Shown: positions 1 through 64,000 of the stretch, piece after piece
Numbering within the stretch: the stretch's first letter is position 1
Layout: every line of letters starts with the position of its first letter
Assembly: GCF_000527155.1 (NCBI RefSeq)
Contig: NZ_AZUQ01000001.1
Span: 800,554-864,553, forward strand
Length of the DNA stretch: 64,000 nucleotides
Direction: 5' to 3'
From: Haloglycomyces albus DSM 45210
Lineage (GTDB): Bacteria; Actinomycetota; Actinomycetes; Mycobacteriales; Micromonosporaceae
Notes under the pieces: model-generated
The model's database searches: none
What the model saw: only the letters and a program-made list of their open reading frames with translations
Told to the model about the DNA's origin: nothing
Position numbers and translations under genes: made by a program

Positions 1-127
1 ATCCGGCCTCATGGATACGGTGTACCTGGTGTGGTGCCGTGTTCTCCGCCGTGCGCGGAGGCCCGGCCCGACCGGTCACGATTGATTGAACGACCGTTTG
101 AACTCCCGGCTGCTTCGAGGTTAGAGC

Positions 128-3100
128 GTGACGACCAAGATTTTCCGGCGCCAGAAACGAAAGTACGGCCCGCCCATGCCCCGTGGGGAGATTATTCTCG
201 AATCCCCGCCGGACATGCCGGAGGCCCAACCGAAGAACCTGGCCCAGTACCTGATGGTCATCCCGATGGTAGCGGGAGGCCTGTCGATGATGCTGATGAT
301 GTCGCGACGCGGTATGCGCGGTGGCGGCGGTGAAGGCAATGAGCTCATGATGCTGGCCGGTGGTCTCATGGGTGTCTCGATGATGGGCATGATGATCACC
401 AACATCGCCGGTGGCAAGAACAACAAGAAGGCCGAGTTCGACGCCGAACGTCGCGATTTCATGCGCTACCTCAGCCAAGTGCGCCGCCGGGCGCGTAACG
501 GTGCTGAGAAGCAGTGGCGTTCGGCTCGTTGGACCCTGCCCGACCCGAAGGCGCTGTGGTCCTTGGTGGGAACGCGCCGCATGTGGGAGCGCCGTCGTAC
601 CGACGACGACGTCTGGATGTCGCGAGTCGGGGTCGGGAAGCACCGCTTGTCGATGAAGATCGTTCCGCCGGAAACGAAACCGGTCGAGGACCTCGAACCG
701 ATGTCGTCGATCGCTTTGCGACGCTTTGTGTCCGCTCACTCCAGTGTTCACGACATGCCTCGAGCGCTCAACATCACACACGCGGCCATTCACATGCTTC
801 GTGGCCAGCGCGACGTGGTGGCCGGCAACGTCCGGGCACAACTGTGCCATATGGCGGTTCTGCATTCACCGGACGATCTGTTGATCGCCGTCGTTGCCGC
901 ACCCGACCGAATCAGCGACTGGCACTGGCTGAAATGGTTGCCGCACAACCAACATCCGTCGACCGAAGACGGGGCCGGCGAGGTACGACTCATGTTCCAT
1001 TCCGCCGAGGAACTGGAAAAGTCGCTCCGTGACCAATTGCAGGGCCGAGGAGCCTGGAGCCCTGCCTCCGTGCCTCCCGACGAGCAGCCGATGGTCGTGG
1101 TGGTCGTCGACGGCGGGGACGTCACCAGTGACGATCCGATCGGCGCGGGCACCCTCGCGGGCGTCTCCGTCTTCGACTTCAAGGGGGAGCTCCCCCGCAA
1201 GGCCGGACCACGCTACAAGCTGATCGAATACGAAGAGGACGTAACGGCCACCCAGAATCACAAGCACCGCAAGCTCGGAGCGCCGGACGTACTGTCCTAT
1301 GGCGAAGCCGAGGGTATTGCCCGTTCCATGTCGAAGTGGCGCATGACCGTCGGTCCGGCACCCGGTTTGGGCGATCAGTTGGAGAGTGCGGAACTGGCGC
1401 AGTCTCCCTTGGCGGAGGGCACGAACTTCGCCGACCTCCTCGGCTTCGACCCCGATGACATGGACCCGAAGGTGCATTGGAAGGACAAGCCGCTCTACGA
1501 TTTCCTGAAGATTCCCATCGGCCCGGGCGCCGACGGGGCTCCGATCGAACTCGACTTCAAGGAAGCCGCACAGAACGGTATGGGTCCCCACGGACTTCTG
1601 ATCGGTGCGACCGGTTCGGGTAAGTCCGAGGTGCTGCGCACCCTGGTCGGTGCGCTGGTGGCGACCCACTCCTCAGATGAGCTCAACTTCATTCTGGTGG
1701 ACTTCAAGGGTGGTGCGACCTTCGCGTCCCTGGACGTCATGCCGCACACCTCCGCCGTCATCACCAACCTGGCCGACGAAGTCTCCCTGGTCGACCGTAT
1801 GGCCGACGCCATCGAGGGTGAGCTGCTGCGCCGCCAGGAAGTACTGCGCGCGGCCGGTAACTACACCAACCGCACCGAGTACGAAAAGGCGCGTAAAAAC
1901 GGAGCCGACCTGGAGCCCTTGCCGGCCTTGATGATCGTGGCCGACGAGTTCTCCGAAATGTTGGTGGCCAAACCCGAGTTCATCAACGTGTTCCTGCAGA
2001 TCGGACGTATCGGGCGTTCCATCGGGGTCTACATGCTCCTCGCCTCGCAGCGTCTGGAAGAGGGAAAGCTCAAGGGTCTCGACACCTTCCTGTCCTATCG
2101 CGTCGCGCTGCGTACCTTCTCCGCCTCCGAATCCCGCACGGTCATCGGTACCGGGGACGCCTACGAACTACCGCAGGCACCCGGTCACGGTTACCTACAG
2201 ATTCCCAGTGAGGGACTGGTCCGCTTCCGCGCCTCCTACGTCGGTGGCGACTACAAGCGAACCTACAAGCGCCACACGTCCAAAGAAGAGCGTGCCGCGG
2301 CCGTACAGCACCGCGTCCAGCGCTTCCTGCCCGGACACGTGGAACTTCCGCCCGAACCGGAGCAGGAGAAGAAGCCGGAGGACGACGGCGACGAGGTCGT
2401 CAAGATCATGGGCGAGGACGGGCAGCCGTTGTCCGAACTCGAAGTTCTGGTCAATCACGTTCGCGGCCAGGGCAAACCCGCGCACGCGGTATGGCTGCCT
2501 CCGTTCGACAAGCCGCCCACAATCGACGAGCTGCTCCCGCCGCTGGAAGCCACTCCCGAGCGTGGCCTGTCGGTGCCGAACTTCCCGCTGAACAACAAGC
2601 TGACCGCCATCGTGGGTGAGGAAGACCGTCCACGCGAACAGAAGCGTGTGCCGTTCACCGTGGATCTCTCGGGTGCCGGTGGTTCGCTCGCCCTGGTCGG
2701 TGGGGCGCAGTCCGGTAAGTCGACCATGCTGCGCAGCATGGTCTCCTCGCTGTGTCTGACGCACACTCCACGCGAAGTTCAGTTCTACTGCCTGGACTTC
2801 GGTGGCGGTACGCTCCGCGGCCTCGCCGACCTCCCGCACGTGGCCGGAGTCTTCGGCCGCCGCGACGAGGAAGGCATCCGGCGTACCTTCCAGGAAGTGG
2901 AGATGATCCTCAACGAGCGTGAGGAATACTTCACCAACAACAACATCGACGGTATCGGTACCTTCCGGCGTGGAAAAGCCGAAGGTAAGTTCACCGACGA
3001 CCCACGCGGCGACATCTTCCTGGTCATCGACAACTGGTTGACCGTCCGCGAGGACTTCGACAACTTCGTCGACACCGTCCGCACCATCGGTAACCGTGGT

Positions 3101-4171
3101 CTCTCCATGGGAATCCACGTGCTGGTCACCGCCAGCCGTTGGGGCGACATTCGTATGAACATGCGCGACATGTTCGGCACCAAGTTGGAGCTCAAGCTCT
3201 CCGACAACATGGAGTCCGAAGTCGACCGCAAACTGCAGCTGAACGTGCCGAAGAACCGCCCGGGACGCGGTCTGACGTTGAACAAGCTGCATTCCATGGC
3301 CGCCGCGCCGCGCATCGACGGCATCCGCGACGCCGACGACCTGTCGCCCGGTGTGGAGGACATGGTCAAGCAGGTCAAACAGGCCTGGCAGGCCGAGCCT
3401 GCCCCGCCGTTGCGTCTGCTGCCACGCGAAATGCCGCCGCAAGAGCTGCTGCAGGTCGCCGAGAACAGCGCCAAGCCGGGTATTCCCATCGGCATCAACG
3501 AAGCAGGGCTCAAGCCGGTGCATTGGGACCCCAGTCAGGACCCGCACCTGCTCATCTTCGGCGAGGCCGAATGTGGGAAGACCAACCTGCTACGCCACAT
3601 CGGTCGCTACATTCAGGACAACTACGACCCGAAGAAGGCCAAGATCCTGAACATCGACCTGCGGCGCGACATGATCGAACAGATCACCAAGCCGACCTTG
3701 TTGGATTACGTCATGAGCACCGACAAGATGAAGAAGGCCGTGGAGGGCATCGCGCCCCTCATCGAGAGCCGACTGCCCGGCGACGACGTCACCCCGCAGC
3801 AGCTGCGTGACAAGTCCTGGTGGAAGGGCCCCGAACTGTTCGTCATCGTCGACGACTACGAAACGACCGGTTCCGGACGCACCAACCCCTTGGCCAAGTT
3901 CTCGGACTTCATCGGGCAGGGCACCGACATCGGTTTCCACTTCATCATCGCCCGTCGCATGGCCGGTGCCGCGCGCTCCGGTTCCGACCCGGTGCTCGGA
4001 AAGATCAAGGACGCCGAGTGTCCCGTCTACGTGATGAGTGGTCGTAAGGAAGAAGGAAACATCGTCAACAAGCTCCGCCCGAAGCCGCAGCCTCCGGGCC
4101 GAGGCACCCTCGTCACCCGTAAGGACGGCGAACAGCTGGTGCAGACGCCGATGATGCCGTCGCTCAAGTAA
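128..4171 (+). CDS. eccC: Type VII secretion system ATPase EccC (fused EccCa/EccCb)
   Basis: Membrane-bound motor ATPase of the ESX/type VII secretion apparatus, which recognises WXG100-type substrates and drives their export. The 1347-aa protein has two hydrophobic N-terminal segments (about residues 37-59 and 71-96). Three FtsK/SpoIIIE-type ATPase modules follow, with P-loops GATGSGKSE (near 494), GGAQSGKST (near 858) and GEAECGKTN (near 1143). Walker B-like strands are LMIVADEF, IFLVIDNW and LFVIVDDY. The length fits the single-chain EccC form rather than the split EccCa/EccCb of some mycobacterial loci. It starts at GTG 128. Other esx genes presumably lie to the left of the window; to the right the unit ends in a strong hairpin. 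Confidence 0.95.
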   Translation: MTTKIFRRQKRKYGPPMPRGEIILESPPDMPEAQPKNLAQYLMVIPMVAGGLSMMLMMSRRGMRGGGGEGNELMMLAGGLMGVSMMGMMITNIAGGKNNKKAEFDAERRDFMRYLSQVRRRARNGAEKQWRSARWTLPDPKALWSLVGTRRMWERRRTDDDVWMSRVGVGKHRLSMKIVPPETKPVEDLEPMSSIALRRFVSAHSSVHDMPRALNITHAAIHMLRGQRDVVAGNVRAQLCHMAVLHSPDDLLIAVVAAPDRISDWHWLKWLPHNQHPSTEDGAGEVRLMFHSAEELEKSLRDQLQGRGAWSPASVPPDEQPMVVVVVDGGDVTSDDPIGAGTLAGVSVFDFKGELPRKAGPRYKLIEYEEDVTATQNHKHRKLGAPDVLSYGEAEGIARSMSKWRMTVGPAPGLGDQLESAELAQSPLAEGTNFADLLGFDPDDMDPKVHWKDKPLYDFLKIPIGPGADGAPIELDFKEAAQNGMGPHGLLIGATGSGKSEVLRTLVGALVATHSSDELNFILVDFKGGATFASLDVMPHTSAVITNLADEVSLVDRMADAIEGELLRRQEVLRAAGNYTNRTEYEKARKNGADLEPLPALMIVADEFSEMLVAKPEFINVFLQIGRIGRSIGVYMLLASQRLEEGKLKGLDTFLSYRVALRTFSASESRTVIGTGDAYELPQAPGHGYLQIPSEGLVRFRASYVGGDYKRTYKRHTSKEERAAAVQHRVQRFLPGHVELPPEPEQEKKPEDDGDEVVKIMGEDGQPLSELEVLVNHVRGQGKPAHAVWLPPFDKPPTIDELLPPLEATPERGLSVPNFPLNNKLTAIVGEEDRPREQKRVPFTVDLSGAGGSLALVGGAQSGKSTMLRSMVSSLCLTHTPREVQFYCLDFGGGTLRGLADLPHVAGVFGRRDEEGIRRTFQEVEMILNEREEYFTNNNIDGIGTFRRGKAEGKFTDDPRGDIFLVIDNWLTVREDFDNFVDTVRTIGNRGLSMGIHVLVTASRWGDIRMNMRDMFGTKLELKLSDNMESEVDRKLQLNVPKNRPGRGLTLNKLHSMAAAPRIDGIRDADDLSPGVEDMVKQVKQAWQAEPAPPLRLLPREMPPQELLQVAENSAKPGIPIGINEAGLKPVHWDPSQDPHLLIFGEAECGKTNLLRHIGRYIQDNYDPKKAKILNIDLRRDMIEQITKPTLLDYVMSTDKMKKAVEGIAPLIESRLPGDDVTPQQLRDKSWWKGPELFVIVDDYETTGSGRTNPLAKFSDFIGQGTDIGFHFIIARRMAGAARSGSDPVLGKIKDAECPVYVMSGRKEEGNIVNKLRPKPQPPGRGTLVTRKDGEQLVQTPMMPSLK

Positions 4172-4200
4172 CTCGGCGGCGTTTGACGGTCTGAGCAGAG

Positions 4201-4240
4201 CGAACGGGGGTCCCACCGCTGTCGGTGGGACCCCCGTTCG
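4201..4240 (+). terminator. Strong hairpin terminator after eccC
   Basis: Perfect 17-bp inverted repeat (4201-4217 with 4224-4240, six-base loop), 30 bases after the eccC stop. It has no T-tract, as is common in high-GC actinobacteria. Confidence 0.8.
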
Positions 4241-4281
4241 CGTCGTACGCACGGCATTGCCTCATGCGTTATGCTGAAGAC

Positions 4282-4836
4282 ATGAGTAAGGCACTGATTG
4301 TCGTAGATGTACAGAACGACTTCTGCGAGGGTGGCTCCATGGGCGTCACCGGCGGGGGTGCCGTCGCGGAGGCCATCACCGACCTGATCCGCAATTCGCC
4401 CAAGCGCTGGGACCACATCGTGGCCACGCGCGACTGGCACATCGATCCGGGCGGCCATTTTTCGCCGGAGCCCGACTTCCAGGACTCCTGGCCCCCGCAC
4501 TGTGTCGTCGGCACCGACGGAGCCGAGTTCCACCCGTCGTTCAACTCCGAGGCGGCCGAAGCGATCTTCGACAAGGGCGCCTACGACGCGGCGTACTCGG
4601 GATTCGAAGGCAACCGGGGCGAGGTATCGCTCAACGACTGGCTACGGCAAAACGACGTCGACACCGTCGACATCGTGGGGATCGCGACCGATTACTGTGT
4701 GAAGGCCACCGCCGCCGACGCCGCCGACAACGGATTCGACACGACGGTACTGGTCGACTACACGGCCGCCGTCGCCGAGGAATCCAAGACCACCGCCCTG
4801 GACGACCTCCGCGAACAAGGCGTCAGCATCGCCTAA
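4282..4836 (+). CDS. pncA: Nicotinamidase / pyrazinamidase
   Basis: Hydrolyses nicotinamide to nicotinate and ammonia in NAD salvage; isochorismatase-fold enzyme. The family residues are visible in the 184-aa product: catalytic triad Asp9 (VVDVQNDF), Lys98 (FDKGAY) and Cys139 (IATDYCV), and metal ligands Asp51, His53, His59 and His73 (RDWHIDPGGHF, WPPHC). ATG 4282 gives the normal family N-terminus. An upstream in-frame extension reaches into the eccC terminator and was discarded. The gene converges with the isoprenyl transferase gene, leaving only four bases between stop codons. Confidence 0.92.
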   Translation: MSKALIVVDVQNDFCEGGSMGVTGGGAVAEAITDLIRNSPKRWDHIVATRDWHIDPGGHFSPEPDFQDSWPPHCVVGTDGAEFHPSFNSEAAEAIFDKGAYDAAYSGFEGNRGEVSLNDWLRQNDVDTVDIVGIATDYCVKATAADAADNGFDTTVLVDYTAAVAEESKTTALDDLREQGVSIA

Positions 4837-4840
4837 ACGC

Positions 4841-5608
4841 TCATTTCCCGTAGCGTCGATTACGGGTGGCGAACGACCGCAGCGCACGCAGAAAGTCAAC
4901 CCGCCGGAAACCCGGCCAATACGTGTCGGAGAAAAAGAACTCCGAATACGCCGACTGCCACAGCAGGAAACCGCTGATGCGCTGTTCCCCGCTGGTACGA
5001 ATGATGAGATCGGGGTCCGGCTGCCCATTGGTGTACAGGTGCGAGGCGATGGCCTCGACATTGATGTCGGCGGCGACGTCCCGCAGAGAACGGCCCTTGG
5101 CGTCCTCACCTTCCAGATACGAACGCACCGCGTCGGCGATCTCCTGCTTACCGCCGTAACAGACCGCCAAATTCACCCGTACCCCGCTCTTGTGCGCGGT
5201 ACGGTTCTCCGCCTGCTTCAAAGTCTTGGCGTGCTCGGTGTTGAGCAGATCCAGAGCGCCAACGACCTGCAGTTTCCACGGCCGCTGGGGTTCGGCCAGC
5301 TCGTCCGCCAACTCGGCGATGATATCGAGCAACGGCTCGACCTCGTCCTTCGGTCGAGACAGATTCTCCGTCGACAGCAGATAGATGGTGACATGGCGAA
5401 TGCCCACTTCATCACACCAGGCCAGCATGCGGTTCACGTGCTTGGCCCCGGCACGGTGCCCGTCCGCCGGGTCTTTGTACCCCATATCGCGCGCCCAGCG
5501 ACGGTTACCGTCGATCATGACGCCGACGTGCTGCGGCAAAGTACGACCCGCGAGCTCCTTGGTGAGCCGGCGTTCGTAGATTCTGTAGAGAAGTTGAGAG
5601 AACACCAC
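4841..5608 (-). CDS. uppS: Isoprenyl transferase (cis-prenyl diphosphate synthase family)
   Basis: Condenses isopentenyl diphosphate with an allylic diphosphate in cis. Typical motifs are MIDGNRRWAR with the catalytic Asp, HRAGA, LLSTENL, the RTSGEQRISGFLLWQ region and YWPGF. The 255-aa product ends in RNRRYGK. As I recall, the order and wording of these motifs resemble the short-chain mycobacterial paralogue (Rv1086, Z,E-farnesyl diphosphate synthase) more than the decaprenyl enzyme, so product length is uncertain. GTG 5608 (or GTG 5605) follows a G-rich stretch and gives the usual start ending in LLYRIYERRL. Longer in-frame extension runs into the repeat cluster and is not coding. Confidence 0.88.
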   Translation of the reverse strand: MVFSQLLYRIYERRLTKELAGRTLPQHVGVMIDGNRRWARDMGYKDPADGHRAGAKHVNRMLAWCDEVGIRHVTIYLLSTENLSRPKDEVEPLLDIIAELADELAEPQRPWKLQVVGALDLLNTEHAKTLKQAENRTAHKSGVRVNLAVCYGGKQEIADAVRSYLEGEDAKGRSLRDVAADINVEAIASHLYTNGQPDPDLIIRTSGEQRISGFLLWQSAYSEFFFSDTYWPGFRRVDFLRALRSFATRNRRYGK

Positions 5609-5621
5609 ACCCCCATTGTAT

Positions 5622-5650
5622 TTTGGTTGGTGGGTGGGTGACCGCTCAGG
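5622..5650 (+). repeat. Extra copy of repeat block A
   Basis: Contains TTTGGTTGGTGGGT and GACCGCTCAG, the same block that opens the full repeat at 5671, with a four-base GGGT insertion. It lies directly upstream of the isoprenyl transferase start. Confidence 0.7.
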
Positions 5651-5670
5651 CCCCTGCACACCACGCCGCC

Positions 5671-5868
5671 TTTGGTTGGTGGGTGACCGCTCAGCCTGTC
5701 CCAGGCACTCCATATTTGCGCTGCGGGGGATTCTCACGACCTGAAGGTCGCTACGATTCCTCCTCGCGCAAATCTGCAGCACCTGGAACAACCTGAGCTG
5801 CTCTCCAGCTCTACCGCCGCTGTACTCCGCGCCTACGGCGCGTCGTTTGCGGCTCGCCGGTTGGCTTA
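5671..5868 (+). repeat. Structured dispersed repeat, copy 1 (blocks A-B-C)
   Basis: Three conserved blocks are shared with the inverted copy at 25086-25268: A (5671-5696, ends in GACCGCTCAGCC), B (5792-5817, contains GAGCTGCTCTCCAGCTC, itself a hairpin) and C (5851-5867, GGCTCGCCGGTTGGCTT). Block B differs at one of 26 positions between copies. The A-B spacer is 95 bases and holds a hairpin at 5737-5750 (CGACC, loop TGAA, GGTCG). The B-C spacer holds another (CGCGCC, TAC, GGCGCG). The stems differ in sequence between copies but stay paired, which suggests a structured RNA or DNA element. Confidence 0.75.
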
Positions 5869-5884
5869 TCCGTGGGACCAGTCT

Positions 5885-5966
5885 GGCGGTTGAGCTCTTG
5901 AGGACAAAACAGGCAGCTCGACCGCCGAATACACGAACTTCGCGCTGTTAGTGGCTCGCCGGTTGA
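5885..5966 (+). repeat. Partial third copy of the structured repeat (blocks B-C)
   Basis: A 12-bp stem (5885-5896 with 5915-5926, one G-T pair) ends in AGCTCGACCGCC, matching block B. A small CGAA/TTCG hairpin and GGCTCGCCGGTTGAG (block C) follow. Block A is absent. Confidence 0.5.
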
Positions 5967-6163
5967 GTTAGCGGTGGTCTGGCTCTCCCTCGACGTACAT
6001 ACGTGTCTACCAGCACATATGCGCATTGGGTTGGAAGCTCATCTTGCGATCAATCGAGGAAATCGATGAAGCGGTGTCGGAATCTGGAGACCAATGAGAT
6101 GTCGGAAATGACACTGTGACTCTGAGATTAATTCGGAAAATGACGTTTCCCTCAGCTGAATAA

Positions 6164-6328
6164 GCGGACGTATTCGGGATACCCACAGGGAATAATCCAA
6201 ATGTCATGCCGCACGATCGCGGCATTAACTCGGGGTGCCGTCCCCTCCGGCGCGTCGAATACGTGCCGAAGAATCCAGTTCGATTGCATACGTGAAACGG
6301 AAATTCGGGTAATCCCGAATACGTCCGC
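6164..6328. repeat. 17-bp perfect inverted repeat, possible miniature element ends
   Basis: GCGGACGTATTCGGGAT at 6164-6180 is repeated exactly in inverted orientation at 6312-6328, 131 bases apart, in an otherwise non-coding stretch. I see no gene between 5609 and 6426. Confidence 0.5.
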
Positions 6329-6362
6329 GCTCGGCGCGCTTGCCCAAAAGACGCCGATGTCC

Positions 6363-6422
6363 CTGCGGCTCCGTCTCCCGGAACCGCAGAGGCCAGGGTC
6401 GGTGCGGCTCGCGCCGCACCGA
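6363..6422 (-). terminator. Tandem hairpins downstream of pckG
   Basis: Two adjacent stems lie just after the pckG stop. One is 6399-6408 with 6413-6422 (10 bp, perfect, loop TCGC). The other is 6363-6373 with 6379-6389 (11 bp with one G-T pair). Likely transcription terminators for pckG. Confidence 0.7.
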
Positions 6423-6426
6423 GAAT

Positions 6427-8277
6427 CTACTTGTTTTCGTCGATGACGTTGATGCCGAGGCGGTTTTTCAGGGTGTCGAGTTCCGACCACAGCATGGTGG
6501 GCAGGCGCTCGCCGATCTTGGAGAACCACTCTTCCACCAGCGGAATCTCTTCTTTCCACTCGTCGACGTCGACCTTGAGCGACTTCTTCAGGTCGTTTTC
6601 GTCGAGGTCGAGCCCCGATACGTCGATGGATTCGGGCGTCGGGTTGAATCCGATGGGCGTCTCCACCGCGTCGGCGTTGCCTTCGATGCGCTGCACGATC
6701 CACTTCAGTACGCGGATGTTCTCCCCGAAGCCGGGCCACAGGATGTCGCCGTCTTCATCGCGGCGGAACCAGTTGACGTAGAACACCGACGGGAGCTTGG
6801 ACTCGTCGACGGCTTCCTTGCCCATTCCGACCCAGTGGTTGAAGTAATCCCCGGCGTTGTAGCCGATGAACGGCAGCATGGCCATCGGGTCACGCCGCAC
6901 CACACCGACCTTTCCGGCGGCGGCAGCGGTGGTCTCACTCGACAGCGTCGCACCCATGTAAACGCCGTGGACCCAGTCTCGCGCTTCGGTGACCAGCGGA
7001 ATGGTCGTGGCGCGACGACCGCCGAAGAGGATCGCGTCGATCGGTACTCCACGCGGGTCCTCGTAGGAGTCGGCCAGAATCGGGCACTGTTTGATGGGGG
7101 TGCAGAACCGGCTGTTGGGGTGCGAGGAGGGCTCTTCGGAGTCGGGGGTCCACTCGCGGCCCTTCCAGTCGGTGGCCTTGAGCGGCGGTTCGCCCATGCC
7201 TTCCCACCACACGTCGCCGCCTTCGGTCAACGCGACGTTGGTGTATAGGGTGTGACCCTTCTCCAGGGTGCGCATGGCGTTGGGGTTGGTCTTGTAGTCG
7301 GTTCCCGGAGCCACGCCGAAGAGGCCGTATTCGGGGTTGGACGCCCATAGACGGCCGTCCTCTCCGAAGCGGAGCCAGGCGATGTCGTCTCCGAGCGTCT
7401 CGACCTTCCATCCGGGCAGCGTCGATTCCAACATCGCGAGGTTGGTCTTACCGCAGGCGGACGGGAAGGCGCCGGTAATGTGGTAAACCTTGCCTTCCGG
7501 CGAGGTCAGACGCAGGATAAGCATGTGCTCAGCGAGCCAGCCCTCGTCACGTCCCATGGCCGATCCGATGCGCAGCGAGTAACACTTCTTGCCCAGCAGG
7601 GAGTTACCCCCGTAGCCGGAACCGTAGGACCAGATTTCGCGGCTCTCGGGGAAGTGGGAGATGTACTTGGTGTCATTGCACGGCCAGGCCACGTCGCTTT
7701 GGCCCGGCTCCAGCGGAGCGCCGACGGAGTGCAGTGCCGGAACGAAGTCGGCGTCGGCACCCATGGCTTCGAGGACATGGGTCCCCATGCGGGTCATGAT
7801 GTGCATGGAGATGGCGACGTAGGCGGAGTCGGTGAGCTCGACTCCGAACATCGGGCGCTCTGCTTCGAGAGAGCCCATGCAGAAGGGGATCACGTACATG
7901 GTGCGACCGCGCATCGAGCCTCGGTAGAGCTCGGTCATGGTCTCGCGCATGTATTCGGGAGAAGTCCAGTTATTGGTGGGACCGGCGTCTTCGGGCTCGG
8001 TGGAGCAGATGAAGGTGCGCTCTTCCACTCGGGCGACGTCGGTGGGGTCGGTACGGGCGAGGAAGGAGTCCGGCTTTTCGGGAATCGGCTCCAGGGTCCC
8101 GAATGCGACCAATTCACCGGTGAGGCGTTTCCATTCGGCGTCCGAACCGTCGCACCACACGATTTGATCGGGAGTGGTCAGTTCGGCAACCTCGGCTACC
8201 CACGCCAGTAGCCGTTCGTGTTGAGTCGGAGGGTTTTTCAGGCCGGTAACGATGGTAGCGCTGGATATATCGCTCAC
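6427..8277 (-). CDS. pckG: Phosphoenolpyruvate carboxykinase (GTP)
   Basis: Converts oxaloacetate plus GTP to phosphoenolpyruvate at the entry to gluconeogenesis. The roughly 616-aa length and the motifs [12 protein letters not shown] (P-loop, near residue 270) and LGDDIAWL (Mn/Mg site) define the GTP-type family, which is distinct from the shorter ATP-type enzyme. The start was set at GTG 8277 because AAAGGAG (8283-8289) sits five bases upstream; GTG 8283 overlaps that ribosome binding site. It stands alone and ends in tandem hairpins. Together with acs nearby it would support growth on acetate or amino acids. Confidence 0.96.
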
Positions 8278-8681
8278 TGTCACTCCTTTGTGCAGTCGCG
8301 GTCGGCTGGCTCGGATGGCAGTTCAGCTGGACCACGGGTGAAAACAGCTAGAACCCGAACGCGCACGCACGGCAAACCGGTCGCCGAACCTACCTTCGGT
8401 AACCGGTTCCGCTTCAGGCGGCATAGCCCCTGCGCTTTGCGTTCTGGCCGTCAATCCTCGGATCAACGGTGCTAACCCGACAATACCTTTCGGGGGATTA
8501 TTCGCGCATCATTCAAACACGAGCAATGGATATATTGTGTAGCAAGTCTCGGAATTATAGCGGAAGTGTGCGCATTTGAGCGCAAAATAAGCACAATTGT
8601 TGCTTTGGCGCGCGATTTCAATCGCTCAAGTACGCAAGGGGCGGCAACTCGTCAATCTCGATGTTTTATTACTCAACAGAA

Positions 8682-8727
8682 TGAGGGGTGGTGTGCCCCG
8701 GAGGGCCCTAGGACACACTACCCCTCA
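8682..8727. terminator. Long hairpin in the pckG / secreted-protein intergenic region
   Basis: Stem 8682-8695 with 8714-8727 (14 bp, one G-T pair) contains a nested GC-rich stem. It is not adjacent to a stop codon, but it marks the left side of the 8.7-11.1 kb cassette, just outside a gene remnant. Apart from this hairpin and that remnant, I see no gene in 8278-9102. Confidence 0.5.
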
Positions 8728-8757
8728 GTAATATTCACGTTATTAAAACAAAAGCGA

Positions 8758-8821
8758 CTAGTCCGCCCGCTCATTGCAGAAGACGAGGCTGCGGGCAGCA
8801 CCGGTCTCCATCGCCTGGCGT
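8758..8821 (-). pseudogene. Remnant: duplicated 3' end of the Fic-like gene
   Basis: Read on the minus strand this encodes QAMETGAARSLVFCNERAD then stop. The intact gene at 11056-11802 ends QAMETGAARTLAICNERAG then stop. DNA identity is roughly 87% over about 60 bases, and upstream of this the similarity stops. It is a terminal fragment lying 2.3 kb from its parent, with the secreted-protein cassette between them. Confidence 0.75.
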
Positions 8822-9102
8822 ACAACCCCGCAGCATAGACAGATAACACAATATCAAGCCCTGTCGCCGTGACCGCTCCCTTTGCCGCACTGAATCCATG
8901 ACGTCATCCGCCGGTGCCTGACTCCAAGGCACTCGGCATTGTAGAGGAGCAGTATCGATTACAAGTCGAATATGGCGCTTTGACGCTATAGGCACTGGAA
9001 GCCTGAGGAAGTAACCGACTACACACAAGTATGATACGTTATACCTACATACAGACACCTAGTGATGTGTCTATTTCGCAACCAATTTTGAAAGGATCAT
9101 GA

Positions 9103-10356
9103 ATGAATCAACCCCCCGTTCTTTCTCCCCCTGACCGGGTTCCGAGATCCACATTGCGCTGGAGCATGATGTGCGCACTCGTAACTACTTGTACTGTCGC
9201 TCTATCCGTGGTAATGGGATCATCTGTCGCCGCGAATGAAAGTGAATCCGAGCCGACGGCAATGACGGTTCGGCTATCGCAGGAAGTCTCGACCGCCAAC
9301 GCGGTCACAGCCGCACTCTGGCCCCGTGACACAGAGGTGCTTGACGTTAAAGATGGAGAAGAGGTTCCACTCGTTCAGCTTCCCCAATCCGCGATAAAGC
9401 AACAGCGGCCAAACCTGTTCGAGGTACACCTCAATCCAGACGACATTCCGGACGGCTACCTGGATAAACAAGGAATGGCCGACATTGAGGTCTCCGTCCG
9501 AGACACAAAACAACATTTGGCCGGTCAATCCACGGGAACGGTTCAACTTGGTGTGGGTAAGCTCGAAGGCACCTGGGTAGACGCTGGAGCATACGACGAA
9601 ATCGTTGCGGCAAGCCGCTCCTCTGAACCGGAATCGGTTGGCCTTGAAGTCAATATGGACTTGAAAGAGACCACAACCACTGGCGATTCGGATCGTCGGA
9701 CCGCCTCCGGCGACGAGTCACCAACGTGCATTGCATGTGTATGTGTACCGTCACCGACCAAACTCTATGAAAAGTCGGTGTGGGCGACGATTTCCACCGC
9801 CTACCCCAAGGAGAACGGCCAGTCGAAGGCTTGGCTGGAATACTCAAAGAGTTACAGCCATTCGTCCACTTTTGGAATGGCAGTCAATTTCGGGGGTGGC
9901 TTTGAGTCCAGTGGAACGAGGACGGTGAGCGGCTCCTGGGGACAGAAATGGGCGGCTGAAAGTGCCAAGAGAAGCTTTCGAGTGCAAGTTGCGTACGGCT
10001 ACTACCGTTACGACTATAAAGGGACCGACTGCGACGGTGATGAAGAATCGTATTACCGTTGGCGTCCTATACGAGAGACGGGCGGTACCAAGGATATAAA
10101 CCTCAGCATCAACCCGAGTTTTTCCGATCACTGCACCACTGTTTCTAAAGGAATCTGGTCTCGTTATCGTGGCGATGGGAAAGCCTATACGAACAGTCGC
10201 GGAGTGAAGATTCAGGATTACTTGGGATTCAAGCTCAGCGTGAAGTCCAATTTCGCGACCGAGAAAACACTTCACTATAACGCTCCATACGAACGAGAGA
10301 TGTGTGGAAACGACAGTCGGGGCATAGGTTTCTCAGGCAAACACAGAGAGCTGTAA
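9103..10356 (+). CDS. Secreted protein of unknown function with C-terminal glycine-rich domain
   Basis: Exported 417-aa protein. The basic N-terminus is followed by a hydrophobic segment (about residues 22-43) ending near VAANES, consistent with a signal peptide. The N-terminal half is acidic. A linker around residue 200 contains a cysteine cluster (CIACVCV). The C-terminal half is rich in Tyr, Ser, Gly and Trp (SSTFGMAVNFGGGFESS and onward), with further cysteines that could form disulphides. I do not recognise the family. ATG 9103 follows AAAGGA with good spacing. A lipoprotein gene lies 48 bases downstream past a small hairpin, so the two probably form a unit. A 6-bp inverted repeat (AGACAC/GTGTCT) precedes the gene. 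Confidence 0.75.
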   Translation: MNQPPVLSPPDRVPRSTLRWSMMCALVTTCTVALSVVMGSSVAANESESEPTAMTVRLSQEVSTANAVTAALWPRDTEVLDVKDGEEVPLVQLPQSAIKQQRPNLFEVHLNPDDIPDGYLDKQGMADIEVSVRDTKQHLAGQSTGTVQLGVGKLEGTWVDAGAYDEIVAASRSSEPESVGLEVNMDLKETTTTGDSDRRTASGDESPTCIACVCVPSPTKLYEKSVWATISTAYPKENGQSKAWLEYSKSYSHSSTFGMAVNFGGGFESSGTRTVSGSWGQKWAAESAKRSFRVQVAYGYYRYDYKGTDCDGDEESYYRWRPIRETGGTKDINLSINPSFSDHCTTVSKGIWSRYRGDGKAYTNSRGVKIQDYLGFKLSVKSNFATEKTLHYNAPYEREMCGNDSRGIGFSGKHREL

Positions 10357-10364
10357 ACCGTTGA

Positions 10365-10389
10365 GGGGTAGTCGTGTATCGGCTACCCC
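10365..10389 (+). terminator. Hairpin between secreted protein and lipoprotein genes
   Basis: Stem GGGGTAGTCG with CGGCTACCCC (10 bp, one G-T pair, five-base loop) just after the first stop. It may act as an attenuator or a processing site within the two-gene unit. Confidence 0.5.
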
Positions 10390-10404
10390 CGTATAGGAGT
10401 GTTG

Positions 10405-11037
10405 ATGAAACCAACTGCTATCGCAAGCGGTCTTCTGGTTTGCCTGCTGTTGCTGGGATGTTCCAGTGAAGAGCGACGTCATACAGAGCAAGAGGGCCCC
10501 TTGTCACTTCTCGAACCGTCTCAAGGGCTCACCAGCGTTGTCATAGACGATGAGGACAGTGGCTCGGCCACGTTTGGCTCGTATCTGCCATGTATTTTTG
10601 ACGACTTCGACGATTCCGAAATCACTCTAACCGACGTTCGTCCCCATTTCGAATTCGGCAACGAGGAGTTCGATCTGACTATTCGCCGCTTCGATCGCGG
10701 ATCCAGACGAGATCTACCTCCATTTTCGATCACAAGCATGAAAGGGACCCCATACGAACCAGAAGATCAATCGGCGGAGGACGTCGGCAATGATCTCGAG
10801 GAGTTTAGCGAATTGACGACCACTAAAACCTGCGCCGATGCAGCCGAGGACTCGGCGGTAACAGAACTGATGATGACCTTTCATTCCGACGGCGAGGGTG
10901 TGATCGTCCACGGGTTCGAAGTCGATTACGTGACCCAGGATGACGACGAGTACACCTATTACAGCGAGCTGTACATGGTGCTCTGTGGCTCCGAAGTCGA
11001 CGTGGTAGACGAAGACGACGTTTGCAATCACCAGTAA
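10405..11037 (+). CDS. Putative lipoprotein of unknown function
   Basis: 210-aa protein whose N-terminus ends in a lipobox (LLLLGC, Cys19), so it is predicted to be lipid-anchored outside the membrane. The mature part is strongly acidic (many Asp/Glu) and contains four further cysteines. ATG 10405 was chosen because AGGAG (10395-10399) sits five bases upstream; GTG 10399 would overlap the ribosome binding site. Its only near neighbour in the same direction is the secreted protein upstream, suggesting they act together at the cell surface. No family recognised. Confidence 0.75.
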   Translation: MKPTAIASGLLVCLLLLGCSSEERRHTEQEGPLSLLEPSQGLTSVVIDDEDSGSATFGSYLPCIFDDFDDSEITLTDVRPHFEFGNEEFDLTIRRFDRGSRRDLPPFSITSMKGTPYEPEDQSAEDVGNDLEEFSELTTTKTCADAAEDSAVTELMMTFHSDGEGVIVHGFEVDYVTQDDDEYTYYSELYMVLCGSEVDVVDEDDVCNHQ

Positions 11038-11055
11038 AGAGGCAATCGGAAATGC

Positions 11056-11802
11056 CTAGCCCGCGCGCTCGTTGCAGATGGCGAGGGTGCGGGCGGCACC
11101 GGTCTCCATCGCCTGGCCGTAGTGCTTCAGCCAGCTACGGACACCGTCCGGCGTTCCGGTGCTGAACGACTTGGACGAGCCGACGTATTCGGGCTGGCGT
11201 TCCTTGTGTCCCAGGTTCAAGGCGATGAGGAAATGCGGGTCCATGCCTTGCTCGGCCAGAGTCAACTTCGCCGCGGCTCGTGCCACGATGTCGTTGGCCA
11301 GTGGGAAGGCCTGCAGGGACAGCAGTTCACCGTGGATCACGGCGGCTCGCAGGGTCGGGGGCAGATCGCTGGTCGGATTGGAGACCAGAGCACACAGCGC
11401 GTCCATGCGGGCCGAACCCGTTTCGTCCAGGTTCGGGCGGCCCGGCTGCGGGCTCCCCTGGGAGACGTCGAAGTCGCTGGTGGCGAACATGTGCAGACGG
11501 GCCAATACGTATCGCGGCGATGAGCGCCATACGCCTACCAAGGACGGTAGGGCCTCATTGACCCGAATGGCCCCGCGCACGGTGGCATCGCTGCCGTCCC
11601 AAGCCCGTAGCGAGTCGACGTCGAGTTCAAAACCTTCCAGCTGCAAGGTGGCAGCCGTTTCTGCGAGCGCTACCTCGTCGGCGACGGCGGTGTGGTCGCT
11701 TTCGAGGCTCTTGTGCCACATCATGCGTTCGACTGTGGCGCGCGCGTTCTCAAGCGCGTCAGCGACTTCGGACAGTTCCATCAGTGGTGCTAGTGGATCC
11801 AC
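11056..11802 (-). CDS. Conserved actinobacterial protein with degenerate Fic-like motif
   Basis: 248-aa cytosolic protein of the type found beside acs in other actinobacteria, as I recall. The segment IHGELLSLQAFPLANDIVARA follows the layout of a Fic motif (HPFxxGNGRxxR), but the catalytic His, Gly and Arg pattern is degraded, so AMP-transfer activity is doubtful. GTG 11802 gives MDPLAPLMEL, typical of these homologues. The gene is divergent from acs. Its 3' end is duplicated at 8758-8821. Confidence 0.65.
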   Translation of the reverse strand: MDPLAPLMELSEVADALENARATVERMMWHKSLESDHTAVADEVALAETAATLQLEGFELDVDSLRAWDGSDATVRGAIRVNEALPSLVGVWRSSPRYVLARLHMFATSDFDVSQGSPQPGRPNLDETGSARMDALCALVSNPTSDLPPTLRAAVIHGELLSLQAFPLANDIVARAAAKLTLAEQGMDPHFLIALNLGHKERQPEYVGSSKSFSTGTPDGVRSWLKHYGQAMETGAARTLAICNERAG

Positions 11803-12197
11803 GGCTGCGAGAGTACTCCCGTCATGTCTCGAATTGATATCAATGGTCTCTCTTGTGGTGTTATTGATGGCCCATAAGCTGGACTTTTTTCATCTACCGT
11901 GTTACAAGTACTCGCTATCCTCCGATCCCGACACACCCTTTTTCATTAAACGTCCGCCATCAGTCCAGTTAAGAGCCTTGCAAGCGCATGGACGACAATC
12001 CGGTGTTATAAATCTCTTGTTAATTATCGGCAATATTTCATGCGCACATGTTTACGCTTTTTGCACATTTGGGTTCGTTTTTCGCGTTATCCACTCAAGG
12101 GGGCGCAGATGACAGTCGCTACGCAAGGTTGTAGTGTTACAGAACATAGACTTGTTTCACAAACCTGTGATCGCGTGGATACATTAAGGAGCATCTG
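11803..12197. promoter_or_regulatory. Divergent intergenic region upstream of acs
   Basis: 395 bases with no gene. Near acs there is a small inverted repeat TCACA-AACC-TGTGA (12157-12170) that could bind a regulator. It is the reverse arrangement of a CRP site and no known operator matches it. The acs ribosome binding site AAGGAG is at 12186-12191. Confidence 0.4.
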
Positions 12198-14156
12198 GTG
12201 GCTGACAAGAACAAAGACACTCTTGCCAACCTGCTTAATGAAGACCGGAGTTTTCCCCCACACGCCGACTTCGCCGCTGCAGCAAACGTGAAGGCGGACG
12301 CCTATGAGGAAGCGAAGAACGACCGCCTGGCCTTCTGGGACAAACAGGCGCAACGCCTGGACTGGACGAAGAAGTGGGATCGGGTACTCGACTGGTCCAA
12401 CGCACCGTTCGCCGAATGGTTTGTGGGCGGAGAGCTCAACGTCGCCTACAACTGCGTGGACCGGCACGTCGAAGCCGGGAACGGCGACCGGGTGGCCCTG
12501 TACTGGGAAGGCGAGCCGGGCGACGACCGCCGTATTACGTACAACGAACTGTCCGCTGAAGTCAATCGCGCCGCCAATACCTTGACCGACTTCGGCATCG
12601 AGGCGGGCGACCGCGTCGTAATCTACATGCCGATGGTTCCCGAAGCCGCGATCGCCATGCTGGCCTGCGCCCGCATCGGGGCGGTCCATTCGGTCGTATT
12701 CGGTGGCTTCAGCGTGGACGCCCTCAGCGACCGTATCCAGGACGCGGGCGCCAAGATGGTCATCACCGCCGACGGTGGCTTCCGTAAAGGCAAGCCGTCG
12801 GGCCTGAAGGAGACGGTGGACGCAGCCGTCGAACGCTGCGACACGATCGAGAACGTTCTGGTCGTGCAGCGCACCAAACAGGACGTGGCGTGGACCTCCA
12901 AGGACCACTGGTGGCACGAGACGGTATCCAACGCCTCGTCCGAGCATCAGCCGAAGAGTTTCGACTCCGAACATCCGCTGTTCATTCTCTACACTTCCGG
13001 CACCACGGGGAAGCCGAAGGGAATTCTGCACACCTCCGGCGGCTACCTCACGCAGACGTCGTACACCCATCACGCGGTCTTCGACGCCAAACCCGACAGC
13101 GACGTCTTCTGGTGCACCGCCGACGTCGGCTGGGTGACCGGGCACTCCTATATCGTTTACGGCCCCCTGTCCAACGGCGCCACTCAGGTCATGTACGAGG
13201 GAACACCCGATACCCCGCACAAGGGCCGGTTCTGGGAGATCGTGGACAAGTACAAGGTCACCACGCTCTACGCCGCCCCGACCGCGATTCGTACCTTCAT
13301 GAAGTGGGGAGACGACATTCCCGCGCAATACGATCTGTCCTCGCTGCGTCTGCTGGGCAGTGTGGGCGAGCCGATCAACCCGGAGGCCTGGATGTGGTAC
13401 CGGGAGAAGATCGGTGGCGGCACGGCCCCGATCGTGGACACCTGGTGGCAGACCGAGACCGGTTCGATCATGATCTCGCCGCTTCCGGGTGAGACGGCCA
13501 CCAAGCCCGGTTCGGCACAGGTCCCGCTCCCGGGAATCAGCATCGACGTGGTGGACGACGACGCCAAGTCGGTCGGTGCCGGTGGCGGTGGTTTCCTGAC
13601 CATCGGGGAACCGTGGCCGTCCATGCTGCGCGGCATCTGGGGCGACGACGAGCGTTACAAGAAGACCTACTGGTCTCGTTTTGAGAACCTCTACTTCGCC
13701 GGGGACGGCGCGAAGCGCGACGACGACGGCGACCTGTGGCTGCTGGGCCGGGTCGACGACGTCATGCTGGTCAGCGGCCACAACATCTCCACTACCGAAG
13801 TGGAGTCGGCGCTGGTCAGTCACGAAACGGTAGCCGAGGCCGCCGTGGTCGGTGCCTCCGACCCGGTGACCGGGCAGGGCATCGTGGCGTTCGTGATTCC
13901 GCGCGGCGAGGCCGATTCCAGCCCTGAGCACCTCAGCGAACTACGCAATCACGTGGCGCAGACGCTGGGACCGATCGCCAAGCCGCGTCAGGTCATGATG
14001 GTGGGCGAGCTGCCCAAGACGCGTTCGGGCAAGATCATGCGTCGGCTGCTACGCGACATCGCCGAAGACCGCGAGCTCGGCGACGTCACCACCTTGCAGG
14101 ACTCCAGCGTCATGTCCCGCATCAAGGAAGGTCTCTCGACCGGTTCCGACGAATAG
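12198..14156 (+). CDS. acs: Acetyl-CoA synthetase (acetate-CoA ligase)
   Basis: Makes acetyl-CoA from acetate, ATP and CoA through acetyl-AMP. The 652-aa length and the motifs YTSGTTGKPKG (near residue 264), TWWQTETG and the C-terminal TRSGKIMRRLLRDIA, whose Lys near residue 612 is the known acetylation-control site of the family, all fit Acs. It starts at GTG 12198, six bases after AAGGAG. It is monocistronic, closed by a hairpin terminator. With pckG at 6.4-8.3 kb it points to an acetate-assimilating metabolism. Confidence 0.97.
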   Translation: MADKNKDTLANLLNEDRSFPPHADFAAAANVKADAYEEAKNDRLAFWDKQAQRLDWTKKWDRVLDWSNAPFAEWFVGGELNVAYNCVDRHVEAGNGDRVALYWEGEPGDDRRITYNELSAEVNRAANTLTDFGIEAGDRVVIYMPMVPEAAIAMLACARIGAVHSVVFGGFSVDALSDRIQDAGAKMVITADGGFRKGKPSGLKETVDAAVERCDTIENVLVVQRTKQDVAWTSKDHWWHETVSNASSEHQPKSFDSEHPLFILYTSGTTGKPKGILHTSGGYLTQTSYTHHAVFDAKPDSDVFWCTADVGWVTGHSYIVYGPLSNGATQVMYEGTPDTPHKGRFWEIVDKYKVTTLYAAPTAIRTFMKWGDDIPAQYDLSSLRLLGSVGEPINPEAWMWYREKIGGGTAPIVDTWWQTETGSIMISPLPGETATKPGSAQVPLPGISIDVVDDDAKSVGAGGGGFLTIGEPWPSMLRGIWGDDERYKKTYWSRFENLYFAGDGAKRDDDGDLWLLGRVDDVMLVSGHNISTTEVESALVSHETVAEAAVVGASDPVTGQGIVAFVIPRGEADSSPEHLSELRNHVAQTLGPIAKPRQVMMVGELPKTRSGKIMRRLLRDIAEDRELGDVTTLQDSSVMSRIKEGLSTGSDE

Positions 14157-14171
14157 GGTTTCACTACCACG

Positions 14172-14201
14172 GCCGCTCCTCGAATCTCGGGGAGCGGCTT
14201 T
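14172..14201 (+). terminator. Terminator of acs
   Basis: 12-bp stem (14172-14183 with 14187-14198, one G-T pair, three-base loop) followed by TTT, 15 bases after the acs stop. The following 14202-14523 stretch holds no gene that I can see. Confidence 0.8.
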
Positions 14202-14523
14202 CGCGTACCCCGGAATTTTAAGAATTTTCAAAGAATCGGCGTTCTCCGCAAAACGCACGATTGCGATATATACTCACTGTGTTACGCACCTTCACGCGAA
14301 CTCCACTCCACAAGTGAGCGCCTTAGCTTCCTACCCAAGGATTCCGATGATGACAATCGCGCCTCCGCACCACCGTCGATGACCGCGATCCCGCCGGTGA
14401 CGCACCAAATAGAAGCAGGAAACGAACTATGGTCGTTTATCGACCACTCCGGTAAAGTATCACCGGGATATCCCAACGTAACCGACGTCAGGCCCTAACA
14501 AGCCTGCCCTATTAAGGAGCCCG

Positions 14524-15768
14524 ATGCCGAAGCGAATCTCCCAGAAAGTACGCAAGCCCCAAGAAGAGCTTCTCAGGTTTCTTCGCATCGAGACCACCGG
14601 TGGAATACTCCTCCTCGTCGCCGCCGTCCTGGCCGTCATAGTCGCCAATTCGCCCTGGGGCGAGCTCTATTCCGACGTCCAGGCCACCTACCTCGGTATC
14701 GACGGCATTCTCAAAATGAATGTCCAGCACTGGGCGTCCGACTTCCTGCTGGCGTTCTTCTTCCTCGTCGTCGGTCTCGAACTCAAACGCGAACTCGTCG
14801 TCGGCCAACTGCGCGACCCCAAAAAAGCCATGCTCCCCGTCATCGCAGCCGCCGGCGGAATCATCGTCCCCGCCCTCGTCGCCGTGGCCATCACCTGGGG
14901 AACCGACGACGTCGGCAAAGTCTGGCCCGTGCCCGTCGCCACCGACATCGCCTTCGCACTGGCCGTCCTGGCCGTATGCGCCCGCTCGTTGCCCTCCAGC
15001 CTGCGCATCTTCCTACTGACCCTCGCCATCGCCGACGACATCGGAGCGATCGCCATGATCGCGTTCCTCTACAGCAACATCGAGCTCTGGCCGCTCGTAG
15101 CCTTCGTCGTCACCCTGGCGCTCTGGATCTTCCTGCAACGACGCCGCATCAACAGCGTCTGGATCTACATCCCACTGGGACTACTCGGCTGGTACTTCCT
15201 CCACGAAGCCGGAGTACACGCCACCATCGCTGCCGTACTGTTCGGACTCGCCACCCGTGTGAAGCCCGATAAGGGCGAAGACACCGAACACACGCCCTGC
15301 GTCAAAGCCGAGCACGCCCTACAGCCGTTCAGCGCCGGAATCGCGGTACCCGTATTCGCCTTCTTCAGCGCGGGAGTGGCCGTCAACGCCGACACCATGC
15401 AGGAATTCAGCTCCAACAACGCCGCGCTCGCCGTGGTGGCCGGACTGTTCTTCGGTAAGTTCGTCGGAGTGACCGGTGGTGCCTGGCTGGCCGCCAAGTT
15501 CAAACTCGGCAGCCTGTCCGACGACCTGAAATGGACCGACATTTCGGCCGTCGCCATCCTCTGTGGTTGCGGATTCACCGTGGCACTGCTGATCGCCGAA
15601 CTGGCGTACCCAGGCGGAGACCTCGCCCAACAGCAAGAACTCGTCAAGACGGGTGTCCTGGTCGGCTCCACGATCTCCGCCATCGTCGGCGGCAGCATCC
15701 TCGCCCTACGCTCCCGCGTCGTCGGACGACAGAAGCAGGCGAACGAAACCGAAGAGACGGCGACCTAA
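14524..15768 (+). CDS. nhaA: Na+/H+ antiporter NhaA
   Basis: Inner-membrane antiporter exporting Na+ in exchange for protons, for salt and pH homeostasis. The 414-aa protein has about twelve hydrophobic segments. The transport residues are present: Asp141 (PVATDIAFAL) and the pair Asp171-Asp172 (AIADDIGAIA), equivalent to Asp133, Asp163 and Asp164 of the E. coli protein. GLELKRE near residue 85 is also characteristic. ATG 14524 follows AAGGAG at a good distance. It is a single gene closed by a 16-bp hairpin. Confidence 0.97.
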   Translation: MPKRISQKVRKPQEELLRFLRIETTGGILLLVAAVLAVIVANSPWGELYSDVQATYLGIDGILKMNVQHWASDFLLAFFFLVVGLELKRELVVGQLRDPKKAMLPVIAAAGGIIVPALVAVAITWGTDDVGKVWPVPVATDIAFALAVLAVCARSLPSSLRIFLLTLAIADDIGAIAMIAFLYSNIELWPLVAFVVTLALWIFLQRRRINSVWIYIPLGLLGWYFLHEAGVHATIAAVLFGLATRVKPDKGEDTEHTPCVKAEHALQPFSAGIAVPVFAFFSAGVAVNADTMQEFSSNNAALAVVAGLFFGKFVGVTGGAWLAAKFKLGSLSDDLKWTDISAVAILCGCGFTVALLIAELAYPGGDLAQQQELVKTGVLVGSTISAIVGGSILALRSRVVGRQKQANETEETAT

Positions 15769-15812
15769 ACCCAACGCCGCCTCCCAAGAGACGGCCAACA
15801 ACCGAACGAACC

Positions 15813-15860
15813 GAGCCCCGGAGATCCGACGCGCGTCAACAACGGATCTCCGGGGCTCTT
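15813..15860 (+). terminator. Terminator of nhaA
   Basis: Perfect 16-bp stem (15813-15828 with 15843-15858) with a 14-base loop, followed by TT. It lies 45 bases after the nhaA stop. Confidence 0.8.
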
Positions 15861-15904
15861 CCATCGGCCACGCAACATGTCGGACGTATCGATACACTCA
15901 TAGA

Positions 15905-16843
15905 GTGTCCAAACAACGCCTACAGCAATACTCCGACAACCTTGCCCTGCTTCCCGGCGATTGGAACCACCACTTCGTAGACGCCAACGGCCTGCGGTTC
16001 CACGTCGCCGAAGCCGGAAGCGGCCCCTTGATCCTCCTGCTCCACGGATTCCCCGAATTCTGGGGTACCTGGACACATCAGATTCCCGCGCTGGCCAACG
16101 CCGGTTACCGCGTCGTCGCCGCCGACCTGCGTGGATACGGTGCCAGCGACAAGCCACCACGTGGCTACGACGCCTACACCATGGCCGCCGACATCGTCGG
16201 CCTCGTACGCGCACTCGGCGAACGACAAGCGCACGTCGTCGGGCACGACCTCGGAGGCATTCTGGCCTTTGCCGCAGCCTCGTTTCATCCGCAACAGTTC
16301 CAGTCGCTCACCATCGTCAGCGCCGCCCATCCACTGCGGCAACGTGCGGCTCTAGCAGTGGACCCACGCGGTCAACTGGCCGCCTCCAAACACCTGCTGG
16401 CATTTCAACTCCCCCGCTACGACCGGCGCTTGATCGCCGACGACGCCGCCCAAATCGGGCGGCTCATGGGACGTTGGTCGGGACGGCAATGGCGCGAGAC
16501 CGAAGATTTCCGGGAACATGTGAGGCTGTGCCGCAACATGATGCAGATTCCCCAGGCGGCGTTCTGCGCTTTGGAGGCCTTCCGCTGGCCGTTCCGCACC
16601 TCAGTCGGCCTGGCAGGACGGCGATTCGTCAAACTGATACAACAACCCTTTGACGTGCCGACTCTGCAATTGCACGGCGACAGCGACACCTGCGTACTGC
16701 CGCGCACCGCACAGGGTTCCGGCCGCTACGTCACCAATACCTACGAATGGCGGTTGATTCGCGGTTGTGGCCACTTCCCGCAACGGGAACGGCCGGAACA
16801 ACTCAGCAAAGAAATCCTGGATTGGGTCAACCAAAATGCGTAA
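15905..16843 (+). CDS. Alpha/beta hydrolase, epoxide hydrolase-like
   Basis: 312-aa soluble hydrolase. HGFPEFW supplies the oxyanion-hole region. The nucleophile elbow is GHDLGG with Asp115, as in epoxide hydrolases and haloalkane dehalogenases rather than Ser esterases. A late acid sits in HGDSD and the His in GCGHFPQRERPE. The substrate is unknown. The start was set at GTG 15905 because the longer reading frame runs back through the nhaA terminator. A TACACT box lies six bases before the GTG and there is no clear ribosome binding site, so the mRNA may be leaderless. Confidence 0.85.
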   Translation: MSKQRLQQYSDNLALLPGDWNHHFVDANGLRFHVAEAGSGPLILLLHGFPEFWGTWTHQIPALANAGYRVVAADLRGYGASDKPPRGYDAYTMAADIVGLVRALGERQAHVVGHDLGGILAFAAASFHPQQFQSLTIVSAAHPLRQRAALAVDPRGQLAASKHLLAFQLPRYDRRLIADDAAQIGRLMGRWSGRQWRETEDFREHVRLCRNMMQIPQAAFCALEAFRWPFRTSVGLAGRRFVKLIQQPFDVPTLQLHGDSDTCVLPRTAQGSGRYVTNTYEWRLIRGCGHFPQRERPEQLSKEILDWVNQNA

Positions 16844-16869
16844 GGTCGGCCGACCCAATCGTTCTGGAC

Positions 16870-17898
16870 TCACTCCAGTTTCTTCTGAAGCACGCCTTCC
16901 TTGCCGAACAGGCGGTATCCCACCGCTTCATTGATCGCGATCATGTGATCGTTGACCGTGGCGTTACCGGTGGCCACGTACTTCATTCGCGGACGGTAGC
17001 TCTTCAAAAGCCGCTGATTGGCGATCTTGACCAGCAAACCGAGGCGATGTCCCCGATGTTCGGGGTCAACGACCGTATCGCCTTGGTGCGCCCAGGTTTC
17101 GCTACCGGCTGGAACCGAGATATTGGTGTCGGCAACGACCGTATCGCTGGAACGATGCACCGCGACCGTCTGCAGAGCCAGGTCTCCACGCCGGAGTTTC
17201 TCCACGCGCTCGCGTTTGATGCGGGTTCCGTCTAGGTCGGCGGGCTGCAAGTCCCAATCCCCCAACGGCATATCGGTGAGTAGGTACTCCTCCATGCGAG
17301 CGACGCCGTCGAGATACTTCTCTGGAATCATGCCCACCCAGCTGACGATGTCGTAATCGGTCGCCTTGGGTTCGGCTTCCAGCTTCAGCCGCTCGATTTC
17401 GTCTTCATCGACCGATTGCAGATCGACCCGACGGAGGTCCTGGGTGTTGGCGTCCTTGTATCCGAACTTGGCACCGAAGGGAACGGCCGTGTCGGGTACT
17501 TCGGTCTCGCCGTAGGGCAATACGGCCCAGGCTTGCAGCGACGTGCGCCCTTCCTCGCGGGCGACGTTTTCCAAGAACTCCACGAATCGGCTACCGATGC
17601 CCCGGCGACGATATTCGGGATGGACTTCCAGCTCGAAGTCGAAAATGTGGGTATTGTCGGCGTCTGACAGATACCCCTTTGCCCAGGCGACAAGTTTTCC
17701 GTCGACGAAGCCAAGCCAACGTTTGGTGCGAGCGTACTTCTCACTCGCGAGAAGTTCAGCCAACAGGCTCGCTTCACTCACGGGCGGCAGTTTGGAAAAG
17801 TCATTTTCCTCAACCAGCTTGATTAGGTCGAGCCAGTCATCAATGTGTCCGGGATTGTTGGGGTCAAGTGGAACGATATCGAGCGCGACTTTAGCCAT
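16870..17898 (-). CDS. Tandem GNAT-family N-acetyltransferase
   Basis: 342-aa protein with two GNAT folds in tandem. The first carries a clear acetyl-CoA motif A (VHPEYRRRGIGSRF, near residue 93); the second has VDPEHRGHRLGLLVK (near residue 280). The two-domain layout resembles MshD-type mycothiol synthases and related actinobacterial proteins, but the substrate cannot be read from the sequence. It converges with the epoxide-hydrolase-like gene. Its start lies next to an intergenic stretch at 17899-18179 in which I see nothing definite. Confidence 0.85.
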   Translation of the reverse strand: MAKVALDIVPLDPNNPGHIDDWLDLIKLVEENDFSKLPPVSEASLLAELLASEKYARTKRWLGFVDGKLVAWAKGYLSDADNTHIFDFELEVHPEYRRRGIGSRFVEFLENVAREEGRTSLQAWAVLPYGETEVPDTAVPFGAKFGYKDANTQDLRRVDLQSVDEDEIERLKLEAEPKATDYDIVSWVGMIPEKYLDGVARMEEYLLTDMPLGDWDLQPADLDGTRIKRERVEKLRRGDLALQTVAVHRSSDTVVADTNISVPAGSETWAHQGDTVVDPEHRGHRLGLLVKIANQRLLKSYRPRMKYVATGNATVNDHMIAINEAVGYRLFGKEGVLQKKLE

Positions 17899-18179
17899 GC
17901 TCTGAGTTTCCGGTACCGATCACCATTGGTCAATCGAATTTCAATTCGGGCTTTGCGTTTCAACTGTTCTTCACAGCACCCGATCAATCTACCCGGATAC
18001 AAGCGAAACCGCAGTTGGGAACCAGAGTCAAGTATCTGACACCAGAATACGCATTCGGCTTGGCCGACACGCGTTTGTGGTTGTTGACTTTAAGTTAGCG
18101 ATGCGCGACACTAACGCACGCTGGGTGATCCCGATGGTCATCCGGGGGTCTTTGGTAAATATCCAATTTGCCGAAACCA

Positions 18180-18222
18180 GCGACTCGCCAGATACAGCTG
18201 ACAACTTGTGCTGGCGAGTCGC
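18180..18222 (+). promoter_or_regulatory. Leader hairpin before a tiny ORF
   Basis: Perfect 12-bp inverted repeat GCGACTCGCCAG / CTGGCGAGTCGC with a 19-base loop, ending 20 bases before a very strong ribosome binding site (AAAGGAGG, 18243-18250). The layout resembles an mRNA leader control element. Confidence 0.5.
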
Positions 18223-18254
18223 CCCCAAACTACAAAACCCCGAAAGGAGGTTTC

Positions 18255-18335
18255 GTGTTCTCACACATCGTAATGCATCGTGCGCGTCTTTTCCAGTCAC
18301 GAGCCGGTGTCGCTGGGCGCGTCAGTTACTACTGA
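18255..18335 (+). CDS. Small ORF, possible leader peptide (26 aa)
   Basis: GTG start four bases after AAAGGAGG, the strongest Shine-Dalgarno match in this region. It encodes a basic peptide (begins MFSHIVMHRARLFQ, ends AGRVSYY). It is preceded by a 12-bp hairpin and followed, after about 290 bases without another obvious gene, by the unknown genes at 18627-20390. It could be a translated leader or a small protein; no family was recognised. Confidence 0.4.
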   Translation: MFSHIVMHRARLFQSRAGVAGRVSYY

Positions 18336-18626
18336 TCTCGCACCTGACCGGCTTATTCACTACATTCACTACTGATACCAGCTAGTTCCTTATCCGCGTG
18401 TGTCTAGAAACGGTCGACCGTGGTCGCCGTTGGAGGGCACTCGTCTACCCCGTCATGCCGTAACGCAGGACATTGCGTCAATAGGCAGCGCCTGGACGGG
18501 AAGAATCGCGGATTATCCGGCTGGGGTCATTGGGTGTGTGGTGGCCGGTCTCGACTGTTTGTTCTGTGCTTTTTCATCGTTTTTCACTTATCCTCCGATC
18601 CCCGGGGAGAATGGAGACCCACCATC

Positions 18627-18878
18627 ATGCCTGAACTCTTGGGCACACTGACATGGGACGACTCCCGTGTCGACATTGTTCAACGCTTCGGACGCGACAC
18701 CGTCTGGATCACCATTGACAACGACCTGGCCGCAATTGTCCACGTGACCGGTCAATTCCTCCGTCCATACAACGGCTGGACCATCCCCGACGACATCCAA
18801 ACCTGGCTACTGCGCGAAGCGATCGCCGCGCATATTCTCCAATCCTTCCACCGCACCGGTGAGGAGGCGGACCAATGA
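18627..18878 (+). CDS. Hypothetical protein (83 aa)
   Basis: Small acidic protein beginning MPELLGTLTWDDSRVDIV and containing several Trp residues (PYNGWTIPDDIQTWLL). No membrane segment and no recognised family. ATG 18627 follows GGAGA. Its stop overlaps the start of the next gene (ATGA), which indicates translational coupling and supports both as real genes. Confidence 0.6.
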   Translation: MPELLGTLTWDDSRVDIVQRFGRDTVWITIDNDLAAIVHVTGQFLRPYNGWTIPDDIQTWLLREAIAAHILQSFHRTGEEADQ

Positions 18879-19963
18879 ACACCAACACCTCCACACTCTT
18901 CGCCATTTACGAAGTCCTCCTCATCGCCTACCTACTAGCCGCTCCACTGGTCCTCCTCCGAGCCCGGGTGTGGGAGGCTCAACCTGCCACTGCTGGTGCA
19001 GCCTCCGGAGGTCGGCCGCCCAACCACAGCAGAGGTGAGGGAAGTGCCGCCTGGCCTCGGCAACTCTGGGAGCGACTGCGCCGCAGCGACACCCACGATC
19101 AAGTGCCGATGGGTCGATCCACCGAGTCGGATGGCACCAGGTCGTCGTCATCTCGGCAGGCGTGGGTTCAGCATATGGACCCGAGCGGCCCGCATTCGGC
19201 AACCACAGTGGGGCACCAGCGGCATCGATCCGATAACCGAGAATGCTGGGGCAATCGGGAACAGGATTCGGCCCAGGGAGTCTGGAGCTCGGTGTATCGC
19301 AACTGGGGTGCGGGCCGTCAGAAGCAGAGCCCGGGTCGTCACCGGGCGTTGCGTCGGTCGGACTCCTACTCCCACCGCACGGGTCGGAAGGTGACCGGTC
19401 GCCGTCACGTCTCCCACCGATACACGACCCGACGATCGAAGACCCACCGACCGGTAACTGATCTGGCTACGGCCCACCGGCCGGTATCCCACCCGCTTGT
19501 GGCTGATTGGTCGGCGGATGGTCGGGCTCAGTTTGTGGGGTCGCGTCGGCGGTGGTTGACTCCGCACACCGACCCACACCGATCCATGAACGGGCCATTG
19601 ATGACCAGCGTGGGCTTCCTCGGCTACCGAGTCGAGGTGCGGTATGTGTCGCTCATGTCGGCCACCATCATCGCCGTCCACCCCGCCACTGGACAGAGAA
19701 TCGTGTTGGGTTCGATCCTATGGGACGCCAAATACTCCGACCACGTCCTCTGGGCCGACACGCCAGCCCGCCAGAGCCTCGTGCCCAACGGCAGCTTCAA
19801 CTACTTCTGGCTCAACGAACGCCTCATCGCCCACGTTGAGGCGATCTTCCATGATCGCACCCAACCGGCTTCGGTGGTCTCGGATCCCAGGGAGGTGACG
19901 GCTAACCATGCCAGTGCGTTATATGCCGATCGGTACGTTCAATCTAGGCACCATCGCGCATGA
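18875..19963 (+). CDS. Hypothetical protein with N-terminal membrane segment
   Basis: 362-aa frame overlapping the upstream stop by four bases. Residues about 6-28 form one hydrophobic segment (LFAIYEVLLIAYLLAAPLVLL). A long Arg/Ser/His-rich, apparently disordered stretch (about 35-235) follows, and then a more protein-like C-terminal part (GYRVEVRYVSLMSATIIAVH, YFWLNERLIAHVE). The middle could instead be non-coding or frameshifted, and a second frame is also open over part of it. The following gene overlaps its end by 56 bases. Function unknown. Confidence 0.45.
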   Translation: MNTNTSTLFAIYEVLLIAYLLAAPLVLLRARVWEAQPATAGAASGGRPPNHSRGEGSAAWPRQLWERLRRSDTHDQVPMGRSTESDGTRSSSSRQAWVQHMDPSGPHSATTVGHQRHRSDNRECWGNREQDSAQGVWSSVYRNWGAGRQKQSPGRHRALRRSDSYSHRTGRKVTGRRHVSHRYTTRRSKTHRPVTDLATAHRPVSHPLVADWSADGRAQFVGSRRRWLTPHTDPHRSMNGPLMTSVGFLGYRVEVRYVSLMSATIIAVHPATGQRIVLGSILWDAKYSDHVLWADTPARQSLVPNGSFNYFWLNERLIAHVEAIFHDRTQPASVVSDPREVTANHASALYADRYVQSRHHRA

Positions 19964-20390
19964 GGAGTATCGCTTCCACGGACGCCTGGATGTTTGTTCC
20001 TCGAACGTGTTCCTGTTCCACATCAATGAAGCCGACAACGATCACCCGCCAAATTCTGTGCGGAGATCCGGACCGCTTGCAACGTCTAGCGCTGTTTCTA
20101 GTGTTCCTACCGGTCATAGCGACGGTTGGGGTGGAGGCCCCGACTACGTCGATATGTCGTTTGAACGCGAGCCTCCGGACGTGTTGGCCAACTGTGCCGA
20201 TCTGATCAAGCCCACCATCGTGCTCTACGACGACGAACTGTTTCAACGCACGGTTACCAATCCCAACTGGCTACACCGCCTATCGGCCACACTCCAGAAG
20301 ACGGTTGGGCCGCATCTCGACCCCCAACGAGCAAGGGTTCCCCGCACGGGCAACCCACCTCGACCGCGTCGGATGCTGCGGCCCAAGTGA
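19908..20390 (+). CDS. Hypothetical protein (160 aa)
   Basis: ATG 19908 follows GAGGTGA. It overlaps the preceding frame by 56 bases, which suggests operon coupling or that one frame is mis-extended. The first half (IGTFNLGTIAHEEYRFHGRL, SNVFLFHINEAD) and the segment KPTIVLYDDELFQRTV look like folded protein; the C-terminus is Arg/Pro-rich. No family recognised. Transcription probably ends at the hairpin 20503-20545. Confidence 0.5.
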   Translation: MPVRYMPIGTFNLGTIAHEEYRFHGRLDVCSSNVFLFHINEADNDHPPNSVRRSGPLATSSAVSSVPTGHSDGWGGGPDYVDMSFEREPPDVLANCADLIKPTIVLYDDELFQRTVTNPNWLHRLSATLQKTVGPHLDPQRARVPRTGNPPRPRRMLRPK

Positions 20391-20502
20391 TCGCACCGAG
20401 CCACGTCACACAGCACTACAAATACCACCAGCCGTGAGGCGTGCATTGTCTTTACTCCGGTTTCCTTCTCCTGACAACCGGCGCTGCGGGAGAGGGGGAC
20501 CA

Positions 20503-20552
20503 GGCCCTGTCGGAGCTCTGGAAGGTGGGCAACTCCGATAGGGCCCTTTAAT
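20503..20552 (+). terminator. Terminator of the 18.2-20.4 kb unit
   Basis: 13-bp stem (20503-20515 with 20533-20545, one G-T pair) followed by CTTTAATT. It closes the plus-strand unit before the convergent minus-strand pair. Confidence 0.7.
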
Positions 20553-20626
20553 TACGTAAGACCCTGCAAATACGATTCCGACATGCCCAGAGGCGAATCT
20601 TGGTTTGCCCATAGTCGGCCTGACAA

Positions 20627-21157
20627 TCACAAGCCATTTGACCAGACCTCAGCATTTGATTTCGCCGAATCTGAAGCAGTCAATATTTCGTCCACCTTTT
20701 CGAGTCCTTCCTCCAACGACCCCAAGGTGTCATCTACCAGACTGCTACTGGACCCCTCCGTCGCGCGTTGGATCGTTTCCAACGCTTCTTCAACCTGTCC
20801 TCGGGCAGTCTGAACGTGCGCATCACATTCTGTGCGAACTGAGTCAACAAGGTCGAATACAGCTGACTTCAGTTCCGCAACACTACCGGAACTCCCAACT
20901 GACGGACCCGATCGTGCGGCCACCCATGACGTAGCGGCATGCTTGGCATAAGCCGCAGCAGCTCCACCAGCAGCAGCCCCTCCCGCCACGCCAGCAGGTC
21001 CAAGCGCTTTAAATCCACTAAACGCGCCAGCTGCCGTCGAAACCCCACTCACGATGTTATGAAGGAAATCTCCAGCAAATCGACTGCGGTTCTTTGATTT
21101 AGCAATCTTAAATACTGAGGGCTGTCCTCGTCCTTCAGGTTTCCCAATGCCCCTCAT
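20627..21157 (-). CDS. Gly/Ala-rich protein with coiled coil, second gene of a pair
   Basis: 176-aa protein. The N-terminus is basic. Residues about 35-70 are a Gly/Ala-rich hydrophobic stretch (GFKALGPAGVAGGAAAGGAA) resembling glycine-zipper membrane segments. The C-terminal half is acidic and heptad-like (VEEALETIQRATE, GSLEEGLEKVDEIL). Its start overlaps the stop of the upstream 200-aa gene (ATGA), so the two are coupled. A glycine zipper plus coiled coil suggests membrane insertion or oligomerisation, which is inference. No family recognised. Confidence 0.6.
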   Translation of the reverse strand: MRGIGKPEGRGQPSVFKIAKSKNRSRFAGDFLHNIVSGVSTAAGAFSGFKALGPAGVAGGAAAGGAAAAYAKHAATSWVAARSGPSVGSSGSVAELKSAVFDLVDSVRTECDAHVQTARGQVEEALETIQRATEGSSSSLVDDTLGSLEEGLEKVDEILTASDSAKSNAEVWSNGL

Positions 21158-21756
21158 TTAGCAGGCTCCAAATGTCCACATTGCATTGAAATCATCAAAG
21201 GTATATCTGACATGAAATCGGTGGCAATCGCTTTAACATCTGCGGTATTCGCCATCTCTGCGATCTTTTCGCATGCCCCCCAAATAGATACAAACTTATG
21301 GGCTAGAATCCAGACCCCTCTGTTTAGACCACTGATCTCAATATAGTTTTCTTGATCTGGACCGATGCGGAACTTGTCAGGTGAATCAGGAAGGTTTCCC
21401 CAACTCACAGCAGTAGGAGCCATCTTGAATGACCGCAGGAATGATTCAACAGAGTCCGCCTCATAATCGAATTGAATGAGAAGATTTAGTTCTTTCAATC
21501 GAAAGAAGTGCCGTTTGATTTCGAGTCGATTCAAGTGGTCGTTTTCTGATTGAACATCCTTTACAAGACTGTCGATCCCGTACTTGCGCTGGCTATGTAG
21601 CTCGGCATTATGATGACTGATGCGCCAAACGGCCCATTCTTCATCTGTGACTTCTACGGTCTCCATGCCGAGTTGGACTTCACAACACTCAAGTTCACGG
21701 TTTTCATTGAAGTACGGCCCAAGCGATGTGCCTACAGGGATGATTGTCTTGACCAT
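21154..21756 (-). CDS. Hypothetical protein (200 aa), first gene of a pair
   Basis: Begins MVKTIIPVGTSLGPYF with AGGAGG seven bases upstream. It contains an acidic N-terminal part, a Lys/Arg-rich helix region (RLEIKRHFFRLKELNLL) and conserved-looking Trp residues. Base composition is clearly more AT-rich than the flanking core genes, indicating transfer. It is coupled to the Gly/Ala-rich protein. The pair could be a small defence or toxin module, but nothing in the sequence proves that. Confidence 0.6.
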   Translation of the reverse strand: MVKTIIPVGTSLGPYFNENRELECCEVQLGMETVEVTDEEWAVWRISHHNAELHSQRKYGIDSLVKDVQSENDHLNRLEIKRHFFRLKELNLLIQFDYEADSVESFLRSFKMAPTAVSWGNLPDSPDKFRIGPDQENYIEISGLNRGVWILAHKFVSIWGACEKIAEMANTADVKAIATDFMSDIPLMISMQCGHLEPAK

Positions 21757-21843
21757 GAAGTTGCCTCCTATATGGCGTCCTTATACGCTTCAGCTGTGCT
21801 AATAGCTTGTGTTATTACAGCATTGAACGAACTGGATTCCTGA

Positions 21844-21930
21844 CTACAACGCGCGAACGCCGAAGCGGCGAGCAACCTCGGTGACCGGATACCCGTCTAA
21901 AACTTCTATCACCGCTCGAAAGCGGTACTC
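21844..21930 (-). pseudogene. Transposase N-terminal relic (IS481/IS3-type helix-turn-helix)
   Basis: Minus strand reads VEYRFRAVIEVLDGYPVTEV then ARRFGV before stopping three codons later. This is the characteristic opening of IS481/IS3-like transposases, broken inside the helix-turn-helix. No further transposase sequence follows, so it is a dead fragment marking past insertion in the island. Confidence 0.55.
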
Positions 21931-22135
21931 GACAATCCAGTCTGCTTCGTTCTCCACCGATATGAAGAGAAAGCGTAAGTGAATACCCATCGCATTTAGG
22001 TCAGAAGCATCAATAATGTAATGAGCCCGTAAGCCTGCGGAAAGACCGTCAAAGGCCTTCAGAAACCTTGGTATCAAGGAAGTCCAGAGCCTTCACACAC
22101 ACTGGAATTACGTGCTGGCTTCCGGAGCAATAATA

Positions 22136-23302
22136 TCACTCACGGAGTGATTCAATCCTGGCCGTGTAGTCCTCTGCCAACGCAGGGGAACATTCGTCAA
22201 GCGCCGACTCCAGCTCAGCAGCAACCATAACCAAAGACGGAAGACTCTTTCGAGCCCCTTCAAGGGCCTGCACTCCAAGTGCATGAGCTTCTTGAGCCTC
22301 ACCTTGGTGCGCCGCTACAACTCCTAGAGTCAAACGCGCCTCAGCCATTCGCATCGGGCTCAAATCCTCTCCACTTCGACCCGTGCCTTGGCGCAGGACT
22401 TCGTAAGCATGGGAGGAAGCAAGGGTGTCAGCACCAGCGAGACGATACGTATCCATTGCGTAAAAGTTATGTTTTGCCGGATCAACGACAAAATGGTGGT
22501 CAGTCCGATCAGGTATCGACATTGATTCCACTACTTGTCGCGAAGCATCCAGTGCTGTTCGCACCTGTTGGGCATTCCCAAGCCGTGCAAGTGCCTTCGC
22601 TTCCTGCGAGAGAAGTTGGGCTGATACATAATAGTTTCTTCCAACCCCGAGGCCGGCTTTCGTTTCCGTGAGAACGTCCCGGTATCGACCTTGTGTGAGG
22701 TTGAACCAAGCTGACATCTCAAACGACCATGCTTCAATTTCCCGGTGCCCTGCTTCCTTAGCGAGATCCCGAGCGGCACGTCGCGTTGCTTCGGCTCCAC
22801 GGCGCAATCCCATGTCATATTCAAGGCATCCCGAAAGTAGGGCCAACCAACCTGCTGAGACGAGAAGTTCCCGATGTTCTCTCAAACCTATGGGGCGTTG
22901 TAGGAGTCCTGACGCCTCGGTGATTACCTGCTGTGTTTCAGCCCGAAGTGTGGGCGCAGGCGTGTTCTTGTAGCGGCAGCAGAGTTCGAAGACGGTTGCT
23001 TCTAGCTGATCAAGCGTCTGCGTGGAGGTATCACGTGACCTGAGCCGATCTAGCAGTTCTACGGTCTCCAGCGGTCGCATATCCTGCGCATCGATGTTGT
23101 CTAGGTGAGCGACCCCAATCAATTCTCCCTTGGCCCGCAACGCCTTATCAAGGTCCTGGACTTGTTGCCCACTTGGCGCATGTTTCCCGGTTTCCCAGAA
23201 ACCGATATATTGTCGCGACCATCCCGACCGCTGCGCTAGTCCAGATTGCGACAGGCCGCGCTCACTTCTCAGTCGTCTCAAGGTCTCTGGGAAGGTCGCC
23301 AT
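22136..23302 (-). CDS. XRE-family regulator with TPR-like C-terminal domain
   Basis: 388-aa transcription regulator. The N-terminal helix-turn-helix (residues about 5-60: LRRLRSERGLSQSGLAQRSG, then WSRQYIGFWETGKHAP) is of the XRE/Cro type. Residues about 75-380 are alpha-helical repeats of the TPR kind often found in actinobacterial regulators of small secreted peptides. It is transcribed divergently from the 66-aa gene, the cationic peptide and the methyltransferase, so it is the likely regulator of that cluster. Two 11-bp repeats in the shared promoter region may be its operator. Confidence 0.85.
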   Translation of the reverse strand: MATFPETLRRLRSERGLSQSGLAQRSGWSRQYIGFWETGKHAPSGQQVQDLDKALRAKGELIGVAHLDNIDAQDMRPLETVELLDRLRSRDTSTQTLDQLEATVFELCCRYKNTPAPTLRAETQQVITEASGLLQRPIGLREHRELLVSAGWLALLSGCLEYDMGLRRGAEATRRAARDLAKEAGHREIEAWSFEMSAWFNLTQGRYRDVLTETKAGLGVGRNYYVSAQLLSQEAKALARLGNAQQVRTALDASRQVVESMSIPDRTDHHFVVDPAKHNFYAMDTYRLAGADTLASSHAYEVLRQGTGRSGEDLSPMRMAEARLTLGVVAAHQGEAQEAHALGVQALEGARKSLPSLVMVAAELESALDECSPALAEDYTARIESLRE

Positions 23303-23364
23303 CGTAATTAGCAGTCCTTAGCAGTTAAGTCGTTGACCGGCATCACATGTTTAAACAATCATAG

Positions 23365-23397
23365 ACCCATGGAACAGGAAAAGTACACCCGTGGAAC
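23365..23397. promoter_or_regulatory. Direct repeats in the divergent promoter region (possible XRE operator)
   Basis: ACCCATGGAAC (23365-23375) and ACCCGTGGAAC (23387-23397) differ at one base and start exactly 22 bases apart, about two helical turns. They sit between the regulator gene and the 66-aa gene. Confidence 0.5.
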
Positions 23398-23442
23398 GCA
23401 ATGTCACCTCACAATAGCCAGTAAATTCTCCGAGGTCCTCAT

Positions 23443-23643
23443 ATGAATTGGCAGGTGACTATTGATCACGATGGTGCGGAGTTCCGCTCCCCTCAAGGAG
23501 AACTGGAATTGAGAGTGGGTAGACGAATAGGCGATGTCGAGTACTACTCGGTTCTTGCCGAACGCGCCCCCGCTTCCCAGACCTATCTCCTCTGCAAAGC
23601 ACTTGACCTGCTCCCAGACGACTTTTTCAGCCAAATGACCTAA
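23443..23643 (+). CDS. Small hypothetical protein (66 aa), first gene of the RiPP-like cluster
   Basis: Begins MNWQVTIDHDGAEFRSP; GAGG lies seven bases before the ATG. The predicted protein is acidic and largely beta-like, with no signal peptide and one Cys. It is the first gene downstream of the putative regulator operator and is followed by a 208-base hairpin-rich leader before the cationic peptide gene. It could be an accessory or leader-binding protein. No family recognised. Confidence 0.6.
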   Translation: MNWQVTIDHDGAEFRSPQGELELRVGRRIGDVEYYSVLAERAPASQTYLLCKALDLLPDDFFSQMT

Positions 23644-23724
23644 TCCCGATGGTGCACCCCGTGTCGGGGACTGAGGTTGCGCTGGTTGGGGTTCCTGACC
23701 GACACCGGGAGCCCCTATTGAGAC

Positions 23725-23812
23725 TGCCCGTCCCGCCCAGGCCTCCCTCTGGGGCAGCAGTCACAGGACGGGCACCGGTGGCCCGGCGACCTGGCAGTTT
23801 ACCCGGGCCACC
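23725..23812 (+). promoter_or_regulatory. Two strong hairpins in the leader of the cationic peptide gene
   Basis: Stem 23725-23733 with 23766-23774 (9 bp plus nested pairing) and stem 23777-23786 with 23803-23812 (10 bp, perfect) lie back to back, 39 bases before the peptide start. They could terminate the upstream transcript or shape expression of the peptide. Confidence 0.6.
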
Positions 23813-23851
23813 ACCAACCCAACAGAAAATACGAGTAGAAAGGAGTATCCC

Positions 23852-23989
23852 ATGGGCAAGAAAGACGACCGGGACATGGGTGAAGGTAAACACTCGAAGG
23901 AGACACGCACCGACGGCCACAAGCGAGGCTCACGAGGCCCGTTCGTTGACCCCAACCACGGCGGCAAGAAAGGCAAACGCGGTAAGTAG
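23852..23989 (+). CDS. Cationic 45-aa peptide, candidate RiPP (imiditide-type) precursor
   Basis: Begins MGKKDDRDMGEGKHSKE and ends KKGKRGK; 14 Lys/Arg against 7 Asp/Glu, no cysteine. An excellent AAAGGAG sits six bases before the ATG. The stop is two bases before a PIMT-like methyltransferase gene. From memory, imiditides are RiPPs in which a stand-alone PIMT homologue turns an Asp of a strongly positive precursor into aspartimide; this pair fits that layout. The best Asp is Asp21 (TDGH), because Asp-Gly favours the ring. Asp33 precedes Pro (VDPN) and cannot form it. No core/leader boundary can be seen. Confidence 0.7.
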   Translation: MGKKDDRDMGEGKHSKETRTDGHKRGSRGPFVDPNHGGKKGKRGK

Positions 23990-23991
23990 TC

Positions 23992-25026
23992 ATGGATCAA
24001 CACTGGAAACAGATGCTCACGCAACTGAAGGGCGACGGCTACCTCCTCTCCAAACGTTGGGAGGAAGCGTTCTCCAGTGTTGACCGGGCCGCCTTCCTCC
24101 CTCCACGCATCGATGGGATCGAGAAATCTCGCCGTTTCAACGAGTGGAAGGAAGCGGCCTACTCACTGCGGTCGATCGTCACGAAACGGAAGACGAACGG
24201 GACACCGGCCAGCTCGTCGAGCGACCCGCGCGTCATGCTCGACATGCTGGAGACCCTCGAGTTGAAGCCCGGCATGACGGTTCTGGAGCTTGGGACGGGC
24301 ACCGGATACAACACCGCCCTGCTTTGTGAGGTCGCAGGCACGGAGAACGTAACGTCCATCGACATCGACTCCGACGTAACGCTGTCGGCCCGGATTAAAC
24401 TGTCCAGCGCCGGATACCCGTCGGTCATGGCATTGACGCGGGACGGCAAAGAAGGGCACGCGTCGAAGGCGCCGTATGACCGCCTGATCGTCACCTACGC
24501 TGTGGATCGTCTTGAACCGGAATGGCTACAGCAGATCGCCGACGGCGGTTTGGTCATCGTCCCGTGGGAGAACGACCTCGGCTCACAGGTGGTCGCACAG
24601 TTCCGAGTACATAGTGGGCAGGCGACAGGGCGTGCGACGGCCGAATGCGCGTTCATGTTCGACCGCTCCGAGCACGAACCGAAGCGCACCCAGAGCGCCG
24701 CAACCTACAGCACGACCACGAATTTCAGCCCCCAGTATTTCCGCGAGTACGCCTCGGCGGACCTCTGGATCATCGACCAGATTCCTGGAATTGCCCTCTA
24801 CCCTCACGACGACGTGTACATGTTCACGCGCGGCTCCGATGTGGCGCTGCTCGGTTTGGAGCCCGACGAGGACGAGCGCTACCCGGTCATGGGCGATGGA
24901 GACCCGGGTTTTTGGGATGAGATCGAGCGGGCGTATTCCTCATGGTTCGTGGCGGGTCGTCCTTTCTATGAGGATTACCGCCTGAAGGTCGACCCGTCCG
25001 GCATCATAACCGCCGAAGTGAGGTAG
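23992..25026 (+). CDS. PIMT-like (protein-L-isoaspartate O-methyltransferase family) methyltransferase
   Basis: 344-aa SAM-dependent methyltransferase. The PCMT-type SAM motif VLELGTGTGYNTALL lies near residues 96-110, followed by SIDID (acidic ribose-binding end of strand 2) and DRLIVTYAVDRLE, the family's post-II motif region. Unlike housekeeping PIMT (about 210 aa) it has a long C-terminal domain (about 210-344), acidic toward the end (LEPDEDERYPVMGDGDPGFW), as in PIMT homologues dedicated to RiPPs. It is translationally adjacent (two bases) to the 45-aa basic peptide, so modification of that peptide is the best hypothesis. Confidence 0.8.
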   Translation: MDQHWKQMLTQLKGDGYLLSKRWEEAFSSVDRAAFLPPRIDGIEKSRRFNEWKEAAYSLRSIVTKRKTNGTPASSSSDPRVMLDMLETLELKPGMTVLELGTGTGYNTALLCEVAGTENVTSIDIDSDVTLSARIKLSSAGYPSVMALTRDGKEGHASKAPYDRLIVTYAVDRLEPEWLQQIADGGLVIVPWENDLGSQVVAQFRVHSGQATGRATAECAFMFDRSEHEPKRTQSAATYSTTTNFSPQYFREYASADLWIIDQIPGIALYPHDDVYMFTRGSDVALLGLEPDEDERYPVMGDGDPGFWDEIERAYSSWFVAGRPFYEDYRLKVDPSGIITAEVR

Positions 25027-25039
25027 GCAGAGACGACAG

Positions 25040-25062
25040 GCCCCGGCCCTAGTGGCCGGGGC
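25040..25062 (+). terminator. Terminator of the methyltransferase cluster
   Basis: 9-bp perfect GC stem (25040-25048 with 25054-25062, loop CTAGT), 13 bases after the stop. Confidence 0.75.
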
Positions 25063-25085
25063 ACCTTAAAACTACCCCCAAGGAC

Positions 25086-25268
25086 AACCCAACTGGCGAG
25101 CTTCGAACGAAGTGTAGAAGCGGTAGAGCTGGAGAGGAGCTCAGGCGGTTCACAGTGCGTTGAATAGTGGGGTTCTCAGGTTCCAGGCGTGCTTCAGCAC
25201 GTCGGGTTCTGAGAACACCGCTAGGCGACGTGCTGTGGAACGGCTGAGCGGTCCCCCACCAACAAACC
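25086..25268 (-). repeat. Structured dispersed repeat, copy 2 (inverted relative to copy 1)
   Basis: Read on the minus strand: block A (25268-25242, ends GACCGCTCAGCC), a 96-base spacer, block B (25145-25120) and block C (25103-25086, AAGCTCGCCAGTTGGGTT). The spacer holds the hairpin CGTGC-TGAA-GCACG (25188-25201). Its distances to blocks A and B match those in copy 1 to within one base. Two of its five pairs differ from copy 1 yet remain complementary. The B-C spacer contains CTTCG-TT-CGAAG in place of copy 1's CGCGCC stem. Confidence 0.75.
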
Positions 25269-25272
25269 TGGT

Positions 25273-25373
25273 CGGGGGATGTAGGACCGAGTCGGCTGGC
25301 GCTGCTCGACAAAGTCTTTACCCCGGGACGCTTGGTCGACCGGGGAATATCGCTTGGGCCCTACAATCCCCCG
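25273..25373. ncRNA. Candidate three-helix structured RNA
   Basis: A 13-bp closing stem (25273-25285 with 25360-25373, one bulged A) encloses two hairpins: CGAG/CTCG around 25288-25308 and CCCCGG/CCGGGG (25321-25326 with 25340-25345, extended by GAC/GTC). It lies between the repeat copy and thrC in a 754-base stretch without genes. Strand and identity are unknown; it does not match tRNA, SRP RNA or 6S RNA signatures that I know. Confidence 0.35.
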
Positions 25374-25729
25374 CACACAGTATTTTGCTCTCCGTGCGTG
25401 ACGAAGTCAAGCCAAACGAGTTTGAAAAACTGTCGGATAGCTGACAGAAAGGTATTGTGCTGCAAGTTGATCGGTTATGTTTCAGGGTTCTTCTAATTTA
25501 ACATTATTAAACTACAGCACGCGGGTATTTCAGTACCCGAAACGGTGTGGTTGACCCTCCACGGTCGAAATGTCCGAGGGAAGGCCCGTGTGGGTCCGAG
25601 CCTCCCCTCGTCGTCACGGGAGACGAACAACGGTCCCACCTGCAAAAGCGCCACGTCAGTCTACCGCCGACCAGTGCACGCTCGGCACGCGTTAACCGTC
25701 CCGCCTCCAGGTGGGATCTTACGGAAGAA

Positions 25730-25756
25730 CGTATTGCCCCGGTTGAGAGCAATACG
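25730..25756 (-). terminator. Terminator of thrC
   Basis: 8-bp perfect stem (25730-25737 with 25749-25756), 24 bases past the thrC stop on the minus strand and followed by TTCTT. Confidence 0.65.
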
Positions 25757-25780
25757 CTCAATGCGAGTTGTGGAGCCATC

Positions 25781-27046
25781 CTAGCCCAGCAGACCCTCTT
25801 GCTTCGCGGATTTGAGGGAAGGGTCCACCGTATGGGTGGGGCCTACCAGGTCACCCACCGCGTCCAAGGTCTTCAGACCTTCCCCGGTGTTGTAAACGAC
25901 GGTCTCGGCGTCCGGATCGAGTTTGCCGTCGCGCAAGAGCTTCCGCAGCACGGCCACCGACACGCCTCCTGCCGTTTCGGCGAAGATTCCGGTCGTGGCC
26001 GCCAGCAGGCGAATGCCTTCACGGATCTCGTCGTCGTCGACCTTGTCGAACGCGCCGCCGGTGGAGCGGGCCGACTCGATGGCGTACGGTCCCGCTGCCG
26101 GGTCTCCGATATTGAGGCTCTTGGCGATCCCGGTGGGCTTGACCGGATCGATCACGTCGGTATCGGCGTTGAAGGCGTCAGAGATAGGCGAGCAACCGGC
26201 CGACTGCGCCCCGAAGACACGTACTTTCCCCGAGTCGGTCAGACCGATGTCCACGCAGTCGTCGAACGCCTTGTGCACCTTGGTCAGCAACTCGCCGGAC
26301 GCGGCGGGTATCACGACCTGTTCGGGGAGACGCCAGCCCAGCTGCTCGGCGACCTCGTATCCCAGGGTCTTGGAACCTTCGGCGTAGAACGGGCGAATGT
26401 TGACGTTCACGAAGGCGGTGTTTTCGAATTCGTCCGTTTCACACAGCATGGAACACAGCCGGTTCACATCATCGTAGGAACCTCGTACGGCCACCAGGGA
26501 ACCGCCGTATACGGCGGTAGTGATGACTTTGCCACGCTCCAGGTCGTGCGGAATGAACACGATCGATTCGCGTCCGGCGCGAGCGCCGTGCGCGGCAACG
26601 GAATTGGCGAGGTTTCCGGTGGAGGCGCAGGCGAATCGGTCGAAACCGAGGTACCCGGCGGCGGTGAGTGCCACCGACACTACTCGGTCTTTAAAGGAAT
26701 GGGTGGGGTTGGCGCTGTCGTCCTTGACCCACAGTTTTCGCATGCCCAGTTCCCGGGCCAGGTTGTCGGCCTCGATCAACGGTGTCATTCCCGGATTGAG
26801 ACTGACACGGTCGGAGGCTATGTTTCCCACAGGGAGAAGTCCGGCGTACCGCCAAATGTTGTGAGGACCGGCTTCGATCTGTTCGCGTGTCACGCGTGCC
26901 AAAGCGGTCGAGTCGTATTCCACTTCCAGGGGACCGAAACACTGCCAACAGGCATGTTGCGCAATAAGATCATAGGTTTTTTCGCAATTGCGACAGATGA
27001 GACCTACGGCAGGCGTCGGGCCGAAAGAAGTACGTGCGGATGACAT
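25781..27046 (-). CDS. thrC: Threonine synthase
   Basis: PLP enzyme converting O-phosphohomoserine to threonine. The 421-aa product has four N-terminal cysteines (18, 21, 33, 36: CRNC and CWQC) in a zinc-ribbon-like cap. The PLP Lys is Lys119 in HSFKDR, and ASTGNLANS and PAASGE form the phosphate-binding loops. ATG 27046 was chosen because GGGAGGAG lies six bases upstream; the ATG at 27064 is inside that leader. A SAM-I riboswitch aptamer covers the leader, with its closing helix next to the ribosome binding site. Confidence 0.93.
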   Translation of the reverse strand: MSSARTSFGPTPAVGLICRNCEKTYDLIAQHACWQCFGPLEVEYDSTALARVTREQIEAGPHNIWRYAGLLPVGNIASDRVSLNPGMTPLIEADNLARELGMRKLWVKDDSANPTHSFKDRVVSVALTAAGYLGFDRFACASTGNLANSVAAHGARAGRESIVFIPHDLERGKVITTAVYGGSLVAVRGSYDDVNRLCSMLCETDEFENTAFVNVNIRPFYAEGSKTLGYEVAEQLGWRLPEQVVIPAASGELLTKVHKAFDDCVDIGLTDSGKVRVFGAQSAGCSPISDAFNADTDVIDPVKPTGIAKSLNIGDPAAGPYAIESARSTGGAFDKVDDDEIREGIRLLAATTGIFAETAGGVSVAVLRKLLRDGKLDPDAETVVYNTGEGLKTLDAVGDLVGPTHTVDPSLKSAKQEGLLG

Positions 27047-27058
27047 TAGAGGCTCCTC

Positions 27059-27173
27059 CCTCATCTTTCCCGCTCAAATCTGGATCTCAGCACGGGCCGG
27101 ATTTGGCACCTGCCTTTTCAAGGTGGTTGCCGCAGTATCAACGGGCCGGTCCCCTCAACTGCTCTGGATGAAG
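27059..27173 (-). promoter_or_regulatory. SAM-I (S-box) riboswitch upstream of thrC
   Basis: On the minus strand the aptamer signature is visible in order: AGAGCAGTTGAGGGGACC, GGCCCGTTGA, TGCGGCAACC, P3 hairpin CACCTTGAAAAGGCAGGTG, GGTGCCAAATCC and a P4 stem (GCTGAGAT / ATTTGAGC). P1 can form between CTTCATC (27173-27167) and GATGAGG (27065-27059), directly beside the GGGAGGAG ribosome binding site. This points to translational control. Established family: SAM-I. Its use in front of threonine synthase is less usual than on methionine genes. Confidence 0.85.
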
Positions 27174-27291
27174 TACCTCTCGGATGCTACGTGCCGGGTT
27201 CACACTTTGACAAGAACTTCCCATATACCGGAAGCCGGAACCGCGTCATCAGTATTGGCACCGCTCTTATCAGCGAATACGCCGACCCCTT

Positions 27292-28116
27292 CTAGTCGTC
27301 GGCGCTTTCGGCTCGGGTTCGGTTCCACACCGCTCGCACGTCGAATGTGGACTGAATGTCGTGGACGCGCACTCCCCACGCGCCCGCTTCGAAGGCCAGC
27401 AGGCTCGTTGCCGCCGTCGCGACGTCTCGACCGGCGGGAGGACGCGCCTTCTCATCCGATTCGGCCAGAAGCCGGCCTAGATACGACTTACGCGAGGATC
27501 CAAAGAGGACCGGATAGCCGAGGGCGACGAACTCCGCCAAGTGCGCCTGTAGGGTCCAGTTGTGTTCGGCGGTCTTGGCGAAGCCGATTCCGGGATCGAT
27601 GACTAGTCTGTCGGCGTCTACTCCCGCCTCGGTGGCGGCTTCGACGCGGTCTTCCAACTCTGCCTTGACGTCCGCTACGACGTCGTCGTAGTGGGCCAGC
27701 TTCTGCATGTCGGCGGAGTGGCCTCGCCAGTGCATGAGAATCCACGTCGCCGAGGAGGAGGCGAGCACCGACGCCATGTCCGGGTCGGCCAGGCCGCCCG
27801 AGACGTCGTTGACGATGCGCGCACCGGCGTCGATCGCCGCTCGTGCGACGGCCGCGCGCATGGTGTCCACCGAAACGGTCACGCCACGCGAGCTCAGCGC
27901 CTCCACCACCGGTACGACCCGGTCGATTTCGGTGGCGGCGTCGACTCGCTGGGCTCCGGGCCGAGTTGATTCGCCCCCGACGTCGATGATGTCGGCCCCG
28001 TCGGCGGTCATCTTCAGGGCATGAGAGATCGCATCGTCATATCCGAGGTAGCGTCCCCCGTCGGAAAAGGAATCCGGCGTTACATTGAGAATGCCCATTA
28101 TCTTCGGTGAATTCAC
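27292..28116 (-). CDS. folP: Dihydropteroate synthase
   Basis: Joins p-aminobenzoate to the pterin diphosphate in folate synthesis; sulfonamide target. The 274-aa TIM-barrel protein carries GILNVTPDSFSDGG, DVGGESTRPGA, NDVSGG, DPGIGFAKT, GSSRKSYLG and the late RVHD, all family hallmarks with the pterin- and phosphate-binding residues. The gene is isolated from other folate genes. It is separated from thrC by the riboswitch leader and from the HAD phosphatase gene by a short gap. Confidence 0.96.
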   Translation of the reverse strand: MNSPKIMGILNVTPDSFSDGGRYLGYDDAISHALKMTADGADIIDVGGESTRPGAQRVDAATEIDRVVPVVEALSSRGVTVSVDTMRAAVARAAIDAGARIVNDVSGGLADPDMASVLASSSATWILMHWRGHSADMQKLAHYDDVVADVKAELEDRVEAATEAGVDADRLVIDPGIGFAKTAEHNWTLQAHLAEFVALGYPVLFGSSRKSYLGRLLAESDEKARPPAGRDVATAATSLLAFEAGAWGVRVHDIQSTFDVRAVWNRTRAESADD

Positions 28117-28230
28117 AGGCCCATAGTGGCAGAATCTCCGGGCCGGTCACGACGTTACCGCCACATAGGGGGTGGCCGATCACCAGACCGATCATCGATA
28201 AGTGTCATTTGAGGACACGGCGTTCGTGAA

Positions 28231-28989
28231 TTACCAGGAGCCGAAGAGGCGATTGCGGTAATTGAAGGTCGGCCAATTGTTCCGGTGCGCATGCCGTCCC
28301 AGTTTACGGTCGGGGTTGACCGCGACCGGCTGTCCAACCGCCGAGAGCATCGGGATGTCGTTGGCCGAGTCGGAGTAGGCCGTCGAGGCGCGCAGGCTGA
28401 TGTGGCGCGATGCGGCCAGTTCCTCCACCGCTACCGCCTTTCGCTCGGCATGGAGAATGCCGCCTTGCAGTTGTCCGGTGTATTGCCCGTCGCTGACCTC
28501 GGCGATCGTTCCGAGTGCGCCGGTGAATCCCAGGCGAGCGGCGATGATGTCGGCCAGTTCCTTCGGTCCCGCGGTGACCAGCCAGACTTCGTGCCCCGCG
28601 TTGAGATGTGTTTCGGCGAGACGCCGCACCGGATTCAGGATGCGCGGAGTGATGTCGCGATCGACGATTTCCGCGCAGATGTGTTTCAGACGCCGCACGC
28701 TCGTTCCGGCCACCAGCTCCAGCGTGGCGGCTTTGACCGCGTCCATATGGCCGCGGTGCTCGGAACCGAAGAAGCGATACCGAATCTGTTTCCAGGTGAA
28801 ACGGGCGATGGCGCGCGGCGGAATGATGCCGTGACGGACGAGACCTTTGCCCAGCCAGTACATCGACGCCCCGTACATCAGGGTGTTGTCCACGTCGAAG
28901 AACGCGGACGCCTGTGCGGTCTTGGTACAGAGCGGTTCGGAATCGGATATGGAAGTCAGGATGAACCCTTCTGCCGTCGTCGTAGCCAT
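28231..28989 (-). CDS. HAD-IB family phosphatase (SerB-like)
   Basis: 252-aa hydrolase with all HAD motifs: FFDVDNTLM (nucleophile Asp), VTAGPKELAD (motif II), Lys in HAERKAVAVEEL and AYSDSANDIPML (motif III). Subclass IB proteins include phosphoserine phosphatase and related phospholipid or sugar phosphatases; which substrate applies here is open. It neighbours the sigma factor and anti-sigma pair. As I recall, a HAD hydrolase also sits in this neighbourhood in Streptomyces. Confidence 0.85.
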   Translation of the reverse strand: MATTTAEGFILTSISDSEPLCTKTAQASAFFDVDNTLMYGASMYWLGKGLVRHGIIPPRAIARFTWKQIRYRFFGSEHRGHMDAVKAATLELVAGTSVRRLKHICAEIVDRDITPRILNPVRRLAETHLNAGHEVWLVTAGPKELADIIAARLGFTGALGTIAEVSDGQYTGQLQGGILHAERKAVAVEELAASRHISLRASTAYSDSANDIPMLSAVGQPVAVNPDRKLGRHAHRNNWPTFNYRNRLFGSW

Positions 28990-29100
28990 CGGTGGGAGTC
29001 GGTTCGAATGCCCCTCACCAGGCTATCCGCTGAGGAGAGAATTCGGTGTAGAGCGGGGCACGAATGCCGCTGTGAGATGCGTTGCCTATCTCGCTTGAAT

Positions 29101-29136
29101 CTCGGTCACCCCGCCGAACTGTGCGGGGTGACCGAG
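29101..29136 (-). terminator. Terminator of the bldN-rsbN-like unit
   Basis: Perfect 14-bp stem (29101-29114 with 29123-29136, eight-base loop), five bases beyond the stop of the RsbN-like gene. Confidence 0.8.
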
Positions 29137-29140
29137 TACG

Positions 29141-30424
29141 TTAACCGAGCAGACGAGAGAGAACATCGCTGAGTTCACCCAAAATCGGGTCGTCGTCCTC
29201 TCCAGATTCGTCCTCGTTGGATTCATCGATGTCATCAACGTCGTTTTGCGGTGAATTACCGCTGTCGGAGGTGTCGTCGGAATCGGTGGGTTCGTCGTCG
29301 TCGGTGTCGTCGTCTTCGGTATCCCGACCGGTTTCATCGGACCGCCCGGGTTCGGCCGGTTCCGGATCGCTCGGGGCATCGCCGTCCGGCTCTCGGTCGG
29401 ATTCCGGTGCGTCGGCGGTACCAAGGCCCTGACACTCCGCGGGTTCAGGCCCCAGAAGGTCGGTGTTCTCGCCGGTCAACACGGCGAACTCCGCGTCACA
29501 GCTCAACGATTCCCGGAGAGCCAGGGAGCGATGCCCGGCGTCGCCGAGCAGTTCCCACAGATCGGCCGCTACTTCCGATCCCTCTCCGCTGCTCGCCTGG
29601 GCGAGCTGTTCGGTGACGTCTCGTTGCTCGTTCACGAAGAGATCCACGTGGTCCAAGGCGATGACGTTGTCGTCCTCGACGGCGATGCTGTGAAACAGCG
29701 CCGTACCGTCCACGACATTGCCGTAGGCCGCTTCCAGCGCCTCGGCTTCGGCCTCCGGGTGCTCGGTGAGCTCCCGGGCCTCGCTGATACGGGTCGAGGC
29801 GAATTCGAAGTACAGCTGCGCCTTGGACATATCGTTTCCGGCGAGCGCCAGCTGCGCCCGTTCGGTCGAACGTTTCACTCCGTAGAGCGTGTCGCCCGGC
29901 AAGGCGTCGCCGCTGGCGGCGGATACTCCGGATACGGCTACGGTTCCGCCCAAGAGAGCGGACACGACTGCGATGCGGCGTCCTCCTCGGGGGCGTTTGA
30001 CGAAGAGGTCGTCTTGGACCGGTGCCGCGTTGGAACGAGGTACTTGTGCTCGAGCGGAGGCACGGGCGGTAACGCCGATGCCTTCGTCGGCGGCTATGGC
30101 CATGAGACGGCGTCGCGTCGCATCGCGCCATTGGGTATCGGGTTCGGTCGCCTCGTGGACCTGCGTGCCGAGTCCTCCCAGGCGTTCCCCGGTCGACAGC
30201 ATGGCGGCGAATTCTTCCGCCGCGCCGTCGGAGAGCTTTCCCAGTGAGTTCGGCGGCAGTCCCCGTTCGGCGGCGGGGTCTTCGGTTCGTTCGGGTTGCG
30301 CTGTTCGTGCGGCGTCACCCAGTGAGTTACCTGAATCGGTCGAGTGGAGGTGGGTAGGGTCGTCGGAATCCAACAACACGGCGAACTGCTCCGCGCGTCG
30401 TTTTTCCATTGGGTTGATCATCAC
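29141..30424 (-). CDS. rsbN: RsbN-like membrane anti-sigma factor (DUF5667-type)
   Basis: 427-aa single-pass membrane protein immediately downstream of the BldN-type sigma gene, the place of RsbN in Streptomyces. The N-terminal cytosolic part (about 1-150) contains two similar helices (RAEQFAVLLD near 10, AAEEFAAMLS near 68) that could clamp the sigma factor. One membrane segment follows (about 151-171, RIAVVSALLGGTVAVSGVSA), then an external helical DUF5667-like domain (GDTLYGVKRSTERAQLA) and an Asp/Ser-rich tail. The start was set at GTG 30424, eight bases after GAGGAGG. The role as BldN antagonist is inferred from position and topology. Confidence 0.75.
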   Translation of the reverse strand: MMINPMEKRRAEQFAVLLDSDDPTHLHSTDSGNSLGDAARTAQPERTEDPAAERGLPPNSLGKLSDGAAEEFAAMLSTGERLGGLGTQVHEATEPDTQWRDATRRRLMAIAADEGIGVTARASARAQVPRSNAAPVQDDLFVKRPRGGRRIAVVSALLGGTVAVSGVSAASGDALPGDTLYGVKRSTERAQLALAGNDMSKAQLYFEFASTRISEARELTEHPEAEAEALEAAYGNVVDGTALFHSIAVEDDNVIALDHVDLFVNEQRDVTEQLAQASSGEGSEVAADLWELLGDAGHRSLALRESLSCDAEFAVLTGENTDLLGPEPAECQGLGTADAPESDREPDGDAPSDPEPAEPGRSDETGRDTEDDDTDDDEPTDSDDTSDSGNSPQNDVDDIDESNEDESGEDDDPILGELSDVLSRLLG

Positions 30425-30646
30425 CGGGCACACCTCCTCTCGATGTGATAGACGGTCTTTACATCTATCAACGACCATGGGGCACCGGAGGTTACGGTCC
30501 TCTTCATCCTGGAGTCCTGTGTCACCGGCTCATCCCCTGGTCATCAACTGTGTGTTGGTGCGGTGTCGTGTCGACGACATCCCTGGCGTGTGACGTCGTG
30601 TGTTCCGGCGCAGTCGGTGTGGGGTGTTATCCAAAACGGGTGGCTC

Positions 30647-31462
30647 CTAACCGTTGAATCCTTCCGGAAGCAGTCGCGCCAAGGTACGTACCGCTCGGTA
30701 CTGCAAGGCTTTGACCGCCCCCTCGTTCTTCCCCATGGCGCGGGCGGTCTCCGCAACGCTGAACCCTTGCAGGAAACGCAAGACAATGCATTCCTGCTGG
30801 TCGGGATTCAATTTCTTGACCGCGGTCAAGAGCGTCGCGTTGGTGAGCTTGTCCAGTGCTGCGGATTCCGGAGAGTTCGATCCTTCGCTGTCGGCCTTTT
30901 CCGACCCGATGACCTCGGATTTGGCTATTTCCAGGCGATAGCGACCCGACTTATAGTAATCCACCACCAGGTTGCGGGCAATGGTGATCAACCAGGCCCC
31001 GAAGGCCCGACCCTGCCATTTAAAAGAAGTAATACGGCGCAGTGCGCGCACAAACGTTTCGGAGGCGAGGTCTTCGGCCAATTGGATCGAATTCACTCGA
31101 AAGTATATATACCTATAGACCGTGTCACTGTAATGGTCGTAGATATCGCCGAAGGCCTCGCTTTCGCCCGCTTGAGCGCGCTCCACGAGATCGGTGATGC
31201 GGTCGTCGTCGATGGAATCGTCGCGACGATGCCGCCCCGGCTGAGCGGGTCCGGGAACCGTCGCCTGTCCCATCCTGGTGGTGACGGGCGAGCCGGTCAC
31301 CGTCGGCGCCGCGGCACGCGTGTCCGTGTCCAGCCGCAGCAACATGGCAATGGCCTCTTTCAGCGACCCCAGGTTTCGGGCCGCTTCCCTAACGCTGAAT
31401 TCATTGAGCGCTGGCATGGAAACGTTGTCGAATGCATGAAGACTCGGTTGATAACCGGGCAC
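30647..31462 (-). CDS. bldN: ECF RNA polymerase sigma factor, BldN type
   Basis: 271-aa ECF sigma factor with region 2 (YDHYSDTVYRYIYFRV, LAEDLASETFVRALRR) and region 4 (VLRFLQGFSVAETARAMGKN). An N-terminal extension of about 85 residues precedes region 2, as in Streptomyces BldN, where it is a removable pro-sequence. GTG 31462 has GAGGAGG six bases upstream. The order glutaredoxin-rex-hemA-hemC-hemD on one side and an RsbN-like gene on the other matches the Streptomyces bldN locus as I recall it. There BldN controls aerial hyphae and sporulation; that role here is inference. Confidence 0.88.
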   Translation of the reverse strand: MPGYQPSLHAFDNVSMPALNEFSVREAARNLGSLKEAIAMLLRLDTDTRAAAPTVTGSPVTTRMGQATVPGPAQPGRHRRDDSIDDDRITDLVERAQAGESEAFGDIYDHYSDTVYRYIYFRVNSIQLAEDLASETFVRALRRITSFKWQGRAFGAWLITIARNLVVDYYKSGRYRLEIAKSEVIGSEKADSEGSNSPESAALDKLTNATLLTAVKKLNPDQQECIVLRFLQGFSVAETARAMGKNEGAVKALQYRAVRTLARLLPEGFNG

Positions 31463-32251
31463 TATTGGCCTCCTCGGTAGAGGGGTTGGGCCTGACAGGT
31501 CGTGACGCCGTGAGCGGCAGGCATATGGTTTTGATCGCCTCGCTTCGGCCCCGAATTCGGATGCCCTGACAGCGGTTCGGCGGCGGCACACTGAATGTTT
31601 CCCCGTCCAGCCGAATCCGTCGGCTCCTCGCACCGTGTTCCCCGGGTTCGTCGTCCGCAAACGTCGGCCCCTGCGGTTCTGCGAGTGCCCTGCTGCACAG
31701 ACATCCGTGCTTTGCCTTCCACCGCACGGATACACGACCTTCCTTCGCGTCATCGTCGATCGATTCCGGTGCCTTACCGCACCGCAACCCATCGTCGCCA
31801 CCGGAATTGGCTTCGTTGAGCTTAAAAACCGTCGCGCCGAATCCGAGGCATTTCACTCCGGCGTGTCGTGAGTGTTGGGCAATATTCATCTGACTGATCG
31901 ATCGCCATGCCCGCACGATCGGTGTCCGCGTATGCTGGTATCCCACCTTCACCCTCCCCACTAAGGTGCTGTAATACCTGAAACGAGGCCGCGTTCCGAG
32001 GTCCCGTCGCCTTCCTCGGAGAAGTTGCGCCCCATAGGTGTCACGCTCTGCGCCCCACCGCGCAGTCGGCCGAATGGATCTCGTCGTTGGTTTTCGACGG
32101 GAAAGCATTCACGAGATAAATTCGAGCTGTCGTGGAGATCAATCGTGACCGAGAATGTACGGCACGTGTCGCACACACTGTGCGACATTGCGATCTATTT
32201 TCTGACAATCCCGTTACGGCACTCGCCGTCCGTCTGATAACAAGGAGTGAC
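31463..32251. promoter_or_regulatory. Long divergent intergenic region, bldN / glutaredoxin
   Basis: 789 bases without a credible gene; open frames here overlap one another and lack family features. It must contain promoters for both divergent units and probably a long bldN leader. A 21-bp palindrome lies near the glutaredoxin side. Confidence 0.5.
32167..32187. promoter_or_regulatory. 21-bp palindromic operator candidate
   Basis: TGTCGCACA - CAC - TGTGCGACA: perfect 9-bp arms, three-base spacer, 64 bases before the glutaredoxin start. It does not fit the Rex site pattern (TGTGA-N6-TCACA), so another regulator is more likely. Confidence 0.5.
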
Positions 32252-32509
32252 ATGCCTGAATCACCAGCGGAAACACCGCGTGAACGAATCACCCTGCTGA
32301 CCACTGAGCACTGTCACCTGTGCGAGCAGGCGCGCCAGGACCTGGATTCCGTCACCGCGCGGACCGGGGCTCCCTGGCGGGAAATCGACGTCGCACAGGA
32401 CCGGGAACTGGCGATCGAATACGGCGACCGGCTGCCGGTCGTTCTCCTCGACGGGAAAGAACACGCTTATTGGTCGGTGGACGCCGACCGACTCATCGCG
32501 GATCTCTAA
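32252..32509 (+). CDS. Glutaredoxin-like protein (DUF836 type)
   Basis: 85-aa thioredoxin-fold protein with an N-terminal redox motif CHLC (TEHCHLCEQA), a strand LPVVLLDGKEH with the cis-Pro, and a C-terminal helix. It probably reduces disulphides with mycothiol or another thiol. ATG 32252 is four bases after AAGGAG. It precedes rex and the haem genes, the order known from other actinobacteria, and may be co-transcribed with them although 155 bases separate it from rex. Confidence 0.85.
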   Translation: MPESPAETPRERITLLTTEHCHLCEQARQDLDSVTARTGAPWREIDVAQDRELAIEYGDRLPVVLLDGKEHAYWSVDADRLIADL

Positions 32510-32664
32510 CAACAGGCCCGGGTGGCGGAACCGCGGTACAGGCAATTTCTATAAAGTCACTTAGCTATATATGAAGAATTATCTGGCGCGCAATCACATT
32601 GCGGCGGCGATTCCAGATATCCTGGTCCGAAACATCTGAATGGAATCCCGTCGATAGGAGATCA

Positions 32665-33390
32665 ATGGCGACCTCCCAGAATTCCCGCCGAGAGACCGAG
32701 GACATCGCACCCACCGCCGCATTCCTTCCCGATCAGAGCACCGACGCCGCCTCTCTTCCCACCACCACGGTCAATCGGCTCCCCGAGTACCTCCGGGCCC
32801 TCCGGGCGCTCGCCGACGACGGAGTGGAGACCGTCTCCTCCGATCGACTCTCCACCGACACCGGAGTCAGCCCCGCCCTGCTTCGCAAAGACCTCTCGCT
32901 TCTGGGGGCGTCGGGACGGCGCGGAATCGGGTATGACGTTACAAATCTCACCGTTCATCTGCTCAATGTCCTCGGGCTCACACGAATCTCACGGGTCGCC
33001 CTCATCGGGATGGGGCACCTGGGCCAAGCCCTGGCCCGATACCCGGGGTTCCGTTCCCGAGGCTTCCACATCATCGGCGCCTTCGACTCCGATCCGGCGG
33101 TGGTCGGCAAGCGGATTCCGCCGCACACCGTACGTGACGTGCGTGAACTTCCCGAGGCAATCGATCGTTTCCAGATTACAATTGGCGTGATCACCACCCC
33201 GGAACACGCGGCACAGCGAATAGCGGACATGCTGGTCAAAGGAGGCGTCACCAGCATTCTCAACTTCGCTCCGTGTCTGCTCAGCGTGCCGGAAGGTGTG
33301 GCGGTGCGCAAAGTTGACCTGGCCGTTGAATTGCAGCTTTTGTCGTTCCACGAGCATCATAAGAATCCGGAAACCGTGAGACAGGATTGA
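32665..33390 (+). CDS. rex: Redox-sensing transcriptional repressor Rex
   Basis: Senses the NADH/NAD+ ratio and represses respiratory and haem genes at low redox poise. The 241-aa product has a winged helix (VSPALLRKDLSLLGASGRRG is the recognition region). A Rossmann domain follows with VALIGMGHLGQALA near residues 112-125 and a late swap helix. About 45 N-terminal residues are a disordered extension. ATG 32665 follows AGGAG. hemA starts four bases after its stop, so rex and hemA share an mRNA, as in Streptomyces. Confidence 0.95.
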   Translation: MATSQNSRRETEDIAPTAAFLPDQSTDAASLPTTTVNRLPEYLRALRALADDGVETVSSDRLSTDTGVSPALLRKDLSLLGASGRRGIGYDVTNLTVHLLNVLGLTRISRVALIGMGHLGQALARYPGFRSRGFHIIGAFDSDPAVVGKRIPPHTVRDVRELPEAIDRFQITIGVITTPEHAAQRIADMLVKGGVTSILNFAPCLLSVPEGVAVRKVDLAVELQLLSFHEHHKNPETVRQD

Positions 33391-33394
33391 AAAC

Positions 33395-34714
33395 GTGAAC
33401 CTCCTGGTTGTTGGCCTTTCCCACCACAGTGCGCCCATCTCTGCGCTGGAACAGCTCGCTTTCAGCGATTCCGAAGCCGAAGCGGCGGTAGGGCGATTGA
33501 TCGACGGGGGTGCGGTTTCCGAGGCCGTCATCCTGTCGACCTGCAATCGGGTGGAGGTCTACGCCTCGGCACCCACGTTCCACGGGGCGCTCACCGCGAT
33601 CGTCGACGAACTCCAAGGCCGGTGGAGCGAGCTGGACTTCGCCTCGGTCGGCTACGCCCGACACAACCACGACGCCATCGACCATCTCTTCCGAGTCGTC
33701 TCCGGACTCGACTCCATCGCCGCCGGAGAAGCACAGATCCTCGGACAGATTCGCACCGCCTACGACCGCGCGGTGGAATCCGATCAAGTGGACCGGCAAC
33801 TGCACGACCTCTTTCAACGTGCCCTGCACACCGGAAAACGGGTACGTACCGAGACCGACATCGAAGACACCGCCCCGTCCATCATCACCGCCGCACTCCA
33901 GCACGCCGGAGAGCACCACGACCTCAGCTTCGAGGACGCTCGAGTCGTCGTGCTCGGGGCCGGAGCGATGGGTGCGCTGGCGGCCGCGACCGTGGCCCGT
34001 TATGAGCCCAAAGGGCTCACCATAGTCAATCGCGACCCCGACAAGGCCGACGCGCTCGCTCGGGAATGGCAGGCGGAATCGGGCCGCTGGGAACAACTGG
34101 GCGAACTACTTCCCCAAGCCGACCTGCTCATCACCGCCACCGGAGCCCCTGAACCGGTCGTCGACCGCACCATGGTCTCCGGCGTCTCCGAACTCCTCAT
34201 CGTCGACGTGGCGCTGCCGCGCGACACCACCTCGGACGTGTCGTCCCAAGCCGGGGTAGAGGTCATCGACCTCGGCGTCCTCCACGACGCCGCCGAAACG
34301 CACGGCTCGCAGACGGCTCTGAGCCAGGCGGAAGAGATCATCCGCGCCGAACGCGACGAATACCTCGAACGACTGAGGGCCGAGGCCGTTACGCCCACCG
34401 TCGCCGCCCTGCGAGGCGCGGCGGACGACATCGTCACCGCTGAACTGGAAAAACTGGCACGCCGAGACGATTTCACCGACGCGCAGCGAGCGACGGTGGC
34501 TGCTATGGTACGACGAGTGGTAGGACGGCTTCTGCACGAGCCGACCGTCCGAGTCCGCCAGTTGGCCGGACAGCCGGGCGCTCCCGACTACGCTCAGATC
34601 CTGAATGAACTATTCGCGCTGGACTGCGACGACCTCGCCTCCGCTTCACACGACGTGCTCGCCGAAGCACTCAAAGTCCGCCCGGTCTCCGGCCCGGCGC
34701 AAGAAGGGAATTGA
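33395..34714 (+). CDS. hemA: Glutamyl-tRNA reductase
   Basis: First committed step of C5-pathway tetrapyrrole synthesis: reduces glutamyl-tRNA to glutamate-1-semialdehyde with NADPH. The 439-aa product shows GLSHHSAPISALEQ, catalytic Cys50 in LSTCNRVEVYA, GEAQILGQIR, the Rossmann motif VVVLGAGAMGALAA and a C-terminal helical dimerisation domain. It starts with GTG four bases after the rex stop, and hemC begins four bases after its own stop. hemL (the next enzyme) is not in this window. Confidence 0.96.
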   Translation: MNLLVVGLSHHSAPISALEQLAFSDSEAEAAVGRLIDGGAVSEAVILSTCNRVEVYASAPTFHGALTAIVDELQGRWSELDFASVGYARHNHDAIDHLFRVVSGLDSIAAGEAQILGQIRTAYDRAVESDQVDRQLHDLFQRALHTGKRVRTETDIEDTAPSIITAALQHAGEHHDLSFEDARVVVLGAGAMGALAAATVARYEPKGLTIVNRDPDKADALAREWQAESGRWEQLGELLPQADLLITATGAPEPVVDRTMVSGVSELLIVDVALPRDTTSDVSSQAGVEVIDLGVLHDAAETHGSQTALSQAEEIIRAERDEYLERLRAEAVTPTVAALRGAADDIVTAELEKLARRDDFTDAQRATVAAMVRRVVGRLLHEPTVRVRQLAGQPGAPDYAQILNELFALDCDDLASASHDVLAEALKVRPVSGPAQEGN

Positions 34715-34718
34715 TTCA

Positions 34719-35645
34719 ATGACCATCCGCGTGGGAACCCGTGGTTCACAACTGGCGGTCGCCCAGAGCGAGACGGTCGCCGCCGCGATCGAACGGGCCA
34801 CCGGCGAAAACGTCGAACTGGTAAAGATCACCACCACCGGCGACACCTCGTCGGCCCCGGTCACCCAGCTCGGTGTGGGCGTCTTTGTCAATCAGCTCCG
34901 CAACGCCCTCCACGACGACGAGATCGACGTGGCGGTGCACTCCTTTAAAGACCTGCCCACCGACCAGCCCGAAGACCTGGAGATCGCCGCCGTCCCACCG
35001 CGCGCCGACCCACGCGACATTCTGCTGGGCAGTCAGAATCGCACCCTGGACGAACTGCCCGCCGGAGCCCGCATTGGAACCGGATCACCGCGCCGGGCCG
35101 CCCAGCTTCTGGCGATGGAACGCGGCTGGGAGGTCGTACCGATTCGCGGGAACATCGATTCCCGTTCCGCGCGCGTCGGCAAAGACCTGGACGCGGTCGT
35201 TCTGGCCGCCGCCGGCTTCCACCGCGTCGGACGTGAGAGCGAAGTAACCGAGTTCATCGACCCTCTCACCATGCTTCCCGCCCCGGCACAAGGTGCATTG
35301 GCGGTCGAATGCCGCAAAACGGACAAGACAAACGCAGCGATTTTGTATAAACTCAACGACCGGAACGCAGAATTCGCTACCGCCGCCGAACGTGCCATTC
35401 TCGCTCGGTTGGAAGCCGGATGCTCCGCGCCGGTCGCCGCGCTGGCGGACACCTCCCCTGCGGACGAGGACAACCCCGAGGCCCTTGACCTCTATCTTCG
35501 AGCCTTGGTCGCAGCCGAGGACGGTTCGCGGGTGGACAAGCTATCGGTCACAGCCACGGTGACAAAACCGGAGGAGGCCGCTACGGTTGGAACTCGATTG
35601 GCAGAAGAACTGCTCGATGCGGGCGTGACACTGGTGAGGAAATAA
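34719..35645 (+). CDS. hemC: Hydroxymethylbilane synthase (porphobilinogen deaminase)
   Basis: Polymerises four porphobilinogens to hydroxymethylbilane. The 308-aa protein carries VGTRGSQLAVAQ, VHSFKDLPT, RIGTGSPRRAAQL and the dipyrromethane-cofactor Cys in LEAGCSAPVA. ATG 34719 follows AAGAAGGGA and gives the standard N-terminus. It is part of the rex-hemA-hemC-hemD-hemB row. Confidence 0.96.
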   Translation: MTIRVGTRGSQLAVAQSETVAAAIERATGENVELVKITTTGDTSSAPVTQLGVGVFVNQLRNALHDDEIDVAVHSFKDLPTDQPEDLEIAAVPPRADPRDILLGSQNRTLDELPAGARIGTGSPRRAAQLLAMERGWEVVPIRGNIDSRSARVGKDLDAVVLAAAGFHRVGRESEVTEFIDPLTMLPAPAQGALAVECRKTDKTNAAILYKLNDRNAEFATAAERAILARLEAGCSAPVAALADTSPADEDNPEALDLYLRALVAAEDGSRVDKLSVTATVTKPEEAATVGTRLAEELLDAGVTLVRK

Positions 35646-35859
35646 CACCGCACCGCAGCGCGGAGACCGACCGACGGATTTCGCGACGGATGGGTCGCCA
35701 CGGCCCATGTGAGTGGAAAGCGCGATGGCACGGCGGCGACTGGACCGATTCAGCCGTCACCTCACCGCTTGACGCCGGCGTTCCCGACCTTCTCAAGTGA
35801 GCGTCCACGCCGCCAGAAGGTAATTGTTGTATAGCTACTTGTACTGATGGAGATACTAG

Positions 35860-37434
35860 ATGAGCCGTAAGCTGGTAGGTCGAGTTCGATTTATCGGAAC
35901 CGGACCGGGAGACCCGGGTCTATTGACGAAACGTGCCCTGGATGCGATTGCCGAGTCCGATCACGTCTACTATGACCGGTCCCTACCGTCGGCTCTCCAC
36001 GAATTCGCCGCCCAACACGCGGGAGGCGAAGAAAAGATCAAGCTGATTGAAAACTCCCCCTCCGACCAGGCACGCATCATGGCCGACGCCGCCGCGAACG
36101 GGGAAAACATCTGCCGACTCTTCGTCGGCGACGTCTACCCCAACCGCCACGCCAAAGCCGAGATCAAAGCCGCCTCCGAGACCGAAGCACGCTTCGAGGT
36201 CATCCCCGGCATGAGCCACGCCCAAGCGGTATCGGTCTACGCCGGAATGCCGCCCGAATCCACCCGCACCGTCATCGACATCGACGACATCGCCTCGCTG
36301 GAGCCGATGGCGCTCGCCGACGCTGTCAAGCGCGGCTCGTTGACGGTGACGGCCGACGTTTCCGACCTCTCCAGCCTTCGCGACATTCTGCTCGCCGGCG
36401 GCGTCATGGGCGACACCCCGGTGGCCGTCACCGGTGACGCGACCGGAGAGACGCAGTACACCACCACTTCCGCGGTCGACACCTTCGTGGAAGCGGCGCT
36501 GGGCTACGCCGGTCAGGTCGTGTTGACCATCGGCCCCGGCGTTCCGATGCGCGGAGAGCTCGGCTGGTGGGAATCGCGCCCGCTGTACGGCTGGAAAGTC
36601 CTCATCCCCCGCACCAAGGAGCAGGCCGGGGTCATGGCCGAAAAGCTGCGCTCCTACGGTGCGATTCCCTGCGAGGTTCCGACCATCGCGGTCGAACCGC
36701 CCCGGACCCCGGCGCAGATGGAACGGGCCATCAAGGGTCTGGTGGACGGGCGCTACGCCTGGATCGTGTTCACCTCGCAGAACGCCGTCAAGGCCATCTG
36801 GGAGAAGTTCCAGGAACACGGACTGGACGCGCGTGCGTTCGGCGGTATTAAGATCGCCGCCATCGGAGAGGCTACCGCCCAGGCGGTCCGCAACTTCGGT
36901 ATCGAACCCGAGCTGCTCCCGAGCGGCCAGCAGTCCTCACAGGGCCTGCTGGAGGTCTTCCCGCCGCACGATTCGGTGCTCGACCTCGTGGGCCGCGTCC
37001 TGCTGCCACGGGCCGACATCGCCACCGAGACCCTGGTGGCCGGATTGACCGAACGCGGCTGGGAAGTCGACGACGTCACCGCCTACCGGACGGTGCGCGC
37101 CTCGCCTCCGCCGGCCGAGATCCGTGACGCCATCAAGAGCGGCGGCTTCGACGCGGTGCTGTTCACCTCGTCGTCCACGGTGCGCAACCTGGTGGGTATC
37201 GCCGGTAAACCGCACCAGCGGACCGTCATCTCCTGCATCGGGCCCGCCACGGTGGAGACGGCCAACGAGTTCGGTCTGCGCGTGGACACGAAACCGGAGA
37301 ACCCCAACATCACCGAGTTGATCGAATCGCTGGCCGATTACGCCGACGAACTCAAGAAACGCCTGGCCGAAGGCCCGATCAAGACCCGACGCGGGCAGAA
37401 GATCCAAGGGCCGACGGCGCTGCGTTTCCGCTAA
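35860..37434 (+). CDS. hemD: Fused CobA-like (uroporphyrinogen-III methyltransferase) / uroporphyrinogen-III synthase
   Basis: 524-aa two-domain protein. Residues about 7-245 have the SUMT/CobA fold (GTGPGDPGLLTKRAL, FEVIPGMSHAQAVSVYAG), but the usual RLKGGDPxxFGRGGEE segment reads CRLFVGDVYPNRHAK, so methyltransferase activity may be altered or lost. Residues about 250-500 are HemD, which cyclises hydroxymethylbilane (WKVLIPRTKEQAGVMAEKL, VFTSQNAVKAIW, GEATAQAVRNFGIEPE, FTSSSTVRNL). The fusion is common in actinobacteria. It sits between hemC and hemB. Confidence 0.92.
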   Translation: MSRKLVGRVRFIGTGPGDPGLLTKRALDAIAESDHVYYDRSLPSALHEFAAQHAGGEEKIKLIENSPSDQARIMADAAANGENICRLFVGDVYPNRHAKAEIKAASETEARFEVIPGMSHAQAVSVYAGMPPESTRTVIDIDDIASLEPMALADAVKRGSLTVTADVSDLSSLRDILLAGGVMGDTPVAVTGDATGETQYTTTSAVDTFVEAALGYAGQVVLTIGPGVPMRGELGWWESRPLYGWKVLIPRTKEQAGVMAEKLRSYGAIPCEVPTIAVEPPRTPAQMERAIKGLVDGRYAWIVFTSQNAVKAIWEKFQEHGLDARAFGGIKIAAIGEATAQAVRNFGIEPELLPSGQQSSQGLLEVFPPHDSVLDLVGRVLLPRADIATETLVAGLTERGWEVDDVTAYRTVRASPPPAEIRDAIKSGGFDAVLFTSSSTVRNLVGIAGKPHQRTVISCIGPATVETANEFGLRVDTKPENPNITELIESLADYADELKKRLAEGPIKTRRGQKIQGPTALRFR

Positions 37435-37597
37435 TCGGTTAACGAAGTCACGGCGACGACAGGCGTCGATCGTGACGTCACGGGGCGATGGACGAGTAGT
37501 TTGGAAAGTGTCCGGGTGCGATGGCATTCGGACACCGCCACTCTCGGCCATCGCCCCTCTTCGCATCTGGAACACAGAATTTCACGAGGAGCTCACC

Positions 37598-38575
37598 ATG
37601 AGCCAATTTCCCAGTCAGCGCCCACGACGGATGCGTCGTTCCCGTGGCCTCCGCAATCTCGTGGCCGAAACCCGCGTTCACCCGAACGACCTGATCCTGC
37701 CGGTGTTCGTCAATGAGAACCTCAACGAACGACGCGCCCTCTCCTCCCTCCCCGGCGTGTATCAAGAGACCTTGGAGTCGGTGACCGACGTGGCCGCCGC
37801 CTGCCTCGACGCCGAGCTCGGCGGCATCATGCCGTTCGCCATCCCCACCGAACGCGACGCCACCGGAAGCGCCGCCGTCGACCCCAACGGCATTCTCGCC
37901 CGTACCACCACGGCGATCAAAGACAAGGTCGGCGACGACCTGGTGGTCATCCCCGATCTCTGCCTGGACGAGTTCACCGACCACGGGCACTGCGGGGTAC
38001 TGGACGACCGGGGAAACGTCGCCAACGACGCCACCCTGGAGCTCTACGGCGAGATGGCGCGGGTACTGGCCGCCTCCGGAGCCGACCTGCTGGGTGCGTC
38101 GGGAATGATGGACGGCCAAGTGGGCCACGTGCGGAGTGTCCTCGACGCCGACGGCCACAGTGACACCGGGATTCTCGCTTACGCCGCCAAGTTCGCCTCG
38201 GCGTTCTACGGCCCCTTCCGCGAAGCTGTGGACTCGCAGTTGCAGGGCGACCGCCGCACCTACCAGGAAGATCCCTCGAACGCGACCGAGGCGCTACGGG
38301 AGATCGACGCCGACGTCGAGCAGGGAGCCGACATCGTCATGGTCAAACCGGGAATGCCCTACCTCGACATCGTCGCCGCTGCCGCCCGGCGCGTGACCGT
38401 ACCGGTCGCCGGTTACCAGGTCAGCGGGGAGTACGCCCAGATCAAGGCGGCCGCGGAGCGCGGTTGGATCGACGGACAGGCCGCCATGTCCGAGGCCGTC
38501 CTGTCACTCAAGCGGGCCGGGGCCTCCATGATCGCCACCTACGGTGCCCTGGACGTGGCCCGACACCTCCGCTAG
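37598..38575 (+). CDS. hemB: Delta-aminolevulinic acid dehydratase (porphobilinogen synthase)
   Basis: Condenses two 5-aminolevulinates to porphobilinogen. The 325-aa TIM-barrel protein has the Schiff-base lysines in YAAKFASAFYGPFR and IVMVKPGMPYLD. The metal site reads CLDEFTDHGHCG: two of the three cysteines of zinc-type enzymes remain and the middle one is Asp, an intermediate arrangement. ATG 37598 follows CGAGGAG. It is the last gene of the haem row; a hairpin follows. Confidence 0.96.
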   Translation: MSQFPSQRPRRMRRSRGLRNLVAETRVHPNDLILPVFVNENLNERRALSSLPGVYQETLESVTDVAAACLDAELGGIMPFAIPTERDATGSAAVDPNGILARTTTAIKDKVGDDLVVIPDLCLDEFTDHGHCGVLDDRGNVANDATLELYGEMARVLAASGADLLGASGMMDGQVGHVRSVLDADGHSDTGILAYAAKFASAFYGPFREAVDSQLQGDRRTYQEDPSNATEALREIDADVEQGADIVMVKPGMPYLDIVAAAARRVTVPVAGYQVSGEYAQIKAAAERGWIDGQAAMSEAVLSLKRAGASMIATYGALDVARHLR

Positions 38576-38623
38576 GGCCGAGCGAGACGGCGTCGGCAAG
38601 CAATCCGCCGCAGCACGTAGAAA

Positions 38624-38649
38624 AGCGGGTGCCCTGATAGGCGCCCGCT
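38624..38649 (+). terminator. Hairpin after hemB
   Basis: 10-bp stem (38624-38633 with 38640-38649, one G-T pair, loop CTGATA). The remaining 38650-38954 stretch holds no gene that I can support. Confidence 0.65.
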
Positions 38650-38954
38650 GGTACGTGGCAAGCGTCGGAGCCGGGAACGCCGCAAGACAGTACGCCTGTG
38701 CACCACAGCCGAAACGGTTCCGACCTCCGGACGTGCGCTATGAGGCGCCACAGGAGATACAGCTACACCTCTCGATATCTAATCATGGTTGTGCGCAATC
38801 GCCCTCGTCCTTTGATATAACCATGGTCACCATCGAGATCGATCCAAGTTTTCCCGTCGAATGCGATGATTTCGCACTTACTCCCTCGTCGATACAGGTA
38901 CAACAACCGTATCCGAATAAGAAAACGGCACAGTAGCTGTGGAAGGTAATACCA

Positions 38955-39515
38955 ATGCGTACTCTGATCATTTCCGCGTTCGTTTCGCTTGACGGTGTCA
39001 TGGAAGCACCTGGTGGCGGCGGTGACTATCGCAATGCCGACTGGACCTTTAAAGACGTGCCCTTTGTCGAGGACGTGTACGAGATCAAGGGTCGGGAACA
39101 GGAAGAAGCCGGCGCCATGTTGCTAGGCCGCAGGTCGTATGAGGAATTTCTTCCTAGTTGGCCTTCGATGGACGAGTTCGCCCGGTACAACGCCATGCCG
39201 CGGTATGTCGTGTCCACAACCCTGAAGAAGGACGACCCCGCTTGGCCCGCCACCATCTTCGACAACCTGGACGACGTGGCCAGGCTGAAGGAGTCCGACG
39301 GCGATCCCATCATTGTTCACGGCAGCGCCGAACTGGGGAAGAGCTTGGCGGACGCGGGCCTGGTGGACCGGTATCACCTTCTGGTGTTCCCACTGTTGCT
39401 CGGCGCGGGAAAGCGCCTCTTCAGCGAGACGGACAAAGACTCCACCAAGCTCAAGCTCGTCGAGCACGAGGTGTATTCCAACGACGTCCAGAAACAGGTC
39501 TTCGACGTTCTTTAA
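38955..39515 (+). CDS. Dihydrofolate reductase family protein (RibD C-terminal-like)
   Basis: 186-aa protein of the YwjB/YyaP type. It begins MRTLIISAFVSLDGVMEAPG and contains MLLGRRSYEEFLPSW, then IIVHGSAELGKSLADAGLVD and HLLVFPLLLGAGKRLF, the NADPH-binding and C-terminal motifs of this family. The true substrate is usually unknown; it is not the housekeeping FolA. Single gene, upstream of the convergent DUF4229 gene. Confidence 0.88.
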   Translation: MRTLIISAFVSLDGVMEAPGGGGDYRNADWTFKDVPFVEDVYEIKGREQEEAGAMLLGRRSYEEFLPSWPSMDEFARYNAMPRYVVSTTLKKDDPAWPATIFDNLDDVARLKESDGDPIIVHGSAELGKSLADAGLVDRYHLLVFPLLLGAGKRLFSETDKDSTKLKLVEHEVYSNDVQKQVFDVL

Positions 39516-39559
39516 GCCGTCACAAAGCGGGGCGAGCAGGGCGGACGTTCACACCCGCC

Positions 39560-39805
39560 CTAATCGTCGCCTTCGAGCTCCTTGCGAAGCTTCGCCTTCT
39601 GCTCTTTACGCTCCTTGACGGTCGTGTCGATGGAGGTGATCATGTTCTCTCGCAGACGCCGCAAGGCGAACAACGACAGTCCCATCGACGCGACGACCGC
39701 GATCACCAGCGCGAGGAAGACGTCCTCAATGATGAAGAGCAGGGGGATCGCGAACAGGGCGAACAGCCCGAGGCGGGCCCCGATGTAGGTAAGGGTCGGA
39801 TTCAT
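39560..39805 (-). CDS. DUF4229 family membrane protein
   Basis: 81-aa protein with two hydrophobic helices (about 8-27 and 30-48) and a basic, coiled cytosolic tail (RRLRENMITSIDTTVKERKE). This small family is found next to menaquinone genes in actinobacteria, as here (mqnE lies two genes upstream on the same strand). Function unknown. Confidence 0.8.
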   Translation of the reverse strand: MNPTLTYIGARLGLFALFAIPLLFIIEDVFLALVIAVVASMGLSLFALRRLRENMITSIDTTVKERKEQKAKLRKELEGDD

Positions 39806-39908
39806 AAACTCGTCTTTCCACCAGCATCGTCGTTACGCTGCTTGGCCACTGGCGTCACACGGTCCGTCCGGAGGTGTTTCCCGGTAGCGGCGTTACCTTC
39901 GATGATAC

Positions 39909-40328
39909 TTAGCCTTGATCGCGTGAACCAAACGCGTCGATCCCGAAGTGCCATACCACCGCGTACACGATCGCTCCGATCGCCGAGGCCACCGCGCCGG
40001 AGTAGAGCGGCAACCAACCGTCGGGCAACACCACATAGGTGGCGATACCGCCCGCTACCCCGATGACCAGGCTCAACCCCGCAATCCCGACTCGAGCCGG
40101 GGCCTCCCGATGCCGTTTGAACTCTTCGGTGAAGGTGAACAGGCACATGAAGGCCGTGGCCCAGCCGGAGACGTATCCGATTCCACGGCCCCCGATGAGG
40201 CTGAAGAGGACGTCGATGCCCGCCAGGATCACAAACCCCAGAACCAGCATCGCCAATACCGTCCCCACGAGTTTGGGCAGGGTGTCGAGCGGCGTGGACT
40301 GGGGCGATCGATCCGATTCGGTGCTCAT
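39909..40328 (-). CDS. Small membrane protein, unknown function
   Basis: 139-aa protein with about four hydrophobic segments (TVLAMLVLGFVILAGIDVLF, GYVSGWATAFMCLFTF, GIAGLSLVIGVAGGIATYVV, AVASAIGAIVYAVVWHF). ATG 40328 follows the mqnE stop by 17 bases, and the longer frame would overlap mqnE and was rejected. It is probably co-transcribed with mqnE and DUF4229. Confidence 0.75.
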   Translation of the reverse strand: MSTESDRSPQSTPLDTLPKLVGTVLAMLVLGFVILAGIDVLFSLIGGRGIGYVSGWATAFMCLFTFTEEFKRHREAPARVGIAGLSLVIGVAGGIATYVVLPDGWLPLYSGAVASAIGAIVYAVVWHFGIDAFGSRDQG

Positions 40329-40345
40329 AGAGGCGACATCAATCC

Positions 40346-41521
40346 TTAAAACATGACGGAGCCGGGGACCGCCCGGCGTTCGGCCAGACTTTGCGGCCCT
40401 TCGTATTCGCGCATCACCTCGTACTTGGTGTTGCGCTCGACCGGCTTGAAGCCCGCGTCGCGGATCAGCTCCAGCAGGTCCTCGCGGGTCATCTTGTCGG
40501 GGGTGCCGTAATTGTCGGCGTCGTGGGTGATCTTGTACTCCACCACAGAACCGTCCAGGTCGTCGGCCCCATAGCTGAGCGACAACGACGCCACGTCGAG
40601 GCCGTGCATCACCCAGAAACACTTCACGTGGTCGAAGTTGTCCAGCATGAGACGGGAGACCGCGAAGGTCTTGAGCGACTCGGTCGACGAGGCCATGGTG
40701 GTACGCGACTGGATCTTATTGCGCACCTTGCCGTCCTGCGAGTCGTGGAAGTCGTGTTGGTAACGCAGGGGAATGAACACCGCGAACCCGCCGGTTTCGT
40801 CCTGTAGTTCCCGCAGACGCATGACGTGGTCCACGCGGTGGCGGCGCTCTTCGATGTGGCCGTACAGCATGGTGGCCGGAGTCCGCAGTCCCTTCTGATG
40901 GGCCTTGCGGTGGATTTCGGACCACTCTTCCCAGTGGCAGTCGTGATCGACGATGTGCTGCCGGACCTCCCAGTCGAAGATCTCGGCTCCACCACCGGTC
41001 AAGGACTCCAGCCCGGCGTCGATCAGCTCGTCGAGTACCTCGTCCAAGCTGAGTCCGGAGATCTTTTGGAACCACTGGATCTCGGTGGCGGTGAAGGCCT
41101 TGAGATTGACCTCGGGGAGGGTTTCCTTGAGTTCCTTGAGAACACGCGGGTAGTAGCGCCACGGCAGGGTGGGGTGCAGCCCGTTGACGATGTGCAGTTC
41201 GGTGGGAGCGTCGCCCTTCATCTGCTCGGCCAGAGCGACCGCCTGCTCAATGCGCATGGTGTAGGCGTCGGCCTCGCCGGGTTTCCGCTGAAAGGAGCAG
41301 TACGAGCAGGCCGCCGCGCACACATTGGTCAGGTTGAGGTGGCGGTTGACGTTGAACATGGCGACATCGCCGTTCTTCTCCGTGCGCACCCCGTGGGCCA
41401 GACGCCCCAACCAGGCCAGGTCGTCGACTTCGTACAGCTGCACACCGTCCTCGTAGGTCAGGCGTTCACCTGCCGCGACCTTCTCCTCGATGGAGTGCTT
41501 AAAGCGTTGCGTGTCGTCCAT
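40346..41521 (-). CDS. mqnE: Aminofutalosine synthase (radical SAM)
   Basis: Second step of the futalosine menaquinone route: joins the MqnA product to SAM-derived adenosyl radical, giving aminodeoxyfutalosine. The 391-aa product has the radical-SAM cluster motif CAAACSYC (near residue 70), NVNRHLNLTN before it, TATEIQWF, the GGGAEIFDWEVR segment and ATMLYGHIE. ATG 41521 has AGAGGG upstream; an earlier in-frame start gives an unrelated N-terminus. mqnA and mqnC lie 10 kb away on the other strand. Confidence 0.95.
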   Translation of the reverse strand: MDDTQRFKHSIEEKVAAGERLTYEDGVQLYEVDDLAWLGRLAHGVRTEKNGDVAMFNVNRHLNLTNVCAAACSYCSFQRKPGEADAYTMRIEQAVALAEQMKGDAPTELHIVNGLHPTLPWRYYPRVLKELKETLPEVNLKAFTATEIQWFQKISGLSLDEVLDELIDAGLESLTGGGAEIFDWEVRQHIVDHDCHWEEWSEIHRKAHQKGLRTPATMLYGHIEERRHRVDHVMRLRELQDETGGFAVFIPLRYQHDFHDSQDGKVRNKIQSRTTMASSTESLKTFAVSRLMLDNFDHVKCFWVMHGLDVASLSLSYGADDLDGSVVEYKITHDADNYGTPDKMTREDLLELIRDAGFKPVERNTKYEVMREYEGPQSLAERRAVPGSVMF

Positions 41522-41765
41522 ATGCCCTCTTTCTCCTCCAGCCTGCGACGCGGATACTCCCCAGCCTAACGCTGAAATGTGGATATCCCGGCCCGGTGCG
41601 GACGCCTGTGACGCCATATATCCCCACGATCGGCACCGATCGCTCACATATGGTCATGATTCTCACTGCCCCACAAGAATTTCAAAATTCATATCTTCAA
41701 CGTTCGATGCCTTTCCGGGATGGATTTTGCATCATCGGTACGGTAGCCTGTGACAAGAATCGTCG

Positions 41766-41820
41766 CATGAATCCCATTCATCTGACGGTTGTGCCGCCGG
41801 ATGAGGCGATGGGATTCATG
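41766..41820. promoter_or_regulatory. 12-bp inverted repeat upstream of the NlpC/P60 gene
   Basis: CATGAATCCCAT (41766-41777) and ATGGGATTCATG (41809-41820) are exact complements, and inside them TCATC pairs with GATGA. It may be an mRNA leader structure or operator, ending 82 bases before the hydrolase start. The rest of 41522-41902 shows nothing else that I can name. Confidence 0.45.
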
Positions 41821-41902
41821 AGCACGTGTTGACCATAATGGTCGTGGACCGACATCGGCCCGCCACCGACCGACGACCTCCCGGATAAAGGAACCCCACA
41901 AC

Positions 41903-43357
41903 ATGCGTTTGACTCGCGAAGTATCGCGTTGGATCACAGCGTCCGGCGCTGCGGTCGTGCTGACTCTGGGTGCGGCCCCCGCCGCGGCGGAGCCGGGCTC
42001 CGACGTGCCCGATAATGGGGAACGTCCCGTCAACGGAGGCGGTACGGACGAACCGGTGGAACGGCCCGAGGCCGAGGGCCCCTTCGCCGAGGAAATCGCC
42101 GACCTCACCACCGAAGTCGCCCAACTGGGCGGCGAGCGCACCGCTACGCGGACCGAACTCGACGGGCGCGAGGAAAAGCGGGACAACGCCTTGGAGAATC
42201 AGGAGTCCGCCGAGGAGGCCGTGGCGGACGCCAAGGAGGCGCTCACGGAGGTCGCCGACGACGCCTATATCGAGTCGCAGTCTGACGGCACTCCTTGGGA
42301 AACCGACCTTCGCGACCTTCCACGTGGTTCCTCGGAATGGGAGCAGGCTCTCCTTGATCTCGATGAGGCGCAAACCGATCTGCGTTTCGCCGAAGCGGTT
42401 CTGGATGCCGCGGAGTTGTCGGTGGATCGTTCCCAGACGCGTTGGGAGGACGCCGAAGAGGCGTATCAAGAGGCGCAGGACGAACTCGACGAGTACATCG
42501 AGAAGAACGAAGAGGAACTGGAGCGGATTGAGCGCGAGCGCGAAGAGAGCGCCGAGCGCAATCGTTCGGGGATTTCCACTGATATCGATGGCAGCTACGC
42601 CGCCGAGGAGGCCGTCGCGGCCGTGGAGTGGGCGTTGACGCAATTGGGCAAGCCGTATCGTTGGGGTGCCAGCGGTACCGCCGAATTCGACTGTTCGTCA
42701 CTGGTCCAGGGGGCCTATAACTCGGTGGGATTCTCGCTTCCACGCGTCGCCAACGACCAGTACTTCGCCACTCGCCACAATTCCGTGTCGGTCGAGCAGC
42801 TTTTGCCGGGTGACCTGTTGTATTGGGCGACGAATACCTCGGACTGGAAGTCGGTCTATCACACCGCCATTTACATCGGGGACGGCAAGATGGTGCAGGC
42901 GCCCCGACCCGGAGACGTGGTGAAGATCAGTTCGGTGTGGTTCGGCGACTTCATGGGTGCCACCCGCGTGGTCCCGGCTAAGAACGAGCCTCCGGCCGAC
43001 GACGGACCGACACCGGAGCCGACTCCGACCGATGATCCCAGCCCTACGGACGAGCCCAGTCCCACTGAGGAGCCAAGTCCGACCGGGGAACCGAGCCCCA
43101 CGGAAGAGCCCACTCCGACGGACGAACCGAGTCCCACGGAGTCTCCCAGCCCGACCGAGGAACCGAGTCCGACGGACGAGCCCGGACCCACCGAGGAACC
43201 CAGCCCGAGCCGGCAGCCTTCGCCGTCACCGTCTCCTACTGAGGACGAGGACGACTCGCCGTCACCGTCGCAGAGTCCGTCGCCGAGCGAGGGAACCGGT
43301 TCCCAGCAGTCGCGAACGTCCGGCCGTGAAGACGGCGACAAGGACTCGGCCCGATAG
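41903..43357 (+). CDS. Secreted NlpC/P60 family peptidoglycan endopeptidase
   Basis: 484-aa exported cell-wall hydrolase. Signal peptide about residues 1-34 (ends AAPAAAEPGS). A long charged coiled-coil region follows (about 55-220), typical of RipA-like enzymes. The NlpC/P60 domain spans about 235-355, with catalytic Cys in AEFDCSSLVQ (near 264) and His in SVYHTAIYIG (near 320). The C-terminus carries about seventy residues of PSPTEEPSPT-type repeats, probably a wall-spanning stalk, then an Arg-rich end. Start ATG 41903 after AAAGGA. Confidence 0.93.
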   Translation: MRLTREVSRWITASGAAVVLTLGAAPAAAEPGSDVPDNGERPVNGGGTDEPVERPEAEGPFAEEIADLTTEVAQLGGERTATRTELDGREEKRDNALENQESAEEAVADAKEALTEVADDAYIESQSDGTPWETDLRDLPRGSSEWEQALLDLDEAQTDLRFAEAVLDAAELSVDRSQTRWEDAEEAYQEAQDELDEYIEKNEEELERIEREREESAERNRSGISTDIDGSYAAEEAVAAVEWALTQLGKPYRWGASGTAEFDCSSLVQGAYNSVGFSLPRVANDQYFATRHNSVSVEQLLPGDLLYWATNTSDWKSVYHTAIYIGDGKMVQAPRPGDVVKISSVWFGDFMGATRVVPAKNEPPADDGPTPEPTPTDDPSPTDEPSPTEEPSPTGEPSPTEEPTPTDEPSPTESPSPTEEPSPTDEPGPTEEPSPSRQPSPSPSPTEDEDDSPSPSQSPSPSEGTGSQQSRTSGREDGDKDSAR

Positions 43358-43648
43358 GGCGCGCTTTCGCCTCGGGGTCGACGGAGGCCGGACGATGTCG
43401 GCATGGCAATCTGGAACTAGCCTGAAACAGAAGGTTTTTCTGAAGCGTCGGCTGCGCATGAGAGTGTAACGCCGATCCATGTCGGCTGTGCTGAAGTTGT
43501 GTCGAGCGGTGGGACGGCCTAGAGTGTTGTGGCACGGGCTCGATGTTCCCGACAGCCGCCCTCACGGCCGTCGGTAGGTGTGGTTTCGTCATCGGGTCGG
43601 GCCTCAGCGATCACCGGGACAGAGCAAGCGCGAGTACGAGGAGTTTTG

Positions 43649-45955
43649 GTGGACGACAACACGTGTAGTTCCTGCGGGCGGCAACGCGGACCCCATGATC
43701 AGCGCTGTCCGCAATGCGGCGTACCGACTCCGCCTCCCTTGGGAGGTTTTCCCGCCGCCCCGCCTCCTCCGTCCGCTATGCCGCCGCCCGCCTACGGCCA
43801 ATCGGGGTACGGCTCCGTCCCACCGCCGCCGTCTGGAAACCCGGCTCAATACGGGGGTCAGCCTCCCTCCGGTGAACAGGCTCAGTTCGGTACGCCGGGA
43901 CAGAACACGGCTGCCGGACCACAGGGATACTCCATGTACGCGCCGCAGCCGCATTCGGCACCTCCGCAGGCCAGTGCGTCGGTTCCACCGCCGCCTGCTC
44001 CACATCAAACGCCACCGGCGCAGGGATATGCCGCGGTTCCGCCACCGCAGCAACCGTCGGCACCACCGCCTTCCCAACCTCAGGGACAGGCGAGTCCGCA
44101 ACCGTACGGACAGACCGCGCCTCCGCCCCCGCAGCAATCCATGCCGCCGGCATACGGACAATCGGCTCCTCCTCCGGCACCAGGGTATTCGCCTCCGGTG
44201 TACGGGCAGTCGCAGCCGCCCCCGCAGCAGACTCCCCAACCCACTCCGCCGGGAAACGCGGCACCGCAGGGATTCCCTCCTCGGGCACCGCAGGAGCAAC
44301 CTCCTGTTCCCCCGCAGCAGGCCGCGCCGCAATACTCGGCACCTCAGTACTCCGCACCGCAGTATTCGGTGCCGCCACAGCAGTCGGCTCCGCCGCCGGC
44401 GCAGGCGAGCGTTCCAAACAATGTCGGCGCGCAGCAGGCACCCAACGCGCCGACTTCATCCGTTCCGCAGGCACCGGCTCCGTCCGGACCGATGCCGCAG
44501 AACCCCGCACCGAGCGGTTCCGAGCCACAGCATCCCGGATCGGTACCCCCGGCACAGCAGAACGCCGTTCCTCCCCATGCGGTACCGCCACAGCCGACCG
44601 CCCCGCCACCCGCACCGAGTGCGCCACCGCAAACACCTACCGGTCCTACGCCTCCACCGTCGTCGGGGTTCCAGATTCCATCTGCCGCCCCGTTGTCCGG
44701 TTCGGACCTCTTCCGGCCGCATGTGACGCCGTCGGAGGAGTCGGTCGATCAGTCGGCGGCCGGTTACGAGCCTCCCGCGCCTAAAGAGGTCACTCCGCCG
44801 TCGACGACCTCGATGTTCGCCACCCCGGCCGACACGACGGACTCGAACGACACGGTGTCCTCTTCCGAACCGGGCGAATCGGTGAGCGAACCGGGCCCCG
44901 CACCCGATGGCGAGAAATCCGACGATGCCGCCGCCGTGGAACCCCACGAGGAGGCCGACGACAACGATCGGGACACCGCAGCACAAACTCCCGAAGCCGC
45001 GACGGCGTCGACCGAACCCGAGGCCTCCGCGCCGACGACGGATTCACCTGCGGATACGCCGCAAACCGACTCTCCCGCCGAACACGCCACGTCCGGCCAG
45101 GCCGACCAGGAGGCGGTCCAGGTGCAAGCGGAGTCCGCGCCGGTGGAAGTGGCTAAAGAAGACCCCATGTGGGACGACGGCGAGGACGACGGAATTCCAA
45201 CCGACAACCTGGATGACGAGTCCGCCGATCTCATTGCCAGCCTTGGCAGCGATGTCGAAGGGGAGTCGCTGGAACTCTCCTCAGCAGAGCAGCGGGACAA
45301 TACGTCCGCGACGTTGACCGAGGCGACGGACGAATCCGCCACCACCGCTGCCGACGAGGCACCCGCATCCGAGACGACACCGGAATCCGACGATCAACCG
45401 GCGGAGTCGGTCAGCGATGAGGCCCACGAAGGAAGCGCCGCTACCGCAGGCGACGCCGAAACGGCTCCGGAGACGACCGCAGCGGTGGCCGAAGACGAGT
45501 CGTCACCGACGGCTGGGGAGGCGGAGAACGAATCCGCCGAATCCGAAGCGCACTCGGTTGCGACGACGACCGACGAGTCGACCGTAGAGGAACGGTCGTC
45601 CACCCACGACGAGGCCGCGGAAACCTCTTCGGACGCACCTGTCGAGTCGGAAGCGTCCGAACCCGACCCGACAGACGACGACACCGCGTCTCCGACCGAA
45701 GCAGACGTCGACGCGACCGAGCCGCCCAATGAAAGTGATTCGGCGCAGGAGGTCCCTGCCGTTCCCGAATCGGCCGCTGCAGAGCAGGCCCAGGTGGAGA
45801 CCGATGAGGTAACCACGGCCGACGACGCCGACTCACCCGACGAAGCGGGGCCGGAATCCGAGGCGACGCAGGAGGCGGACGTTCCGCCACCACCAGCACT
45901 GCAGTTGGAGATTCCGCTGCCGTCCCAGAAATCCGCCACGCCAAACCGCGATTAG
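43649..45955 (+). CDS. Zinc-ribbon protein with long Pro/Gln-rich and acidic disordered regions
   Basis: 768-aa protein of low complexity. The N-terminus is a zinc ribbon (Cys6, Cys9, Cys20, Cys23: CSSCGRQRG and CPQCGVP). Residues about 25-350 are Pro/Gln/Ala-rich (PPPAYGQSG-like units) and about 370-760 are rich in Glu, Asp, Ser, Thr and Ala. No membrane segment or enzymatic domain is visible, so a scaffold or condensate-like role is possible but unproven. GTG 43649 is five bases after GAGGAG. The upstream 43358-43648 stretch has no gene. Confidence 0.75.
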   Translation: MDDNTCSSCGRQRGPHDQRCPQCGVPTPPPLGGFPAAPPPPSAMPPPAYGQSGYGSVPPPPSGNPAQYGGQPPSGEQAQFGTPGQNTAAGPQGYSMYAPQPHSAPPQASASVPPPPAPHQTPPAQGYAAVPPPQQPSAPPPSQPQGQASPQPYGQTAPPPPQQSMPPAYGQSAPPPAPGYSPPVYGQSQPPPQQTPQPTPPGNAAPQGFPPRAPQEQPPVPPQQAAPQYSAPQYSAPQYSVPPQQSAPPPAQASVPNNVGAQQAPNAPTSSVPQAPAPSGPMPQNPAPSGSEPQHPGSVPPAQQNAVPPHAVPPQPTAPPPAPSAPPQTPTGPTPPPSSGFQIPSAAPLSGSDLFRPHVTPSEESVDQSAAGYEPPAPKEVTPPSTTSMFATPADTTDSNDTVSSSEPGESVSEPGPAPDGEKSDDAAAVEPHEEADDNDRDTAAQTPEAATASTEPEASAPTTDSPADTPQTDSPAEHATSGQADQEAVQVQAESAPVEVAKEDPMWDDGEDDGIPTDNLDDESADLIASLGSDVEGESLELSSAEQRDNTSATLTEATDESATTAADEAPASETTPESDDQPAESVSDEAHEGSAATAGDAETAPETTAAVAEDESSPTAGEAENESAESEAHSVATTTDESTVEERSSTHDEAAETSSDAPVESEASEPDPTDDDTASPTEADVDATEPPNESDSAQEVPAVPESAAAEQAQVETDEVTTADDADSPDEAGPESEATQEADVPPPPALQLEIPLPSQKSATPNRD

Positions 45956-46252
45956 CACGTCGGCGAATCCTGGGAGAACGTACGGTCGTCGGCCCATAGT
46001 CGGAACGAGAATCGGTCGACGACCGGAAAAGCCGCCGCTCCACCGCCGATAATCAGCGGTTGTCCGAGTATGAAATCCATACTCTGAATTGTTTCCCGGA
46101 TTCGTGAAACTGTTCAACGAGCGTGCAAACTCGATTCGTCTGTTCTGAGAATATCGTCGAACACTGTTTTATTGCTTCATCGCGACGGGCTTCCTCACCG
46201 AGGAGAAATCCGATTATCCGCCGTTCGCCTGAATTTTTGTTAGCATCAGGTG

Positions 46253-46546
46253 ATGAACAGCTCCGATGAAAAATCGTTGACTTTTAAGATCGGACATGAT
46301 GAGTTGGTGATCCGGCAGCGGTACGAGGCGCTGAGCATTGCCAACGATATTATGATCGGACTCTGGTTCGTCATCGGGAGTATCATGTTCCTCTCTCCTT
46401 CGTTGGCGGAACCGGCGGTATGGCTGTTCATCCTCGGATCCACCCAGATGCTGATTCGTCCCGTCATTCGTTTGACACGACACCTCCATTTGCAGAGATT
46501 CCATCCGGGAAGGTCGTCCGTCGTCGAGTCGCCGCGCGATTTTTAA
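46253..46546 (+). CDS. YrhK-like small membrane protein
   Basis: 97-aa protein with two hydrophobic helices (IMIGLWFVIGSIMFL and AVWLFILGSTQMLIRPVIRL). The N-terminal FKIGHDELVIRQRYEALSI matches the YrhK domain as I know it. Function unknown. A GTG three bases upstream is an alternative start; the ribosome binding site is weak. No gene is seen in 45956-46252. Confidence 0.75.
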   Translation: MNSSDEKSLTFKIGHDELVIRQRYEALSIANDIMIGLWFVIGSIMFLSPSLAEPAVWLFILGSTQMLIRPVIRLTRHLHLQRFHPGRSSVVESPRDF

Positions 46547-46753
46547 ATCATGGCCTGCCCCGCCCTATAAAATTGACGGGACGTCGTCTCGCGCCTCCAC
46601 ATGATTCGACGTGTGCAACGTTCATGCTTTTAGCAGCACACATTTGCCATACGGTGACAATTGTTGCCGACGCGCGAAAATTGATTTTATGAATTTATTG
46701 CACGTTTATTGGGAAGAGCCTCCCCCGTTTCACTCCACTTTCATAATGAGGCG

Positions 46754-48061
46754 ATGAAGGTTATCTCTGCCAAGCGGCACCACGCGCTGTCGTTGACCCG
46801 CGAGCATGTGCGCAATTCCTTCATTGCGGTACCGCTCGTCTCCATCGTCGCGGCGGCCGCCCTGGCAGGCGCGGCGTGGTGGATCGATGACGCTCTCAGC
46901 GGCTCACTGCACGGGCGCGGGGTCGAATCGTTCTTTATCGCCTTGGCGGGACCTGCCGAAACCATGGTGAACTCCGTATCGTCCGCCATGCTCACATTCG
47001 TCGGCGTCGTCTTTTCGATCTCCCTGGTCGCACTTCAGATGGCGGCGAACTCCTTCTCGCAACGTGTACTGCTCCTGTACATCCGTTCACGAGTCACCAA
47101 GGCCGCCTTGTCGATCTTCCTCGGCACGTTCGTATACTCCATGATCGCGACCCTCCAGTTCACGAACTACGACAAGGACTCCCCCAACACCACCGTTCCC
47201 GTGGTCGCTTCGGGACTTACCGTCGTTCTGGTCTTTACCAGCCTGGTTCTGTTCATTGTGTACGTCAACTCCACCATCCGGCTCCTCCGCCTGTCGGTCA
47301 TCATCGACGTCGTGGCACACGAATCGTTGACAACCATGCGATTCCTGCGCCGTGACCGTGAGGAAGCGGTCGATCGACCTCGCCCTGAATTCGACGACAG
47401 TCCCATCGAGCTGATTCATACGGGAAAGTCGGGCGCGCTGCAGGATATGAACGTCGGCCGCCTCGTCCGCTACGCTCGGCGCCGCGACGTCGTCATCGAA
47501 TTGATTCCCCGAGTCGGGGACTTTCTGACCAGCGGCACCCCCGTCGCCCGAGTCTACGGTGGGACGTTCTCCGCCCACCGGCTCGGAAAATGCCTCACCA
47601 CCGGCACCGATCGATCCGACTACCAAGACCTTGGTTTCGGACTACGTCAACTGGTCGACATCGCCGCTAAAGCACTGTCTCCGGCCGTCAACGACCCCAC
47701 ATCCGCCGTTCAAGTCATCGATCGTGTTCAGGAGATCATCGGTCATCTCGCCGTCACTCCGATAGACGAGGTCGCCTTCTGCGACGGCGACGGCGCGGTA
47801 CGCCTCTTGGTCAACCATCACAGATGGACGGCCCTCGTCGAACTCGCCTTTACGGAAATCCGCACCTACGGAGCATCATCACCACAGGTCACCCGACGCC
47901 TCACCGCGGCCCTCAACGACCTGATACGGATGTGCCCCACCGATCGACGGGAAGCCCTGCACCACCAACTCGCCCTGCTGCGGGCAGACGTCAACACCGC
48001 CATGCCCACGACAGCGGACTCCGCCTATGCGCTGACCCCCGACCGGCAGGGCATCGGCTGA
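46754..48061 (+). CDS. DUF2254 family membrane protein
   Basis: 435-aa protein with four N-terminal hydrophobic segments (about 20-42, 68-95, 108-130, 140-165), including SAMLTFVGVVFSISLVALQM and QVLLLYIRS-like sequence typical of DUF2254. A soluble C-terminal domain follows, with DIAAKALSPAVNDPTSAVQ, the family signature. The role is unknown. ATG 46754 follows GAGG. A molybdoenzyme gene follows 111 bases downstream in the same direction. Confidence 0.88.
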   Translation: MKVISAKRHHALSLTREHVRNSFIAVPLVSIVAAAALAGAAWWIDDALSGSLHGRGVESFFIALAGPAETMVNSVSSAMLTFVGVVFSISLVALQMAANSFSQRVLLLYIRSRVTKAALSIFLGTFVYSMIATLQFTNYDKDSPNTTVPVVASGLTVVLVFTSLVLFIVYVNSTIRLLRLSVIIDVVAHESLTTMRFLRRDREEAVDRPRPEFDDSPIELIHTGKSGALQDMNVGRLVRYARRRDVVIELIPRVGDFLTSGTPVARVYGGTFSAHRLGKCLTTGTDRSDYQDLGFGLRQLVDIAAKALSPAVNDPTSAVQVIDRVQEIIGHLAVTPIDEVAFCDGDGAVRLLVNHHRWTALVELAFTEIRTYGASSPQVTRRLTAALNDLIRMCPTDRREALHHQLALLRADVNTAMPTTADSAYALTPDRQGIG

Positions 48062-48172
48062 CCCGTCGACGTGGGCAGCGACGGACGTTCCACCCGGCCT
48101 CTGCGCCTCCAGCGCCACCCGGCCTCGGCAATAACCGTGCCAAAACCACCGAAGTATGAGGGAATAGGCAGC

Positions 48173-50515
48173 ATGAGCGACAACCACGACGAGCACCTGG
48201 ATGCGGGCCAAGACTTCACTGACAAGAGACCCCACCGGGTCGGCCCCACGCCGCAGGGCAAGCCGGAATCGAAGCCGTACACCCATCCCGCCGCCGGGTG
48301 GGGAGCGGCCAAAGCAGTGACCCGCTTTATCGCAAAACAAGGCGACATCGTCGACGGTCCCCGCGCGATCTTTAAGATGAACCACGAAAACGGTGGCTTC
48401 GACTGCCCCGGATGCGCGTGGCCCGACAGCCTTAAAGGCATCCACCTCGACATCTGTGAAAACGGCATCAAACACGTCAGTTGGGAATTGACCAAAAAAC
48501 GCGTCGATCGCGCGTTCTTCGCCAAGCATTCCGTATCGGAATTGGCGCGATGGAGCGACTTCGACCTGGAAAACCAGGGTCGTCTCACCGAACCGCTGGT
48601 GTATAACCCTGATACAGACCATTACGTCCCCATCACCTGGGACGATGCCTTCCAGCTGTTCGGCGATGTCGTCCAGAGTCTCGACTCCCCCGATCAGGCG
48701 GCGTTCTACACTTCCGGACGCCTGGGAAACGAGGCCACGTTCCTCTACCAGCTGATGGCACGCGAACTGGGCACCAACAATCTGCCCGATTGCTCCAACA
48801 TGTGCCACGAAGCCAGTGGTCGGGCTCTACAGGCCTCGATAGGAACCGGGAAAGGAACCGTCGACCTCAAGGATTGGGAGGAGGCCGACGCCCTGTTCAT
48901 CCTCGGCGTCAACGTGGCCTCCAACGCGCCACGCATGCTGACGTCGCTGGTCGAGGCCAATAAGCGCGGAGCCGAGATCGTACACGTCAACCCCCTTATC
49001 GAATCGGCGGCGAGGAAAGCGATCATCCCCCACGAATTCCTCGCGATGGGGACCTTCCACTCCACACCGACCAGCAGTCTCAACCTACAACCGCGCACCG
49101 GTGGGGACATGGCGCTGATGCGGGGCATCGCCAAGACCCTCCTCGAATGGTCCACCGACGACCCGAAGGCCGTCGACCGGGAATTCATCGAACGCTATAC
49201 CACCGGCTTCCACCGGTACCGAAAACTGTGCGAATCGACTCCGTGGCACGACATCGAAGAGCAGTCCGGTCTGTCGCACGACGACATCGTCTCCGCCGCC
49301 ACCGTCTATCGCAACGCCGACCGCAGCATCATCAGCTGGTGTCTGGGCGTGACGCAGCACGATCACGGCGTGGACACCATTCGCGAGATCATGAACGTAC
49401 TCCTCCTACGCGGCAATCTCGGGCGAGAGGGAACCGGTCCCTGTCCCGTACGTGGACACAGCAATGTGCAGGGCAACCGAACCTGCGGTATCGACCATCG
49501 TCCAGACCAGGCGTTTCTCGATCGCCTCGCCGACGTCTGCGGAATCGACCCTCCCCGAGAATGGGGAATGGACACCGTCGACACGATCAAAGCGATGCAC
49601 AACGGCGATGTCAGCGTATTCGTCGGCATGGGCGGGAACTTCGCGCTCGCGGCTCCCGACACGCCTTATACGTATGAAGCGCTACGACAATGCGAGCTCA
49701 CCGTTCAGGTGAGCACCAAACTCAATCGCAGTCACCTGGTGCACGGCAAACGAGCCCTGATCCTGCCATGCCTGGGGCGAACGGAAAAAGACGTTCAGAA
49801 CGCGGGGGTTCAAGCTACGACGGTCGAAGATTCGATGAGCATGGTTCACCGGTCGGTGGGAATGAAGGACCCCGGTTCGCCACATCTACGTTCCGAGCCG
49901 GCCATCATCGCCGGTCTGAGCCGTGCCGCTTTGCCGAACAGCTCCACACCGTGGTCGTGGTACGTCGACGACTACGACCGTATCCGCGACACCATGTCGC
50001 GGGTGATCGACGGATTCGAGGACTTTAACCGCCGCGTACGACGCCCACTCGGATTCCGAATTAAACAACCGGCTCGTGAACTGGTGTTTCTCACTCCTTC
50101 GGGCAAAGCCGAGTTCTCTACGGCCACACTGCCGAACGTCGTACCCGACGCCGGAATGCTCTCGCTGGGAACCATGCGTTCCCACGACCAGTGGAATACC
50201 ACGATCTACTCCGATAACGACCGGTATCGCGGCATCACGAACCTGCGCACCCTGGTTTTCATGAACGAGGCGGACATGCGCGAGCGCGGTTTGAGCAAGT
50301 TCGATCCCGTCGATATCACGAGTACGGCCAAGGACGGTTCGCATCGCGTCCTGCGGGACTTTCTCGCCGTCCCCTACGACATTCCGCCCGGATGCGCCGC
50401 CGGGTACATGCCGGAGATGAACGTGCTCTGTGCGCTCGACGATTACAGTAGGCAAAGCGACCAGCCGATTATGAAACACTTGAAGGTCACCGTCAACGCC
50501 GCGAGCTCTCCGTAG
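48173..50515 (+). CDS. FdhF/YdeP family molybdopterin oxidoreductase
   Basis: 780-aa molybdopterin-containing oxidoreductase of the YdeP / formate-dehydrogenase-alpha-like type. The N-terminus carries the short GGFDCPGCAWPD motif rather than a full four-cysteine cluster site. YTSGRLGNEA, the NNLPDCSNMCHEASG region, GVNVASNAPRM and GPCPVRGHSNVQGNRTCG are cofactor-binding segments of this family, and the C-terminal domain is the dinucleotide-binding barrel. The substrate is unknown; the E. coli relative is linked to acid resistance. ATG 48173 was chosen over a longer frame. Confidence 0.9.
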   Translation: MSDNHDEHLDAGQDFTDKRPHRVGPTPQGKPESKPYTHPAAGWGAAKAVTRFIAKQGDIVDGPRAIFKMNHENGGFDCPGCAWPDSLKGIHLDICENGIKHVSWELTKKRVDRAFFAKHSVSELARWSDFDLENQGRLTEPLVYNPDTDHYVPITWDDAFQLFGDVVQSLDSPDQAAFYTSGRLGNEATFLYQLMARELGTNNLPDCSNMCHEASGRALQASIGTGKGTVDLKDWEEADALFILGVNVASNAPRMLTSLVEANKRGAEIVHVNPLIESAARKAIIPHEFLAMGTFHSTPTSSLNLQPRTGGDMALMRGIAKTLLEWSTDDPKAVDREFIERYTTGFHRYRKLCESTPWHDIEEQSGLSHDDIVSAATVYRNADRSIISWCLGVTQHDHGVDTIREIMNVLLLRGNLGREGTGPCPVRGHSNVQGNRTCGIDHRPDQAFLDRLADVCGIDPPREWGMDTVDTIKAMHNGDVSVFVGMGGNFALAAPDTPYTYEALRQCELTVQVSTKLNRSHLVHGKRALILPCLGRTEKDVQNAGVQATTVEDSMSMVHRSVGMKDPGSPHLRSEPAIIAGLSRAALPNSSTPWSWYVDDYDRIRDTMSRVIDGFEDFNRRVRRPLGFRIKQPARELVFLTPSGKAEFSTATLPNVVPDAGMLSLGTMRSHDQWNTTIYSDNDRYRGITNLRTLVFMNEADMRERGLSKFDPVDITSTAKDGSHRVLRDFLAVPYDIPPGCAAGYMPEMNVLCALDDYSRQSDQPIMKHLKVTVNAASSP

Positions 50516-50745
50516 TCATGGTCCCGAGGCGACCGTCTGTGGGTGGACCACCGGGCTCAGGTCTCCGCCGAACCGCGATTAATTCGCACCTCGCCCGTCG
50601 ATAACGCCGGTGGGAAATTTGCGCAAAATCCCCCATAATCGCTGGAACCGCTCCAAGCTGGATACAAAACCGGGTAGCCGACTACGGGGGCGTATTCCGC
50701 CGCTCGTCATCGGGTACCGCTTTGAGGCTGAGGAGTTGACTTCAC

Positions 50746-51066
50746 ATGCCCGAACGGCGCGTCACAGTGACGACCGAGGTGGGAATCCAGGCTCGACCGG
50801 CCACGAATTTCGTCGATACGGCCGCCGAATCCTCGGCTCCGATCTACCTTGCCAAGGGTTCGGGGGAGCCGGTCGAAGCGAAATCCATCCTGCAGGTTCT
50901 CGTTCTCGACGTACGCCAGGGAGACGAGGTCGTCATCACCGGCGACGATGAGAAAACACTGGACAAGCTCGTCGCCTTGGTGACCGGCGAACAGGGCGAC
51001 GACACCGCCTCCGCCACCGACGACACCTCGCGCTCACGTGACCTTGGCGACGACGAACGCGATTAG
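50746..51066 (+). CDS. HPr-like protein with Gln15 in place of the phospho-histidine (Crh-like)
   Basis: 106-aa HPr fold: MPERRVTVTTEVGIQARPA. HPr proteins have GLHARPA with His15 accepting phosphate from PTS enzyme I; here codon 15 is CAG, Gln, exactly the change that defines Bacillus Crh. The regulatory serine region is present (EAKSILQVLVLDV, Ser47, equivalent to Ser46). The C-terminal tail of about 25 residues is acidic. It cannot serve as a PTS phosphocarrier through His15 but could act as a regulator. No enzyme I, enzyme II or HPr kinase is nearby. Confidence 0.85.
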   Translation: MPERRVTVTTEVGIQARPATNFVDTAAESSAPIYLAKGSGEPVEAKSILQVLVLDVRQGDEVVITGDDEKTLDKLVALVTGEQGDDTASATDDTSRSRDLGDDERD

Positions 51067-51104
51067 CGCACCAGGGGGCTCTCTCTGAGCGCTACGGTCG
51101 ACAC

Positions 51105-51959
51105 GTGGAGCAGATGAAACGCCCCCGAGTGGGCCATATTGAATTCCTCAACTGTCTACCCATCTATTGGGGTCTGGCCCGAACGGGAGCCCTGGTGGAC
51201 GTGGAACTGCACAAAGACACCCCTGATCGGCTGAACGAAAAGCTCGTCTCGGGCGAACTCGACGTCGGACCCATCAGCGTGGTCGAGTATCTGCGTCACC
51301 GCGATCGTCTGCGGCTCATCCCCGACATCGCCGTTGCCGCCGACGGTGCGGTTCTCTCGGTCAATCTCGTGACCAAGCGCCCCCTCGCCGAACTTCCCTC
51401 TCAGCCGGACATCGCCTTGGCCGCCACCTCCCGAACCGGGGTGGCCCTGGCTCGTCTGTTGTTGGAACAGCGGTACGACCGCCGACCTCGCTATCGGCAT
51501 GCGTCTCCGGTACTCCACGAGGCCATGGACGACGTCGACGGTGCCGTGTTGATCGGAGACGAGGCCCTGCGGGTTCACCATTCTCCCGGCACGCTGCACG
51601 TCACCGACCTGGCCGCCGCGTGGAAGGAGTGGACCGGCCAGGCCATGGTCTTCGCCGTCTGGGCGGCTCGCGACGACTACGCGCAGGACAACCCGGACAC
51701 CGTCGCAGGACTGCACAAGGCGTTCCGGGAATCGATCGCGATTTGCGAATCGGAGATGGAAACCGTCGTGGCCTCAGCGGCTCGCTGGGAGCCGTTCGCT
51801 CCGGAGGCACTGGCCGAGTACTTCGAACACCTCCAGTTCAACCTGAGTGACGACCATGTGAAGGGCCTGGTGGAGTTCTCACGTCGCGCGGAGGAATACA
51901 CGGGAGTGAGACCATTGGAACACCCGCGGTTCATTGAACCTACGCCTGGAATGCCTTAG
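51105..51959 (+). CDS. mqnA: Chorismate dehydratase
   Basis: First step of the futalosine pathway: dehydrates chorismate to 3-enolpyruvylbenzoate. The 284-aa periplasmic-binding-protein-like fold has GHIEFLNCLPIYWGL, GELDVGPISVVEYLR, SRTGVALARLLLE and GDEALR, all typical of MqnA. GTG 51105 and ATG 51114 are both possible starts. Seven bases separate a TACGGT box from the GTG, so a leaderless mRNA is conceivable. It is followed by the FNR-like reductase and mqnC. Confidence 0.93.
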   Translation: MEQMKRPRVGHIEFLNCLPIYWGLARTGALVDVELHKDTPDRLNEKLVSGELDVGPISVVEYLRHRDRLRLIPDIAVAADGAVLSVNLVTKRPLAELPSQPDIALAATSRTGVALARLLLEQRYDRRPRYRHASPVLHEAMDDVDGAVLIGDEALRVHHSPGTLHVTDLAAAWKEWTGQAMVFAVWAARDDYAQDNPDTVAGLHKAFRESIAICESEMETVVASAARWEPFAPEALAEYFEHLQFNLSDDHVKGLVEFSRRAEEYTGVRPLEHPRFIEPTPGMP

Positions 51960-51965
51960 TGTGCT

Positions 51966-51984
51966 TAAGGTAAGCCTAATTTGA
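51966..51984. promoter_or_regulatory. Possible iron box (DtxR/IdeR-type)
   Basis: TAAGGTAAGCCTAATTTGA agrees with 13 of 19 positions of the recalled consensus TTAGGTTAGCCTAACCTAA, all in the left half and centre. It lies 92 bases before the reductase gene, suggesting iron control of the reductase-mqnC unit. Confidence 0.4.
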
Positions 51985-52075
51985 CCGAGCCCATTGCCCA
52001 CAAACAGGGGCTCGACCACCACCTCGACGATGAGCACCGGACCGGAGACGACCCCGACCGGCAGGAGAAATCAAT

Positions 52076-52852
52076 ATGAGCGTCACCATTACCAAGTCGA
52101 AGAAAAAGCGCCCCAGCTGGCACAAACTGAACGTCAGCCGGATTCGCCACCTCACAGCCGACTCGGTCGAAGTGACTCTCCACGTTCCCGAAGAGCTGCG
52201 TCCGGCGTTCGCCTTCCAGTCCGGGCAGCACCTGACCTTCCAGCGTCTGGCTCCGGACGGTACCGAGATCCGCCGCTCCTACTCCATCGCCTCCACCCCG
52301 GCCGAATTGGAACGTGACGGATCACTGCGCATGGGAATCAAATCCATCCCCACCGGTTCGTTCTCCAACTTCGCCAACCGGCAATTGACCGAAGGCGAGA
52401 CTCTAGAGGTCATGCCGCCGATGGGGCATTTCACGACGGACTTCGAGAGTGGGAAACACTACGCCTCGGTCGTGGCCGGATCGGGAATCACCCCGATCAT
52501 CTCCATCGCCACCACCGCGCTGGAGACGGGCGCGACGGTCACGCTGCTGTACTCCAACCGCAGCGCCGAGACGGTCATGTACGACGCCGAGCTCCGCGAA
52601 CTCAAGGAGACCTTCGGCGACCGTCTACGCCTCCACCACATCCGCACCCGCGAGGAAACCGACCACCCGCTGCTGTCGGGGCGTCTCACCCCCGATCGGA
52701 TGCGCGACATCTTCCGCGAAAAACTCATCGACCCCGACGGCATCGACGAATGGTTCCTCTGCGGCCCCTATGAACTCGTGCTGGGAGTCAAGGAGGTCAT
52801 CGAAGAGACGCGGTCGGCAGAGATCCACACCGAGCTGTACTACGTCGATTAG
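52076..52852 (+). CDS. Ferredoxin-NADP reductase-like protein lacking a ferredoxin domain
   Basis: 258-aa flavoprotein reductase. FAD-binding RRSYSIASTP near residue 64 and GSFSNFANRQL; NAD(P)-binding VVAGSGITPIISIA near residue 138 and the terminal EWFLCGPYELV. It reads like the first two domains of PaaE/KshB-type reductases, but stops at ELYYVD where those continue into a [2Fe-2S] ferredoxin domain. ATG 52076 follows AGGAG. mqnC starts 19 bases downstream, so the two share an operon. The partner acceptor is unknown. Confidence 0.85.
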   Translation: MSVTITKSKKKRPSWHKLNVSRIRHLTADSVEVTLHVPEELRPAFAFQSGQHLTFQRLAPDGTEIRRSYSIASTPAELERDGSLRMGIKSIPTGSFSNFANRQLTEGETLEVMPPMGHFTTDFESGKHYASVVAGSGITPIISIATTALETGATVTLLYSNRSAETVMYDAELRELKETFGDRLRLHHIRTREETDHPLLSGRLTPDRMRDIFREKLIDPDGIDEWFLCGPYELVLGVKEVIEETRSAEIHTELYYVD

Positions 52853-52871
52853 CGGGGTTACCCTCGAGAGC

Positions 52872-54023
52872 ATGGCTCACTCTGACGATATTCTCGCTCG
52901 CGCCGCCGACGGCGATCGCATCTCCGACGACGAAGCGCTTCACCTCTACACCGAGGCTCCCTTCCACGCGCTCGCGGAAGCCGCCAACCACGCACGGCAG
53001 CGCATCATCGGCGACAATATCGTCACCTACATCATCGATCGCAACATCAACTACACCAACGTGTGTACGACCGCGTGCAAGTTCTGCGCCTTCTACCGAG
53101 CCCCGAAACACTCCGAGGGCTGGACGCACGACAACGCCGAGGTACTCCGGCGCTGCGGTGAGGCCGTCGATCTCGGCGCCACCCAGGTGATGCTGCAGGG
53201 CGGCCACCACCCGGACTTCGGCGTGGAGTACTACGAGGAACTGTTCTCCACGGTCAAGGAGCACTATCCCGAACTGGTCATCCACTCCATCGGCCCCAGC
53301 GAGATCGACCACATGTCACGCGTCAGCGACATCGCCGTCGACGAGGTCATCCGGCGCATCAAAGCCGCCGGACTGGACTCGGTGGCCGGGGCCGGGGCCG
53401 AAATGCTCCCCGAACGCCCCCGCACGGCGATAGCGCCGCTCAAGGAAAGCGGTCGCCGTTGGCTGGAGATCATGGAGGTCGCCCACAACCACGGACTGCG
53501 GTCGACCGCCACCATGATGATGGGAACCGGGGAGACGGCCGCCGAGCGCATCGAACACCTCAGCCTCATCCGTGACGTCCAGGATCGGACCGGCGGTTTC
53601 CGTTCCTTTATCCCTTGGACCTATCAGCCGGAGAACAACCACCTCAAGGGACGCACTCAGGCGACGGCCCTGGAATACCTCCGTCTGCTCGCCGTCGCCC
53701 GGCTGTACTTCCACAACATCGTTCACCTGCAGTCGTCCTGGCTGACGGTCGGCAAGGCCGCCGGGCAGCTCAGCCTGCACCTCGGCGTGGACGACCTCGG
53801 ATCGATCATGTTGGAGGAGAACGTCATCTCCTCCGCCGGAGCGCGGAACCAGTCCAAACTGGGCGAGCTGGTCAATCTCATCCGTACCGGGGATCGGATA
53901 CCGGCGCAACGCAATACGACCTATGAGCGTCTCGCCGTGCACTGGACGCCCGAGGACGACCCGTCCGACGAGCGGGTGCGTTCGCACTACTCCACCATCG
54001 TGGCCGACCTGCAGCAGGTCTAA
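52872..54023 (+). CDS. mqnC: Cyclic dehypoxanthinyl futalosine synthase (radical SAM)
   Basis: Radical-SAM cyclase of the futalosine menaquinone pathway. The 383-aa product has the cluster motif CTTACKFCAFYR (near residue 58), DRNINYTNVC before it, MLQGGHHPDFGVEYYE, IHSIGPSEIDH, GAGAEML and ATMMMGTGET. It lies directly after the FNR-like reductase. With mqnA and mqnE it indicates that this organism uses the futalosine route rather than the classical men pathway. Confidence 0.95.
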   Translation: MAHSDDILARAADGDRISDDEALHLYTEAPFHALAEAANHARQRIIGDNIVTYIIDRNINYTNVCTTACKFCAFYRAPKHSEGWTHDNAEVLRRCGEAVDLGATQVMLQGGHHPDFGVEYYEELFSTVKEHYPELVIHSIGPSEIDHMSRVSDIAVDEVIRRIKAAGLDSVAGAGAEMLPERPRTAIAPLKESGRRWLEIMEVAHNHGLRSTATMMMGTGETAAERIEHLSLIRDVQDRTGGFRSFIPWTYQPENNHLKGRTQATALEYLRLLAVARLYFHNIVHLQSSWLTVGKAAGQLSLHLGVDDLGSIMLEENVISSAGARNQSKLGELVNLIRTGDRIPAQRNTTYERLAVHWTPEDDPSDERVRSHYSTIVADLQQV

Positions 54024-54059
54024 AGCTCTAAAGCGTCGTCGTGGGCCGCCGCATTCGGT

Positions 54060-55766
54060 TCACACTCCGGATTCGGCGACCCAGGCACGCTTGACCACCG
54101 GCTCTTCGTACGTTTCGCGGCAGGCTTCCACGAATCGGTCGATCAGCATTTCGGGCGGAACGTCGCTGAGGTAATACGCCCGCATCCGTTGTCGCTCTTC
54201 TGCCTTGGTGTCGTAGTGCATGAGTTCGTCGAGAACTTCGTCTATATTGGACAGATCCGACCGCAGGAGGTACGACGCTCGCGAGATGGGGAACTCATCA
54301 ACGTAATCCGCACCGAAACCGCGCGGATCGGTCATGGCGAACGGTCGGCCGGAGTAGAGCCAATCCGAGGCCGTCCCGCTGATGTCGGTGATCGCGACAT
54401 CAGCGGCGTTGATGCAGTCGATCAATCCCATGTCGATTTCAGCGGCGGCACCGAACCGATGGATTCGATCGCTTTTATCCTGGTCGTCGGCCAAGATCCG
54501 CTGCACCTGTGCGACCGCCCGTGAGTAGTTCGGGTTGGCTTTGGTGTACGGGTGCGAGCGAAACACGACGTTCGCATTCCGTCGCAACAACGCGGCCACG
54601 ATCCGATGTGCTTGGGCCAACGACGAATAGTCGGCCTCCGAGTTCAATCCGGCCCACGTCGGGGCGTACAGAACGGTCGGCCGGCTCGATTCGCCACCGT
54701 CTCGGCTGCGACGGTCATCCGTATCGACCGCGTGCAACTGTGGACGACCGATAATGCGGAACTTGTAGTGGGGAATGTCGACGCCGTGCCTGTGGTAGCG
54801 ATCGACGCCGCCTTGGCCCGCTACGAATACCCGGTCGTACATCAACGAGACCGCCGAGCGGCTGATCGCCTTGTCCGAATCACCGTGCATGAGCTGTATA
54901 TGCATCCGGTCGCCGTTCTTGACCACCTGAGTGTTCTTGATGGCGTGATTGCAGTAAAAACACGCCCGTACCGAATCCAGCATCAAACGATCCAGAATCG
55001 ATTGGGCCGGGGCGAAAACGATCGGCCTATCCGTTTCACGCGCGATGGCGTTGAACAGATAGGGCTCGCGGACGACTATGAGGAACGGGTCGGGAATCGC
55101 GTCGAAATAAGGCAACCACATCTTCAATTGATATTGAGAACCGGGTGTGCCCGCGAAATGGATGATGAATCGCGGCCGCAACCGCTCGACCGCCTCAACG
55201 ACCTCGTAATCGACCGGATGTGGATCGTTCCGACGCCGCCACAAGCCGATAAGGCCCTGGTAGAAAGCAAAGGACACGACCAGAATCGTGATTGCCGATA
55301 CGAACAGATCGATCGCGCCCTGCCATCGCCCGTCCGGGACAAAGGCGGCTACCGTGACGAGAACGAGCACGGAATTGCCCATTTTGGTGATCCTGCGACG
55401 GCTGACCCAACGACCGGATTGAGAGCGGCGCACATCGAGATTGTCGGCCTCCAAATAGCCGATGTTGAGCGCGCGACGCACGTACCCGCTCAATGCCACG
55501 AACGCAATGCACAGGAAGACCGCGACAAGCAGAATCCGGTCCGGCTCCAGCCGCCACACCTGTACCGCCACGGCCGATAGGCTCAGCAGGCGGGTGCTCA
55601 TATAGGCGGCGATGTTGCGGCGGCACCGATACCAGACGAATCCCAGGACGCCCAGCGCGAGAACAAGCCCGATATAGCTGTGCGGAACCACGAGGGCGAA
55701 GGCGACGGCCACGACCGCTCCCAGGCTCACCCCCAGGCGAACCAATCGACGCAATTGAGCCTTCAC
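54060..55766 (-). CDS. CDP-glycerol:poly(glycerophosphate) glycerophosphotransferase-like protein, copy 1
   Basis: 568-aa protein with about five N-terminal hydrophobic helices (within residues 10-180) and a cytosolic TagB/TagF-like transferase domain: LMHGDSDKAISRS, HGVDIPHYKFRIIGRPQL, VLYAPTWAG, VVFRSHPYT and the late AITDISGTASDWLYSGRPFA. It probably transfers polyol-phosphate units from CDP-polyol to a lipid-linked wall polymer. GTG 55766 fits both a GGAGA box and the start of its paralogue. It is 163 bases downstream of that paralogue in the same direction. Confidence 0.85.
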   Translation of the reverse strand: MKAQLRRLVRLGVSLGAVVAVAFALVVPHSYIGLVLALGVLGFVWYRCRRNIAAYMSTRLLSLSAVAVQVWRLEPDRILLVAVFLCIAFVALSGYVRRALNIGYLEADNLDVRRSQSGRWVSRRRITKMGNSVLVLVTVAAFVPDGRWQGAIDLFVSAITILVVSFAFYQGLIGLWRRRNDPHPVDYEVVEAVERLRPRFIIHFAGTPGSQYQLKMWLPYFDAIPDPFLIVVREPYLFNAIARETDRPIVFAPAQSILDRLMLDSVRACFYCNHAIKNTQVVKNGDRMHIQLMHGDSDKAISRSAVSLMYDRVFVAGQGGVDRYHRHGVDIPHYKFRIIGRPQLHAVDTDDRRSRDGGESSRPTVLYAPTWAGLNSEADYSSLAQAHRIVAALLRRNANVVFRSHPYTKANPNYSRAVAQVQRILADDQDKSDRIHRFGAAAEIDMGLIDCINAADVAITDISGTASDWLYSGRPFAMTDPRGFGADYVDEFPISRASYLLRSDLSNIDEVLDELMHYDTKAEERQRMRAYYLSDVPPEMLIDRFVEACRETYEEPVVKRAWVAESGV

Positions 55767-55935
55767 GGTCACATCTCCGTTGACAGGCGACCGTGACCGC
55801 GAGCGCCCTTCCCGTCGCTCCAGAGGGTCTGTTCATGTGCCCACGGCACCGTGCCGCCACTCAACGCCGTTCCTGCCATTGCCCTCACACTCCCATTACT
55901 GGGACACACTCGACACCAAAGAATATCCTTTGATT

Positions 55936-57636
55936 CTAAATGCCGGCGTTGGCTGCGGTGGCATCCTTGACCACCGGCGTGGCGTAGGTTGACCGCACTG
56001 TATCCACAAAGGAGGATATGAGTTCCTCGGGTTTGATGTCGCTCAGATAATGTGAACGAATCCGTTCCCGCTGAGGTTTCTTACTGTCGGTATCGAGCAG
56101 TTCGTCGAGTACCTCTTCCAGGTTCGACAGGTCGTGCCGGAGGAGATAGGAGGCCCGTGAAATCGGGAATTCGATCTCGTACTCGTCTTCGAATCCTTGC
56201 GGGTCGGTCATGGCGAACGGTTTCGCGGAGTACAGCCAGTCGGAGGCCGTACCCGATACGTCGCTGACGGCGACGTCGGCCAGGTTGATGCACTCGGCGA
56301 GAGTCAAATCCGTTTCGGCGGCGGCACCGTATCGATGGTTTTTTCCCGTTTGAGCGGCGTCGTCCGCCAGTTTGCGTTGGATGTTGTCGCGAATGCGTCC
56401 GTAGGCCGCGTTCGATCCGGTGTAAGGGTGCGTACGGAACATGATGTCGACGTCGCGACGCAACAGGCTGTCGACGATGTCCTCGGCTTGGGACAGTGAG
56501 GAGTAGTCGACCGTGGAATTCATACCGGCCCAGGTCGGGGTGTACAGCACGACCGGGCGTTCGCCGGTGGCGCGGAACCGTTCCCCGATCTCGATCTCGT
56601 GTAGCTGCGGACGCCCGATGATGCGGAACTTGTAGTTCGGGATGTCCACGCCGTGCTGGTGATAACGATCGACTCCCGCTTGTCCCGCCACATAGACCTG
56701 GTCGTACATGAGAGCAAGAGCGGAACGGCTGATCGCCTTGTCGGAGTCACCGTGCATGAGTTGCACATGAATGCAGTCACCGTTACGGATGAGGTGAGCG
56801 TTCTTGACCGCGTGATTCGAATAAAAGCAGGCGCGGACCGTCTCGGGAAGCAATTGCTCCAATACCGCCTGGCGGGGCGCGTACACGATGGGAGTGTCGG
56901 TGATCTCGGCGGTGCCCTCCAGTAGATGGGCATCGCGAACCACGATCAAGTACGGATCGGGCACCTCGTCGAAGAACGGGAGCCACATGTTGATGTGATA
57001 CTGCGAGCCCGGCATTCCCGCGAAGTGAAAGATGAATCGCGGCTGCAGCCGTTCCACCGCCTCCATGACATCCGCATCGACCACGTGGGCATCATTGCGG
57101 CGCTTAACTATTGAATCAAGGACCCGGAGGCCGATGACCCCGAGCACGGTAGCGGTGCCGGCCAACATTACGATGTCGACGCCCAGCTGCGCCCATCCGT
57201 CGGGAATAAAGGCGACCAAGACAAGCGTGGTACCCAGTGCGTTGGTTGCCTTGGTAGCGACTTTGGGAGCGGTGAGCCGCCGAAACAGTGAGCGGTGCAC
57301 CTCCAAGTTGTAGGTCGCGAGGTAATCGAAGGCCAGTCCTCGCTTGATGTAGTTCCCGATGGCGAGGGTTCCGGCAAAGGCGAGAGCAGAGGCGAAATAG
57401 GCGTACCGGTCCGGTTGGATCATCCAGATGTTACCGACGACGGCCCCCACGCCCATCATGCGAGGCGCTATGAAAGCAGTAAAGTTACTAGTCGACCGGT
57501 ACCAGGCAAACCCCAAAACCAGTGCCGCGAAATAGACCGCCAGAAGCGACTCGGGATATACAAAGGCACTGACGAGAGCGAGTAGCCCCAGTATATTCAC
57601 CGCACTACGCAGCACTTTATTCAACTTTGCCTTCAT
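55936..57636 (-). CDS. CDP-glycerol:poly(glycerophosphate) glycerophosphotransferase-like protein, copy 2
   Basis: 566-aa paralogue of the preceding gene product with the same order: five hydrophobic helices, then LMHGDSDKAISRSA, HGVDIPNYKFRIIGRPQL, VLYTPTWAG, MFRTHPYTG and VAVSDVSGTASDWLYSAKPF. The two proteins are alike along their whole length, so they arose by tandem duplication. One may prime and one extend the polymer, as TagB and TagF do. ATG 57636 follows GTTGAGG. The IspD/TarI-like gene lies upstream on the same strand. Confidence 0.85.
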   Translation of the reverse strand: MKAKLNKVLRSAVNILGLLALVSAFVYPESLLAVYFAALVLGFAWYRSTSNFTAFIAPRMMGVGAVVGNIWMIQPDRYAYFASALAFAGTLAIGNYIKRGLAFDYLATYNLEVHRSLFRRLTAPKVATKATNALGTTLVLVAFIPDGWAQLGVDIVMLAGTATVLGVIGLRVLDSIVKRRNDAHVVDADVMEAVERLQPRFIFHFAGMPGSQYHINMWLPFFDEVPDPYLIVVRDAHLLEGTAEITDTPIVYAPRQAVLEQLLPETVRACFYSNHAVKNAHLIRNGDCIHVQLMHGDSDKAISRSALALMYDQVYVAGQAGVDRYHQHGVDIPNYKFRIIGRPQLHEIEIGERFRATGERPVVLYTPTWAGMNSTVDYSSLSQAEDIVDSLLRRDVDIMFRTHPYTGSNAAYGRIRDNIQRKLADDAAQTGKNHRYGAAAETDLTLAECINLADVAVSDVSGTASDWLYSAKPFAMTDPQGFEDEYEIEFPISRASYLLRHDLSNLEEVLDELLDTDSKKPQRERIRSHYLSDIKPEELISSFVDTVRSTYATPVVKDATAANAGI

Positions 57637-57926
57637 TGACCTCAACTTTCAGGATGGACCATCGCACCGAGCCGGCGAAGTTCGCGTATTACCGGTGTCT
57701 CGCTCCCCGCGCACCGCGGCGGTGAACCGTGGGTACTGACGCAGGTACACACCAATGGATGGATCGCTTAAATCTTTCTGTATGGTACGTAAACGCGAGT
57801 GATGACCACAAATTTAGCCGATCGGTCTGTGAGTAGGCTTACGAGCGCCAATTCATGCCGCCACGACCGTACAACCCGGATGGATGTTCCGTCTCACCTC
57901 GCCACATAGGTGACAGTCATTGGCTT

Positions 57927-58715
57927 TCACGGATTCCGGTCCGTCACCCAATCCCGTAGCGCACCGTCCAAGTCGTCGTCTTGGCGTGGCAAGCGCAGAA
58001 TCGTATCGGCCATGACCATGTCGATGGGGCGGGTGACCTTGAAGTTCGTCTCCTCCCCCGCCACCACGGAAACATCGACGTCCGGCAGATATCGGTGTAC
58101 GACCGAGCAATCGTCGGTGACTTGAAAATCAGGATCGTCTCGAGCTCCGTCGAACGCCCGCGACAGAACGTCGAGACGGAACCCTTGCGGAGTCTGCACC
58201 CGCCGCAGGCGGCTGCGTTCGGGCACCGACTCCAGAATCTCCTCACCCTCGACGTCGGTCGTAGTGGTAATCATCGTGTCGGCGGCGCCAATGGCCACGT
58301 CGACCGCTGAATACGCCTCCAAACGGTCGACGACGTCACCTATCAATCGTTGCGAGACGAGAGGCCGCGCGGCATCGTGAATGAGAACTTTGCGCGCCCC
58401 GTCGTGCCGGGCGTTCAGATATCGCAAAGCGGCGGCCGTACTGTCGCTCCGATCCCGACCACCCGCAATGATCTCCGGTTTTACCGCGAGATCACTTGAA
58501 CGCAACGTCCGCTCCGCCTGAGCGTGGAACTCCGCCGCCATCACCACGAGGACCTCGTCCACCATGTCGTGCTCGGCAAAGGCTCCGACGGACCGCTCCA
58601 GCAGGGTTTTCCCCGCGACCTCCATCAGCTGCTTGGGGACCTCGCCCGCGATACGCCTGCCGATCCCTCCCGCCAAGACCACCGCCGTCACCGTCGCTGG
58701 ATACCGCTTGAGCAT
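57927..58715 (-). CDS. IspD/TarI family cytidylyltransferase
   Basis: 262-aa CTP-dependent transferase: VVLAGGIGRRIAGEVPKQLM, HDAARPLVS, RVQTPQGFRLDVL, TDDCSVVHRYLPDV and GEETNFKVTRPIDM. The last two segments resemble TarI-type ribitol-5-phosphate cytidylyltransferases more than housekeeping IspD, and the adjacent polyol-phosphate transferases agree. However, ispD is missing from its usual place between carD and ispF, so this could serve the MEP pathway as well. ATG 58715 gives the usual N-terminus. Confidence 0.85.
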   Translation of the reverse strand: MLKRYPATVTAVVLAGGIGRRIAGEVPKQLMEVAGKTLLERSVGAFAEHDMVDEVLVVMAAEFHAQAERTLRSSDLAVKPEIIAGGRDRSDSTAAALRYLNARHDGARKVLIHDAARPLVSQRLIGDVVDRLEAYSAVDVAIGAADTMITTTTDVEGEEILESVPERSRLRRVQTPQGFRLDVLSRAFDGARDDPDFQVTDDCSVVHRYLPDVDVSVVAGEETNFKVTRPIDMVMADTILRLPRQDDDLDGALRDWVTDRNP

Positions 58716-58998
58716 GATTGACCACCGTCCAAATGTCGTCCCGTATCGCTCGAGGTGGAGCGCGCTCGCACCGAGGCGGCACACCTCAACTCCCCGTTGT
58801 GAAACCACTCACTAAAAAGGGTCGAGCCATGCTGCATATTACCGTTTTACCTACAAATTCAACCGGAATTAACTGAGGTAATATCGTGGCACTGTAGCCG
58901 GCGCGATCCACGAACCTCGTCGACGGCCGGTGGATCGGCGTTTCCCATCGAATTGCGGCGCTATCGCAGCACATTGTTACCGGAAGTAAGGATATTAC

Positions 58999-59691
58999 AT
59001 GTCACTAAACATCGTCATTCTGGCCGCCGGGGTCGGCTCTCGCCTCGGCAAGCCACACCCCAAGTCCCTAACACAGCTCAATACCGGTGAAACCATCATG
59101 GGACGCTCACTCCGGCTACTCACGTCCCGCTTCTCCCGCGTCACTCCGCAACTCGTCGTGGGCTTCAAAAAGGAAGTCATCATGGAAGAGGTTCCGGACG
59201 TCGGATTTATTTACAACCAGAACTACGGTGACACCAATACTTCGAAATCCCTCTTGAAAGCCTTGGAAACCTTGGGTCCCGGCGGAGTTCTGTGGCTCAA
59301 CGGCGACGTGGTCTTCGAACCTCAGGTTCTCGACGCCTTGCTTCCCCACATTGCCACCGACCGCTCCTTCATCAGTGTCAACACCGCGTCGGTCAGTGAT
59401 GAAGAGGTGAAGTACACCCTCGGTCCCGACGGCTACATCAACCAATTGTCCAAGAAGGTGGAAAACGGCCTCGGTGAAGCGGTGGGCATCAACTACATCT
59501 CGGCCGACGACCGGATTCGCCTCACCCAGCGCCTGCAGGAAGTCGACGACCAGGACTATTTCGAGCGCGGAGTGGAACTGGCGATCGAAAAGGACGGCCT
59601 ACAGTTCGAGGCCATCGACATTTCCGCCCACAGCGTGATCGAAGTCGATTTCGCCGAGGACCTCGACGACGTCAACCAGCACTTCAACTAA
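58999..59691 (+). CDS. NTP transferase (phosphocholine/sugar-phosphate nucleotidyltransferase-like)
   Basis: 230-aa nucleotidyltransferase with GT-A-like fold: IVILAAGVGSRLGKPHPKSL (NTP-binding), NQNYGDTNTSKSL, LWLNGDVVFEP (metal-binding Asp) and IEVDFAEDLDDV at the end. It resembles LicC-type phosphocholine and sugar-1-phosphate transferases. It is divergent from the IspD/TarI-like gene and probably supplies an activated substituent for the same surface polymer. The exact substrate is unknown. Confidence 0.8.
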   Translation: MSLNIVILAAGVGSRLGKPHPKSLTQLNTGETIMGRSLRLLTSRFSRVTPQLVVGFKKEVIMEEVPDVGFIYNQNYGDTNTSKSLLKALETLGPGGVLWLNGDVVFEPQVLDALLPHIATDRSFISVNTASVSDEEVKYTLGPDGYINQLSKKVENGLGEAVGINYISADDRIRLTQRLQEVDDQDYFERGVELAIEKDGLQFEAIDISAHSVIEVDFAEDLDDVNQHFN

Positions 59692-59821
59692 GTCCACGAC
59701 GGGCGACTCATGTCGCGCTTCGAATCGTGCAGTTTGACCGATCCGACGTTCGCCTGAACGCCGGTTCCGACTCTCAGCGCGCGGTCGATGCATCGACCGC
59801 GATCGGAACCGGCCGGGCGTC

Positions 59822-61039
59822 CTACCGGCGCGCCGGTTGAATCACCGTCTCCACTTCCCCAAGAGCGATCGTCGCTCCTTGCGGACCGGGTGCCGTGGCC
59901 GTCAGACGCACCTCGTCACCGTCCTCCAGATAGATCCTGGGCTCATTGCCCACCCGGAGCGGTTCCTGACCCGCCCAGGTCATCTCCAGAAGCGTCCCGC
60001 ACTGTTCGCGCACCGCGCCGGACACGGCACCGGAACCGAACAACGTTCCCGCCCGGACCGGTACGCCGTTACTCGTCAACTGGCTCATCAGCTGCGGAGG
60101 CGTCCAGTAATTGTCCCCGAACTGTGGACGCGACACCACCTGACCGTTGATTTCCAACGCCAGCTGAATGTCGTAGCCAAAGCGATCGGATTCCTTCAGG
60201 TGGCCGACGGCCTGTCCGTCCTGTGCGGGGGCCATGGAAATGGCCGCGTCCAGAGCCTCCAGCGGCGTCACCCACGCGCTCATGGAGGTGGCGAATCCCT
60301 TGGACGCCTGCGGTCCGGTGGCGATGTTCTCCTCGACGCTAAAGTCGCGGGCCGTCCAATCGTTCAAAAGGACCGCACCGAAGACATGGCCGGAAAAGTC
60401 GTCCGGGCTAAGGGTGACCCCCAGTCCCGATTCACCTCCGACGATGAACCCGACCTCGGCCTCCACATCAAGTGCCCGCGTCGGGCCGTACTGCACGACA
60501 CCGGTCTGATCGCGCCGATACCCCATGGGTCGGGCCAATTCGAGCCCGGAGGGAAACACGCTGGACGCCCTTCCGCTGTAGCTCTGGGGTTGTGCCCTCC
60601 AACCGGCCGGAAGCACCTCCGCACCGCTGCGACGCAACCGCCCCATGTTCGCGGCGTGCGCTTCTGAGGAATTGAAATCCACAAAATCCGTGACCAGCAA
60701 CGGCGAATGCATCGCCACCTCGGAAAGCGGATGCATCCAGGTTTCGGCGACCTCCTCCAGACTCGGCTCCGTGACCGCCTGTACCACCTGGGCACGGACC
60801 GTCTGCCACACCGACTTACCCATCATGAGGAAACGGTTGAGAGCGGGGTCTCGCAATGCCGTACAGGACGGGCAGGTTTGGCAATCGCCGGATTCTACCG
60901 CCTTGTGCAGGTCCAGAACGTAATCTCCGATTCGAGCCCCGATGTGCGGAGTCTCGTCCTCCGCGGTGGAAAAAACCCCGAGGGGAAGATTGTGGCTGTT
61001 GAACAGGCTCTCATCGGCGCCCTTTATCCAGCTGCTCAT
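59822..61039 (-). CDS. fahA: Fumarylacetoacetase
   Basis: Cleaves fumarylacetoacetate to fumarate and acetoacetate at the end of tyrosine/homogentisate breakdown. The 405-aa length and two-domain layout (N-terminal SH3-like part, then FAH fold) fit. The metal and catalytic region reads VDFNSSEAHAANMGRLRR (usual DFYxSxxHATNVG). LDVEAEVGFIVG, LLNDWTARD and GTLFGSGAVSG are conserved. ATG 61039 follows AAGGAGCGAG. No other tyrosine-catabolism genes are in the window. Confidence 0.92.
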   Translation of the reverse strand: MSSWIKGADESLFNSHNLPLGVFSTAEDETPHIGARIGDYVLDLHKAVESGDCQTCPSCTALRDPALNRFLMMGKSVWQTVRAQVVQAVTEPSLEEVAETWMHPLSEVAMHSPLLVTDFVDFNSSEAHAANMGRLRRSGAEVLPAGWRAQPQSYSGRASSVFPSGLELARPMGYRRDQTGVVQYGPTRALDVEAEVGFIVGGESGLGVTLSPDDFSGHVFGAVLLNDWTARDFSVEENIATGPQASKGFATSMSAWVTPLEALDAAISMAPAQDGQAVGHLKESDRFGYDIQLALEINGQVVSRPQFGDNYWTPPQLMSQLTSNGVPVRAGTLFGSGAVSGAVREQCGTLLEMTWAGQEPLRVGNEPRIYLEDGDEVRLTATAPGPQGATIALGEVETVIQPARR

Positions 61040-61126
61040 GTATTCTCGCTCCTTGTGTCAAACCTGTTGGCACTGGAATAACGAGCGAGGCAGGCGAGGG
61101 TGACTCCGGGCGGCCACCGATACGGC

Positions 61127-61960
61127 TCAGTTCGGGTCCTGGCGATGTTTCTGCAGAACGATGGCCCAAGCGATACCGGCGGCCAAGGCAATGATCCCGA
61201 ACATGACCCGACCCCCGGTCGGAGTGGCGGTACTCAACAACGCCAATACCCCGAACACTCCGGTGATCCCGGCCAGAACCGACCGCAGGAGCGGGCCACG
61301 CAGCGGACCTCCCGAGAACAATTTCTCGCGCCACTGCGGGTCGTCCGCACTGACCTCCACCGGTCGCGACTTCCCCGATTCCTCCTCCGGGCCCCGTTTG
61401 TCACGCAGTTCCTGTGGAGTGACGGTCTCCTGATCCACATCCTGCGCCGCCTGACGAGCGCGCTTGGCCAGGTCGTCCATATCCAGACTCTCGGCCACGG
61501 CCGCGAGAGTCAGATGCGTTCGCTGTTCGTCCGGTGCCAGACGCACCGCATTCCACGCCGCGTCCAAAGCCGGTTGAGCCGCACCGGACTCCCGAACGAT
61601 CAAGGCGTAATGCACATTGAGCATCCACGAATCCGGATTGGTGGTCAACAAGGTCTCGGCCGCCTGTTTCGCCTCGTCGCGGCGCTTCAGACGTGCGAGC
61701 GCGTAGCCGCGGGTGATCCAAGCACGTTCGTGCAATGGTTCAAAACTGAGGGCCGTGGACGCATAGGTCAACGCGCCCTCGGCGTCCTCCTCCGCCAACG
61801 CGAGGGACGCCGCCAAAGCGTTGGCATCGACGTGGAACGGTTCGACGGCCAGGGCGGATTCGATCTCGGTTTTCGCTTCCGGCAGTCGATCGAGGTCGTA
61901 AAAGACCTCGGCTCGTTGGGTGAATTCGTCGGCCGTCCGGCGGGTGGAATCGTCGTCCAA
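61127..61960 (-). CDS. TPR protein with C-terminal membrane anchor
   Basis: 277-aa protein. Residues about 5-165 form tetratricopeptide-like helical repeats (RAEVFYDLDRLPEAKTEIES, ALSFEPLHERAWITRGYALA), a linker follows, and two hydrophobic helices close it (about 226-245 and 250-270). The start appears to be TTG 61960, six bases after AAGGA. It may be a membrane-tethered assembly factor. Function unknown. Between it and ispF (61961-62197) I see no gene. Confidence 0.75.
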   Translation of the reverse strand: MDDDSTRRTADEFTQRAEVFYDLDRLPEAKTEIESALAVEPFHVDANALAASLALAEEDAEGALTYASTALSFEPLHERAWITRGYALARLKRRDEAKQAAETLLTTNPDSWMLNVHYALIVRESGAAQPALDAAWNAVRLAPDEQRTHLTLAAVAESLDMDDLAKRARQAAQDVDQETVTPQELRDKRGPEEESGKSRPVEVSADDPQWREKLFSGGPLRGPLLRSVLAGITGVFGVLALLSTATPTGGRVMFGIIALAAGIAWAIVLQKHRQDPN

Positions 61961-62197
61961 GGCACATCCTTATATCGGTCGAGGCCGCTCAGGCGCCGCG
62001 CGGCACGTCGCCTGGCAGAGAGCGCGGTCACGCTCAACGCCGGTGCGGGAGGCCGGTCGGCACGCGTTGCGTGGCCCCGCAACACCGAGTCGTATGACCT
62101 CCGCCCCGCTTCACGTCGTTGGCGCTCGCGACCCTGTTCACATCGTTACAAGTCGTCTATTGGGTGGGAAACGGGTCGTCACCCACGTCCGGCCAGT

Positions 62198-62776
62198 TTA
62201 GCGCGAGTCGGTTGTCCCGGTGGGAGGCCGGATGCCGTACAGCAGCGCGGTGGAGGTGGCGGCCACACCTTCCCCACGTCCGGTGAAACCGAGACCGTCG
62301 GTCGTGGTGGCCGACAAGCGTACCGGCGCGTGAAGTATCCCGCTCATCGCGGATTCGGCTTCATGGCGTCGCGGGGCGATTTTGGGGCGCTTGCCAATGA
62401 TCTGGATGCTGACGTTGACGATGCGCCATTCCGTCTGTTCCAGTCGTCGCAGCGTTTCACGCAACAGTTCGGCACCGGTGGCATTGGCCCATTCCGGCCG
62501 AGAGGTGCCGAAATTGCTACCGAGATCACCCAGTCCTGACGCACTCAGTAGTGCGTCGCATACCGAGTGTGCGGCCACGTCTCCATCGGAGTGCCCCGCC
62601 AGCCCGGGGGAGTCGGGCCATTCCAGACAGGCGAGACGACAGGGAGCATCCACATCGAAGCGATGGACGTCACTACCGTGCCCGATCACCAGTGCGGGCG
62701 GAGGAGGGACACTCGCGCCGGCCCTTGGTGTATTCGAATCGTCGTGGATTGCGGATGCGGTCTGTTCGTCGTTCAC
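62198..62776 (-). CDS. ispF: 2-C-methyl-D-erythritol 2,4-cyclodiphosphate synthase
   Basis: MEP-pathway enzyme that forms the cyclic diphosphate. Metal ligands in [10 protein letters not shown] and [19 protein letters not shown], then [12 protein letters not shown] and the C-terminal [17 protein letters not shown], identify the family. The 192-aa length exceeds the usual 160 because of about 28 extra N-terminal residues. It starts with GTG 21 bases after the carD stop. In mycobacteria ispD lies between these two genes; here it does not. Confidence 0.95.
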
Positions 62777-62797
62777 ATCCGAAACGTAGCAGTCGCC

Positions 62798-63295
62798 TTA
62801 GCGAATGTGAGTCTCGGCGACCAGAATCTTGTCCATGATGACTTCGGCCTTGTCTTTATCGCATTGTTCGGCGAGTGCGATTTCTCCCACGAGGATTTCG
62901 CGCGCCTTGGTCAACATGCGCTTTTCCCCGGCGGACAGGCCACGATCTTGCTCTCGACGCCAGAGGTCACGAACGACTTCGGCTATTTTCAGCGGGGAAC
63001 CGGAGGCGACTTTTTCGACGTTGGCCTTGTACCGGCGCGACCAGTTTGACGGTTCTTCAGTGAAAGGCTCACGAAGTACATCGAACACTTCGGTGAGTCC
63101 ATCGCTGCCGACGACCTCGCGGACGCCGACCATCTCCACATTGTTCGCGGGAACCTTAACCGTGAGATCCCCTTGCTCGACTCGTAGTACGAGATATTCC
63201 TGTTGCACGCCTTTTATGACGCGTGTTTCAACAGCCTCAATCAAAGCAGCCCCATGATGGGGATATACAACGGTTTCACCAACACTAAAACCCAT
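62798..63295 (-). CDS. carD: CarD family RNA polymerase-binding transcription regulator
   Basis: Essential global activator that stabilises open complexes at promoters, binding RNAP beta with its N-terminal Tudor-like domain. The 165-aa protein begins [20 protein letters not shown] and has a basic C-terminal DNA-binding helix region with the key Trp in [15 protein letters not shown]. It is divergent from an lpqE-like gene and followed by ispF, as in mycobacteria apart from the missing ispD. Confidence 0.96.
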
Positions 63296-63565
63296 AGGAT
63301 TGAAACCCCTTTCGCTGTGTCTAGCCTAACACGCGGGGACGGTTGGCCCCGAACGCTGATGACAGCTGACGCCCTGTTCAAATGGTATGTGATTGATTAC
63401 TCTACGGCAGAAGAGCATGTATGAACCGATGAAACCTTGAAATGAGTGATCTTCGCACGCCCGTAAAGTAGTGGTCGCCACTCCATTTTCACCAGGTTGG
63501 TTCAGGCCGACTCACGACGTCCTTTAGGCTACGGGTAGTGCCTAAATTCCAAGGAGGAACCGACG

Positions 63566-64000
63566 GTGGCATCCGGAAACTTCAATCGCCGTCTCATGGG
63601 ACGGACGGCAGCCCTTGCGATCGCTGCTGCTGCCGGCATCGGCCTGTCAGCATGCGGAGCGGGACTCAACTCCCAAACTGAAATCAAGCAGAGTGCCGTT
63701 GCGGGCATCAACGCGGATGCCGGCCCGGTCTCCCTACGTGACTTGCAGGTCGAATTCGACTCCCCCGAGGGCTACGCGGAAGGCGACAACGCCGCACTCC
63801 GCGTGTGGCTCGGAATCGGCCCCGACTCCACCGCCACTCTTACCGACGTCACGACCGACGCGGCCGACGACGTCACGTTCGTCTCCGCCGACGCGGCCGA
63901 GCCCGAACCGGAACAACCGGAAGAGGAGCCCGCCGACGAAACCGAAGGTGAAGGCGAAGAAGACGGCGAAACGGCCGACGAAGAGCAAGGCGACGGCGAG
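63566..64000 (+). CDS. lpqE: LpqE-like lipoprotein (3' end outside window)
   Basis: Begins with GTG 63566, eight bases after AAGGAGG. Arg-rich N-terminus, hydrophobic core and lipobox GLSAC with Cys about residue 30 indicate a lipoprotein. The mature part has an LRDLQVEFDSPEGYAEGDNA segment and then an acidic Glu/Asp-rich stretch that runs off the window. Divergence from carD matches the carD-lpqE pair of mycobacteria, which supports the name. Function unknown; only 145 codons are visible. Confidence 0.75.
   Translation, partial: MASGNFNRRLMGRTAALAIAAAAGIGLSACGAGLNSQTEIKQSAVAGINADAGPVSLRDLQVEFDSPEGYAEGDNAALRVWLGIGPDSTATLTDVTTDAADDVTFVSADAAEPEPEQPEEEPADETEGEGEEDGETADEEQGDGE

What the first reader, a model, noticed from the sequence alone, without database searches (positions are those of the whole stretch)
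22136..25026. Putative aspartimide (imiditide-type) RiPP cluster: cationic 45-aa peptide plus dedicated PIMT homologue
Seen: a 45-aa Lys/Arg-rich peptide with an excellent ribosome binding site ends two bases before a PIMT-family methyltransferase that carries an extra acidic C-terminal domain. Both sit behind a divergent XRE-TPR regulator and a 66-aa gene. Known (from memory): imiditides pair a stand-alone PIMT homologue with a highly positive precursor and turn Asp into aspartimide. Inference: Asp21 (TDGH) is the modified residue, since Asp33 precedes Pro and lacks the needed amide. No protease or transporter is seen, so export or function is open.
Basis: partly seen in the sequence, partly recalled or inferred. 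Interest (0 to 1): 0.8.

Follow-up and report, generated by a model that had tools for sequence, protein, structure and literature searches.

The report
Two-gene imiditide (aspartimide peptide) cluster
A bacterial gene pair encodes a small, strongly basic peptide and an enzyme that probably rewires one aspartate in it; it looks like a distant new member of a recently described natural-product family (imiditides, also called type I pamtides), so it is a sound find but not a new kind of system.

Summary
A 45-aa peptide (net charge +7, AAGGAG six bases before its ATG) ends two bases before a 344-aa PIMT-family methyltransferase with an acidic extra C-terminal domain. The AlphaFold model (pLDDT 94) has Thermotoga PIMT (1DL5) as best PDB match across both domains, and the WxxxGxP motif of RiPP-associated PIMTs is present. 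In a sample chosen for likeness to imiditide enzymes, 101 of 173 related methyltransferase ORFs have a candidate small imiditide-like peptide beside them; a few candidates are spurious. The window peptide resembles 91 curated ones beyond composition (mean score reached by 1 of 400 shuffles). It shares a GKH-x6-DGHK core with several of them and FVDP with four. The enzyme is divergent (28-35% identity to 34 relatives) and falls outside the well-supported imiditide clade, although one clade is not rejected (p-AU 0.44). Verdict: divergent new member of a known kind. The modification and the biological role are untested. In passing: cultured Streptomyces phages carry the same kind of pair.

The parts
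23852..23989 (+). 45-aa precursor peptide (P0001), net charge +7
   Evidence: ORF and translation; likeness to 91 precursors beside related methyltransferases
23840..23845 (+). AAGGAG ribosome binding site, 6 bases before the ATG
   Evidence: sequence
23885..23893 (+). GKH motif (residues 12-14), shared with the N-terminal part of many precursors
   Evidence: the peptide picker favoured such starts, so its frequency is inflated
23912..23914 (+). codon of Asp21 (TDGH), predicted site of methylation and aspartimide formation
   Evidence: position in the GKH-x-DG core; inference, not tested
23942..23953 (+). FVDP motif (residues 31-34), shared with four precursors; Asp33 precedes Pro
23960..23986 (+). 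basic C-terminal tail GGKKGKRGK, likely docking element
   Evidence: sequence; last residues of SpaA and NmaA are needed for modification according to PMC13001092 and PMC10787088 (passages)
23992..25026 (+). PIMT-family peptide aspartyl O-methyltransferase (P0002), 344 aa
   Evidence: Pfam PCMT 116 bits; TIGR04188 229 bits, below its cut-off of 380; fold
24283..24306 (+). SAM-binding motif LELGTGTG region (residues 98-105)
   Evidence: alignments
24658..25023 (+). extra C-terminal domain (residues 223-344), net charge -12
24865..24876 (+). acidic stretch DEDE (residues 292-295)
   Evidence: sequence; comparable to the DEDGD loop of NmaM described in PMC13001092 (passage); homologous position not shown
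24943..24963 (+). WFVAGRP = WxxxGxP motif (residues 318-324)
   Evidence: W318 and P324 invariant in 35 sequences; motif named in PMC13001092
22136..23302 (-). divergent HTH (XRE-type) regulator with weak TPR/NsdA-like C-terminal part; probable but unproven partner
23443..23643 (+). 66-aa ORF of unknown function between regulator and peptide; membership in the cluster not supported
   Evidence: one 83% paralogue elsewhere in the own genome, no match in 60 relatives; no methyltransferase seen among the ORFs read around the paralogue

Best explanation
A two-gene imiditide/type I pamtide cluster. The basic linear peptide docks through its Lys/Arg-rich tail on the acidic C-terminal domain of the methyltransferase. 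The enzyme methylates the side-chain carboxylate of Asp21 with SAM. The backbone amide of Gly22 then attacks the methyl ester and gives an aspartimide (-18 Da against the unmodified peptide), which partly hydrolyses to isoaspartate and aspartate. The divergent HTH regulator probably controls expression. Shown by sequence: gene layout, enzyme family and domain make-up, motifs, charge, likeness of the peptide to precursors beside related enzymes. Inferred: every chemical step, the residue, the docking, the regulation. The biological role is unknown for the whole class; the likeliest here is a cationic peptide that acts on membranes or on polyanions, with low confidence.
For: Peptide and enzyme gene two bases apart, strong RBS. 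PCMT domain plus an extra C-terminal domain; model pLDDT 94.0, best PDB match 1DL5 over about 358 columns; its C-terminal part has helices and strands in the order reported for RiPP-associated PIMTs (order from PMC10787088 section 2.2). WxxxGxP with W318 and P324 invariant in 35 sequences. Housekeeping PIMT models stay below their cut-offs (118 of 188 and 99.9 of 159 bits). 101 of 173 related methyltransferase ORFs have a candidate peptide, 19 sit by an ATP-grasp gene, 1 by a tetracysteine peptide, 52 show none. Window peptide against 91 curated precursors: mean z 1.48, reached by 1 of 400 shuffles. Peptide +7 against enzyme C-terminal -12; +7 is reached by 1 of 91 precursors.
Against: Methyltransferase identity to 34 relatives is only 28-35%, TIGR04188 is below its cut-off, and in the careful tree the 36 imiditide/cysimiditide enzymes form a clade (100/98.7) without it. 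Of its 10 best matches only 3 have a candidate peptide. The maximum single z (4.8, against L184) is reached by 10 of 400 shuffles, so no single precursor is a clear homologue. The peptide has no match below E 0.018 in 199 other family genomes and none in plasmids. The charge correlation over 91 pairs is weak (rho -0.24, p 0.02, relatedness not corrected), so charge is poor evidence of pairing. L184 has DS instead of DG.
Confidence: 0.82

Rival explanations
1. An orphan PAMT: the enzyme modifies another protein or repairs isoaspartate, and the small ORF is an unrelated basic peptide or not a substrate.
For: 5 of the 10 best matches have neither a candidate peptide nor an ATP-grasp gene. PMC10787088 (passage) reports 3653 enzymes of this type without a clue to a substrate. 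The enzyme lies outside the imiditide clade.
Against: Two-base spacing with a strong RBS; peptide family likeness beyond composition; housekeeping PIMT models below cut-off.
Confidence: 0.1
2. A genuine imiditide-type pair, but the enzyme was recruited separately from another PAMT branch to an imiditide-like precursor (convergent assembly).
For: The 36-member imiditide/cysimiditide clade has support 100/98.7 without the window enzyme; the window enzyme is shorter and lacks segments present in the eight-sequence alignment.
Against: Holding the enzyme with that clade is not rejected (p-AU 0.438), nor is joining it with the FVDP enzymes (0.341) or with the L050 group (0.284); long branch (1.38) and odd composition make its place unsure.
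Confidence: 0.15
3. The enzyme acts on the 66-aa product (it also holds a DG) rather than on the 45-aa peptide.
For: The 66-aa ORF lies in the same direction 208 bases upstream of the peptide and holds DG.
Against: Its 83% paralogue in the same genome has no methyltransferase among the ORFs read beside it; it does not look like any precursor collected here (compare; not scored).
Confidence: 0.03

Closest known systems
Imiditides / type I pamtides (NmaA-NmaM, SpaA-SpaM; PMC13001092 passages and conclusion, PMC10787088 passages and section 2.2; the original imiditide paper PMC10947588 was not held)
   Same: Two genes, precursor of about 45 aa rich in Gly, Lys and Asp, PAMT with C-terminal domain, WxxxGxP, acidic stretch, basic tail of the precursor
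   Different: Enzyme only 28-35% identical to the relatives aligned here and outside their clade in the tree; precursor has only 2 Pro of 45, is at the basic extreme (+7), and has DG-His rather than the Asp-His of NmaA. NmaA and SpaA sequences could not be compared (not held)
Cysimiditides / type II pamtides (e.g. L072, Actinomadura syzygii)
   Same: Two-gene layout and related enzyme; highest identity of the window enzyme in the tree set was to L072 (35%)
   Different: No cysteine in the window peptide, so no tetracysteine motif
Graspimiditide PAMTs (TIGR04188, beside ATP-grasp genes)
   Same: Best NCBIfam model for the window enzyme (229 bits)
   Different: Below the cut-off of 380; no ATP-grasp gene among the neighbours scanned
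Thermotoga maritima PIMT (1DL5)
   Same: Same two-domain fold, best PDB match
   Different: A PIMT with a C-terminal extension but not tied to a precursor peptide in the review; 22% identity

Membership tests
Imiditide / type I pamtide | Two-gene cluster of precursor and PAMT without another primary RiPP enzyme | tested here: met
   ten flanking ORFs scanned, none a RiPP enzyme
Imiditide / type I pamtide | PAMT with extra C-terminal domain and WxxxGxP | tested here: met
Imiditide / type I pamtide | Precursor of about 45 aa rich in Gly, Pro, Asp, Lys with a conserved Asp near Gly or Pro | tested here: met
   10 Gly, 9 Lys, 5 Asp, but only 2 Pro; conserved DG core by comparison
Imiditide / type I pamtide | Charge complementarity of basic precursor and acidic enzyme domain | tested here: inconclusive
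   +7 against -12 in the window, but across 91 pairs the correlation is weak and many precursors are neutral or acidic
Imiditide / type I pamtide | Enzyme belongs to the clade of imiditide enzymes | tested here: inconclusive
   outside the 36-member clade (100/98.7) but one clade not rejected, p-AU 0.438
Imiditide / type I pamtide | Aspartyl methylation and aspartimide formation on the linear precursor | not testable with these tools
   needs co-expression and mass spectrometry
Cysimiditide / type II pamtide | CxxCxGxG-D-CxxCxGxG motif in the precursor | tested here: not met
   no Cys in P0001
Graspimiditide | ATP-grasp maturase beside the methyltransferase | tested here: not met
   no ATP-grasp match among the flanking ORFs scanned
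Housekeeping PIMT | Reaches the curated score of PIMT equivalog models | tested here: not met
   NF001453 118.1 of 188, TIGR00080 99.9 of 159.05

The most novel reading that the evidence does not exclude
Imiditide pairs behind an HTH-TPR regulator are a small regulated module that moves between phages, plasmids and actinomycete chromosomes, and the aspartimide peptide serves phage-host or host-host conflict rather than being a classical secreted natural product. The window locus (divergent HTH regulator, small ORF, peptide, methyltransferase) has the same order as the cultured Streptomyces phage PapayaSalad (divergent regulator, small ORFs, tRNA, 48-aa peptide, methyltransferase).
Probability: 0.1. 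Interest if true: 0.7.

Novelty: new member of a known kind. Interest (0 to 1): 0.35.

Why it matters
It adds a divergent, very basic imiditide pair, proposes one testable residue (Asp21) and a shared core (GKH-x-DG) across varied precursors, and widens the sequence range of enzymes that may act on linear peptides. The role of aspartimide peptides is open according to the 2026 review (PMC13001092, conclusion read); phage-borne pairs seen in passing would give a handle on it.

Tried and rejected
Direct search for the peptide: 200 family genomes gave only the own copy below E 0.018 (136 of 200 genomes had some match at E up to 1, taken as noise), and none in plasmids. Viral contigs with the window enzyme alone: nothing. 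The window enzyme in 396 genomes of the phylum at E 1e-37: own copy only. Rfam on 23300-24050: nothing at E up to 1; the GC-rich leader before the peptide folds no better than shuffles (z -0.85, 36 of 200 as good). Folding without an alignment failed (pLDDT 34.6). HTH regulator association: XRE-type HTH within 1.5 kb upstream in 12 of 101 loci with a candidate peptide (7 divergent), 7 of 52 without, 0 of 19 beside ATP-grasp, 0 of 1 tetracysteine; many loci have shorter flanks, and the difference is not a finding. Charge pairing as proof of recognition: weak. The FVDP group is small: enzymes like L163 in 4 of 338 genomes.

Rows dropped: from 101 candidate peptides, 99 unique; 91 used after leaving out L182, L229, L015, L087, L096, L008 and L065 (judged spurious or out of frame), L009 and L153 (copies), and a second L176 ORF. 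The tree used 34 of 101, 16 of 19, 1 of 1 and 14 of 52 rows of the four classes by cap; five rows (L261_own, L047, L059, L024, L088) were dropped for the careful tree. L052 counts as 'no peptide' although it is a near relative of L053, so 52 is an over-count.
Full report
What is there. In the window, a 45-aa ORF at 23852-23989 (+) with AAGGAG six bases before its ATG is followed, two bases after its stop, by a 344-aa ORF at 23992-25026. The peptide has 9 Lys, 5 Arg, 5 Asp, 2 Glu, 10 Gly and 2 Pro: net +7. Upstream and divergent lies a 388-aa HTH protein (22136-23302), and between them a 66-aa ORF (23443-23643). The right flank holds a PLP-dependent enzyme, a pterin-binding enzyme, a HAD-type enzyme and a DUF5667 protein; the left flank a GNAT protein and ORFs without Pfam match. 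No ATP-grasp, protease or transporter was among the ten flanking ORFs scanned. The window lies in a complete 3.5-Mb chromosome. Its family code is shared by a genome whose locus L004 carries the same methyltransferase as a Natronoglycomyces albus plasmid (identical rows), so it is an actinomycete; no name is given.

The enzyme. Pfam PCMT scores 116 bits. The best NCBIfam model is TIGR04188, the methyltransferase of ATP-grasp peptide systems, with 229 bits against a cut-off of 380; housekeeping PIMT models are further below their cut-offs. PHROGs 13505, a phage methyltransferase family, matches residues 19-337 with 208 bits. An alignment with 34 relatives (28-35% identity) keeps W318 and P324 of WFVAGRP invariant, together with the SAM-binding glycines. 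A model without alignment was useless (pLDDT 34.6); with the 35-row alignment it reached pLDDT 94.0 and pTM 0.90. Its best PDB match is T. maritima PIMT 1DL5 (E 1e-23, TM-score 0.60/0.65, 22% identity, both domains aligned with rmsd 6.5). Sequence search of the PDB also gives only PIMTs above the weakest rows (12 hits in all). Residues 223-344 carry -12 and hold DEDE at 292-295.

The relatives. Of 173 methyltransferase ORFs of 300-460 residues, 101 have a candidate imiditide-like peptide, 19 an ATP-grasp gene, 1 a tetracysteine peptide and 52 none of these. The loci were chosen for likeness to imiditide enzymes, so this share is not a natural frequency; a few candidates are spurious and a few true ones are missed. 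In 99 unique candidates DG occurs in 82 (shuffled mean 61.9, maximum 77 of 500); an early GKH-type motif in 66 (mean 3.7, but the picker favoured it); and the motif followed within 2-14 residues by DG in 60 (mean 18.2, maximum 32). Related sequences are counted each, so these are not independent.

The window peptide among them. Against 91 curated precursors its mean z-score over shuffles of itself is 1.48, reached by 1 of 400 shuffles; the best single match (L184, z 4.8) is reached by 10 of 400 shuffles as a maximum. So it belongs with the set as a whole, though no single precursor is a clear homologue. The alignment to L074 puts GKH-x6-DGHK on GKH-x6-DGHK; that to L184 joins FVDP. FVDP occurs in L154, L163, L167 and L184, WVDP in L050, IVDP in L053. 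In the FVDP group the Asp of RDG is followed by Gly three times and Ser once. Pro after Asp33 has no amide hydrogen, so an aspartimide there is chemically excluded (established chemistry). Asp21 is therefore the likeliest site. PMC13001092 (passages) says that NmaA has an uncommon His after its modified Asp and that Gly is common in the other classes; the NmaA and SpaA sequences themselves were not available (the original imiditide and cysimiditide papers are not held).

Where the enzyme falls. In a careful tree of 63 enzymes, 34 imiditide-type, one cysimiditide-type and L052 form one side of a branch with support 100/98.7, and the window enzyme lies on the other side with a long branch (1.38). 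Forcing it together with that group costs 3.2 log-likelihood units (p-AU 0.438), with the FVDP enzymes 9.4 (0.341), with the L050 group 11.3 (0.284); none is rejected. So it may be an early branch of the imiditide enzymes or a separate recruitment. Of its ten best matches outside its genome in the order-level search, three (L147, L149, L150) have a candidate peptide, two an ATP-grasp gene and five neither.

Regulator and small ORF. The phage PapayaSalad has a divergent HTH regulator, two small ORFs, a tRNA, a 48-aa peptide and the methyltransferase in this order. Across loci, an XRE-type HTH lies within 1.5 kb upstream in 12 of 101 with peptide, 7 of 52 without, 0 of 19 with ATP-grasp. This does not separate the classes. 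The 66-aa ORF has one paralogue in the own genome (83%) and none in 60 relatives; no methyltransferase was seen among the ORFs read beside the paralogue. I do not count it as part of the cluster.

How it works. Best reading: the basic tail docks on the acidic C-terminal domain, the PIMT domain methylates Asp21, Gly22 closes the ring, and the product is an aspartimide that can open to isoaspartate. This follows the chemistry shown for NmaA, SpaA and others (PMC13001092, PMC10787088: passages and named sections). Docking by charge is in doubt as a general rule from my data: over 91 pairs precursor and enzyme charge correlate only weakly (rho -0.24, p 0.02, uncorrected). Function: unknown for the class; PMC13001092 (conclusion) suggests membrane contact for the basic ones. 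I commit to a cationic peptide acting on membranes or polyanions, with low confidence.

Verdict. Real, correctly read by the first stage, and a divergent new member of a known kind (imiditides/type I pamtides, of which 1414 were counted in print according to PMC13001092). Interest is moderate: the class is young and its function is open, but this pair does not by itself change the picture.

Noticed in passing
L046 (KY092481.1, Streptomyces phage PapayaSalad) 2280-3619; also H43-H48: Cultured Streptomyces phages carry a methyltransferase of this type (8 of the 12 phage records matched cover at least 80% of the query); in PapayaSalad a 48-aa Gly/Ser-rich peptide ends 8 bases before it, behind a divergent HTH regulator. 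Very similar peptides lie in viral contigs L264-L266 and in Streptomyces L064 and L066. No paper held both 'pamtide' and 'phage'.
   Followed up: partly
L263-L314 (viral contigs): 21 of 52 methyltransferase ORFs in viral contigs have a candidate small peptide, 7 others an ATP-grasp gene (52 of 80 fetched loci examined); some contigs may include host DNA and some candidates are doubtful.
   Followed up: partly
L049 (NZ_CP036456.1, Streptomonospora litoralis plasmid phiM2) 1331-3965: Plasmid-borne 46-aa peptide, methyltransferase and HTH regulator in a row.
   Followed up: partly
own genome G000:C1, about 138-142 kb (L261, L262): An asparagine-synthetase-like macrolactam cyclase (NF033561 217.5 bits, cut-off 300) followed by a PIMT-like protein of 331 aa: perhaps a lasso-type cluster; no small ORF with DTAD or DSAD was listed nearby.
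   Followed up: partly
own genome G000:C1, about 1750 kb (L260): A second PIMT homologue, FxLD-system methyltransferase TIGR04364 with 363.9 bits above its cut-off of 320.
   Followed up: no
window 27058-27174 (-): SAM riboswitch (RF00162, 75.2 bits) in front of the PLP-dependent enzyme gene 25781-27064.
   Followed up: no
window 21000-22000: Local GC dip (0.469 against about 0.6 around it) with ORFs 20627-21157 and 21154-21756 (-) that have no Pfam or PHROGs match.
   Followed up: no
window 23443-23643 and own genome 1353428-1353619: A 66-aa gene with an 83% paralogue in the same genome and no match in 60 related genomes: a lineage-restricted small gene.
   Followed up: partly
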